A DNA stretch of 36,975 nt from a virus, in IMG/VR virus record IMGVR_UViG_3300029258_002761, positions 1-36,975 of that record. One strand, 5' to 3'. Positions 1 to 36,975 of this stretch are shown in pieces. Below the pieces are notes generated by a model. The model had not been told where the DNA came from, searched no databases, and saw nothing but the letters and a program-made list of their open reading frames with translations. A program made the position numbers and the translations under genes. Every line of letters begins with the position of its first letter. Positions within the stretch are counted from its first letter, which is position 1.

Positions 1-44
1 TCCTCTGTCTGGAAATACTCTTTCGTTACCTTGATGACTTTCAT
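1..44 (-). CDS. Partial small protein, N-terminus only
   Basis: Only the first 14 codons are inside the window; the gene runs off the left edge. The start is supported by an AAGGAG ribosome site 6-7 bases before the ATG. The visible peptide begins MKVIKVTKEYFQTE, which looks to me like the start of small phage proteins of unknown function. It is the last visible gene of the leftward early cluster. Confidence 0.5.
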   Translation of the reverse strand, partial: MKVIKVTKEYFQTE

Positions 45-92
45 ATTTCACTCCTTAAATATACACTATTTCTGGTTAAAAAGCAAGTGATT

Positions 93-350
93 TTAACCGA
101 TTTCTTTTGGTTTTGTTGGATTTTCATAAGCAGTTAGAACCTCCTTTAACTTTTTAATATAGTTATTAAGTTCAATAATATACTCTTCTAAAGTTTTTGT
201 ATAAGCATCTTTAAATATTTTTATTTCTTCTGAATGTTTTTTATATAATTTATCTTGTTCTTCACATACTTTATGAGCTTGATAAGAACCTAAGAATCCT
301 CCAAAAGAAAGACAACCTAAAACAAGAAAAGATAATAAAATATTTTTCAT
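93..350 (-). CDS. Small membrane-anchored coiled-coil protein
   Basis: The 85-residue product starts with a hydrophobic segment (about residues 4-22) that contains VLGC, a weak lipobox-like sequence, followed by a charged helical stretch likely to form a coiled coil (about 30-75). An N-terminal anchor with a helical outer domain resembles spanins or small envelope proteins, but there is no family match I recognise. It follows the 101-residue gene by 3 bases and has a GGAG site 8-9 bases upstream, so the two are probably translated together. Function unknown. Confidence 0.65.
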   Translation of the reverse strand: MKNILLSFLVLGCLSFGGFLGSYQAHKVCEEQDKLYKKHSEEIKIFKDAYTKTLEEYIIELNNYIKKLKEVLTAYENPTKPKEIG

Positions 351-353
351 AAT

Positions 354-659
354 TTATTTCTCCTGCAATTCTTTAAGATCTTTATACAACTCATTAAATT
401 CTATGGCGGTGTCCTTTCCAAGATAAGAGGCTTTACAAAATACTTTTAAGGCTCTGCATGCATCTCTTTCTTCAACAGAAAAATACGGAGCCTTGCATGT
501 TTCATTAATGCTTTCGCAGGTTCCTTTAACGATCATATCTGTTGTTTTTATGGCATTGTAAAGAGACGAGTTACAGCCAAATAAAACAACCCCAAACCAA
601 ATGATTACAGCCATACTCAAGGTTGCGATGACCATCCAATACATAAGTTCCTTTTTCAT
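354..659 (-). CDS. Small membrane or lipoprotein-like protein with Cys residues
   Basis: The 101-residue product has an N-terminal hydrophobic stretch (about residues 7-28) ending in LFGC, which could be a lipoprotein cleavage site or simply a membrane anchor. The outer part carries four further cysteines (about positions 48, 55, 68 and 75), suggesting disulfides outside the cytoplasm. An AAGGAG site lies 6 bases before the ATG. It is the upstream partner of the 85-residue anchored protein. The pair might be a two-component spanin or a surface-exclusion protein; that is inference only. Confidence 0.65.
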   Translation of the reverse strand: MKKELMYWMVIATLSMAVIIWFGVVLFGCNSSLYNAIKTTDMIVKGTCESINETCKAPYFSVEERDACRALKVFCKASYLGKDTAIEFNELYKDLKELQEK

Positions 660-670
660 GTTAATCTCCT

Positions 671-1135
671 TTATTCTGTTATACCAAGGTTATCAAAAAA
701 CTTATCAGCAAAGTTACCAGCTTTTTTCATGCTGTGTTCGGGCTTGTTTTTGTTAACCTTTCTTTTTATACCATACTGCTCAAGTACTCTGTTAATACCT
801 ATTTTAGTTATCTTTCCCCCTTCCTTTTCATACATAGTATATACGGCAATGACAGCCTTTTTAACATAATCTGGATGAAGATTAAGCACAGCACAAGTCC
901 ATGCAAACGTTCCTGTTTTGTTATAATCCATCTTATCTTTAAAAACCATTATATATGCTTTTTTTTGTTCTATTTTAGGATAATCAGCCGTTGCTGGTGG
1001 TATAAATATATCATATATTAATGATACGAGGTATTTTCTCCAAAACTTGTGATATTCATCGTCTTTGCCTTCTTCCCAAAGGATACGCTCATTAATTCCT
1101 CTTACCCTTGTGCTTCCTATTTCACTGTAAAACAT
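671..1135 (-). CDS. Hypothetical early protein
   Basis: A 154-residue soluble, mildly basic protein with predicted helices and no motif I recognise. The C-terminal third (about 95-150) is rich in Lys and helical, compatible with nucleic acid binding but not diagnostic. Its ATG overlaps the stop of the upstream 71-residue gene by one base (TAATG), so translation is likely coupled. Confidence 0.6.
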   Translation of the reverse strand: MFYSEIGSTRVRGINERILWEEGKDDEYHKFWRKYLVSLIYDIFIPPATADYPKIEQKKAYIMVFKDKMDYNKTGTFAWTCAVLNLHPDYVKKAVIAVYTMYEKEGGKITKIGINRVLEQYGIKRKVNKNKPEHSMKKAGNFADKFFDNLGITE

Positions 1136-1350
1136 TAAACATTGCCTCGATATTTCTTATTAAGGTGTCTGCCGTTTAATATTCCAAGCCTGTACCATAC
1201 ACATTCACTATCATAAATATATGGGGATTTTATCATTAAAGGGCATATATCGCATCTTGCTGAAAATCTTTTTTCTTTGTTCGGCCAATACTTATTACAA
1301 ACCTTTCTTATTTGTGATACCGTCATGTTTTTAATTAGTATTTCTTTCAT
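1135..1350 (-). CDS. Small Cys-containing hypothetical protein
   Basis: A 71-residue basic protein with cysteines at 18, 33, 36 and 50, the middle pair as CxxC. A small zinc-binding fold is possible. The start overlaps the preceding stop as ATGA. It lies in a run of small early proteins of the sort that often act on host functions, but nothing in the sequence names a target. Confidence 0.6.
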   Translation of the reverse strand: MKEILIKNMTVSQIRKVCNKYWPNKEKRFSARCDICPLMIKSPYIYDSECVWYRLGILNGRHLNKKYRGNV

Positions 1351-1769
1351 TTAATTTTTTCCCCTTTTAAGGAATAAATCTCGAATGATGATGACGCTGA
1401 CCCTGCCTTCATTTTTCCAGAACATGGCCAAATTCTAAGAAGGCCACTTTTTGGCAAACAATCAATAGACCATCCAGACGGTGGTATTTCATTAGGGACT
1501 CGGCCATATTTCTTTAACCAATTATCACCATAACCGCCAATTCCATCTATATGAATCACATCACTACATCCAGATAGACGGCATATTGGCGTGTTCCCCT
1601 TTATAGCAACAAAATCCATACACCTATATCCACTATCATGTAAATCTTTTGCTTTGCCGGGGATTATAACCATACTGTTAAATACAACCGGAGTACTCCA
1701 ATCTTTGCGATAAGGAATAGATTCAAAATCTTTTTTTGTCATTTCATTAACTTTTTTTTTAATTTCCAT
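1347..1769 (-). CDS. Phage hypothetical protein of a recurrent family
   Basis: I start the 140-residue protein at the ATG at 1769, one base overlapping the resolvase stop, because AAAGGGG lies 6 bases upstream; a GTG one codon earlier is less likely. The core has a string of Gly, Cys and aromatic residues (CRLSGCSD, about 63-70; GGYGDNW, about 79-85). I recall similar proteins in unrelated phages with the MTKK-F-PYR opening seen here at residues 10-21, always without a known function. Its position next to a RuvC-like enzyme suggests a DNA metabolism neighbourhood only. Confidence 0.65.
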   Translation of the reverse strand: MEIKKKVNEMTKKDFESIPYRKDWSTPVVFNSMVIIPGKAKDLHDSGYRCMDFVAIKGNTPICRLSGCSDVIHIDGIGGYGDNWLKKYGRVPNEIPPSGWSIDCLPKSGLLRIWPCSGKMKAGSASSSFEIYSLKGEKIK

Positions 1770-2248
1770 CACAATCCCCTTTCTGCCATTATTTGCCTGC
1801 CATATTCCGCAATTAATAATGCTTCTGCCCTGCCATCATGTTTCTTTTCAATAGGCGCATCCGGCCAAATAGCTTTAGCCATCATAATCGATTTAGTCTT
1901 GTCTTTATCAAGTCCAAGGTATTTCTTCCACCCGGGTAGATCGTTGTCTTTGTTTCGGTTTTTTGGATATACCTCATAGATTTGGCATTTATTTATAGAA
2001 TACTCGGCTAATATCTCGGCAATCATTAACGCTCTCTCGTAATACATACCCATTGTTAAGATACTCTTTGGTGATGCGCCCCTGAAAGGCATTACCTTTT
2101 CAATAAAAACCGATGTTGCATCATATCGTTTTTTAACAAAAAGGGCGGATTTAACTCTGTTAGGCATATCAATTACACTAAAATATTCGCCATTATCAAA
2201 TATATATCCAATCGCCCCTTTTCTGCCTGAATCGATTCCTATTATCAT
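1769..2248 (-). CDS. RuvC-like Holliday junction resolvase
   Basis: The 159-residue protein has the RNase H-like fold signature of phage RuvC-type resolvases: an N-terminal IIGIDSGRKGA strand with Asp6, a central acidic residue in FIEKVMP (Glu50), and a C-terminal HDGRAEALLIA helix with Asp138 and Glu142. These carboxylates would bind two metal ions to cut four-way junctions. Length fits phage family members. Resolution of branched DNA before packaging, and after ERF-mediated annealing, is the likely role. An AAGGAT site precedes the ATG, which overlaps the upstream stop as ATGA. Confidence 0.9.
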   Translation of the reverse strand: MIIGIDSGRKGAIGYIFDNGEYFSVIDMPNRVKSALFVKKRYDATSVFIEKVMPFRGASPKSILTMGMYYERALMIAEILAEYSINKCQIYEVYPKNRNKDNDLPGWKKYLGLDKDKTKSIMMAKAIWPDAPIEKKHDGRAEALLIAEYGRQIMAERGL

Positions 2249-2442
2249 GGGTTATCCTTCTTTTTAGTGGTATATAATTCATATTCTGGAGCTATCCAAA
2301 TATGGAAGCAAATCCAATGAAATGCCCACAAATGATCATGATAAACTTTCGGTTTCCAATTCCACCAAAAAACATTTATACGGACTTTAATTTCTATCCC
2401 GCCAATCTTACAACCGTTATATTTACCTCTTGGCCACTTCAT
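2245..2442 (-). CDS. Trp-rich hypothetical protein
   Basis: A 65-residue basic protein unusually rich in Trp, His and Tyr in its middle (WKPKVYHDHLWAFHW region, about 29-44). I chose the ATG at 2442 because GAGG lies 5 bases upstream; an in-frame GTG at 2448 is the alternative. No family recognised. It sits between the resolvase and the fibronectin-like membrane protein. Confidence 0.5.
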   Translation of the reverse strand: MKWPRGKYNGCKIGGIEIKVRINVFWWNWKPKVYHDHLWAFHWICFHIWIAPEYELYTTKKKDNP

Positions 2443-2449
2443 ACCCACC

Positions 2450-2896
2450 TCAATTAATATTAATAACTATCTGCACAGACAATTGTAAATTTGTAGGGCT
2501 TCCGGGCTTAAAGGCAAACGTATGGCAAACAATATTCGAAGGATCACTTTCAAGGCCGCCTTGATCAAATGCCGTTAAATAAAAGCACACTTCTTGATTA
2601 TCAGTTACCGTCATGTCAACCTGGGTTGTCTCTGTGCCTGCCGGTATTTCTATAATTACTGCATTAGGTTCAGACTGATTATATAGCCGATATCCAGCAA
2701 GATCGGTTTCTTGATTGGCGTTCCATTCAAAGGTTAATCTTTGATTCTGCTGGACTTCCTGTGCATCGGCTATTGCCGCCCATACGCCGATAGCGACAAG
2801 AACAAATCCGGCCACAAGTAATATATTGCCAATGGCCCTAACAACATTTAGACAATAAGTATTTTTTTCTTTCTCGGTTAGATATTTCTTTTTCAT
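2450..2896 (-). CDS. Membrane-anchored fibronectin type III-like protein
   Basis: The 148-residue protein has a charged cytoplasmic N-terminus, one transmembrane or signal segment (about 21-45), and one extracytoplasmic fibronectin type III-like domain (about 50-135). The pattern FEWNANQETDLAGYRLY, then a VCFYLTAFDQGGLES stretch and SNIVC, is typical of the beta-sandwich found in secreted proteins of environmental Proteobacteria and Desulfobacterota. Such a domain binds proteins or glycans. Expression from the early region and an anchor suggest an envelope role such as superinfection exclusion, but this is inference. A GGAAAT ribosome site precedes the start. Confidence 0.75.
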   Translation of the reverse strand: MKKKYLTEKEKNTYCLNVVRAIGNILLVAGFVLVAIGVWAAIADAQEVQQNQRLTFEWNANQETDLAGYRLYNQSEPNAVIIEIPAGTETTQVDMTVTDNQEVCFYLTAFDQGGLESDPSNIVCHTFAFKPGSPTNLQLSVQIVININ

Positions 2897-2899
2897 GGT

Positions 2900-3175
2900 T
2901 TATTTCCTTTCCCCGCATGGACAAACGATTTCCTTTACTTCTATCATTGTTTTGTTTCCATATCCAAACCTTGACCCTTCATTACACCAGGAATCAAAAT
3001 TCTCAAATGAGAAATGGGAATCCATCATATTAGGATCAATATCGACTTTCAGCTTGACGCCCTTTTTCCAATAATCTTGATTCTCTTGGTTGGTATATAT
3101 CGTTTTTGTTAATATGTGGCCGATGTAAAAACCTATAAAAATCCCTAAAAAAGCAATTAATATATCGGTTTTCAT
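2900..3175 (-). CDS. Small single-pass membrane protein
   Basis: A 91-residue protein with an N-terminal membrane helix (about 5-25) and a soluble part that ends in CPCGER, with another Cys near residue 64. An AGGAG site precedes the ATG, which overlaps the stop of the YopX gene as ATGA. It is followed at once by the fibronectin-like membrane protein, so the two envelope proteins may be co-translated. Function unknown. Confidence 0.6.
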   Translation of the reverse strand: MKTDILIAFLGIFIGFYIGHILTKTIYTNQENQDYWKKGVKLKVDIDPNMMDSHFSFENFDSWCNEGSRFGYGNKTMIEVKEIVCPCGERK

Positions 3176-3546
3176 TTCTTCTCCTTTTCATCTAATAATA
3201 TCATATTCTCGTAGATATTGCCGATGACTTCAATATTGGATGATATAAGACATTCCATATCAGCCCACAATATTCCCCGCATACTTATTTTTTGTGGATT
3301 CGGATGTCCTACGCCCCAATCCGCAATAACAATATCCCCCTCATAAATCTCTTTGCCGTTACAATCTTTGAGGCCGGTGAACTGCATAAGGATAAAGCGT
3401 TCAGCTTCAGAATCAAATGTGCCAATAGCGAAGCCACCACGCTTGTTAGTATTCTTTATAAAAACATGGCTGGACACCTCAATTAACTTTTCAGGCATCC
3501 AGTTTTTCATCACCTTGTCCCAAGCCCTAAACTTAATCTCTCTCAT
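3172..3546 (-). CDS. YopX family protein
   Basis: The product matches the YopX family of phage proteins: it opens with REIKFRAWDK, has a central QFTGLKDCNGKEIYEGDIV segment and ends in a VIGNIYEN motif. YopX proteins are common in phages and have a beta-barrel N-domain; their role is not established. I start at the ATG at 3546 (124 residues), because AAGGAGAAGAA lies directly before it and it overlaps the upstream stop as ATGA; the in-frame ATG at 3564 would add six residues that are only the translated ribosome site. Confidence 0.9.
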   Translation of the reverse strand: MREIKFRAWDKVMKNWMPEKLIEVSSHVFIKNTNKRGGFAIGTFDSEAERFILMQFTGLKDCNGKEIYEGDIVIADWGVGHPNPQKISMRGILWADMECLISSNIEVIGNIYENMILLDEKEKK

Positions 3547-3767
3547 TTCTTCTCCTTCACCCATACGTTTAAATAACCATAGCCAGCTTGCATTACATTC
3601 ATTTTTGTTACTTTTTTACACTTTTTCATGATTGGACAATCTTTTTCTTTACAATCAAAATTCAATGCTTTTAAATCACAAAGTATGTCACAAAGAACCG
3701 CCCCATATTGAGATACGTATTTAAAGCTACAATATTCCCTAAATTTTCGATATGACATTAAGTACAT
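3543..3767 (-). CDS. Cys-rich hypothetical protein
   Basis: A 74-residue basic protein with cysteines at about 13, 26, 30, 39, 44 and 50, including CxxxC and C(x4)C spacings, so a metal-binding mini-domain is plausible. AAGGAT lies 7 bases before the ATG; another ATG three codons on is possible. It is translationally coupled to the YopX gene. Confidence 0.55.
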   Translation of the reverse strand: MYLMSYRKFREYCSFKYVSQYGAVLCDILCDLKALNFDCKEKDCPIMKKCKKVTKMNVMQAGYGYLNVWVKEKK

Positions 3768-3817
3768 AGTAAGATCCTTTTTTAAATAATAATAGCTTAT
3801 TTTTGATGTTTGGGGCG

Positions 3818-4006
3818 TTAGGATTGATTTTGTTGTTCTTGGAGAACGCCGTCATCAACCCCGTTTTCATATTGTGCATCCATACATTTTTGACATGGGC
3901 TAACTACTATTCCCGATCCCCACCGTGTTGTTTTAGTTTCAGATTGGCCACAAAGCCCTTCTCCACATGAACACCAAACCTCAATATCTATGCTTATTTC
4001 AGGCAT
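3818..4006 (-). CDS. Small zinc-finger-like protein
   Basis: A 62-residue acidic protein with CSCGEGLC near residues 12-19 and CQKC near 38-41, two Cys clusters that could bind zinc. Two adjacent ATGs occur; the second (4006) is better spaced from GGGAG. The gene overlaps the end of the upstream 62-residue gene. Similar short Cys-cluster proteins recur in phage early regions without known function. Confidence 0.6.
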   Translation of the reverse strand: MPEISIDIEVWCSCGEGLCGQSETKTTRWGSGIVVSPCQKCMDAQYENGVDDGVLQEQQNQS

Positions 4007-4187
4007 CATCTTCTCCCTTCATGTCGATTATCATTTCTCTCAACTTCCTATTTTCCTTTTTAAGCTCCCCAATCTTCTCATAAGGACATCCCTTTCCCGG
4101 CATATATTTTGTCCACTTAACGGTTGAATATATACATGATATGCCGGTGGAGTCGATAATCGGACATTCAGTGCAAAACTCCATCAT
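3999..4187 (-). CDS. Small Cys-motif protein with C-terminal coiled coil
   Basis: A 62-residue protein with CTECP near the start, two further cysteines (18 and 34), and a charged helix (about 38-58) likely to form a short coiled coil. AAGGGG lies 7 bases upstream of the ATG. It overlaps the end of the 55-residue gene before it by 20 bases. No function can be assigned. Confidence 0.55.
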   Translation of the reverse strand: MMEFCTECPIIDSTGISCIYSTVKWTKYMPGKGCPYEKIGELKKENRKLREMIIDMKGEDDA

Positions 4188-4335
4188 TGTTTATCCCCTT
4201 TCTTCTCTCTATTAATTTCTTATATTCCAGCCAAGTGTATCTAATACAAAAATTAATTATATGTTCTTTCTTTGAAAACCCTGGAAGTTGTAACCATTTT
4301 CTTAAATCTTCTGTCATATCTTCAATTTTCGTCAT
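4168..4335 (-). CDS. Small hypothetical protein after the helicase
   Basis: A 55-residue reading frame fills the gap between the helicase and the next Cys protein: it begins MTKIEDMTEDLRKW and includes a basic helix ending LEYKKLIERRKG. The ATG is 14 bases inside the helicase 3' end and the stop overlaps the next gene, a typical packed phage arrangement. The ribosome site is weak, so reinitiation from the helicase is likely. It could be a helicase partner because of its place, which is inference only. Confidence 0.6.
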   Translation of the reverse strand: MTKIEDMTEDLRKWLQLPGFSKKEHIINFCIRYTWLEYKKLIERRKGINNDGVLH

Positions 4336-5572
4336 GGTAAATTCCTTCCTCGATCATCTCTTGAGTATTACGATTATAATCAATTTGATATTTATAACCT
4401 GCTGGCCCGAATCTGTTTTTTCTGCATTCCAATAAATGTAATGCCCCATCCCTCTCGAAGTGAAGCCAGCCGTCTGAAATGTGCGCCATTTTCTTTGATT
4501 CTGCTAAGTTTCCTTCAGCATTTACCTGACAAAGAATAACACCGTGAATATCCATTCTTTTTGAAACGTCACGGAGTAATTTAACCCATCGGGCAAACCT
4601 CTCATCCCTTCCTTCTTGACCTTTAAATTCGTCCCTTACGATTTCCCCTATATAATCGAGAATCCAAAACTTTATTTCTTTCGTAAGGGCGTATCTTTCT
4701 ATCATTGCACAAACATCATGAATGTCCCTTGGATTATTGTCGGATACATAAAGAGGTGCTTTTTTATAAAGAACAAGGGATTTATCAACAATTTCGTTCA
4801 TGATGCCGGCCTTTATATTTCTTGAGCTTATTCCTGTTAAAATAGATAAAAATCTATCCTCAACATCGGAGGCACCCATTTCCAAAGAAACGAATAATCC
4901 CGGCACATTGTCTTTAATTGAAATGTTAGATAACCAATTTACGGCCATGCCGGTTTTCCCATGTCCAGACGGACCCGACAATAAAGTTACCCTTTTAGGC
5001 ACCAAACCGCCAAAATGGTGGTCTAAATGCACAAACCCTGTGCGGAAGCCCTCTATCGTATCTTTTTGCGACTGACGTTGAATTTGCCGCTCAAATATGC
5101 GGTTTGCAGAATCATTGCCAGAATAGATTTTGCCTTTTTCTCGCCTTCCACTGACGGCTATATCGGCCAATTCATTAAAAAGTGCCTGCTCATCTTCTAC
5201 ACAGCCAATTTGTTTTTGAATTTTATATATACCGTTTTGGAGCTTTCTTCGCCTTGAAAAGGATAAAACTTTTTGTAAAGGCCATGATAAATTTCGGTAT
5301 AGATCGCTTTGTTCAACTAGGTTGGCAATTTCACCATGATATTTTCCGCATTTTTCTGCTATGGCCGCAAAATCTATTTTTCCAGTTTGTATATACAAAT
5401 CTCTGGTAACTCTGTAAATCTCTTGATGCGTTGTATTGTAAAAATCATCTGGTCTTAATTTCTCTTGAATAGATAGAAAATAATTATTGTAATTAAGAAG
5501 TATTTTTCCGAGTTCTATCTTTTCGGCTTCCTCTGGATATAAAAGTTTTTTCTCGTTCGGAGTGGTAAACAT
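4322..5572 (-). CDS. DnaB-like replicative helicase
   Basis: The 416-residue protein has a DnaB N-terminal helical domain (about 8-105), a linker, and a RecA-type hexameric helicase core. Visible motifs are Walker A GPSGHGKT (200-207), the H1a SLEMG region with Glu231, Walker B FWILDYIG (302-309), motif H3 LCQVN (about 347-351), and CRKNRFGPAG (about 383-392) with the arginine finger. It would unwind the phage replication fork 5' to 3' using NTP, loaded by the organizer gene just upstream. Length is near that of short phage DnaB proteins. AGGAG precedes the ATG. Confidence 0.93.
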   Translation of the reverse strand: MFTTPNEKKLLYPEEAEKIELGKILLNYNNYFLSIQEKLRPDDFYNTTHQEIYRVTRDLYIQTGKIDFAAIAEKCGKYHGEIANLVEQSDLYRNLSWPLQKVLSFSRRRKLQNGIYKIQKQIGCVEDEQALFNELADIAVSGRREKGKIYSGNDSANRIFERQIQRQSQKDTIEGFRTGFVHLDHHFGGLVPKRVTLLSGPSGHGKTGMAVNWLSNISIKDNVPGLFVSLEMGASDVEDRFLSILTGISSRNIKAGIMNEIVDKSLVLYKKAPLYVSDNNPRDIHDVCAMIERYALTKEIKFWILDYIGEIVRDEFKGQEGRDERFARWVKLLRDVSKRMDIHGVILCQVNAEGNLAESKKMAHISDGWLHFERDGALHLLECRKNRFGPAGYKYQIDYNRNTQEMIEEGIYHDEN

Positions 5573-5581
5573 AAAGTTCTC

Positions 5582-6295
5582 CTAATAGCAAACATCATAT
5601 TTTTTTTTGTTGTTAATTAACGAGTCTTCATCTTCCCATCTTTTCCCATTCAAGTAAGATGAAGGATGTGGACAAAACTGGCCATTGTCTTTTGTCCAGT
5701 CTTCCGAGTCTTTTTTGTTTTTAATGTCGAGAATTATAATTTCTATCAACTTGACATCCGGCTTTAGTTTTTTCCAGGCTTTTAAGGCAGATTGCTTGTT
5801 TACTTTTTTTGGATAACTTTCCCAGAAATGCTTGAACGATTCGTCATATATATTATTATTATTTTCATTCTTTCCATTATTATCATTCTTGTCTGTGCCC
5901 CCTTGCGTTCTCGATGCGTTCTCGATGCGTTCCGTTTCCGTTTCATATGCGTTACGCTTGGGGTCGTAACTCTCGTAATTTATTACCTTTATCCGTGTCG
6001 TTATCGTTTCATTTGCGTACACAATTTGGTTCATCCTTTGTAACAGGTCTAGGAACCGTTTTACCTTTGTCTTACCCCAGCCCCATCGCCTGCCCCATGT
6101 TTTCATGCTCTTTAAAGATTCTCCATAATTACAATATAAAATTTTCATTCCAAGCATTACTTTTTGAGGTTCGTACGAGTGCTGTGACTCCATCAAAATA
6201 TCGATCCAGGCTTCATATTTAGAGAATACTCTTTTTTCTCTATAAAATTCATGATCTTGAATTTTACGCCAGATAGCTATATAGCCTCTATGCAT
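5582..6295 (-). CDS. Replisome organizer / replication initiation protein
   Basis: The 237-residue protein has an N-terminal winged-helix-like part (about 1-110, opening GYIAIWRKIQDHEFY) as in phage replisome organizers, a low-complexity Asn/Glu linker (about 120-148), and a C-terminal domain with FWESYPKKVNKQSALKAWKKL and CPHPSSYLNGKRWED, a pattern seen in DnaT/DnaD-like phage replication proteins. It likely binds the origin and recruits the DnaB-like helicase, whose gene begins nine bases downstream. The ATG follows a short GGGGCAACA and lies just after the cloverleaf element at 6312-6400. Confidence 0.85.
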   Translation of the reverse strand: MHRGYIAIWRKIQDHEFYREKRVFSKYEAWIDILMESQHSYEPQKVMLGMKILYCNYGESLKSMKTWGRRWGWGKTKVKRFLDLLQRMNQIVYANETITTRIKVINYESYDPKRNAYETETERIENASRTQGGTDKNDNNGKNENNNNIYDESFKHFWESYPKKVNKQSALKAWKKLKPDVKLIEIIILDIKNKKDSEDWTKDNGQFCPHPSSYLNGKRWEDEDSLINNKKKYDVCY

Positions 6296-6311
6296 TGTTG
6301 CCCCAAAAATA

Positions 6312-6400
6312 AAAAAAGGCCATTAGATTTGTGCCAACCAGGAGGACGCCTGGTTCCTCTTTCGAGGCCCCCTTTCGGGGCAAATCTAATGACCTTTTTT
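6312..6400 (-). ncRNA. Cloverleaf-shaped structured RNA candidate
   Basis: Read on the minus strand, a 20-bp outer stem (6312-6331 with 6381-6400; the inner 14 bp are mixed sequence with one G-U pair, the outer 6 are A-U) closes a four-way junction with three hairpins. These are 6369-6372/6377-6380 and 6356-6359/6364-6367, both with GAAA loops on the minus strand, and a 7-bp stem 6336-6342/6349-6355 with a 6-base loop. A run of seven U follows. GNRA loops form only on the minus-strand RNA, which sets the strand. It lies between the zinc-ribbon gene and the replisome organizer. It could be a terminator or attenuator, a small RNA, or an origin structure. No known family recognised; it is not a tRNA. 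Confidence 0.7.
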
Positions 6401-6483
6401 GTAAGTCGAATTATCATATTTTAGTCCCGTTTTGATTGGCATCTTAATAAATATCAAATCCCTTATTTCTTGTCAAGCATTAT

Positions 6484-6642
6484 TTATTTCTCATTGGTAG
6501 CAATAGATTCGTTTTTTAAGGGCCGGACTCGCTTTTTATCCCAATAAGGGCTATTACATCCAGGGCATACAGTTGGCCGGTTTTCAGTCCTTGGTATCCA
6601 TGTATGATCACATCTTAAGCAAGTGTATTTTGGTATATTCAT
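6484..6642 (-). CDS. Small zinc-ribbon protein
   Basis: A 52-residue protein with Cys8-x2-Cys11 and Cys26-x2-Cys29 around a short beta-turn, then SPYWDKKR, the usual layout of a small zinc ribbon of the kind often annotated in phages and plasmids as a DNA- or RNA-binding protein. AAAGGAT lies about 6 bases before the ATG. It is part of the leftward operon, 11 bases after the excisionase-like gene. Binding nucleic acid is likely; the target is unknown. Confidence 0.8.
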   Translation of the reverse strand: MNIPKYTCLRCDHTWIPRTENRPTVCPGCNSPYWDKKRVRPLKNESIATNEK

Positions 6643-6653
6643 GATGATCCTTT

Positions 6654-6836
6654 CTATTTTTGTAGTTTTTTAATCTCTCGTTTATAAGCCTTCACATCTT
6701 TTAAATAAAATCTCCAGTATCGGCCTTCCTGCCATCCAGTGAGCTTTCCTTTTCTGGCTAAAAAGATGACATCGTCAGGGCTGCAGTCAAGGAAGTGGGC
6801 TACGTCTTTACTTCTTAATATTGTGTTTGGCTTCAT
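6654..6836 (-). CDS. Excisionase/MerR-like helix-turn-helix protein
   Basis: A 60-residue basic protein with the short winged-helix plan of the excisionase (HTH_17) family: LRSKDVAHFLDCSPDDVIFLARKGKLTG forms the helix-turn-helix and the WRFYLKDVKAYKRE segment the wing and last helix. Such proteins bind DNA and act as excisionases or small regulators. No integrase is visible here, so a regulatory or architectural role is as likely. The ATG overlaps the pentapeptide gene stop as ATGA. Confidence 0.85.
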   Translation of the reverse strand: MKPNTILRSKDVAHFLDCSPDDVIFLARKGKLTGWQEGRYWRFYLKDVKAYKREIKKLQK

Positions 6837-7513
6837 GTATTCTCCAATTCTTTTAATACGGAAACCCCGGCTTTGATTAATTTTTTATACGCAACATTAA
6901 ACTCTTTATTAGGGCATCCTAGTTTTTGGGCTGTTTCAAAATCCATAGACAACCATTCTTTGTTTGTGCGATATTCGCAACCTATTTTAGTTTTTTCTTT
7001 TTGTATATATAAAGAATATCCTTTAAATTGAATGGCAATTAATCCTTTTGCTCCCCCGAGATAGGCTTCCGTGAGGTTGGCTCTCCCGAGATAGGCTCCA
7101 TCGAGATCGGCTCCCTCGAGATCGGCTCCCTCGAGATAGGCTCCCCCGAGATAGGCTCTCCCGAGATCGGCTCCCTCGAGATTGGCTCCCTCGAGATAGG
7201 CTCCCCCGAGATAGGCTCCCTCGAGATCGGCTCCCTCGAGGTTGGCTCTCCCGAGATAGGCTCCATCGAGATAGGCTTCCGTGAGGTTGGCTCCCCCGAG
7301 ATTGGCTCCCGAGAGATAGGCTCTCCCGAGATTGGCTCCCCCGAGATCGGCTCCCTCGAGATTGGCTCCCCCGAGATTGGCTTCCGTGAGGTTGGCTCCC
7401 CCGAGACTTATTTTTAATTCACAAGCCTTTTCTACACATAATTTAAAAGATTTAGTTTCTAATTCTAATATGATTTTACCTGAAAATCTGTGTTTTATTT
7501 GAAATTTTTTCAT
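6833..7513 (-). CDS. Pentapeptide-repeat protein (large copy)
   Basis: The 226-residue protein has an N-terminal domain (about 1-37), some 23 consecutive A(D/N/Y)LxG pentapeptides (about 38-153), and a C-terminal domain with IQFKGYSLYIQ and CEYRTNKEWLS (about 160-226). The repeats form a right-handed square beta-helix. Family members such as Qnr and MfpA mimic DNA and bind gyrase; other members have unrelated or unknown roles, and here the role is unproven. The flanking domains match other phage copies of this protein, as I recall them. It precedes the excisionase-like gene (ATGA overlap). Confidence 0.9.
   Translation of the reverse strand: MKKFQIKHRFSGKIILELETKSFKLCVEKACELKISLGGANLTEANLGGANLEGADLGGANLGRAYLSGANLGGANLTEAYLDGAYLGRANLEGADLEGAYLGGAYLEGANLEGADLGRAYLGGAYLEGADLEGADLDGAYLGRANLTEAYLGGAKGLIAIQFKGYSLYIQKEKTKIGCEYRTNKEWLSMDFETAQKLGCPNKEFNVAYKKLIKAGVSVLKELENT
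7051..7410. repeat. 15-bp tandem DNA repeats coding pentapeptides
   Basis: The stretch consists of about 23 tandem 15-bp units of the type GAGATAGGCTCCCCC on the plus strand, varying mostly at bases that change the third and fifth residue of the pentapeptide. Being a multiple of three with a strongly biased unit, it leaves other frames open, which creates false long ORFs. A similar array is at 8563-8773. The two arrays are direct repeats flanking the ERF gene. Confidence 0.9.
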
Positions 7514-7516
7514 TAT

Positions 7517-8485
7517 TTATTCATCCTTTCCGAGAACTGCTTTTTCGGTTGGGCCAGTTAGCGGTTCTTGTGGCCTGTATGGTGGGTTGCTTGGATTTCT
7601 TAGTTTCTTTTCGTCGGATGTTATTTTCCCTTCATTCCACCGCCAATCAATAAACTTATTCCAAAAGCCTTGAATATTCTTTTCTGCCCTTCCTTTTATT
7701 TCTTCATTGCTGTACATATTATTGTTTCTTAATACATCCAAGTAACAAACAACATCATATTTTATTGAATCCTCGGTATAAAATTTATGATTTTCTCCTA
7801 GAAGCTCCTTTTCTTGTTCTATTTTCATGGAAATAAGAGAATCAAAGTCTGTTTTGCCGACAGTATCAAGTTGTTCATCGATGGATTCTTGTAAAGATTT
7901 GGCAGGCGTTAAGTCTTCCAAGGCTTTAAATTTAGCCCCACATCCGCCTTTTTTTGAGAAGCATACATACCCACCCCCATATTCCTTTTTGCCTTTAATT
8001 ATTGAATTTTGGCCGCATTCAGGGCATACAGGCAGGGCACTCGTTGATTGTTTTGGCTTTGGTGCTTCTTTATTTTGTTCTTCTTTGTAAGATTCCCTAT
8101 TATCTTGTGTGTCGGCATCCTTGGTGTCGTCTATTCCAAATAATCCATTTAATGCGTATTTGCGTGCATATGATGAAGTTGCCCCGGTTACCTGGGCTTC
8201 ATCCATCCCCTTTTTTTGTTCCGGCTCCCTTGCATAGGCTGTTGATGATATTGATTCTTTACCATCTCTTGATGTTAGGGTTGCCGTGGCTTCAATGTAA
8301 TGACGGCCAGCTATTTCAATTATTTTATCAGATATTGTTATGTAACCGTCTTTACCTAAAGCCTTTTTTACAGCAGATAGGATATCTTCACAGGATCGGT
8401 AATGATATTTACCAAATGTATTATATTGTGATTTTGGTACTGATAGGTTTTGCTGTACTTTTATTATAAGATCGTGGATAGTCAT
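7517..8485 (-). CDS. ERF-family single-strand annealing protein
   Basis: The 322-residue protein carries the ERF core in its first 125 residues, with QYNTFGKYHYRSCEDI (20-35) and the hallmark TGATSSYARKYALNGLFGI (100-118) followed by an acidic run. It would anneal complementary single strands in phage recombination, as the Erf protein does in P22. A zinc-ribbon-like part with Cys154, 157, 175 and 182 follows, and the C-terminal region (about 195-322) is a variable, probably helical tail. AGGAG lies just before the ATG. It lies between two pentapeptide-repeat genes. Confidence 0.92.
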   Translation of the reverse strand: MTIHDLIIKVQQNLSVPKSQYNTFGKYHYRSCEDILSAVKKALGKDGYITISDKIIEIAGRHYIEATATLTSRDGKESISSTAYAREPEQKKGMDEAQVTGATSSYARKYALNGLFGIDDTKDADTQDNRESYKEEQNKEAPKPKQSTSALPVCPECGQNSIIKGKKEYGGGYVCFSKKGGCGAKFKALEDLTPAKSLQESIDEQLDTVGKTDFDSLISMKIEQEKELLGENHKFYTEDSIKYDVVCYLDVLRNNNMYSNEEIKGRAEKNIQGFWNKFIDWRWNEGKITSDEKKLRNPSNPPYRPQEPLTGPTEKAVLGKDE

Positions 8486-8494
8486 TATCTTCTC

Positions 8495-8980
8495 CTATTC
8501 TTTTCTTAAAATTCCATTAACAACTTTCCATCCAGGAATTTTTTCATCTTTTTCATGACGTTTGGCTCCCCTGAGATAGGCTCCACTGAGATCGGCTTCC
8601 GTGAGGTTGGCTCCCCTGAGATCGGCTTCCCTGAGATAGGCTCCACTGAGATTGGCTCTCCCGAGATAGGCTCCACTGAGATCGGCTCCCCAGAGACTGG
8701 CTCCACTGAGATTGGCTCCCCTGAGATTGGCTCCCCTGAGATAGGCTCCCCTGAGATCGGCTCCACTGAGATCGTAATTTTTCATTGACCATAAAGGAAT
8801 CAATTCGTTTCTAAATGCCCACCCAAACCATTTTCTTGTAATAGGATGTTTTAACATCATAAATTGATGTAATGGAGTCCATTCTTGTATTTCGTTCCCA
8901 TTTGGAAAGTTTTCAATAAAGAACTTAACAGCTTCCTCACATGCGTTAGTTTTTCGTAAACTTCCTTCGGTAATTTTCAT
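8495..8980 (-). CDS. Pentapeptide-repeat protein (small copy)
   Basis: The 161-residue protein has a non-repeat N-domain (about 1-68, with [17 protein letters not shown]) and about 13 pentapeptides of the form [10 protein letters not shown] (about 71-140), then a short basic tail. It resembles the larger copy in the repeats but not in the flanking domains, so the two are separate genes rather than a recent whole-gene duplication. The repeats should form a beta-helix that may mimic DNA. AAGGAG precedes the ATG. Confidence 0.9.
8563..8773. repeat. 15-bp tandem DNA repeats, second array
   Basis: About 13-14 tandem 15-bp units (plus-strand type GAGATCGGCTCCACT) code the pentapeptides of the smaller protein. 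The unit differs in its end bases from the array at 7051-7410 (CCACT or CCCCT here against CCCTC or CCCCC there), indicating each array expanded within its own gene. Reading frames are open on several strands for this reason. Confidence 0.85.
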
Positions 8981-8997
8981 TATTTTCTCCTTTTTTC

Positions 8998-9297
8998 TTA
9001 ATAAAGCTCGTGTAACCGGTCTTGATTGTGAAGTATGGCGTAATCATCGGGCAGGCATAGCCAGTCAACAAAATGTCTCATGCCGGAGTGGTTAGAAAAT
9101 CTTAAAATAATAAAATCTCCTGTTTTCCCGGTAAAATTAACATATATTTTATAAATGTACGGATAAACAGCCCCGGTCATATCCCCAAAAATTATTGTTG
9201 GCCTATTCCATTCTTCTATGTCAACCGATATAGATGTTTTTTCATATCCGGCCCATTTATATGCTCTTTCGATGTCTTTGATTAATTCCGTGAACAT
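8998..9297 (-). CDS. Hypothetical early protein
   Basis: A 99-residue soluble protein without a motif I recognise; it reads as mixed alpha/beta with several aromatic residues ([10 protein letters not shown], about 29-38; [13 protein letters not shown], about 76-88). AAAGGAG is well spaced from the ATG, which overlaps the stop of the 41-residue gene before it as TAATG. Confidence 0.6.
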
Positions 9298-9422
9298 TAT
9301 TTTCTCCTTTCCATTTGGTTAAATACGCCTTCTAACGTCTTGTGATAAGTGGTTGTTCTTTCGCCTTTATGTTCGGTTGTTAATTGCCATTGACGGTTTG
9401 TTCTTTTTATGTAGTATCTCAT
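9297..9422 (-). CDS. Small basic hypothetical protein
   Basis: A 41-residue protein beginning MRYYIKRTNRQWQLTTEHKG, with the look of a single beta-sheet domain. AAAGGGAAC is placed before the ATG and the stop overlaps the next gene start (TAATG), so it is very likely translated. It is the first gene downstream of the terminator at 9453-9483, so it is read only by polymerases that pass it. Function unknown. Confidence 0.65.
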   Translation of the reverse strand: MRYYIKRTNRQWQLTTEHKGERTTTYHKTLEGVFNQMERRK

Positions 9423-9452
9423 TTGTTCCCTTTCTTTTTATGGTTAACTGAT

Positions 9453-9483
9453 TGAAAAGGGGCTGTTTAAGGCACAACCCCTT
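9453..9483 (-). terminator. Rho-independent terminator or attenuator
   Basis: On the minus strand a 10-bp stem (9474-9483 with 9457-9466, one G-U pair, GGGG/CCCC core) with a 7-base loop is followed by UUUU. It lies between the 59- and 41-residue genes, 15 bases after the stop of the former, and would limit transcription from the 9710-9739 promoter unless read-through or antitermination occurs. The U-run is short, so it may be leaky. Confidence 0.7.
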
Positions 9484-9497
9484 ATAATCCTTTAGAA

Positions 9498-9677
9498 TTA
9501 ATTGATGGCCGCTCTTGCTTTTTGCGCCATTTCATATTTTTCTTGTAAATGATCTTTCTTTAATCTCATAAGACTTTTTACTTTGAAGTGATCGGCGGTA
9601 ATCTGGCTGCTTCTTCCCGGCAAATGATTAGCATAAAGAGTGTCAACTACATAAATTGCCATTTCCTGTTTTGTCAT
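9498..9677 (-). CDS. Small first-in-operon early protein
   Basis: A 59-residue basic protein, MTKQEMAIYVVDTLY at the start and a helical end (LRLKKDH... about 37-57). AAAGGAGAAAACA precedes the ATG. It is the only gene between the strong promoter at 9710-9739 and the terminator at 9453-9483, the position at which some phages carry an immediate-early regulator or antiterminator. Nothing in its sequence proves such a role. Confidence 0.7.
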   Translation of the reverse strand: MTKQEMAIYVVDTLYANHLPGRSSQITADHFKVKSLMRLKKDHLQEKYEMAQKARAAIN

Positions 9678-9709
9678 TGTTTTCTCCTTTTCTGACTGGT
9701 TATGACCAC

Positions 9710-9739
9710 ATATTACACTATATCGTCAAAACATGTCAA
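9710..9739 (-). promoter_or_regulatory. Sigma-70-like promoter for the early leftward operon
   Basis: On the minus strand TTGACA (9734-9739) is followed after 18 bases by TAATAT (9710-9715), about 33 bases before the start codon of the 59-residue gene, leaving room for its ribosome site. A direct repeat TTGAC-TTTGAC spans the -35 part and may bind a regulator. The -35 box is a perfect consensus match. Confidence 0.7.
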
Positions 9740-9836
9740 CAACTTTATTTAAATTATCGGATATTTTTTTTATTTCTTTAATATTTTTTTTCGACTTGAC
9801 AAAATATTCTGCATATTCAAAAATAACATTACTCAT
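9726..9836 (-). CDS. Very small Lys-rich leader protein
   Basis: A 36-residue reading frame (MSNVIFEYAEYFVKSKK... ending KVVDMF) with GGAGAAAATA directly before the ATG. It ends inside the promoter of the next gene. A candidate rightward promoter also lies within it. It would be the first product of the leftward transcript from 9948-9956. A leader peptide or small regulator is possible; it might also be untranslated control DNA. Confidence 0.5.
   Translation of the reverse strand: MSNVIFEYAEYFVKSKKNIKEIKKISDNLNKVVDMF
9796..9824 (+). promoter_or_regulatory. Candidate rightward promoter
   Basis: A perfect TTGACA (9796-9801) and, 17 bases on, AAAAAT (9819-9824), which matches TATAAT at four positions. 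It would start transcription near 9832 and place the bistable hairpin at 9853-9903 in the 5' leader of the 57-residue rightward gene. The -10 box is weak, so strength is uncertain. Confidence 0.45.
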
Positions 9837-9852
9837 TATTTTCTCCTGCCTT

Positions 9853-9903
9853 GGCTTGATTGGGCGTCTTTCGGGGCGATGACCGAAAGGCCCCGCCCAA
9901 GCC
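9853..9903. other. GC-rich bistable hairpin in the divergent control region
   Basis: Two foldings exclude one another. In the first, 9868-9874 pairs with 9883-9889 inside an outer stem 9861-9866/9894-9899 and 9853-9856/9900-9903, about 17 bp in all. In the second, CGGGGC at 9872-9877 pairs with GCCCCG at 9890-9895. The element is GC-rich against an AT-rich genome and sits in the leader of both divergent transcripts. Base 9868-9877 (CTTTCGGGGC) is identical to 6372-6381 in the cloverleaf element. A regulatory leader, a protein site or an origin are all possible. Confidence 0.55.
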
Positions 9904-9922
9904 GCCTTGAAAGGAGCCTTCC

Positions 9923-10096
9923 ATGACTGATGAGCATAAATCCATAAATTATAACAGGTTTTTCGATCTTGTATTATTCGCTATGTCCGGTGCATTGATA
10001 GGAGGATTCCTATATCTTAAACAATTTGAGGCCGCTAAAGCTATGGGATCTGCCTTGATAGGTGCGGCAACTATGTATTTAAAGGGTAATCATTAG
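9923..10096 (+). CDS. Small two-helix membrane protein
   Basis: A 57-residue protein with two hydrophobic segments (about 13-31 and 37-54) separated by a short charged turn, first gene of the rightward group. AAAGGAG is 8 bases before the ATG. The plan resembles small holin-like proteins, but it is far from the lysis cassette at the right end, so an early membrane role is equally possible. Confidence 0.6.
   Translation: MTDEHKSINYNRFFDLVLFAMSGALIGGFLYLKQFEAAKAMGSALIGAATMYLKGNH
9948..9956 (-). promoter_or_regulatory. Extended -10 promoter, leftward
   Basis: On the minus strand the sequence TGTTATAAT is a perfect extended -10 (TGn plus TATAAT). The -35 region is poor, as is usual for extended -10 promoters. 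Transcription would begin near 9941 and read the bistable hairpin and then the 36-residue frame. It lies inside the 57-residue rightward gene, so the two transcripts start facing each other and overlap. Confidence 0.5.
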
Positions 10097-10237
10097 ATGG
10101 GTAAGAAGGAACGAAAATATCTTGTGTTCTCCCTTGAGGTTGTAGCTGCTATTATAGGGATAGCAAAAACTATTAAGGATTTAATAAAGAAGGATGGAAA
10201 AGAAAAGAGTAAAGAAGCAGTCGAAGCAAAAGAATAA
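10097..10237 (+). CDS. Small basic protein with one hydrophobic helix
   Basis: A 46-residue protein starting one base after the stop of the preceding gene. A hydrophobic stretch (about 9-23) is followed by a Lys/Glu-rich tail. No good separate ribosome site, so translation probably depends on the upstream gene. Function unknown. Confidence 0.5.
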   Translation: MGKKERKYLVFSLEVVAAIIGIAKTIKDLIKKDGKEKSKEAVEAKE

Positions 10238-10346
10238 ATCAGACCTGTTTATAGAGATGAAGAAGGCATTTAATCCTAAACGAATAGAGTTTGATGGTAA
10301 TACTTTGACTATGTATTATAAGAACAGGGATTGGGAGATGGTATGA
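10194..10346 (+). CDS. Small basic protein overlapping its neighbours
   Basis: A 50-residue reading frame in another phase to the gene it overlaps: a Lys-rich N-terminus (MEKKRVKKQSKQKNK), then FNPKRIEFDG and YYKNRDWEMV. The start could also be the ATG at 10257, which gives 29 residues; ribosome sites are weak for both. The end overlaps the next start as ATGA, which favours translation. No family recognised. Confidence 0.45.
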   Translation: MEKKRVKKQSKQKNKSDLFIEMKKAFNPKRIEFDGNTLTMYYKNRDWEMV

Positions 10347-10717
10347 GTGGCATTTTAGGAAAATATGATGAGCCATTTTGTAAAGAAGATATTTTTATAA
10401 TTGATTCTAAAGTTTTAAGCGATTTTGATATTTGTTTTTATCAAAAAAGAATAAGGCTAGTTTTATTAATCGGTGTTTTAATAGATGGATATAAAAACCT
10501 ATACTCTCAAGCATTAAGTTATTTTATAAAATTTAATATTGAGAATGAAATTAATATAACGCACGATCTGTTTAAAGAGTTTTATGAGCATATATCATGG
10601 GAGGTTGAACAATTTAAATTAGTAAATGAAATAAGAAAATCAGCGGGGCTAAAAGAAAAGTCTGTTCCATGTTTAGGTATAGAGCTGCCAGGTATGTCAT
10701 TAAAATTGTTAACATAA
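10343..10717 (+). CDS. Hypothetical pre-packaging protein
   Basis: A 124-residue protein, soluble and helical, with no motif I recognise. I start at the ATG at 10343, with GGGAG 6 bases before it and an ATGA overlap to the preceding frame; a TTG at 10331 is in frame but unlikely. It is the last gene before the packaging module and lies before the promoter at 10773-10781. Confidence 0.65.
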   Translation: MSGILGKYDEPFCKEDIFIIDSKVLSDFDICFYQKRIRLVLLIGVLIDGYKNLYSQALSYFIKFNIENEINITHDLFKEFYEHISWEVEQFKLVNEIRKSAGLKEKSVPCLGIELPGMSLKLLT

Positions 10718-10772
10718 GAAAATAAGCCAAAAAATTTTATCTAGTTGTGTTACGAATTTTAATTTAGTAGCA

Positions 10773-10781
10773 TGATATAAA
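10773..10781 (+). promoter_or_regulatory. Extended -10 candidate late promoter
   Basis: TG-A-TATAAA (10773-10781) is an extended -10 just upstream of the terminase small-subunit gene, in a 90-bp gap with AT-rich upstream DNA and no good -35. It would drive the morphogenesis operon. The transcript start would be near 10788, 19 bases from the ATG, with AGAAAGGGAA as the leader. Confidence 0.5.
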
Positions 10782-10806
10782 TACAGAAAGGGAAAAGAGT
10801 AACACG

Positions 10807-11196
10807 ATGGGCGCACCTTTAAAATATGATGATGAGTTTCTTAAAGAAGAAGCCAGTGCCTTGGTTGAATGGTGCAGGGAAAGAGACAAGAAAGATAAGA
10901 TTCCTCCTTTACTTGAAAGGTTTGCTGCAGAGCGGGGATATCCTGCAGAATATTTCTCAAGATGGGCAAAACGAAATGAAACTTTCCGTCAAGCATTATT
11001 AATATTTAAAAATATACAAAGAGCCAACCTTATAGAGGGCGCAGTATCGTTTAAATATCAGCCACTTATGACAAACAATACATTGAAAAATGTTACAGAC
11101 TGGACAGATAAGCAGGAGCATAAGATTTTAGGCGATAAAGATAATCCTCTTAAATGGGATATAGAGATAATAGAACCAAAACCGGCAGAAAGTTAA
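10807..11196 (+). CDS. Terminase small subunit (putative)
   Basis: A 129-residue protein just before the large terminase, a position that by itself suggests the small subunit. The N-terminal half reads as a helix-turn-helix region (GYPAEYFSRWAKRNETFRQAL, about 44-64), which in small subunits binds the packaging site, and the C-terminal part would form the oligomer. It opens GAPLKYDDEF as other DNA-packaging proteins do. Sequence match to a named subfamily is not certain. Its end abuts the terminase ATG. Confidence 0.8.
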   Translation: MGAPLKYDDEFLKEEASALVEWCRERDKKDKIPPLLERFAAERGYPAEYFSRWAKRNETFRQALLIFKNIQRANLIEGAVSFKYQPLMTNNTLKNVTDWTDKQEHKILGDKDNPLKWDIEIIEPKPAES

Positions 11197-11198
11197 TT

Positions 11199-12638
11199 AT
11201 GCCAAAGATTCAATTACCTAAGAAAATTCAGCCTGTACTTACATCAAATCAACGGCTTGTTGTTTTGATTGGAGGGCGGTCTAGTGCCAAGTCTGAAAGT
11301 ATAGCAAGAATTCTTCTTTTAAAGGCACAAACAGAAATGGCTGATATATTGTGTGGCCGTGAATTTCAAAATTCTATAGATGATTCGGTGCATAAGTTAA
11401 TAAAGACATTAATTGAAACTATACCGGTTCCTGGATTTACGGTCACAGATAAGAAGATAGATTGTAATACTGGTGGAGGTTTTAGGTTCAGAGGCTTTGC
11501 TCGTAACTCTGAGGCGGTAAAGTCTGCTCAAGGGTTTAAATATTCATGGATTGAAGAGGCACAATCATTAAGTCAGCAGTCTATCGATGATCTTTTGCCT
11601 ACAATTAGAGCTGGGAAATCACAGTTATTCTTCTCTGCTAACCCACAATCTGCAGCGGATCCATTTTCCGAAAGGTTTATCAATCCATTTTTGTCTACTT
11701 TAAAATCAGATGGAATATATAAAGACGATATGCACCTAGTCATATTGTGTAACTGGCGTGATAATCCTTGGCATAAAGAGCTTGAAAAACAGAGGCTTTG
11801 GGATTATGAGCATTTACCTAGATCAAAGTATGATCATATATGGGAAGGTGACTTTAACGATTCCATAGAAGATCCTTTGATATTATCAGAATGGTTTGAT
11901 GCCTGCATAGATGCCCATAAGAAGCTTGGATTTGAGCCTATAGGTGCAAGAATATCCTCCCATGATCCATCAGACTTGGGGCCAGATGCGAAGTCTTATG
12001 CTTTCCGACATGGCTCTGTATTGCTCGATTTACAAGAAAAAACAACCGGTGATGTAAACGAGGGCGGGGACTGGGCAACAGGACTGGCCATTAAAAACAA
12101 TTCAGACATATATACCTGGGATTGTGATGGTCTTGGGGTAGGTTTAAACAGGCAAACATCCAGAGCTTTTCAAGGGAAACATACTCAAATATCTATGTTT
12201 AGAGGCTCTGAATCTCCTGATTTACCGGATGCGATTTATGAGCCTGCAGAGTTTATTCAGAACCAAAAGACAAATAAGCAAAGTTTTAAAAATAAAAGAG
12301 CACAGAATTATTTCATATTAAGAGACAGAATCATTCGAACATATCAAGCTGTTGTTGAGAATAAATATCATGATCCAGAGAAGTTAATTTCTTTTGATTC
12401 TTCAATAGGCATACTTCATAAGCTTAGATCAGAGTTGTGTCGGATGCCGGTAAAGCCTAATGCAAATGGATTATTTGAACTATACACAAAGAGGGAGATG
12501 AAGGACAAATTTAAGTTTGAATCCCCAAACCTTGCAGATGGGGTCATGATGTTAATGCCTGTTCCTCAGGTTAATGCCGTTCCATTTGTAATGCCTAAAC
12601 CTACAAAACCATTAGGGATAAGCCATGCCAGATATTAA
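11199..12638 (+). CDS. Terminase large subunit
   Basis: The 479-residue packaging motor has an ATPase domain with Walker A GGRSSAKS (25-32), Walker B YSWIEEAQ (115-122) and the coupling motif SANPQS (146-151), and a nuclease domain with acidic positions Asp256 (SSHDPSD), Asp308 or Asp310 (WDCDG) and Asp447 (SPNLADGV). It would cut concatemeric DNA and pump it into the procapsid through the portal. I start at the ATG at 11199, two bases after the small-subunit stop. An earlier in-frame ATG at 11154 would only add an overlap with that gene. Confidence 0.95.
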   Translation: MPKIQLPKKIQPVLTSNQRLVVLIGGRSSAKSESIARILLLKAQTEMADILCGREFQNSIDDSVHKLIKTLIETIPVPGFTVTDKKIDCNTGGGFRFRGFARNSEAVKSAQGFKYSWIEEAQSLSQQSIDDLLPTIRAGKSQLFFSANPQSAADPFSERFINPFLSTLKSDGIYKDDMHLVILCNWRDNPWHKELEKQRLWDYEHLPRSKYDHIWEGDFNDSIEDPLILSEWFDACIDAHKKLGFEPIGARISSHDPSDLGPDAKSYAFRHGSVLLDLQEKTTGDVNEGGDWATGLAIKNNSDIYTWDCDGLGVGLNRQTSRAFQGKHTQISMFRGSESPDLPDAIYEPAEFIQNQKTNKQSFKNKRAQNYFILRDRIIRTYQAVVENKYHDPEKLISFDSSIGILHKLRSELCRMPVKPNANGLFELYTKREMKDKFKFESPNLADGVMMLMPVPQVNAVPFVMPKPTKPLGISHARY

Positions 12639-14760
12639 GCTTAAAGATTTAAAAGAAATGCATGATAAAGCATATACATATAGCCAGGTGACAAGAGAGC
12701 GTGCGGCAGACGATCTTGTTTTCTACTTTATTTCGCAATGGGACGACACAATCTTGACCGATTCTCAGCTACTTTACCGGGGAGAATTTAACATATTAAG
12801 AAAGGCCGGCAGAAAAATTCTTGGAGATCTTGAAGAAAACCCTGTGCAGATAGATTTTGTCCCTGATGATGACGACAAGCTGGATTCTGGAGAGCTTCTT
12901 GACGGTATGTATAGATTTGATGATTCAAAAAATACTTCTATTGATTCATATAGAAATGCAAAACAGGAAACTGTTGTTTGTGGTCAAGGAGCATGGGAAC
13001 TATACACAGATAAGGCAAGTAACAGAACTGAAGAAGATAAGCAGATTATCAAAAGAAAGCCAATACTTGAGGCAAATAACACTGTATTTTGGGACCCTAA
13101 CGCAAAATTACTTGATAAATCAGATGCTACCTATGTATCTGTGCTTACAGCATATTCAGAAGATGGGTACAGGGATCTGGTTATAGATCTTACCGGTGAA
13201 GATCCTGGCGAAGTGTCGGCAGAGTCTTTTAAATCTCCAGAACAATCGTATGTATTCCCCTGGGTAGGGCTTGGATCTAATAATATTTATGTAGGATCTA
13301 TTTATATCCGGGAGAAGATATCAGACAAGATAATAACGATGTTAACTCCAATGGGAGAAGAGCTTGATTTTTACGAATCTGACGTTAAAGACGTTATGGA
13401 CGAAATGAAAAGAGATGGCTTTACCCTGGTGGAAGAAATTGGTGTAAAACGATACCAAGTAACTAAGTATATATGCTCCGGAAAAGAAATTCTTTCAACA
13501 GATATAATCGTAGGAGAGGAAATTCCTATAATTCCGATGTTTGGAGAACGAGCTTATGTTGAAGGCGAAGAACATTGGGAAGGAATAACCAGATTAACCA
13601 AAGATCCGCAAAGACTTCGTAACTTTCAGTTATCATATCTTGCCGATATTGTGTCCAGATCCCCCCGGCAAAAGCCTATATTTTGGAAAGAGCAGATCGC
13701 AGGCTTTGAGCAGATGTATGAAATATCAGGCTCTGATAATAACTATCCATATTTATTGATGAATCGTAAAAACGGAGTAGGTGAAGAAATACCTTTGGGG
13801 CAAATTGGTGTAATGCCGGAACAAAAAATGCCGGATGCTTTAGTGCATTCCATTAATCTTTCAAGGGAAGCGGTTGAAGATGTAGCTAACCCAGGTATCC
13901 CGCAGGATATAGCAGACCCTGATATTTCCGGAAAAGCAGTTCTTGCCCTGGAAGCAAGGATAGATCAGCAGTCTATTATATATCAGCAAAACTTTAAACA
14001 TGCTAAAAGACGAGACGCAGAAGTATATAAATCTATGGCCAAGGAAATACACGATATTCCCAGGAAGGTAAAGATAGAACTCCCAGATGGTACAAAGAAA
14101 GACGCAATGGTACTTGAAACGGTAATAGATAATGAAACTGGTGAAATTATTACCTTAAACGACTTAAATAATGTGGAATTTGATGTATACCCCAAGATTG
14201 GGCCTTCATATTCCAGCCAGAGGGAGCAGACCGTTGAAAAACTATCTACTATTTATTCCGGTCTTCAGCCTGGAGAGCCTGAAAAGAAAGTGGTATTGCT
14301 TAAAATGCTTAAGCTTATGGATGGTGTGGACTTTGATGATATTAGAGAATATGCCAATAAACAACTTGTCGTTATGGGAATAAAAAAGCCAGAGACTGAC
14401 GAAGAAAAAGAAGCTTTAGCTATGGCACAGCAGCAGGGAGACAAGCCTACAGTTGAGATGATACTTGCGGAAGGCGAGCTTAGAAAGGGAGAAGCTGCAG
14501 TTGCCAAGGCACAGAACGAAAATATGAAGATACAGCTTGAAGCTCAAAATGAAGGCATGAAGCGTATGGTTGATAACTTTGAAGCTGTTACCAACAGGCT
14601 GGAAGCCATGATAAAGGGCCAGGAAGCTGGTGCAAAGATAGATAATACTAATGTAGATACCATCGGTAAAGAACTTGATAATGCCAGTAAAATCATAGAG
14701 TTAAAACAACCAGAGGACATGACAGACGATGAATTATTCCAGCAGGCTTTGGCTGGTTAA
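12625..14760 (+). CDS. P22-type portal protein
   Basis: The 711-residue protein has the length and order of P22-type portals: a helical N-domain, a long beta-rich centre and a C-terminal coiled coil rich in Glu and Lys (about 600-670, EGELRKGEAAVAKAQ and QLEAQNEGMKRM). Twelve copies form the gateway for DNA and the seat for the terminase and tail adaptor. The gene overlaps the terminase end by 14 bases. The N-terminal YSQVTRERAADDLVFYFISQWDD is typical of this family. Confidence 0.95.
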   Translation: MPDIKLKDLKEMHDKAYTYSQVTRERAADDLVFYFISQWDDTILTDSQLLYRGEFNILRKAGRKILGDLEENPVQIDFVPDDDDKLDSGELLDGMYRFDDSKNTSIDSYRNAKQETVVCGQGAWELYTDKASNRTEEDKQIIKRKPILEANNTVFWDPNAKLLDKSDATYVSVLTAYSEDGYRDLVIDLTGEDPGEVSAESFKSPEQSYVFPWVGLGSNNIYVGSIYIREKISDKIITMLTPMGEELDFYESDVKDVMDEMKRDGFTLVEEIGVKRYQVTKYICSGKEILSTDIIVGEEIPIIPMFGERAYVEGEEHWEGITRLTKDPQRLRNFQLSYLADIVSRSPRQKPIFWKEQIAGFEQMYEISGSDNNYPYLLMNRKNGVGEEIPLGQIGVMPEQKMPDALVHSINLSREAVEDVANPGIPQDIADPDISGKAVLALEARIDQQSIIYQQNFKHAKRRDAEVYKSMAKEIHDIPRKVKIELPDGTKKDAMVLETVIDNETGEIITLNDLNNVEFDVYPKIGPSYSSQREQTVEKLSTIYSGLQPGEPEKKVVLLKMLKLMDGVDFDDIREYANKQLVVMGIKKPETDEEKEALAMAQQQGDKPTVEMILAEGELRKGEAAVAKAQNENMKIQLEAQNEGMKRMVDNFEAVTNRLEAMIKGQEAGAKIDNTNVDTIGKELDNASKIIELKQPEDMTDDELFQQALAG

Positions 14761-14845
14761 TACTGTACTGGACAGGTAAATCCAGGCAAATATAAATCTA
14801 CCTATGGATTCATAGGGAAAACCTTTACGACAAGGAGAAAGTCGG

Positions 14846-15916
14846 ATGGAACTCGAAGATTTAAAAGCCAGGAACAAGGAAGAAGAAGAAAGGATTAAAA
14901 AGGCCAAGGAAGATGCTAAAGCAAAGGAGGATGCGGAGCTGGAAGACGATCCTGAAGAAATACAGGATGAAGACATTAAGCCAGATCCAGAAGAGATTTT
15001 AGACGATCCAGAGCCTTTAAAAGAAGAGGGGCAAGAAGAACCTTCCGATGAGTCTGAAGAATCCGTCCTTGAAGATTGGCAAAAATCCGAAGAGGAAGAA
15101 GCAGAAGGTGACAAAGAGTCTAAGGAAGTACCATTAACCGCGCATATCAAGATGAAGCAAAAACTTAAAAGCCGTGTTTCTGATAAAGAAGAGGAGATTC
15201 AAAGATTAAAAGAAGAAAACGCTAAATTAAAGCAGGGAACGGCAGCTCCTGAAAAATCAAAGTTGCCTAAAATGCCCAAGCAGGAAGATTTTGATACTGA
15301 CGAAGAATTTGAAACAGCATTTACAGATTATCAAAATCAGCTTGCAGAGTATAATTTTCAAAAGATAGAACAGAAGAAAAAGCTGGAACAACAGCAAGAA
15401 CAGCAAAAACAATATCTTTCAAAAGGGCTGGAATCTCATTATGAAAGGGCTGCAGAGCTTGTCACTAAAAACAAGATCGATCCTGAAGTGTATAAACAAA
15501 CTGACGAAATTGTTCGTGATGGGTTTAAAAATGTACGTCCTGGAGATGGTGATTTGATCGTGGATCAGATTATAGCCAGATTGGGCGAAGGCTCTGAAAA
15601 GGTTATGTTCTATCTTGGAAAGAATAAGACTGCTTTAAAAACTGCAACTTCTTTAATTGAAGAAGATCCAACTGGCATAAAGTTAGCCATGTATCTTGGT
15701 AAGCAAGCAGAAAGATTTACTAAACCAACCAATACGAGAAGTCAAGCCAGAAAGCCTGCAAAGAGAGCTGATGGCAATTTGCCGAAAGGTTCTCAGGCTG
15801 CAACCAAACTGTTAAAAGCTTATAGAAAGGCACATAAGGCTAAAGATGTACAGCAGGCTATTGACATTAAAAGGGATGCAAAGGCTAATGGCATTGACGT
15901 ATCTAATTGGAAATAA
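14846..15916 (+). CDS. Scaffolding protein
   Basis: The 356-residue protein is strongly acidic at the start (about 30-90, many EE/DD), has a coiled-coil middle (LKSRVSDKEEEIQRLKEENAKL, about 106-127; QQQEQQKQ, about 195-205), and a basic C-terminus (KPAKRADGN, about 313). Position between portal and coat, size and make-up match the P22 gp8-type scaffold that templates the procapsid and then leaves. AAGGAG lies before the ATG after an 85-base gap. Confidence 0.85.
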   Translation: MELEDLKARNKEEEERIKKAKEDAKAKEDAELEDDPEEIQDEDIKPDPEEILDDPEPLKEEGQEEPSDESEESVLEDWQKSEEEEAEGDKESKEVPLTAHIKMKQKLKSRVSDKEEEIQRLKEENAKLKQGTAAPEKSKLPKMPKQEDFDTDEEFETAFTDYQNQLAEYNFQKIEQKKKLEQQQEQQKQYLSKGLESHYERAAELVTKNKIDPEVYKQTDEIVRDGFKNVRPGDGDLIVDQIIARLGEGSEKVMFYLGKNKTALKTATSLIEEDPTGIKLAMYLGKQAERFTKPTNTRSQARKPAKRADGNLPKGSQAATKLLKAYRKAHKAKDVQQAIDIKRDAKANGIDVSNWK

Positions 15917-15931
15917 AGGAGCTTATTAGAT

Positions 15932-17281
15932 ATGGCAACCACAGGTAAAATAGTAGAAGTAATGTTCGAGTCTGCTCTTGAGACTTATGAGCATCAAATG
16001 CAGATGTTGCCACTGGTATCTTTTGAGGAACCAGAAGGTGCAACTATGCAAAATTCCAGTAACTGGATTTGGCGTCCGGTTCAACAGCATGCCCCTTTGA
16101 TTGCAGGTTGGGATTTAACCGGCCTGGAAACGGATATCATTGAAGAGACATACCCGGCTGTTTTGGGTACTCCGAGCAATGATTTTATTAAACAAAGGGC
16201 TGATGAATTAAGGACAGAGCTTTTCTGGAGACGGAGAGGCGAACAGTCCGGTAAAAAGCAGGCAACTGAGCTTAACCGCTTGATTGCAGCCGCAGTAACT
16301 ACCCAGGGTTCTTTGTTTTATCGGTCTAATACCACTTCAGGGTATAATTTTATAGCTGAAGCACAGGCCTTGATGAACGAAAGACAGGCGCATCAGTCCC
16401 AAAGGTGTTTTATTCTTAATGACCGGGATAATCTTACCTACGGGCAAGATTTGGCTGCCAGACAGACCCTTCAGGGTAGGCCTGAACAAACATGGGCAAC
16501 AGGTCAAATAGGTCAGAACGTAGCCGAATTTGATGTATATGTAGGCTCCTATCTGCCTTCACTGGCTGGTGGTGCAGACCCTGCTACTACGGTAACGGCT
16601 ACGGTTTCTGAAGCTCCAGAAGCTGGCTCTGTATCGGCTACCGGTGTTGTAACCAATGTGGATTACAGGACTGCAACTATAGCAGTTACTGACTCTTCAG
16701 GCTACAATATCGGGGATAAAGTTACCTTTGCCAATGGTGGAACTACGGTTAAATCGGTAGGTCTGGCAGATAAGACCAATACCGGCCAGGCTATGACGTT
16801 CACCATTGTGGCCAAGCCTACAGGTACAAGTGTAACTGTATATCCGAAACCTATTGCCATTAATGATCCTGCCCTTTCAACCCTGGAGCAAGCATATGGG
16901 AATATTCATACTCGTATTCTTGTAAATGCCACCATGAACCGACAGAACATTAATTCCAGCGCAAAGGCCAACATTTTCTTTGATAAGACTGCTATCGAAG
17001 TTCTTGGCGGGACTATACCGGCAGAGCTTTTTAAAGATTATGACGGAATGAAAGTTGTTCAAGCCACAATGTCAAACGGCCTTAAGATGTACATGATTTA
17101 TGATGGTGACATTGCCCAGATGACTTTCAGGTATCGTATCTTTACATGGTATGGTATCACTGTATGTAATCCTTCAAATTGCGGGGTAGCTGTGACTTAC
17201 AGTGCTACGAGTTCGAGTTCAAGTTCCAGTTCTTCGAGTTCCAGTTCTTCGAGTTCCAGTACTTCAAGTGCAGCCGCTTAA
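15932..17281 (+). CDS. Major capsid protein, P22 coat type, with poly-Ser tail
   Basis: The 449-residue coat protein has the P22 gp5-type sequence, with ETYEHQMQMLPLVSFEEPEGATMQ at the start, NWIWRPVQQHAPL and a long central part containing an inserted beta-domain (about 225-305, as the telokin-like insertion of P22 coat). Four hundred-odd copies would form the head. The last 25 residues are unusual: TYSAT, then 17 serines (427-443), T-S-S-A-A-A. Codons in the tail vary, and two and a half copies of a 15-bp repeat lie at 17222-17260, suggesting growth by repeat slippage. AAAGGAG precedes the ATG. Confidence 0.93.
   Translation: MATTGKIVEVMFESALETYEHQMQMLPLVSFEEPEGATMQNSSNWIWRPVQQHAPLIAGWDLTGLETDIIEETYPAVLGTPSNDFIKQRADELRTELFWRRRGEQSGKKQATELNRLIAAAVTTQGSLFYRSNTTSGYNFIAEAQALMNERQAHQSQRCFILNDRDNLTYGQDLAARQTLQGRPEQTWATGQIGQNVAEFDVYVGSYLPSLAGGADPATTVTATVSEAPEAGSVSATGVVTNVDYRTATIAVTDSSGYNIGDKVTFANGGTTVKSVGLADKTNTGQAMTFTIVAKPTGTSVTVYPKPIAINDPALSTLEQAYGNIHTRILVNATMNRQNINSSAKANIFFDKTAIEVLGGTIPAELFKDYDGMKVVQATMSNGLKMYMIYDGDIAQMTFRYRIFTWYGITVCNPSNCGVAVTYSATSSSSSSSSSSSSSSSSSTSSAAA
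17222..17260 (+). repeat. 15-bp tandem repeat coding poly-Ser
   Basis: Two full copies of AGTTCCAGTTCTTCG (17222-17236 and 17237-17251) and a third partial copy (17252-17260) lie inside the coat gene. Each codes SSSSS. The length could vary between isolates in five-residue steps. Confidence 0.85.
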
Positions 17282-17293
17282 CCATTAACCGAG

Positions 17294-17325
17294 ATATGGG
17301 GGAGGGCTTCGGTCTTCTCCCATAT
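17294..17325 (+). other. Perfect 14-bp hairpin with UUCG loop after the coat gene
   Basis: On the plus strand 17294-17307 pairs with 17312-17325 (14 bp, three G-U) and is closed by a C(UUCG)G tetraloop, one of the most stable loops. The G-U pairs and UUCG show the RNA is read on the plus strand. There is no U-run, so it is more like an RNA stability or attenuation element than a terminator. It lies 12 bases after the coat stop codon. Confidence 0.75.
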
Positions 17326-17343
17326 ACTCACCAGGGCAATATT

Positions 17344-17898
17344 ATGGGCGTTGTATTATATAAAGAGGGAAACACTCATGAAGAGTTTGGTATTAAATGT
17401 GAGATTGGTATATTCCCGGTAGATATGATGGAATCGTTACTTGCTGTAGGCTGGAAAACACATCCTAAGTTTATAAGCGAAGATAAAAAGCCAAAGATTC
17501 AAAGTGTCCCAAAAATAAAGGACAAACCAAAGGAAATGAGCGCATATGAAGAGGGACAAAAGGAAGAAGTTGTCCAGGAATATGGCATAAACAAAAGATT
17601 AGATAATCTTGAAAAGAAGATTGAAGATGCCGAAGAACTTATGGATGAAGAAGAAAAGGCAGAGTATGATAAAAACGTTCAAGAAAAGTCCTTTTATCAA
17701 AGGATTGTAGATTTTGCAAAAGAAGAAAAAGAGAAAGAAGAAAAAATATTCTCAAAAGTAGAAAATAATTACACAATTAAAGACTCTAAAGAAGAGATTT
17801 TAGAAAAAGAAGCCGAAGTCAAGGAAGAAGTAAAGAAGAAAACAAAACGGCGAGGCAGGCCGAAGGGCAGTAAAAACAGAAAATATAGAAAGAAATAA
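17344..17898 (+). CDS. AT-hook-like acidic/basic late protein
   Basis: I start at the ATG at 17344 (184 residues), after the hairpin; earlier in-frame starts would place the reading inside the coat gene repeats. Residues 1-45 are a small folded domain (GVVLYKEGN, IGIFPVDMMESLLAVGW), then a long charged coiled coil (about 65-160), and the end is KKKTKRRGRPKGSKNRK, an AT-hook (RGRPKGSKN). AT-hooks bind the minor groove of AT-rich DNA. It stands where P22 has no equivalent gene that I can name. A head or DNA-binding role is inference. Confidence 0.7.
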   Translation: MGVVLYKEGNTHEEFGIKCEIGIFPVDMMESLLAVGWKTHPKFISEDKKPKIQSVPKIKDKPKEMSAYEEGQKEEVVQEYGINKRLDNLEKKIEDAEELMDEEEKAEYDKNVQEKSFYQRIVDFAKEEKEKEEKIFSKVENNYTIKDSKEEILEKEAEVKEEVKKKTKRRGRPKGSKNRKYRKK

Positions 17899-17901
17899 GT
17901 C

Positions 17902-18636
17902 ATGACTACAAAGGTAGATATTATAAACAGGGCTTATTCTTTAATGAGAATATCAGGCCTTACAGTTCAACCAACCCCGGAAGATTATGATCTTGCATTA
18001 TATAAGCTTGAAGATATGGCTGAAGAGTATTATGCAAGAAATATCTGTGTAAATTATAACTTTGAAGATGAGCCTGATACCGGCAGCTTAACAAATATGC
18101 ATAGAAAGTTTTGGCATTCTTTTTCGGCATGTTTGGCCAGAAGGCTTATAACTGACTTTGGCAAGATACCTTCTCCCACCTTAATTGCAGAAAGTGACGC
18201 AGCATTTTCCTTTTTATCTTCTGTTACTGCCCAGGTAGACCAGACTCAATATCCTTCCAGACAACCAAGGGGCAGTGGCTCTATGAGATATAACCGTTGG
18301 AACAGATATTTTCAGCCGGCTGCTACAGCCCCCAACGAATGTAAAACCCATACGATGTATATCGACGATATTAACGATTTTGTTGAACATTACGATGCAT
18401 ACCTGAATGATGGAGAAACAATATCTTCATATGTTCTTACCGTTGATGATGGCCTTGAAGTTGTTTCAGAGTCTTTATCAAGTCCTGATGTAAATTATAG
18501 AATTAAAGCTGCAGGAACATCTTCAGGTGGCTCTATAGCACTACTTCAGGCAAAGATAGTAGTAACTACAAGCGATAGTCGGGTTAATACAAGGCTTATT
18601 AACTTTGAATTGTTACAATCGGACGTAATAGATTAG
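17902..18636 (+). CDS. P22 gp4-like tail accessory factor with extra C-domain
   Basis: The first 130 or so residues match the head-to-tail adaptor gp4 family: KVDIINRAYSLMRISGLTVQPTPEDYDLALYKLEDMAEEYY and DEPDTGSLTNMHRKFWHSFSACLARRL. This ring plugs the portal after packaging. Residues about 145-244 (beginning KTHTMYIDDINDF and ending INFELLQ) form a beta-rich, probably Ig-like, extension not in P22 gp4 that may help hold the tail. It begins three bases after the preceding stop. Confidence 0.88.
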   Translation: MTTKVDIINRAYSLMRISGLTVQPTPEDYDLALYKLEDMAEEYYARNICVNYNFEDEPDTGSLTNMHRKFWHSFSACLARRLITDFGKIPSPTLIAESDAAFSFLSSVTAQVDQTQYPSRQPRGSGSMRYNRWNRYFQPAATAPNECKTHTMYIDDINDFVEHYDAYLNDGETISSYVLTVDDGLEVVSESLSSPDVNYRIKAAGTSSGGSIALLQAKIVVTTSDSRVNTRLINFELLQSDVID

Positions 18637-18791
18637 TGGAAGCTTTGTTATCTCCAGAACTTATAGATAAACTATTAGATACGCCTGTTTTGCTGGCAGT
18701 TATCTTTATAGTGATTATATTTTACAGAATATTTCTTAAAATGGCAGAACTAATAGCGGCATTGATTAAAAATAAACATACAGATGATTAA
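18636..18791 (+). CDS. Small single-pass membrane protein, GTG start
   Basis: A 51-residue frame starting GTG that overlaps the adaptor stop by one base (TAGTG). Residues about 17-33 are a membrane helix (PVLLAVIFIVIIFY) with a basic C-terminal end. Position inside the tail genes makes a virion or membrane-penetration role possible; otherwise unknown. No strong ribosome site besides coupling. Confidence 0.55.
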   Translation: MEALLSPELIDKLLDTPVLLAVIFIVIIFYRIFLKMAELIAALIKNKHTDD

Positions 18792-18802
18792 AGGATATTA
18801 TT

Positions 18803-19660
18803 ATGGGTAATTCATATGAATATACATTTGCTTTGTCTAACGGTGTACATGACATCTCTGTAAAGAACAATAATGAAAATATACATCAGCTTGTGGCAAG
18901 GTATAGTGGCGGCAAGCCAACAGCAGGAACTATAAGCATATATGCATTTCCTACCGGTGCAGCTAAATATGTAGATATTCATAACGCTCAAGGGTTGGAC
19001 ATAACAGATATACCTGTTGTTATAAGGTTTGGGGGAACTATAGGTAAACTACAAGTATTATGTGACAATATTGTAGGTGGAAATTCCATTAGAATTACTG
19101 ACATAGGCTCTTCAGGTGTTCCTTTAAACTGGTACGGAGAAAATATACTTGAAAAAGACACAGAAACAGGGGCTTTAAAGACCGTATCTAATGCAAATTG
19201 TCAAATTCATGCAGGGAACCATTATTTTTACAGAAATTGGGCGAACGTGTCTGGGGCTGATACCGAAGTGGATTTTATGTTTACTACGCCGAATTCTTTA
19301 AAAATTATGCACGCACAAGCTATTATAAGAGCGCAGGAAGAATTTAATTTGCAGATATTTGAAGATGTCACTACATCTGATGACGGTACACCACTTACAG
19401 GAAGAAACTGCAATAGAAGTTATCCTGATACGCCTGAAATGTCTTTATTTAATGCGCCCACTATAACAGATACTGGCACAAGCATATGGAGAGCCAAGGT
19501 CAATCCAGACGTAAGCCCTGTTTGTGTATCTTTAGGTGAAAATTACGAGATTGATGTAAAAGTAGATACTAAATATCTATGGAGACTTACAAAAGTTAAT
19601 GCAGATACTCATTGGATAGATTTTGATTTCTTCTGGTACGAACTTGCACCTTTATCATAG
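18803..19660 (+). CDS. Unknown structural protein
   Basis: A 285-residue beta-rich protein between two tail adaptor genes. There is a strong AAAGGA site before the ATG. I find no named family; the sequence VKNNNENIHQLVARYSGGKPTAGTISIYAFPTG and the many short strands suggest a decoration, fibre or tail component. It is absent from the P22 order gp4-gp10, so it is an insertion in this phage line. Confidence 0.65.
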   Translation: MGNSYEYTFALSNGVHDISVKNNNENIHQLVARYSGGKPTAGTISIYAFPTGAAKYVDIHNAQGLDITDIPVVIRFGGTIGKLQVLCDNIVGGNSIRITDIGSSGVPLNWYGENILEKDTETGALKTVSNANCQIHAGNHYFYRNWANVSGADTEVDFMFTTPNSLKIMHAQAIIRAQEEFNLQIFEDVTTSDDGTPLTGRNCNRSYPDTPEMSLFNAPTITDTGTSIWRAKVNPDVSPVCVSLGENYEIDVKVDTKYLWRLTKVNADTHWIDFDFFWYELAPLS

Positions 19661-19667
19661 GTAAATT

Positions 19668-21086
19668 ATGCAAATACCAATAATTAAAGGCGATAAAGTA
19701 TCAAACGAGCTGGAAACCGATTATCGGGATGCTTTGCCTGTAAATATGTACGCTGTGAATAGGCCCATTTTAAAAGCTCCTGGGTATATGCTCTGTTACC
19801 CTGGGCTTACAAAATTAACGGACGGTAGTGGTCGAGATAGAGCCGGGATATATAATGATAGATTTGAAGATCATTATAGAGTGTCTGGAACAGAATTTAT
19901 AAAAATCAGCTCTTCAGGTGTAAAGGTAAAGCTTGGGGATACCCCAGGGACAGAACAAGTTTCTTTGCCATATAGTTTTAATACACAGGCGATAATTGCA
20001 GATGGAAGAATGTATTTATATGATCCTGCAGGTGGATTTAGAGAGATAACGGACACGGATCTTGGAGATCCTATAGATGGCGTGTGGATAGATGGATTTT
20101 ATTTCTTAACTGATGGAGAATACATTTATCATACGGATATCACAGACGAAAGCTCTATAGATCCCTTAAAATTCGCAACTGCAGAGTTTATGCCTGATAA
20201 ATCTTTGGGCCTTGGAAAAACACAGGATAATAAGGTTATAGTATTTGGCCGGTACACTTTGGAGTATTTTGTAAATGCGGCAGATATTGTAGCAGAAGGA
20301 ACTTTTGCCTTTCAAAGGGTGGAAACGAGAGCGCAAAAGATCGGCATTGTAGCAACCCATGCCAAGTGTGAATCTGGAGAGTTATGGTATATTACCGGTG
20401 GAAGAAAAAACGATTCCCTTGGCGTCTATGCCATTATGCTTGGAGGCTCTAAAAAGGTATCTACCAGGGAAGTAGATAAAATACTTTCTAAATATTCAGA
20501 GCCTGACCTTGCAGACATGAGAATGGAATGCAGGCAGGAGGACGATGTTATTTTTATACTGGTACATTTACCAGAAGAAACTTTATGTTTTAATGAGACT
20601 ATTTCAGGGACTATGGGTATTCATAATTCATGGTCAATATTAAAGTCTGGAATTACCGGGCAGTCAGTATATCGGGCAATAAATGGCATATTTGATGCAA
20701 GGCGTGGAGATTGGTTGTATGGTGATAAGAGAAATGCCAATATATCTATATTAGATAATACGGTATTTACAGAATTTGGCGAAAGAAACGAATGGATATT
20801 ATATACTCCTGCAGTAAAGATAGAAACTTCTTCAATTGATGAATTAGAGCTTGAAACTATACCGGGACATAACACAAATGATGATGCAAAGGTAGGGATT
20901 TCATTAACATATGATGGTCTTACTTATGGAAAAGAATGGTTTCAGCAATATGGTTCTCCACTGGATTATGACCAAAGATTTATTACCAGAAGGCTTGGTT
21001 ATGTTAGGGATTGGGTAGGCTTTAAATTCAGGGGAGCTACCACTTCAAGGATGAGTTTTGCATATTTCAATGTTGAATTTTCATAG
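19668..21086 (+). CDS. P22 gp10-like tail / DNA-stabilisation protein
   Basis: The 472-residue protein matches the P22 gp10 (packaged DNA stabilisation) family from its first residues: MQIPIIKGDKVSNELETDYRDALPVNMYAV followed by a GYMLCYPGLTKL segment, with many beta repeats to the end. In P22, gp10 forms the hexameric tail tube that joins the gp4 adaptor to the needle and spikes. It directly follows the 285-residue unknown gene. Confidence 0.93.
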   Translation: MQIPIIKGDKVSNELETDYRDALPVNMYAVNRPILKAPGYMLCYPGLTKLTDGSGRDRAGIYNDRFEDHYRVSGTEFIKISSSGVKVKLGDTPGTEQVSLPYSFNTQAIIADGRMYLYDPAGGFREITDTDLGDPIDGVWIDGFYFLTDGEYIYHTDITDESSIDPLKFATAEFMPDKSLGLGKTQDNKVIVFGRYTLEYFVNAADIVAEGTFAFQRVETRAQKIGIVATHAKCESGELWYITGGRKNDSLGVYAIMLGGSKKVSTREVDKILSKYSEPDLADMRMECRQEDDVIFILVHLPEETLCFNETISGTMGIHNSWSILKSGITGQSVYRAINGIFDARRGDWLYGDKRNANISILDNTVFTEFGERNEWILYTPAVKIETSSIDELELETIPGHNTNDDAKVGISLTYDGLTYGKEWFQQYGSPLDYDQRFITRRLGYVRDWVGFKFRGATTSRMSFAYFNVEFS

Positions 21087-21094
21087 GGTGCTGA

Positions 21095-21538
21095 ATGCCG
21101 AACCCAACATTAGAAGAACGATTAAAAGGGCTTGTTTTAAGTGCTAATGAACTCCGTCAAATGACGGATTGGCCTACTGCATTAATAGAAGATTATCTTT
21201 CCATCCTTAATTCCTTAAAGACTATAGCCGGAGATGTTGATACCGATACAGACGATATAGCATACTTAAAAGGGTACGCTTCTTTTCTTCAAGCTTTAAT
21301 AGATAAAAACCGCACAAGAACCAACCAGAACGAACGATTTTTCAAGCAATTAAATGATTTTGTTCATTCACTTCATGCATTAATAAACAAAAACCGTACA
21401 ATGCCAAGAAAAATTCATAGAGTTATATGTGATGTATCTAACCCTGCAGCAGATACTTATAGAGCTTTAAATACTGCATATCAGAACAAAAGTGGCAGAA
21501 TTATGACTATACATTTATCCGTGAAGCTTTCTGTCTAG
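21095..21538 (+). CDS. Short fibre-like protein with duplicated N-domain
   Basis: The 147-residue protein shares an N-terminal domain with the 949-residue fibre (24734-27583): the two align without gaps over about 102 residues, with DKNRT at 70-74 and NKNRT at 98-102 in both, and about 45 identities by my hand count. The rest of the protein is a short beta part (ADTYRALNTAYQNKSGRIMTIHLSVKL) of the type seen at the ends of phage fibres. It probably fixes to the tail by the shared domain. Confidence 0.75.
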   Translation: MPNPTLEERLKGLVLSANELRQMTDWPTALIEDYLSILNSLKTIAGDVDTDTDDIAYLKGYASFLQALIDKNRTRTNQNERFFKQLNDFVHSLHALINKNRTMPRKIHRVICDVSNPAADTYRALNTAYQNKSGRIMTIHLSVKLSV

Positions 21539-21545
21539 GAGAAAT

Positions 21546-22091
21546 ATGTCCGCTTATAAAGGTTTTGTGGGGCCTCACAAAAGATGGGATTTAATAGCAG
21601 GTCATGTATTTACAGTTCTTTATGAAAGAGGATTAAGAGAGCATCATAAGGTTTTGGATATTGGGTGCGGTTCTTTAAGGGTTGGCAGGCTTTTGATCCC
21701 TTACCTGGCGAAGGGTAATTATTATGGGTTTGATCCTAACGAAAAGATATTACAACAAGGCCTTATTAACGAAGTGGGGTCTTTATTGGTACTTAAAAAA
21801 GTTAATTATTATGGAAATGCTGACAAAATTCCGGTAGATTGGATGGATAAAAAATTTAATTATATATTTGCCCATTCTATATTTACTCATGCCCCGGTTT
21901 GGATGATTAGAAAATACCTAATTGAATCTTATAGCATGTTAAATAAAGGCGGATATTTTATATCTAGTTTTATGAAAGGTATAGATACTTATATTGGAGA
22001 AGATTGGGTATATCCGGGGTGCTGTAAATATCCTAGAATTTTTTTAGAAAATATAGAGCAAGAAGACTTGAAGCAAGGGTTTACCCTTTAA
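21546..22091 (+). CDS. SAM-dependent methyltransferase, apparently frameshifted
   Basis: Residues 1-160 or so are a Rossmann-type class I methyltransferase: motif I is VLDIGCGSLRVGR (about 36-48), then FDPNEKIL (about 62-69) and a FISSFMKG strand (about 137-144). The frame stops at 22089-22091, but another frame continues from about 22065 with LEARVYPLKAENWELILGR and ends at 22199-22201, the natural ending for this family. One missing base near 22063-22066 would explain it. It may be inactive or the base may be a sequencing slip. AGGAG precedes the ATG. A role in modifying sugar or a fibre is likely from the neighbours. Confidence 0.78.
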   Translation: MSAYKGFVGPHKRWDLIAGHVFTVLYERGLREHHKVLDIGCGSLRVGRLLIPYLAKGNYYGFDPNEKILQQGLINEVGSLLVLKKVNYYGNADKIPVDWMDKKFNYIFAHSIFTHAPVWMIRKYLIESYSMLNKGGYFISSFMKGIDTYIGEDWVYPGCCKYPRIFLENIEQEDLKQGFTL

Positions 22092-22176
22092 AAGCTGAAA
22101 ATTGGGAATTAATTCTTGGGAGAATTCATGTCCAAGGGGAATATGCTTTAAATCAAGGCATTCCGGTAAGTGATAC

Positions 22177-22665
22177 TTGGAAGTTTGGAGAAATATTCTA
22201 AATCAAATCATGGAGGCAAGCCCCTTTGAATGGGTAATGATACATGATCATGATATTTTCTTCTGTCATCCGGAATGGTATCGAATAGTTTGTCAGAATA
22301 TAAAAGATGCAAAAAATGCAGGACTGCTTACCTGTGTAACAAATAGGATTGGATGTTCAGAACAAAAGGTAAAACCGAACCGATATGAGCCTGATAATAA
22401 TAACCTTGACCTGCACAGGGCTTTTGCAATTAAAGTTCAATACAGGGGCATTTCAGAAGCCAAAAAGCCTATTTCAGGGCTTGTCATGGTTACAAGTAAA
22501 ACGGCATGGAAAAAAGCGGGCGGGTTTAGGGAAAAAGGCATTATAGGAGTAGATAATGATTATCACAGGAGAATAGTTGAAGCGGGCTATAAAGTGTATA
22601 TTATGAATAACCTGTACATGTTTCATTGGTACAGACAACCCATAATAGGATATAAGGAGAAATAA
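22177..22665 (+). CDS. GT-A glycosyltransferase, N-terminally short
   Basis: The protein has DHD at the metal-binding place of GT-A enzymes (WVMIHDHDIFF), then VTNRIGCSEQ, HRAFAIKVQ, and a C-terminal GGFREKGIIGVDNDYHRR, with YMFHWYRQ, as in family 2-like transferases found in phages and O-antigen loci. The first 20-25 residues of the fold, holding the nucleotide-binding strand, are missing; the frame opens only at 22174. The start is either TTG at 22177 (162 residues) or ATG at 22210 (151), neither with a good ribosome site, which suggests a damaged gene. It transfers a sugar if active. Confidence 0.75.
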   Translation: MEVWRNILNQIMEASPFEWVMIHDHDIFFCHPEWYRIVCQNIKDAKNAGLLTCVTNRIGCSEQKVKPNRYEPDNNNLDLHRAFAIKVQYRGISEAKKPISGLVMVTSKTAWKKAGGFREKGIIGVDNDYHRRIVEAGYKVYIMNNLYMFHWYRQPIIGYKEK

Positions 22666-22666
22666 A

Positions 22667-22879
22667 GTGGAAGAAATTAAAATTCCAGAAGATTTACAGG
22701 AAAAGATAATTGAAGCCATTAAAAACGGTAATTACTTTATAACCATATCCACAAAAAAGGATAAAATTTTAAACCATTACTATAAAAGAGAGAATTTTTC
22801 GTCAGATGATGCGCTTCCTTCACTTGGTGCAATTCAAAATGATTTTATTAAACAGGAAAAAGTAGGAGGTTGGCAGTAA
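22667..22879 (+). CDS. Small hypothetical protein in the sugar cassette
   Basis: A 70-residue soluble protein starting GTG, with GGAGAAATAAA before it. It has a mixed charged helix (EEIKIPEDLQEKIIEAIKNG) and a beta part (NYFITISTKKD). Its stop overlaps the next ATG as TAATG. No family recognised; it may be an accessory of the two transferases beside it. Confidence 0.6.
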   Translation: MEEIKIPEDLQEKIIEAIKNGNYFITISTKKDKILNHYYKRENFSSDDALPSLGAIQNDFIKQEKVGGWQ

Positions 22880-24744
22880 TGAGCAAGATTTTATTAAAAA
22901 ATGCCAACCGGCTGGGCGATATTTTAATGATGACATGTGCTGTAAGGGATTTTAAAACATCTTATCCAGAATACGAAATTAAAGTAGATACTCCTTTTAA
23001 AGGTATATGGCAGAATAATCCGTATTTATCTGATTTTAGTATACCCGACGAAGTGGTTAATATCGGCCCAGGCACAGCAGTTCAGAAATCCAATTCTAAT
23101 GGACTTCATTTCTGTAATGGGTACAGGTTAAGCATAGAGAAAAACATAGGCTTAGAGATAAAACAAGGGCCAATTAAGCCTGATTTACATATGAACAAGG
23201 GCGAGTTAAAGCAGGGACCAATAATAAAAGGAAAGTATTGGCTTATAACGGCTGGTAGCAACGGAGATTTTCAAGCTAAAATATGGCCTTTTGAAAGATG
23301 GCAGGAAGTTGTAGATAGAAATCAGGACATAAATTTTGTACAAATCGGGCATTCTTTGCATCCACATGAAGTTCTCGACGGAAAGAATGTCATTAATATG
23401 ATCGGAAAAACAGACGATGAAGGCCAGGGATTAAGAGATTTAATGAACCTTTTTTATTATTGTGAAGGTTCTTTGGGTATTGTATCCATGCAAATGCATA
23501 TGGCTGCAGCATTTGATAAACCTTGTGTAGTTGTTGCTGGAGGGAGAGAGCCAGCTTCATTTGAGGCTTATAATATTCATAGATATCTTCATAATCAAGG
23601 CTCCTTAAAGTGTAGCGGGAAAAGTGCTTGTTGGGCCAAAGAGCTTGGCAAATGTGAAAAAGCAAACAATTTAATTGAAGGTACACCAAAATGCCTTTGG
23701 ATGATTACTGTTGATGATGTTTGTAAAGCTATAGATTCTTATTATGTTGGCGGAAGATTAACTAAGGGAGAAGATAAAAAGCCAATAGAGATAAAAAACC
23801 GGCCTATATTCAAAATGGTATGTAATGGGCAGGCATGGGGAGGTGGCGAGAGATCCCCGGCATGGATAATGAACCGAATGTATGAAAAGGGATATAAGGT
23901 TGAAATGGTTCCAAGGAACATAGTTTGTGACCAGTTTAGAGACAATATCCCAAACATTAAGATAACCAATAAATTAACAAGCCCTTGTGATATTTTAATG
24001 TTATATGCAAATGACATGATATGGGACTTTTTAAAGCCTGATTTTGACCCTTTTAATCATATACAGGCCAAAAAGAAAGTAATGTGCCTTAATTACCGGA
24101 ACGGTAAAGCTGGTCAGGGATGGTCTAAGGATTGGGACTTATATTTATTTCTTAATACAGATGCAGAGCAAGGGTTTTTAAAGAAACATCCTGGACACAA
24201 TACAAGAGTTTTACCTCCACCGGTAGATTTAAAGCCTTTTATGAATGGGTTTATTCCTAATTATAATGGCCCTTTTAAATTTGTGCGTCATTCTTCACAA
24301 GGGGATGTAAAATATCACGAGGACACTGAAAAAGTTATAAGAAGTGTTCTTAAAGACTACCCTGATAGTGAGTTTTATTTAATGCCAGCCCCATCTTTTT
24401 TACCTGAAATTAAAGGTGTATATCGATATCCAGAATATTCAATGGATGTTCCTAAATTTTTAAGCAAAGGGAATATATTTTGGTACATGTTACCCGATGG
24501 TTATGTGGATTCAGGGCCAAGAGTAATTATGGAGGCTATGGCAATGGGACTTCCTGTAATTGCCGATTTGAGAGGTGGAGCAAGAGATAGAATTGATTTT
24601 GGATTTGTTAGAGATTGGGAAAGATTAGGAGATTTTGCAACAGATTTTAATTTAACAAATATGGGACTAGAGAACAGAGAAAGAGCAAAAACTTTCGATC
24701 CTGAATTATGGATCGATGCAATAGAGGAAATTAATGGTAGATAG
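22879..24744 (+). CDS. Two-domain glycosyltransferase (GT9-like plus GT4-like)
   Basis: The 621-residue protein has an N-terminal half (about 1-285) like heptosyltransferase-type GT9 enzymes (LLKNANRLGDILMMTCAVRDFK; WPFERWQEVVDR; a middle SMQMHMAAAFDKPCVVVAGG) and a C-terminal half (about 305-621) like GT4 enzymes, ending EAMAMGLPVIADLRGG, the donor-binding motif. Such a fusion could add two sugars in turn to LPS core or O-antigen. I start at the ATG at 22879, with AGGAGG 9 bases upstream; a TTG at 22870 is the alternative. It is the largest gene of the cassette between two fibre genes. Confidence 0.82.
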   Translation: MSKILLKNANRLGDILMMTCAVRDFKTSYPEYEIKVDTPFKGIWQNNPYLSDFSIPDEVVNIGPGTAVQKSNSNGLHFCNGYRLSIEKNIGLEIKQGPIKPDLHMNKGELKQGPIIKGKYWLITAGSNGDFQAKIWPFERWQEVVDRNQDINFVQIGHSLHPHEVLDGKNVINMIGKTDDEGQGLRDLMNLFYYCEGSLGIVSMQMHMAAAFDKPCVVVAGGREPASFEAYNIHRYLHNQGSLKCSGKSACWAKELGKCEKANNLIEGTPKCLWMITVDDVCKAIDSYYVGGRLTKGEDKKPIEIKNRPIFKMVCNGQAWGGGERSPAWIMNRMYEKGYKVEMVPRNIVCDQFRDNIPNIKITNKLTSPCDILMLYANDMIWDFLKPDFDPFNHIQAKKKVMCLNYRNGKAGQGWSKDWDLYLFLNTDAEQGFLKKHPGHNTRVLPPPVDLKPFMNGFIPNYNGPFKFVRHSSQGDVKYHEDTEKVIRSVLKDYPDSEFYLMPAPSFLPEIKGVYRYPEYSMDVPKFLSKGNIFWYMLPDGYVDSGPRVIMEAMAMGLPVIADLRGGARDRIDFGFVRDWERLGDFATDFNLTNMGLENRERAKTFDPELWIDAIEEINGR

Positions 24745-27583
24745 TGCATTAAAAAACAGCCTTAGAGGTTTAATTCTTGATGCTACCGAGTTAAGAAATT
24801 TAACCGGCTGGGCTTCTTCTATGATAGAAGATTATCTAAGTATATTGGATGATCTGGTTCTTCTTGCAGATTCTATAGATGTTAATATAGATGAAATTGC
24901 CTATTTAACCGGAGAGATTGCAAAAGTAGAAGCTGCAAAAGATAAAAACAGAACGAAAATAAATAAAACAATAGATTTTTTAGAAAATGATAATGCATTA
25001 CTACATTCCGAAATATCAAATATAAATAAAAATAGAACTAAAATTACGACTCTTGAAGACCTTAAAGATAGGCTTATAACAAAAAATTCAGAATGGACAT
25101 CTATACTATCTGATGATGCGACAAATATAACTTTAACATTCTCTGATGGTACAGACGTTCTTGGGCTGCTTGGAACCACACCTATTTTTGAGTTCGGTTC
25201 AAGCAATACGTTTCTTGGTCAAGGTGCTGGATTACCTATAACTACTGGACAAGATAATGTCACTATCGGTTATCGCGCAAATTATAGTGGGGGAGTTGAC
25301 GTTGATTACAGTACAATAATTGGAAGTGAGGCTGGTTATAATATAGAAGGCGATGGTAACACGATAGTAGGATATAGAGCAGCTTTTGCTGCTACGACTA
25401 TGGATAGTTCTGTAATTTTGGGCCGTCAAGCCGGATTTTCTCTTACCACACAAGACAATAATGTAATAATTGGTTATAGATCTGGTTTTAGCACGGCCGT
25501 GGCAAACCAAGTATTAATAGGTTTTCAAGCTGGCTACTCTCTAACAACTGGCACATTCAATGTCGCTGTAGGTGCAGATGCGCTATATACGTGTTCTTCT
25601 GGAAATCAAAACACAGCATTTGGTAGAAACGCTTTACAAAATGCGAATAGTGATGGTAATACAGCAATTGGAGCGAATGCCCTTAGATTTCTCACTTCTG
25701 GTGCGGGTAATTTTGCTGTCGGGTATAATTCACAATATAATAATCTAACTGGCAATAATAATATGGCTTTTGGAAAAGAGACGCTAGAGGATTTATCGAC
25801 TGGCGATGGAAATGTCGCAATAGGTACGGCAGCTATGAAGGAGTGCGGCACTGATCCAGACAGTAATATTGCAATTGGTTATCAGGCTGGGTATAACTTA
25901 GAAAGCGACAATAATACATTAATCGGCTTTCAGTCTGGATATTCTTTAGCCGCAAATGGCGGCTGTGTCTTTCTTGGATATCAGGCAGGTTATAACGAAA
26001 CCGCTGCAAATAAATTGTATATCTCTAATTCGAACACAGCTACCCCATTAATTTACGGCGATTTCTCAACAGACTTATTTAGAATAAACGGCTATGAGGA
26101 AATAGCCATTCAGAATGTAGCAGATATCGGGCTAAAAATCACAGGCGCAACCGGACAAACAGGGCGATTTCTCCGTATTGAAGATGACAGCAACGCTTTA
26201 CTAGCAGAGATAACAGCAACTGGTCATTTTGACAATAAAGACGGAATAAGAACTGTTACACCTCAATATGGCGCAGGAATGGGAATTCAGCTATATGGGG
26301 AAGATGCGCCGGAACATACAAACCAAGCTGGTTGGTACGATCATACAGGTGGAGCTTTTGAAAGACTTTTTATCAAGACTTCTGGTGATGACTTCGCTCA
26401 AGCTGATGCAGATAATGGAAACTGGATAATTTTCATAAATGGTGCTTACCCAGGAGCATTTTGTGAGATTAAAGAATATATATCGACAACTCAAGTTATT
26501 GTTGATGGATTAGGCTGGGATACAGATATTAACTCAAGTGTTTCCCCAGGTAATTTTTTAATCGTTAAACATCCTGGCTTTGTAAGTGGTGACGGAAATA
26601 AACATGAATTTTCAGTAGGCGCAACAGGAGAGTTTGAAATTGCGTCTTATTCGTTTACTGAACCATACATGGCAGAAATTGAGCTTGAAGCGGCGGCAGA
26701 TAGTACAACTGCATTGTTATTAAAAATTAAGGCAGAAGGGTATAGTGGAACAATAGGTCAAGAAATTAATGTATTGACAGGGGCTTTGCAGCCCGCCGAT
26801 GTTGGGGCCGCTCAATTAATCCAGATCGATGATTCCCTTGCAGTTGCCGCAGATTCAACGACCCAAGTTGCAGGCTCTGTATATATAACAAATAATGCGA
26901 GTGACGCCACGAAAGATGCGATTGTTGTTCTTCCCGGATTTACAAGGGCGCTTGAAGTTCAAGGGGCAGAAGAAGAAGATCCAGATTATGGCTATGAAAC
27001 AACGTCCGGTGTCTCTACAGACAGAGTAAATTCAGGTGGAGGAGGGAATGACGCTTTTGTAAATAGTGCCGTTAATGTTCAGCTATTCGACAATAGCGGA
27101 GATGATATTTTAATAGGAAGCGATTCAACATTTGAAATTATACAAGCAGTTTTAACAATAGGATCCAGTAAAGATTTGAACTTTAATTTTTATTATTCTG
27201 TCACTGGTGGAGGATGGACACTTTTTACACCTCAGGCTGATAATACAAATGGGTTTCAAAATTCCGGTAGTATTGTATTTTCTGCTGCTGATCTTGTTGG
27301 CTGGTCTGCTGATGACGAGGATTTAGATGGAAATGCTATAACGAATGCTTATTATATTGCTTTAAGCAGAAACTACGCCCCAGCCGTTCCAACACTGCCA
27401 ACCGAAGAATATTTTAAAATATTTGCAAGTCAGGCGACAGGTATGGCCATAGATGGTCAAGGATATATTCAACCAAGAAGCTCGGCAGACGCAGACGCTC
27501 CTAATAGCTCTATTTATTATTCTGCCGATTCATCGGCTTTGGTTTACAAAGATGCTGGAGGAACCGTCAACGATTTGTACTAG
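24734..27583 (+). CDS. Long tail fibre with YadA-like repeats
   Basis: The 949-residue protein begins with the shared tail-attachment domain (1-102), a coiled coil (about 100-125), then about 15 repeats (about 155-421) of the type NxxIGYxAG / GNTAIG, like the YadA head and bacterial trimeric adhesins, and beta-rich stretches to the end (about 430-949, with TGQEINVLTG and a closing SALVYKDAGGTVND). The design suggests a trimeric fibre that recognises the host. AGAGGAAAT precedes the ATG, and it overlaps the end of the sugar transferase. Confidence 0.85.
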   Translation: MVDSALKNSLRGLILDATELRNLTGWASSMIEDYLSILDDLVLLADSIDVNIDEIAYLTGEIAKVEAAKDKNRTKINKTIDFLENDNALLHSEISNINKNRTKITTLEDLKDRLITKNSEWTSILSDDATNITLTFSDGTDVLGLLGTTPIFEFGSSNTFLGQGAGLPITTGQDNVTIGYRANYSGGVDVDYSTIIGSEAGYNIEGDGNTIVGYRAAFAATTMDSSVILGRQAGFSLTTQDNNVIIGYRSGFSTAVANQVLIGFQAGYSLTTGTFNVAVGADALYTCSSGNQNTAFGRNALQNANSDGNTAIGANALRFLTSGAGNFAVGYNSQYNNLTGNNNMAFGKETLEDLSTGDGNVAIGTAAMKECGTDPDSNIAIGYQAGYNLESDNNTLIGFQSGYSLAANGGCVFLGYQAGYNETAANKLYISNSNTATPLIYGDFSTDLFRINGYEEIAIQNVADIGLKITGATGQTGRFLRIEDDSNALLAEITATGHFDNKDGIRTVTPQYGAGMGIQLYGEDAPEHTNQAGWYDHTGGAFERLFIKTSGDDFAQADADNGNWIIFINGAYPGAFCEIKEYISTTQVIVDGLGWDTDINSSVSPGNFLIVKHPGFVSGDGNKHEFSVGATGEFEIASYSFTEPYMAEIELEAAADSTTALLLKIKAEGYSGTIGQEINVLTGALQPADVGAAQLIQIDDSLAVAADSTTQVAGSVYITNNASDATKDAIVVLPGFTRALEVQGAEEEDPDYGYETTSGVSTDRVNSGGGGNDAFVNSAVNVQLFDNSGDDILIGSDSTFEIIQAVLTIGSSKDLNFNFYYSVTGGGWTLFTPQADNTNGFQNSGSIVFSAADLVGWSADDEDLDGNAITNAYYIALSRNYAPAVPTLPTEEYFKIFASQATGMAIDGQGYIQPRSSADADAPNSSIYYSADSSALVYKDAGGTVNDLY

Positions 27584-27592
27584 GAGAATAAA

Positions 27593-27871
27593 ATGTCAGA
27601 TATACACATAATAAAAGATAACGAAGCTTACAAAGTATATAATTATTCAAAGGAATTTACACAAGAGCAAGTAGAAGAAAAGCTGGCACAACATAAATTT
27701 GAATTGAATGTAATAAACTGGCTAGAAAATAATGCGCCACAACCGGGGAGAATACTTGAATATCTTGAAGTGTTTCAAGGACTTACAAGTATACAGGGAA
27801 TATTAGAAAAAAAAGAAAGGCTTCAAAATCAAATAGATAAAATAACTTTAATATTAAATGAAGGAGAATAA
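27593..27871 (+). CDS. Small coiled-coil protein after the fibre
   Basis: A 92-residue mostly helical, charged protein with a strong AGGAG site. Its C-terminal part (about 60-92) is a heptad-like coiled coil. It is followed at once by a second coiled-coil protein, so the two could pair. Their place after a long fibre suggests a fibre chaperone or virion part; unproven. Confidence 0.6.
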   Translation: MSDIHIIKDNEAYKVYNYSKEFTQEQVEEKLAQHKFELNVINWLENNAPQPGRILEYLEVFQGLTSIQGILEKKERLQNQIDKITLILNEGE

Positions 27872-27872
27872 T

Positions 27873-28052
27873 GTGGACCTAGACAAAGAAAAAAAAGAAA
27901 TAGAAGAAAAAATAGAAAAAATCAATAAGCAAGTATTTAATTTAAGAGAGCAGGCCTCTAAATTAGAAATAATTAGTATTAAATTGGTTGGTCAATTAGA
28001 GTTTATTGATATAATAAGAAAAAAGGAAATAGAAAATGTCGATAAAACCTAA
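27873..28052 (+). CDS. Small coiled-coil protein, GTG start
   Basis: A charged coiled coil of 59 residues if read from the GTG at 27873, which has AAGGAGAATAAT before it; an in-frame ATG at 27858 is the other choice. The sequence KKEIEEKIEKINKQVFNLREQASKLE is strongly heptad-like. It is nearly abutted to the previous stop and ends inside the next gene's start region. Confidence 0.6.
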   Translation: MDLDKEKKEIEEKIEKINKQVFNLREQASKLEIISIKLVGQLEFIDIIRKKEIENVDKT

Positions 28053-28383
28053 CGTTGGGCTTGGTGTTATTGCCGTTGCTGTTACCGATACTGTATTAAT
28101 TCAGGGCACAGCGGGAACTATAGATAGGGTATCCATTGGGGCGTTAAACCTTCATAATGATGGTTCTGCAGGTGCTACAATTACTGTTGAATTATATGTA
28201 AGTCCAGATCTTACATCTGCTTCTGGAGAAAGAGTCGCTTATTATGAGGTTGGAGATAACGACAGTAAAGATGTAAATGAATTAATAGGCGAAGGCCTTG
28301 AAAACTTAAATATTATCGCAGTTGCAGATCAAGCCGGATGTAATGCACATCCAACGGTAACACAATATGATGGAGGATCTTGA
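28036..28383 (+). CDS. Small virion-like beta protein
   Basis: A 115-residue protein with short strands (VGLGVIAVAVTDTVLIQG, GALNLHNDGSAGATITVELYVSP) that reads like a beta-sandwich decoration or fibre-accessory protein seen in structural regions of many phages. No assigned function. AAAGGAAAT precedes the ATG. Confidence 0.6.
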   Translation: MSIKPNVGLGVIAVAVTDTVLIQGTAGTIDRVSIGALNLHNDGSAGATITVELYVSPDLTSASGERVAYYEVGDNDSKDVNELIGEGLENLNIIAVADQAGCNAHPTVTQYDGGS

Positions 28384-28817
28384 TGATCAGGTTGGCAATT
28401 TTAGACGATCTGCCTGAATTACAAAGGATGGGAAGACGTTTTTTTGAAGTATCCGGCTATTCTGAATTAAGTGAATATAACGAAGATGACATGAAAGAAG
28501 TGTTTGTCAAATTAATAGATAATGAGTTTTTATATACCGATGGCAAAAATGGAATGATAGGCTTTTCGATGTTTCCTGTATTTTTTTGTCAGGATACTAT
28601 AGCCGCGCAGGAGCTTTTCTGGTGGGTAGATGAAGAAAAAAGAGGCTCGATTTTAGGCATAAAATTACTTAAAATAGCAGAAAATAAAGCTAAAAGTCTT
28701 GGGGCAAATGTATTTTTAATGTTAAGCATAGATTCTTTAAATGGAGAAGAAATTAATAATATATACAAAAAAATGGGATACAAAAAACAAGAAAATACAT
28801 ATATAAGGAGGCTATAA
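28383..28817 (+). CDS. GNAT-family acetyltransferase
   Basis: A 144-residue protein with the GNAT fold: AILDDLPELQRMGRRFFEVSG at the start, ELFWWVDEEKRGSILGIKLLKIAENKAKSLGA (the acetyl-CoA-binding motif A region), and a final YKKMGYKKQEN. It would move an acetyl group to an amine. Such enzymes are common in phage structural regions. I use the ATG at 28383, with GGAGGAT 5 bases before, over the TTG at 28380. Confidence 0.88.
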   Translation: MIRLAILDDLPELQRMGRRFFEVSGYSELSEYNEDDMKEVFVKLIDNEFLYTDGKNGMIGFSMFPVFFCQDTIAAQELFWWVDEEKRGSILGIKLLKIAENKAKSLGANVFLMLSIDSLNGEEINNIYKKMGYKKQENTYIRRL

Positions 28818-28818
28818 A

Positions 28819-29514
28819 ATGGGCCTTGGAACTGCTTTAAGTGCTTTAGGTGGAATAGGAGCTTCTATATTTGGGGCTTCGAGAGCAAAAGAAAAAACCG
28901 GCCAAGCTACAAGTGAGCAGGTGTCTGCTCAAAGAGAAGCTTTGGCATATTTAAAAGAACGTGAAGCCATACCACAGGCGTTAAGAGAGCAGGCATTATT
29001 ACAGCTTGGGTCTGTTTATGGTCTTCCGGGCTTACAAACCATACCTGGTGGAGAAGGGCAAGATCCTTCTGGCAGAACTCCTATCGGTGGGTTTATGGAC
29101 AGGGTTGGTGAAGGTATGGTCAGAACAGGGCAGGGGACTAGATATCCACAGCCTTTATCTAGAGGTGAATTTATTTCAGGCTTAAGAGACGATCCTTTTT
29201 ATGAACAAATGCTTGAAGAAGGTGAAGAGGCTGTACTTCGTGGGGCATCTGTTACCGGTGGATTAAGGTCTGGGGGTGCAAGCAGAGCCTTGGCAAGAAG
29301 TTCTCAAGATGTATTAAGGGGCATATATCAAGAAAGAATGGCAGGTCTTTCAGGGCTGGCTAATTTGCCTTCTATGGCTCCTCAAATAGCGGGTTCTATA
29401 GAAGATATTGGCAGAACAAGGGCTGCAGGTACTTTAGCCAAGGGTCAGATTGAACAGGATATTATTGGCGATATTGCCGGAATTGGCATTGGTGCAGTAA
29501 GATCGTTTATATAA
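28819..29514 (+). CDS. Ejection / DNA-transfer protein, gp7-like
   Basis: A 231-residue protein opening GLGTALSALGGIGASIFGASRAKEK, then LREQALLQLGSVYGLPGLQ and GASVTGGLRSGGASRALARSSQDVLRGIYQ, and AGLSGLANLPSMAPQIAGSI. This pattern belongs to internal virion (DNA-transfer) proteins of P22-type phages that are ejected into the cell. AAGGAGG is 8 bases before the ATG. It is first of three ejection genes. Confidence 0.82.
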   Translation: MGLGTALSALGGIGASIFGASRAKEKTGQATSEQVSAQREALAYLKEREAIPQALREQALLQLGSVYGLPGLQTIPGGEGQDPSGRTPIGGFMDRVGEGMVRTGQGTRYPQPLSRGEFISGLRDDPFYEQMLEEGEEAVLRGASVTGGLRSGGASRALARSSQDVLRGIYQERMAGLSGLANLPSMAPQIAGSIEDIGRTRAAGTLAKGQIEQDIIGDIAGIGIGAVRSFI

Positions 29515-29526
29515 GGAGGGCTTATC

Positions 29527-30792
29527 ATGCCTGAAAGCTTTTATATTAAACCAGCTCAAATATCTGCTTTGCCTGGATTTGAAGGCCTTATAGGAGATGT
29601 TCGAAGCCGCAGAGAATTTGAAAGACAAAAAGCAGAAAAAGCTAAACAACAGGATGTGTTAAAAAAGGCGGCTTCTTTATTTCAAACCGGAACCCCGGAC
29701 GAAATATCGGCATTTGCTATAGAAAACCCGTTTATTCTGGAAACACTTGATAAAGCAGTAGGGTTTAAAAGTGATGTTACAAAACAAAATGCCATAGATA
29801 CTGCCAGAGATATATTAATTAACAAAAAAGATCCTTCCCAGGCGTTAATTGAAAGGGCAGAAACGGTAATTCAAGAAGGTGGGGATGCTTCTGGTTCTAT
29901 AAATTTAGCCGAGCAAGCACAGCAAGATCCCAGTTCTGCAATAAGGGAGGCTGAAATAACACTGGCATTGTATGATCCTGATTCTTATGAAGCATATAAA
30001 CAGGCAACTACCACAGGAGAAGTAGATACTGAATTAAAAATAGGCGCACAAGAAATTCTTGAAGACGGCTCTATAATTCAATCTACTCCTCAAGGGCCAG
30101 TAGTTTATAACCCTGAAGGTAAGAAAGTTATAGGTAAAGAGGCTGCAGATACCATAAAAGCGGCAAGAGCTGAAAAAGTAAGTAATGCCAGAAAGATGTC
30201 TGGTGAAAAGAAAAGGGCATCTTTAGAAGCCGAAGAAGATTTAAAAGCTAAAGTAGAATCTGGTGTAATAAGCGCAAAAGAAGCCGCTAAAATATCAGTT
30301 AATGCTTTTGATCGTCTTGAAAAAATAAATACAGGCATAAGAAATATTGACGAAGCTATACGTCTTATTGATGAAGGAGCGCAAACTGGCGTAATAAAAT
30401 CAATGCTTCCAAGTATCCGGCAAGCGTCCATAAAGCTTGATAATTTACAGGGCCGGTTGGGATTGGATGTTATCGGTAACACTACGTTTGGCGCATTATC
30501 TGGGCCTGAATTAAAGTTCGCCCTGGATACTGCCCTTCCTCAAAAATTAAAGGGTGAAGAACTTAAAGGCTGGCTGCAGGAAAAGAAAGCCGCTCAAGAA
30601 AAGTTATCTGATTATATCGAGGCCGCAGCTATATTCCTCGGAACTCCAGGGAATACGGTTAAAGATTGGGTAGAACAACAGAGAGACAAAAGAACTGCAG
30701 CTAAACAGGAACTGGAAGGGAAGCCTCCTGGAAGATATAAATTAAATGATAGAACTATAGTTAATTGGGATGGCCAAAAAATGTGGGAGTAA
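29527..30792 (+). CDS. Ejection protein, gp20-like
   Basis: A 421-residue mostly helical protein, rich in Ala, Lys and Glu, with an N-terminal FEGLIGDVRSRREFERQKAEKAKQ stretch and a C-terminal helical part (about 215-400). It follows the gp7-like gene by 12 bases with AAGGAGGGC before the ATG. Position and make-up point to the second ejection protein (P22 gp20 place); sequence identity to P22 is not clear to me. Confidence 0.72.
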   Translation: MPESFYIKPAQISALPGFEGLIGDVRSRREFERQKAEKAKQQDVLKKAASLFQTGTPDEISAFAIENPFILETLDKAVGFKSDVTKQNAIDTARDILINKKDPSQALIERAETVIQEGGDASGSINLAEQAQQDPSSAIREAEITLALYDPDSYEAYKQATTTGEVDTELKIGAQEILEDGSIIQSTPQGPVVYNPEGKKVIGKEAADTIKAARAEKVSNARKMSGEKKRASLEAEEDLKAKVESGVISAKEAAKISVNAFDRLEKINTGIRNIDEAIRLIDEGAQTGVIKSMLPSIRQASIKLDNLQGRLGLDVIGNTTFGALSGPELKFALDTALPQKLKGEELKGWLQEKKAAQEKLSDYIEAAAIFLGTPGNTVKDWVEQQRDKRTAAKQELEGKPPGRYKLNDRTIVNWDGQKMWE

Positions 30793-30795
30793 ATC

Positions 30796-32937
30796 ATGGC
30801 TGAATACTTGGGGCCTTTAGAAGAGAAAAAAGGGCCAGAAAGAATAGGCCCACTAGAAGATGTTCAAAAAAAATATGATAATGGAGAATTAAAGCCAGAG
30901 CAGGTTGCTGCAGTTGATGAGCTTAAACGGCGGGGCAAGTGGGAATGGCCTCAAAGAAGGCCTAGAAGCCCAAGAAGAGAAGAGGATATAAGGGCTGAGA
31001 TTGAAGAAGTTGGGCCTTTAATGTCATTTATTACAGGAATAGGCTATGGCGTTCAAGATATTGCCAGAGGTGCAGGGATTGCCCCGGAGCCTACAGAACG
31101 AGAAGCAATGACAAGAGGTATGTTAAAAGAAGAAAGACCAATATCTACAGGTGCTGGAGAAATTACAGGCCAGGCAGCTCCATTTTTAATTCCAGGGACA
31201 CAGGTGGCTAAAATTCCAAGCATGGCAGTAAGAGCCGTAACTACTGGAGCTTTAGGGGCTACAGAGGCAGGATTAATAGCTGAAGGGACAGGTGGTGAAG
31301 CTATCCCGGCTGCAGGAATTGGGGCCGGTATCGGTGTAGGTGCAGAAATACTTTTTCCTATTATTGGCAGGCTTGGAAGGAGAGTGTATCAAAGAACATT
31401 CAACAAGGCTCCGAAGGGTGCGCTGTTAGATCCTTCAGGACAGCCAACAAAAGAACTTCAAGAAGCCCTCGATGCGGAAGGAATGTCCTTCAATGAGCTT
31501 GTAGAAGACGCCCAGGAAGTAATAAACCAACAAGTTCCTGGTGCATCTCCAGGGCAAGTAGCAAGAAAGGCAAGATTTGAAGAGGCTGGAATCCCACCAA
31601 CAAGAGGGGAAATTACACAAGGCTTTAAGCAGAGAGCCTTAGAACAAAGACTTCTTGAATCAGGAGAAGATGTTGCTGCAGAGCCTTTCAGGCAGTTTAA
31701 ATTAAAACAGAGTGAAGCCATAAAAGATAATTTACGAAAAAACTTTGATTTTACCATAGAAGAAGAAGAAACAGGACAGTTGATAAAGGATGCCCTTACA
31801 GGAAGACGCAAGCTTTTAAGGTCTGAAAAGAATGAACTATATTCAAAGGCTATGGAAGCTTCAAAAGATGTGGCCGACATTCCTGTTTTTACAGATACTA
31901 TCACAGAAGCTATTCCTGATAAAATGACAATGGAAAGGCTTGAAATTCTTGATAGCACAGGTTCCAAATCTTTAAATGATTGGCTTGTACGGTTTGGCAT
32001 TAAAGAACCTTCCCAGGAAATGATAGATAAAGGATTCATCCCGGAAACAATTAATCTTGAAAACTTTGAGCTTTTTAGGCAGGGATTAAACCAAATAAGT
32101 AAAAGCTCAGATGCTATAAAAAATGCAACAGGGCCGTTAACCAGGGCTTTGGATATAGAAGGAGATGAACTTCTTGGCTCTGTTGATGAATCTAAGCTTG
32201 CGGGTGAGGTTTTAGATTCTTTAAAGCAAGCAAGAAGGACCGTAAGACAATTAAAGACGGAATTTTCCCCACAATCAGTAATTGGAAAAGTTACAGATGT
32301 TAAAAGAGATGGCGTGACTCCTGTTATTGAAGCAAGCAAGATTTATTCCAATTTGGTTGGCAGATCAAATCCTGTTGAAAATACCAGAAAGCTTATAAAA
32401 TCTCTTAATAAATCTGGAGATAAAGGCAAAGAAGCCCTGGCAGCTTTACAAACATCTACTATTTTAGACTTGATATCTGCAGGTTTTGGGACTGAAAGCA
32501 GAAAGATATCTGGAATAAAAGTATTTAATCCCATTGCTTTTAAAAACAGAATTAAAAATATAGGCCACGATAAGATAAATGCTATATTTTCTAACAATAA
32601 ATCTGTGCTTAACAGGCTTAAAAATGTAGAAAAAATAGCAACAGACCTTATTCCAGAGGCCGGAGCTGTACCAAAAGGATCGGCAAGTGTAATCCTTGAT
32701 CTTGTTAATAGGCTTGGAGGCTATAGCATAGCAGGTAAAGTTCCTGGCGGACCTATACTGATGGAAACTTTAAATAAAATAGTATCTCCAATAAAAACAG
32801 GTGTAGATGTAAAAAAGGCCCTGGATGCAGCTCCAGAAGTAGATGAATTAAGCTACTTGTTTGATAGCCGGTTTCCAGGGATATCTTCTGCGCTCGGAAT
32901 TGCTGTATCCTTAGAAGAAAGGGAAAACGATGAATAA
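30796..32937 (+). CDS. Ejection protein, gp16-like
   Basis: A 713-residue protein with a charged N-terminus, a glycine-rich hydrophobic part (about 140-190, with repeated GAGIGVGAEILFPIIG) able to insert in membranes, and a long helical rest. It corresponds by order, length (P22 gp16 is about 600) and composition to the third ejection protein that delivers DNA across the envelope. It begins 3 bases after the gp20-like gene. Confidence 0.75.
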   Translation: MAEYLGPLEEKKGPERIGPLEDVQKKYDNGELKPEQVAAVDELKRRGKWEWPQRRPRSPRREEDIRAEIEEVGPLMSFITGIGYGVQDIARGAGIAPEPTEREAMTRGMLKEERPISTGAGEITGQAAPFLIPGTQVAKIPSMAVRAVTTGALGATEAGLIAEGTGGEAIPAAGIGAGIGVGAEILFPIIGRLGRRVYQRTFNKAPKGALLDPSGQPTKELQEALDAEGMSFNELVEDAQEVINQQVPGASPGQVARKARFEEAGIPPTRGEITQGFKQRALEQRLLESGEDVAAEPFRQFKLKQSEAIKDNLRKNFDFTIEEEETGQLIKDALTGRRKLLRSEKNELYSKAMEASKDVADIPVFTDTITEAIPDKMTMERLEILDSTGSKSLNDWLVRFGIKEPSQEMIDKGFIPETINLENFELFRQGLNQISKSSDAIKNATGPLTRALDIEGDELLGSVDESKLAGEVLDSLKQARRTVRQLKTEFSPQSVIGKVTDVKRDGVTPVIEASKIYSNLVGRSNPVENTRKLIKSLNKSGDKGKEALAALQTSTILDLISAGFGTESRKISGIKVFNPIAFKNRIKNIGHDKINAIFSNNKSVLNRLKNVEKIATDLIPEAGAVPKGSASVILDLVNRLGGYSIAGKVPGGPILMETLNKIVSPIKTGVDVKKALDAAPEVDELSYLFDSRFPGISSALGIAVSLEERENDE

Positions 32938-34966
32938 AATAGAATTCTCTCCTCAATATTATCCGGAATCAGATAGAAGCAGGGCTCTTTCAAATGCATA
33001 TATTTATGTAGGGGTGCCGGACACGGACCCAGAGGTTGTGGTAAACCAAAAACAACTATACGTTTTAAAAGAAGACGGAACTTCCGTTGCTGTTTCTCAG
33101 CCAATCAGAACGAGCGCCGGGGGATCACCAATATATCAAGGGTCGATAGTTACGATATATGTTGATGGTGATTATTCCCTTAAAGTAACTGACAGCAACG
33201 GGGCTCAAGAATATTATATCCCACATACGATATCCTCTGTACCTTATATTGATAAGCTGTCAAACTATGCAGATTTAGCTACTGCAGTAACAGAGATAGG
33301 GGCAACAGATACCGAATTGTGGTTAGATCAAGATGATTCTTCAAATACCACAGTCCCATCGAATATTTCTGTAAGGCCAATGCTTGGCAACGTAATGAGT
33401 GGGACAGTGACATGGAATTGTAGCATTATTAGTGACCCTACATTCCAATGGTTATCAGGATCGGGTCATTCATTCGGTTTGGGAATATTGAAATGGGGAT
33501 ATGCTGAATGGTGGGGGATAGACGGTACAAGCGATCAGGTAGAAATAAATTATTGTCTTACTTCAATAGGAAAATGCAAATTACTTTTACAGAGCTATAG
33601 TGTTGACGACTCAATTAATATTAGGTCTGGAAACGTTCTTGAAGGTAACAGCATGGACGACACCGAGATCGTATTTGACTACGCAACCACCGGCACTCCA
33701 ATCATTAATGTTTCGGCTTTATCAGCGGCAGTAAGAAACTTAAAGTTACGATACAATTCTACATTTTCAGCGGCCATTCCAACATCCGATACAGGTGCTT
33801 ATGGTATAATGATGACCGATGACGGTGGTTCCGGAGTTGCTTGGTGCTCCTTTGAGAATTTATATATCCATACATGCTTTGGTGGTATTGGAACAGAAGT
33901 GGGGTCCACTAAACTTTGGTTTAACAATGTATTTACCAATATTCAAATAAGAAATTTTGAGGGTTGGGGTCTTTATACCACGGATGAAAACAGCGGAAAT
34001 TTATTTAACAGCCTTTATATAAATAACAATTGGGATCGAGGCGGTGGAACTATTGCTCAAGATTCTTTAGGCTTAATTTATTATGGAACAGGTGCTCAAG
34101 CAGTATTTAATCAGCTTAACCTGGAGCACGCTGTTGTCTCTGAGCGATATCCGTGCAGATTTGGTGCAGACGGAAGAGTTACAATAAATAATCTTCATTA
34201 TGAAGATATATCATATACTCATGCCACCCCATCGGCAATTCTTGTAAGTGGGACGAGAAGTGTTGTGGATATAACAAACATTGATTTTAATAGTGTTGTT
34301 GCCGATGCCAATCAAACGCAATTCTCTCTTATAAGGTTTGACGGATCTGCGGCCAGATATACGATAAATGGCTTTACAGTTATGCAAGACTGTAATTTTG
34401 ATGCTGTCGCTGGATCTGTTTATTGGACGTATCTTTCTTCTTCTTTGGATTATGATACAGCAATGATAGAGATATATGGTGCCTATGATGAAACGGTTGT
34501 TCCTAGGCCTCCAGGAGATATTGACAGGTTTGCAATTTGGGATGCTGTAGCCGACGTTCCTGTAATAAGAAGATTTAACGACTTAAAGGGAATACAGGAT
34601 ATTGTATATAAACGAAAAGAATCCCCTGGATCTGGAAATCAAACATTAACTGCAGATATGCTTCTAAGGGGAATAATAGACGAAGATCCAGAGGGTAACG
34701 CTGATTGGACCCTTGACACTTCAGCAAATATCGTTTCTGCTATTCCTGACGTATATATAGGACATACCTTTGAAACTACTATTTTTAATGATGCTACACC
34801 CTCTAGTGGGGAGGTTGTTACAATAGTAGCCGGGGCAGGCATGACTTTGCATGGGATAGAAACATTAACAGAGGGCGTGAATCCTGTAGCGAAGCTTGTA
34901 TTTAGAATAACCGATTCTGCTTCAGGCTCGGAAAATGTTGACTGCTATATTTTAACGGGCGTATAA
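32930..34966 (+). CDS. P22-type tailspike (polysaccharide-binding/depolymerase)
   Basis: The 678-residue protein starts with the P22 tailspike head-binding domain (about 1-105: ALSNAYIYVGVPDTDPEVVVNQ, PIRTSAGGSPIYQGS, IYVDGDYSLKVTDSNGAQEYY), followed by a right-handed beta-helix region (about 160-500; repeated short strands) and a C-terminal part. The first domain fixes it to the tail hub; the helix would bind and cut host surface polysaccharide. The ATG overlaps the gp16-like stop by 8 bases. The exact active acids cannot be told from sequence. Confidence 0.92.
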   Translation: MNKIEFSPQYYPESDRSRALSNAYIYVGVPDTDPEVVVNQKQLYVLKEDGTSVAVSQPIRTSAGGSPIYQGSIVTIYVDGDYSLKVTDSNGAQEYYIPHTISSVPYIDKLSNYADLATAVTEIGATDTELWLDQDDSSNTTVPSNISVRPMLGNVMSGTVTWNCSIISDPTFQWLSGSGHSFGLGILKWGYAEWWGIDGTSDQVEINYCLTSIGKCKLLLQSYSVDDSINIRSGNVLEGNSMDDTEIVFDYATTGTPIINVSALSAAVRNLKLRYNSTFSAAIPTSDTGAYGIMMTDDGGSGVAWCSFENLYIHTCFGGIGTEVGSTKLWFNNVFTNIQIRNFEGWGLYTTDENSGNLFNSLYINNNWDRGGGTIAQDSLGLIYYGTGAQAVFNQLNLEHAVVSERYPCRFGADGRVTINNLHYEDISYTHATPSAILVSGTRSVVDITNIDFNSVVADANQTQFSLIRFDGSAARYTINGFTVMQDCNFDAVAGSVYWTYLSSSLDYDTAMIEIYGAYDETVVPRPPGDIDRFAIWDAVADVPVIRRFNDLKGIQDIVYKRKESPGSGNQTLTADMLLRGIIDEDPEGNADWTLDTSANIVSAIPDVYIGHTFETTIFNDATPSSGEVVTIVAGAGMTLHGIETLTEGVNPVAKLVFRITDSASGSENVDCYILTGV

Positions 34967-34994
34967 TTAAACAATAAAAGCTTTGGAGGCTAAA

Positions 34995-35081
34995 ATGGCT
35001 GGAGGATGCGGAAAGAAAAAACAAAGGCCGATTAAAACCATAAGAAAATCAAACAAGAAAAAATATGGGAAGAAAAAATGA
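34995..35081 (+). CDS. 28-residue Lys-rich mini-protein
   Basis: A frame of 28 codons (MAGGCGKKKQRPIKTIRKSN then KKKYGKKK) with GGAGG 6 bases before its ATG and an ATGA overlap with the next gene. About half the residues are basic. The excellent ribosome site and coupling argue that it is translated. Function unknown; it might bind DNA or the membrane, or serve as a leader for the lysis genes. Confidence 0.6.
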   Translation: MAGGCGKKKQRPIKTIRKSNKKKYGKKK

Positions 35082-35503
35082 TTCTTACCTGTTTAATGGC
35101 GATGGTATTTATTGCTTCTGCCATTCAATCTGATGAAAAGCGCAGGAGAATATGTTTTATTTACTCTTCAACAGCGATATTGCATCATACCATTTTGGGG
35201 CAAGAAACGGGCTTTATTTACTACTTTTCTGCAGCCCTATGTAGCATAGCCATAATGCCAGTTATTGCAATGCTGGGCAATTTTGGGCGTTTTACGCGTA
35301 ATTTGTTAATGATTTGCATGTCTGCAGCTATACTTAATGCTTCTGGTTGGGTTTTATATGAACTTTATTTTGATCCTATCGTTTATAATAATCTATTTCT
35401 AGTTCTGTATTCTATCGCTATTGCATTAATGTTAAACGAGGAAATAAATGATAAAACTATCAACCATCGGCGCAGTTTTGGCTTTTTCGGCGGTATTGAT
35501 TAA
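35078..35503 (+). CDS. Multi-pass membrane protein of the lysis region
   Basis: A 141-residue protein with about four membrane segments (about 3-16, 44-68, 74-96 and 103-120). It stands at the head of the putative lysis cassette before a small TM protein, a holin-like protein and the endolysin. Size and segments would fit a holin or antiholin, but the sequence does not match a family I know. Confidence 0.6.
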   Translation: MILTCLMAMVFIASAIQSDEKRRRICFIYSSTAILHHTILGQETGFIYYFSAALCSIAIMPVIAMLGNFGRFTRNLLMICMSAAILNASGWVLYELYFDPIVYNNLFLVLYSIAIALMLNEEINDKTINHRRSFGFFGGID

Positions 35504-35588
35504 GGGTGCATTAGACTTAATTAAATATAACCAAAGGAAAGAAATTGAAAAACGAAATGATAAGTATAGGAAAAAGCATATTTCTTGA
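35448..35588 (+). CDS. Small membrane protein, overlapping frame
   Basis: A 46-residue frame with GAGGAAAT 5 bases before its ATG, overlapping the end of the previous gene by 56 bases. It has one membrane helix (about 5-23) and a charged tail (NQRKEIEKRNDKYRKK), a plan shared by small holins and inner spanin subunits. Position in the lysis cassette supports one of these roles; the exact one is not set. Confidence 0.55.
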   Translation: MIKLSTIGAVLAFSAVLIKGALDLIKYNQRKEIEKRNDKYRKKHIS

Positions 35589-35847
35589 TATTAAGGTGGC
35601 TCTCCCTATAACAACAGGGACATCAGCCCTTGGATTGGGCCAATGTTTAAACCTTATACAGCAATCAGACATTACAAAGATTGCAACCATTGTGGGTATT
35701 GTCTCTTCTATTGTACTGTTGATCACGCATTCTATTAAAGACTTCATTGAAATACGCAAGGGATACCTTGAAAATAAGAAACTAGAGATGAATAATGAAA
35801 TGTTAGAGAAAAAGATTCAAAGTAAAGAGAAAAAAGAGAAAGAATGA
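35545..35847 (+). CDS. Holin-like protein
   Basis: A 100-residue protein with two hydrophobic segments (about 18-38 and 46-64) and a charged C-terminal coiled coil rich in Lys and Glu, typical of class II holins. The endolysin follows directly (ATGA overlap). I use the TTG at 35545, which has AAAGGAAAG before it; an ATG at 35557 would shorten it by four residues. It would make the membrane hole that lets the endolysin out. Confidence 0.65.
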   Translation: MKNEMISIGKSIFLDIKVALPITTGTSALGLGQCLNLIQQSDITKIATIVGIVSSIVLLITHSIKDFIEIRKGYLENKKLEMNNEMLEKKIQSKEKKEKE

Positions 35848-36191
35848 GCTATTTTAAGCTGGAAGAATTTGCCTGTACTTGTTGTGGTAAGAAAGAAATG
35901 CACATCGAATTACTGGAAATGCTTGACCTTGCTCGTTCTCTTTCAGGAAAACCCATTATTATAACTTCTGGATATCGATGCAAGCATTACAATAGAGAAA
36001 TAGGCGGCTCCGATACTTCCAGCCATTTAGAGGGCCTTGCCGCTGATATCGCCTGTACCGATTCTAGTAACCGGTATAATATGCTTAATGCTTTAAAGCT
36101 TGCCGGATTTACCAGAATCGGTATTAATAAGCGGTTTATTCATGTGGATATTGATAAGAATAAAGATCAACAGGTTATTTGGGTGTATTAG
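35844..36191 (+). CDS. Endolysin, peptidase M15 family
   Basis: A 115-residue zinc peptidase of the M15 type: SSHLEGLAADIA (59-70) gives His61 and Asp68, and HVDID (100-104) gives His100, the three zinc ligands, and Asp102 is near the active site. TSGYRCKHYN (41-50) is also typical. It would cut peptide cross-links or stems in peptidoglycan. Length is that of the short catalytic domain with no wall-binding domain. It ends at the convergent junction, with a 3-4 bp overlap to the next minus gene. Confidence 0.92.
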   Translation: MSYFKLEEFACTCCGKKEMHIELLEMLDLARSLSGKPIIITSGYRCKHYNREIGGSDTSSHLEGLAADIACTDSSNRYNMLNALKLAGFTRIGINKRFIHVDIDKNKDQQVIWVY

Positions 36192-36484
36192 TCTTTTACT
36201 TTTTCATAGGTCATATCAAAGATGTCAGGCTTACATGGATAAAGCTCACCCTTTACGCCTTGGATTATATAATCATCCCAATCTATTTTATGGACTCCCT
36301 CAAGGGTTCCGCATAATAGGTGTTCTTTTTTAGGATCATCGGAGCTAATCCATATTGCCCCTTCTGATGGATCTTTATTCCATGCAATATTCAACCACGT
36401 CGGCCACTCGGAGTTATCCCATCGACGCTTTTTGGTCATCTGAAACGCTTCAATTATTACTGGTTTTTTCCTATATTTATTCAT
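36188..36484 (-). CDS. Phage protein with KYRKKP-IEAFQ pattern (PGDYG-like)
   Basis: The protein opens KYRKKPVIIEAFQMTKKRRW and ends with GVHKIDWDDYIIQGVKGELYPCKPDIFDMTYEKV, a widespread phage and prophage family with no proven function. I start at the ATG at 36484 (98 residues), with AAGGAGG 8 bases before it and the family's usual start. Two earlier in-frame ATGs (36526, with GGAGAAAACC before it, and 36538) would give longer forms. Confidence 0.8.
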   Translation of the reverse strand: MNKYRKKPVIIEAFQMTKKRRWDNSEWPTWLNIAWNKDPSEGAIWISSDDPKKEHLLCGTLEGVHKIDWDDYIIQGVKGELYPCKPDIFDMTYEKVKD

Positions 36485-36538
36485 TTTTGTTGCCTCCTTG
36501 ATTGATTTTGGAGTACATTCATTCATGGTTTTCTCCAT

Positions 36539-36823
36539 TTAATATTTTGATAATAGGTTGATGTTGTTTTTTCTAATCGTAGAAAATAACATTTCACTCA
36601 TTATAGTTAAAGATTGATGGTTAATTTCTATCCCGCATATTCTTATAATTACTTCAAATATTTCATGTAAAAAGGTTTCTGCTTTTACATCCTCTTGTAA
36701 ATCTGAGTCTATATGAATAACCATATCTTTACGAGAGAATGTTCCCATGTCTTTTGTGCTAAATTTTCTTTCTATTATTTCTATACGATGTTCGTTAACA
36801 TTAATTGTTTTTGGAATTATCAC
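36539..36823 (-). CDS. Zincin-like protein with altered HExxH (HExxE)
   Basis: A 94-residue protein like small phage zincin-type proteins in which a FLHEIxHAI helix usually follows several strands. Here the motif is FLHEIFEVI (51-59): His53 and Glu54 are present but the second His is Glu57. His69 follows. Loss of a zinc ligand would change or remove peptidase action; the fold may now serve binding. AAGGAGG lies before the ATG. It ends directly at the next gene's start. Confidence 0.7.
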   Translation of the reverse strand: MIIPKTINVNEHRIEIIERKFSTKDMGTFSRKDMVIHIDSDLQEDVKAETFLHEIFEVIIRICGIEINHQSLTIMSEMLFSTIRKNNINLLSKY

Positions 36824-36837
36824 TACTTTCCTCCTTT

Positions 36838-36975
36838 TTAAATTCCATTAGATTCGCTTGTCTCGTTTTCAATCTTATTTTTCTTCTTTCTACCGCCTCT
36901 TGCACCGTAAAATCTGGCGGAGTAGCAAGTCAAAATCTTCATAATATCCTCTGCTAATTCTTCTTCGTATTTCTT
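36838..36975 (-). CDS. Partial basic protein, C-terminal part
   Basis: The frame enters at the right edge, so its start is not seen. Forty-five codons are visible, with a charged start (KKYEEELAEDIMKIL), then SARFYGARGGRKKKNK and a short acidic end (ENETSESNG). The basic GGRKKKNK stretch may bind nucleic acid. It is upstream of the zincin-like gene in the same leftward cluster. Confidence 0.5.
   Translation of the reverse strand, partial: KKYEEELAEDIMKILTCYSARFYGARGGRKKKNKIENETSESNGI

Follow-up and report, generated by a model that had tools for sequence, protein, structure and literature searches.

What is the function of the highly structured segment that lies just before a replication initiation gene at positions 6312-6400 of the window, by which we mean the whole 36,975-nucleotide stretch of viral DNA that was analysed? 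The main genes from 93 to 9297 are all leftward, and the segment stands among them in the gap between a small zinc-ribbon-like ORF (6484..6642, minus strand, Pfam match below the cut-off) and repO (5582..6295, minus strand), which encodes a replisome-organizer or replication-initiation protein (PHROG 9474, 270 and DnaD-like 2514). This gap of 188 nt, from the ORF stop at 6484 to the repO ATG at 6295, is the largest inside the leftward gene series, aside from the gap above 9297. The repO product matches DnaD-like and primosomal proteins, and SPP1 gene 38 is among its relatives. Directly downstream of repO comes the gene for a DnaB-like replicative helicase (4322..5572, minus strand); a first reading, made from the sequence only, had placed the element upstream of initiator and helicase genes, and this position was correct.

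Folding of the minus-strand RNA 6290-6420 gave −50.2 kcal/mol, as compared with −30.6±3.5 for shuffled sequences (z −5.6), and none of 200 shuffles was as good. The element is thus far beyond chance, and the outcome that would have refuted the sequence-only reading, a fold no stabler than its shuffles, was not observed. Read leftward from 6400 to 6312, a 20-bp outer stem leads into a four-way junction whose other arms are three hairpins. The two arms of the stem, AAAAAAGGTCATTAGATTTG on the 5′ side (6381..6400, minus strand) and CAAATCTAATGGCCTTTTTT on the 3′ side (6312..6331, minus strand), form 20 contiguous pairs on the minus RNA, 19 of them Watson-Crick and one U-G. Inside it, and on the same strand, follow hairpin 1 (6369..6380, CCCC(GAAA)GGGG), hairpin 2 (6356..6367, CCUC(GAAA)GAGG) and hairpin 3 (6336..6355, AACCAGG(CGUCCU)CCUGGUU, 7 bp with a 6-base loop), the linkers of the junction being 0, 1, 0 and 4 nt. 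A U-rich tract, UUUUUUUAUUUUU (6305..6317, minus strand), is found 3′ of the outer stem, its first six U being paired with the A-tract. The fold therefore returned the same outer stem, three hairpins and junction that had been drawn from the letters, and the two GAAA-loop hairpins on the minus strand and the subsequent U-run were each borne out.

Stability was also scanned along the window in 7374 segments of 110 nt, on both strands, and the 900 most stable were then z-scored. The three most stable segments among the 7374 correspond to the cloverleaf element on its minus strand. Among the 900, the best z was again that of the element on the minus strand (−7.1), and the second that of the element on the plus strand (−5.2).

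The element has the feature expected of an intrinsic terminator, a stable hairpin with a U-tract immediately 3′ of it. The plus strand is also terminator-like, with A6, the stem and T6, so that the element is terminator-shaped both ways. It thus resembles bidirectional intrinsic terminators, which have an A-tract, a GC-containing stem and a U-tract on both strands. It departs from intrinsic terminators in that a 20-bp stem with a four-way junction and three hairpins replaces the one short loop, and in that it stands before a Shine-Dalgarno sequence rather than after a gene. The earlier statement that the form is unlike phage terminators needs correction: the element is built from the components of an intrinsic terminator, with a branched crown and with A and T tracts on both sides.

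Three strand asymmetries favour a leftward reading of the element, and back the direction proposed in the sequence-only reading. The U-G pair of the outer stem on the minus strand becomes a C-A mismatch on the plus strand, leaving the helix unbroken on the minus strand alone. The tetraloops read C(GAAA)G on the minus strand, and such loops are typical of terminator hairpins. Finally, the terminal tract is longer, U7-A-U5 on the minus strand versus T6 on the plus strand. The fold energy is also lower on the minus than on the plus strand, and leftward is the direction of the surrounding genes.

The element is tightly joined to the start of repO. From its end at 6312 to the ATG at 6295 there are 16 nt, and the end of the U-tract at 6305 directly abuts the GGGG (6304-6301) of the putative repO Shine-Dalgarno, GGGGCAA (6298..6304, minus strand). 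This leaves no room for a promoter between the terminator and repO, and the message for repO and the dnaB-like gene must consequently cross the element, unless the later gene starts inside repO. Upstream of the element, a weak motif match suggests a local leftward promoter in the candidate region 6440..6476 (minus strand), where TTGACA is present at 6476-6471 with no clear −10; an alternative motif, ATGCCA-18-TATGAT, is closer to the stem. Two ORFs are present in the leader, one of 18 codons (6442-6386) that ends in the 5′ arm and one of 46 codons (6417-6277) that spans the cloverleaf, neither of them with a convincing Shine-Dalgarno.

With moderate confidence, we think it probable that the leftward-read element is an intrinsic terminator, branched at its crown, whose role in the leader is to attenuate repO-dnaB. 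RNA polymerase moving leftward, either from a local promoter near 6476 or from a main leftward promoter near 9.7 kb, would copy the A-tract and the 5′ arm. The three inner hairpins would fold at once, the gap would shrink and the 20-bp stem could close. The transcription complex would then halt in the U-tract, leaving a short leader RNA and only a small amount of message for repO. Some polymerases may read through, by antitermination, by a trans factor or by chance, in which case synthesis of RepO and the helicase would be limited or delayed.

Ribosomes on the upstream ORF are not expected to disable such a terminator: the outer stem starts 83 nt past the stop codon at 6484, and termination efficiency at tR2 in E. 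coli is maximal beyond approximately 30 nt from the stop codon (PMC4824070). As to how read-through might be controlled, no strong antiterminator that would compete with the cloverleaf emerged from the window, and the 9 bp by which 6441-6433 and hairpin 3 are complementary are, by our estimate, at about chance level. No recognised antitermination gene was present among the proteins scanned, and there was no boxA enrichment, boxA-like sites being at chance level.

The nearest precedents for a leader attenuator of this kind would be phage P4 and IsrK. In P4 immunity (CI RNA, seqA/seqC), premature termination keeps the replication genes off (PMC4825925), and the likeness lies in attenuation upstream of phage replication genes. 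P4, however, has a processed trans RNA that pairs with two leader sites, and none was identified in the window. IsrK of Gifsy-1 is a phage RNA that ends at an intrinsic terminator and is also part of a read-through message with altered translation (PMC4825925). Its arrangement of promoter, short RNA, intrinsic terminator and read-through message with structure-dependent translation (PMC4825925) is the one proposed here, although its downstream gene is antirepressor-like and that of the window a replication initiator, and the two have no sequence relation. Stop signals in leaders are a known type of control; unusual here are the branched shape and the possible reach to the ribosome-binding site. 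If the leader gates repO-dnaB, phages with SPP1-like or DnaD-like organizers would control the start of replication via attenuation at the RNA level, in a way similar to P4, except that the stop signal would be physically joined to the initiator's ribosome-binding site.

The reach to the ribosome-binding site comes from the 5′ strand of hairpin 1 and the outer-stem UUG just before it (6383-6377), which are complementary to the repO Shine-Dalgarno and can pair with it instead. The leader segment involved, UUUGCCCCGAAAGG, is composed of the 5′ part of hairpin 1 and the last bases of the outer-stem arm; its partner around the Shine-Dalgarno is AUUUUUGGGGCAAC, and the duplex has an energy of −17.6 kcal/mol (p 0.006, 0.6% of shuffles as good). 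A corresponding duplex in one other phage leader, L113, reached −20.8 kcal/mol (p 0.014, 1.4%), and pairing was not significant in the ten other leaders; as twelve leaders were tested in all, the pairings in the window and in L113 are leads, not proof. On the full window RNA, the cloverleaf is favoured over the Shine-Dalgarno-paired state by 11 kcal/mol, and the pairing would thus come into play only where something, such as a ribosome, a protein or a second RNA, keeps the outer stem from forming. In transcripts that continue into repO, this pairing may form and possibly act as an added brake on translation. It can be imagined further that the leader is a dual switch, either a clover-shaped terminator or a 5′ part lying on the repO Shine-Dalgarno, by which one RNA sets both transcription and translation, and that analogous leaders of unrelated sequence arose in other phages with DnaD-like organizers, L113 being the clearest; we regard this as a rather unlikely extension.

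Relatives of the element itself were scarce. Rfam gave no match above the gathering score, permissive thresholds added chance matches only, and membership of a known RNA family is not supported. The sole sequence relative in IMG/VR was contig 3300017989_000648, which carries an identical element and, being 99.99% identical over 10.5 kb, is the same phage. The spaced outer arms occurred in no other IMG/VR viral contig, and a scan of IMG/VR for the double GAAA core pattern returned the same phage only. Similarity searches at the DNA level against phages and plasmids gave short chance matches only. Terminase relatives have head genes in common with the window and not the replication module, and brought no relatives of the element. 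One GTDB match to the spaced outer arms (L069) was discarded as chance, as it folds as a plain hairpin with no crown or U-tract.

The shape is also rare. Approximately 1.76 Mb of phage-locus sequence, counted by strand, was searched for an outer stem of at least 10 bp enclosing two or more hairpins and followed by a T-run. Several dozen loose matches came back, and most of these folds were AT-rich or imperfect. None combined three GC-rich hairpins in a clean junction with an unbroken stem as long as that of the element, the list being judged by reading and left unscored. A simple terminator scan, restricted to loops of 3-8 nt, did not pick up the cloverleaf, and literature searches on branched or cloverleaf terminators brought nothing relevant. 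If the proposed reading is true, the element shows that a terminator is able to bear a four-way-junction crown.

Sense terminators were encountered before repO in some other phages, closer relatives of the gene having been obtained by alignment-based search. In L095 (39% RepO identity), a nested hairpin is followed by UUUUUUU and, 6 nt on, by the presumed start ATG (z −4.75). In L096/L097 (41%), an inner hairpin is enclosed by a 12-bp stem, and U5 follows (z −2.84). In L113 (26%), a hairpin with U7 ends 13 nt before the presumed start ATG at 1908 (z −3.49) and competes with a 17-bp upstream hairpin (−33.6 versus −39.5 kcal/mol), so that this leader looks like an attenuator. All these terminators end within approximately 30 nt of repO, and their sequences are unrelated to that of the window. 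The closest RepO relatives, L093 (58%) and L094 (63%), both similar in their N-terminal parts, have no strong sense terminator. In a uniform scan, for which L096 fell under the GC limit, three of 59 non-redundant repO leaders passed and most were without a terminator. Of 535 ORF starts taken from these loci as a control, 8 passed, three of the eight being those repO genes, which leaves a background of about 1%; this comparison was made only after the pattern had been noticed. A sense terminator before repO thus appears recurrent, not conserved, and the comparative support is modest.

Across 1765-1910 of L113, three competing hairpins can be drawn: one is the 17-bp upstream stem, another is CCCGCAAGG/CCTTGCGGG followed by T7, and the third, TTGGCCC/GGGCCAA, covers the Shine-Dalgarno. 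The L098 and L099 leaders look structured and yet are no stabler than shuffles (z −0.6 and −1.4). At 4322-4500 of L024 there is a multi-branched fold with a 12-bp outer stem and inner hairpins (z −4.4), which was not counted because it has no U-tract; it precedes a C-terminal RepO relative, and L026 is grouped with it. The end of the L060 stretch (15854-16105) has an inverted repeat of 91 nt that is possibly an assembly artefact.

The both-way shape of the element suggests another role, that of a bidirectional punctuation terminator whose main direction is rightward and which stops an antisense transcript started within repO, like λ tO/oop. We hold this to be unlikely. The T6 that follows the stem on the plus strand is the antisense terminator feature upstream of the initiator gene, and a GC hairpin preceded by A6 (an antisense terminator) stands 20-35 nt before repO in SL25 and in the Vibrio phages 1.116, 1.133, 1.108, 1.135 and F89. 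Such antisense-orientation terminators are rare in genome scans, with 3 to 9 per genome (SL25, 1.116, 1.135). In λ, O is the initiator gene that carries the origin; ATAAAAAACGCCCGGCGGCAACCGAGCG lies just before it, the oop RNA is ended there by tO, and pO affects replication (PMC3985674). SL25 has a pO-like motif, TTGAGT-17-CATAAT, ending at −2, an offset as in λ, and similar motifs end at −7 in Vibrio 1.116 (TAGGCT-17-TATAAT) and F89 (TAGGCT-17-TATATT). However, these matches score within the random range, no pO-like promoter was found at the repO start of the window, where the best antisense promoters were no better than those of random stretches, and the plus-strand stem has the C-A mismatch and the shorter T-run. 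λ tO is oriented for the antisense strand alone, whereas the element is oriented for the sense strand too, and suits it better. As terminators directly before the initiator gene recur in both orientations, the element could serve either. Oop-like antisense terminators before a DnaD-like organizer gene, some with a pO-like motif, were also seen in L070 (2430-2500), L071 (2420-2495), L075, L081 and L082.

It is improbable that the element is the end of a stand-alone, trans-acting small RNA of approximately 100-170 nt, started near 6476, for which the place before repO would be incidental or doubly used, as for IsrK. The candidate TTGACA promoter, the extremely stable 3′ structure with its U-tract and GNRA loops, and the precedent of IsrK in Gifsy-1 (PMC4825925) agree with this proposal; the absence of a clear −10 and of sequence conservation, known target or Rfam match speaks against it. 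A DNA-level palindrome, forming a cruciform or a single-strand fold at the replication origin, is very improbable. The palindrome does adjoin the initiator gene and folds well with DNA parameters (z −6.3), but the G-U pair, the GNRA loops and the U-tract are features of an RNA strand. Iteron-like direct repeats, two copies of TGCGTTCTCGA and ATGCGTTCC... (5903-5952), moreover lie beside an AT-rich stretch (5846-5890) inside repO, as in the λ record, where the origin is in gene O; this repeat region is the likely replication origin. The first reading had offered an attenuator, a small RNA or an origin structure; an attenuator or short terminated RNA fits the place, and the origin structure is not supported. 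Nor is a mobile palindromic host repeat that landed before repO, a proposal we find hardly credible. Its appeal is that a compact core is flanked by near-perfect terminal inverted repeats, but the element is single-copy in the window, its arms are absent as a spaced pair elsewhere in IMG/VR, the one GTDB match is a chance-like plain hairpin, and no target duplication was seen.

Other repeats were observed in the window. A strong inverted repeat, TTGGGCGTCTTTCGGGGC...GCCCCGCCCAA (9848-9903), lies between the leftward and rightward gene blocks. A long near-perfect hairpin (36041-36150, z −4.7 on the minus strand) is present within the ORF 35844-36191. Two pentapeptide-repeat-like genes with repeats at the DNA level (6833-7513 and 8495-8980) are found beside an Erf recombinase gene.
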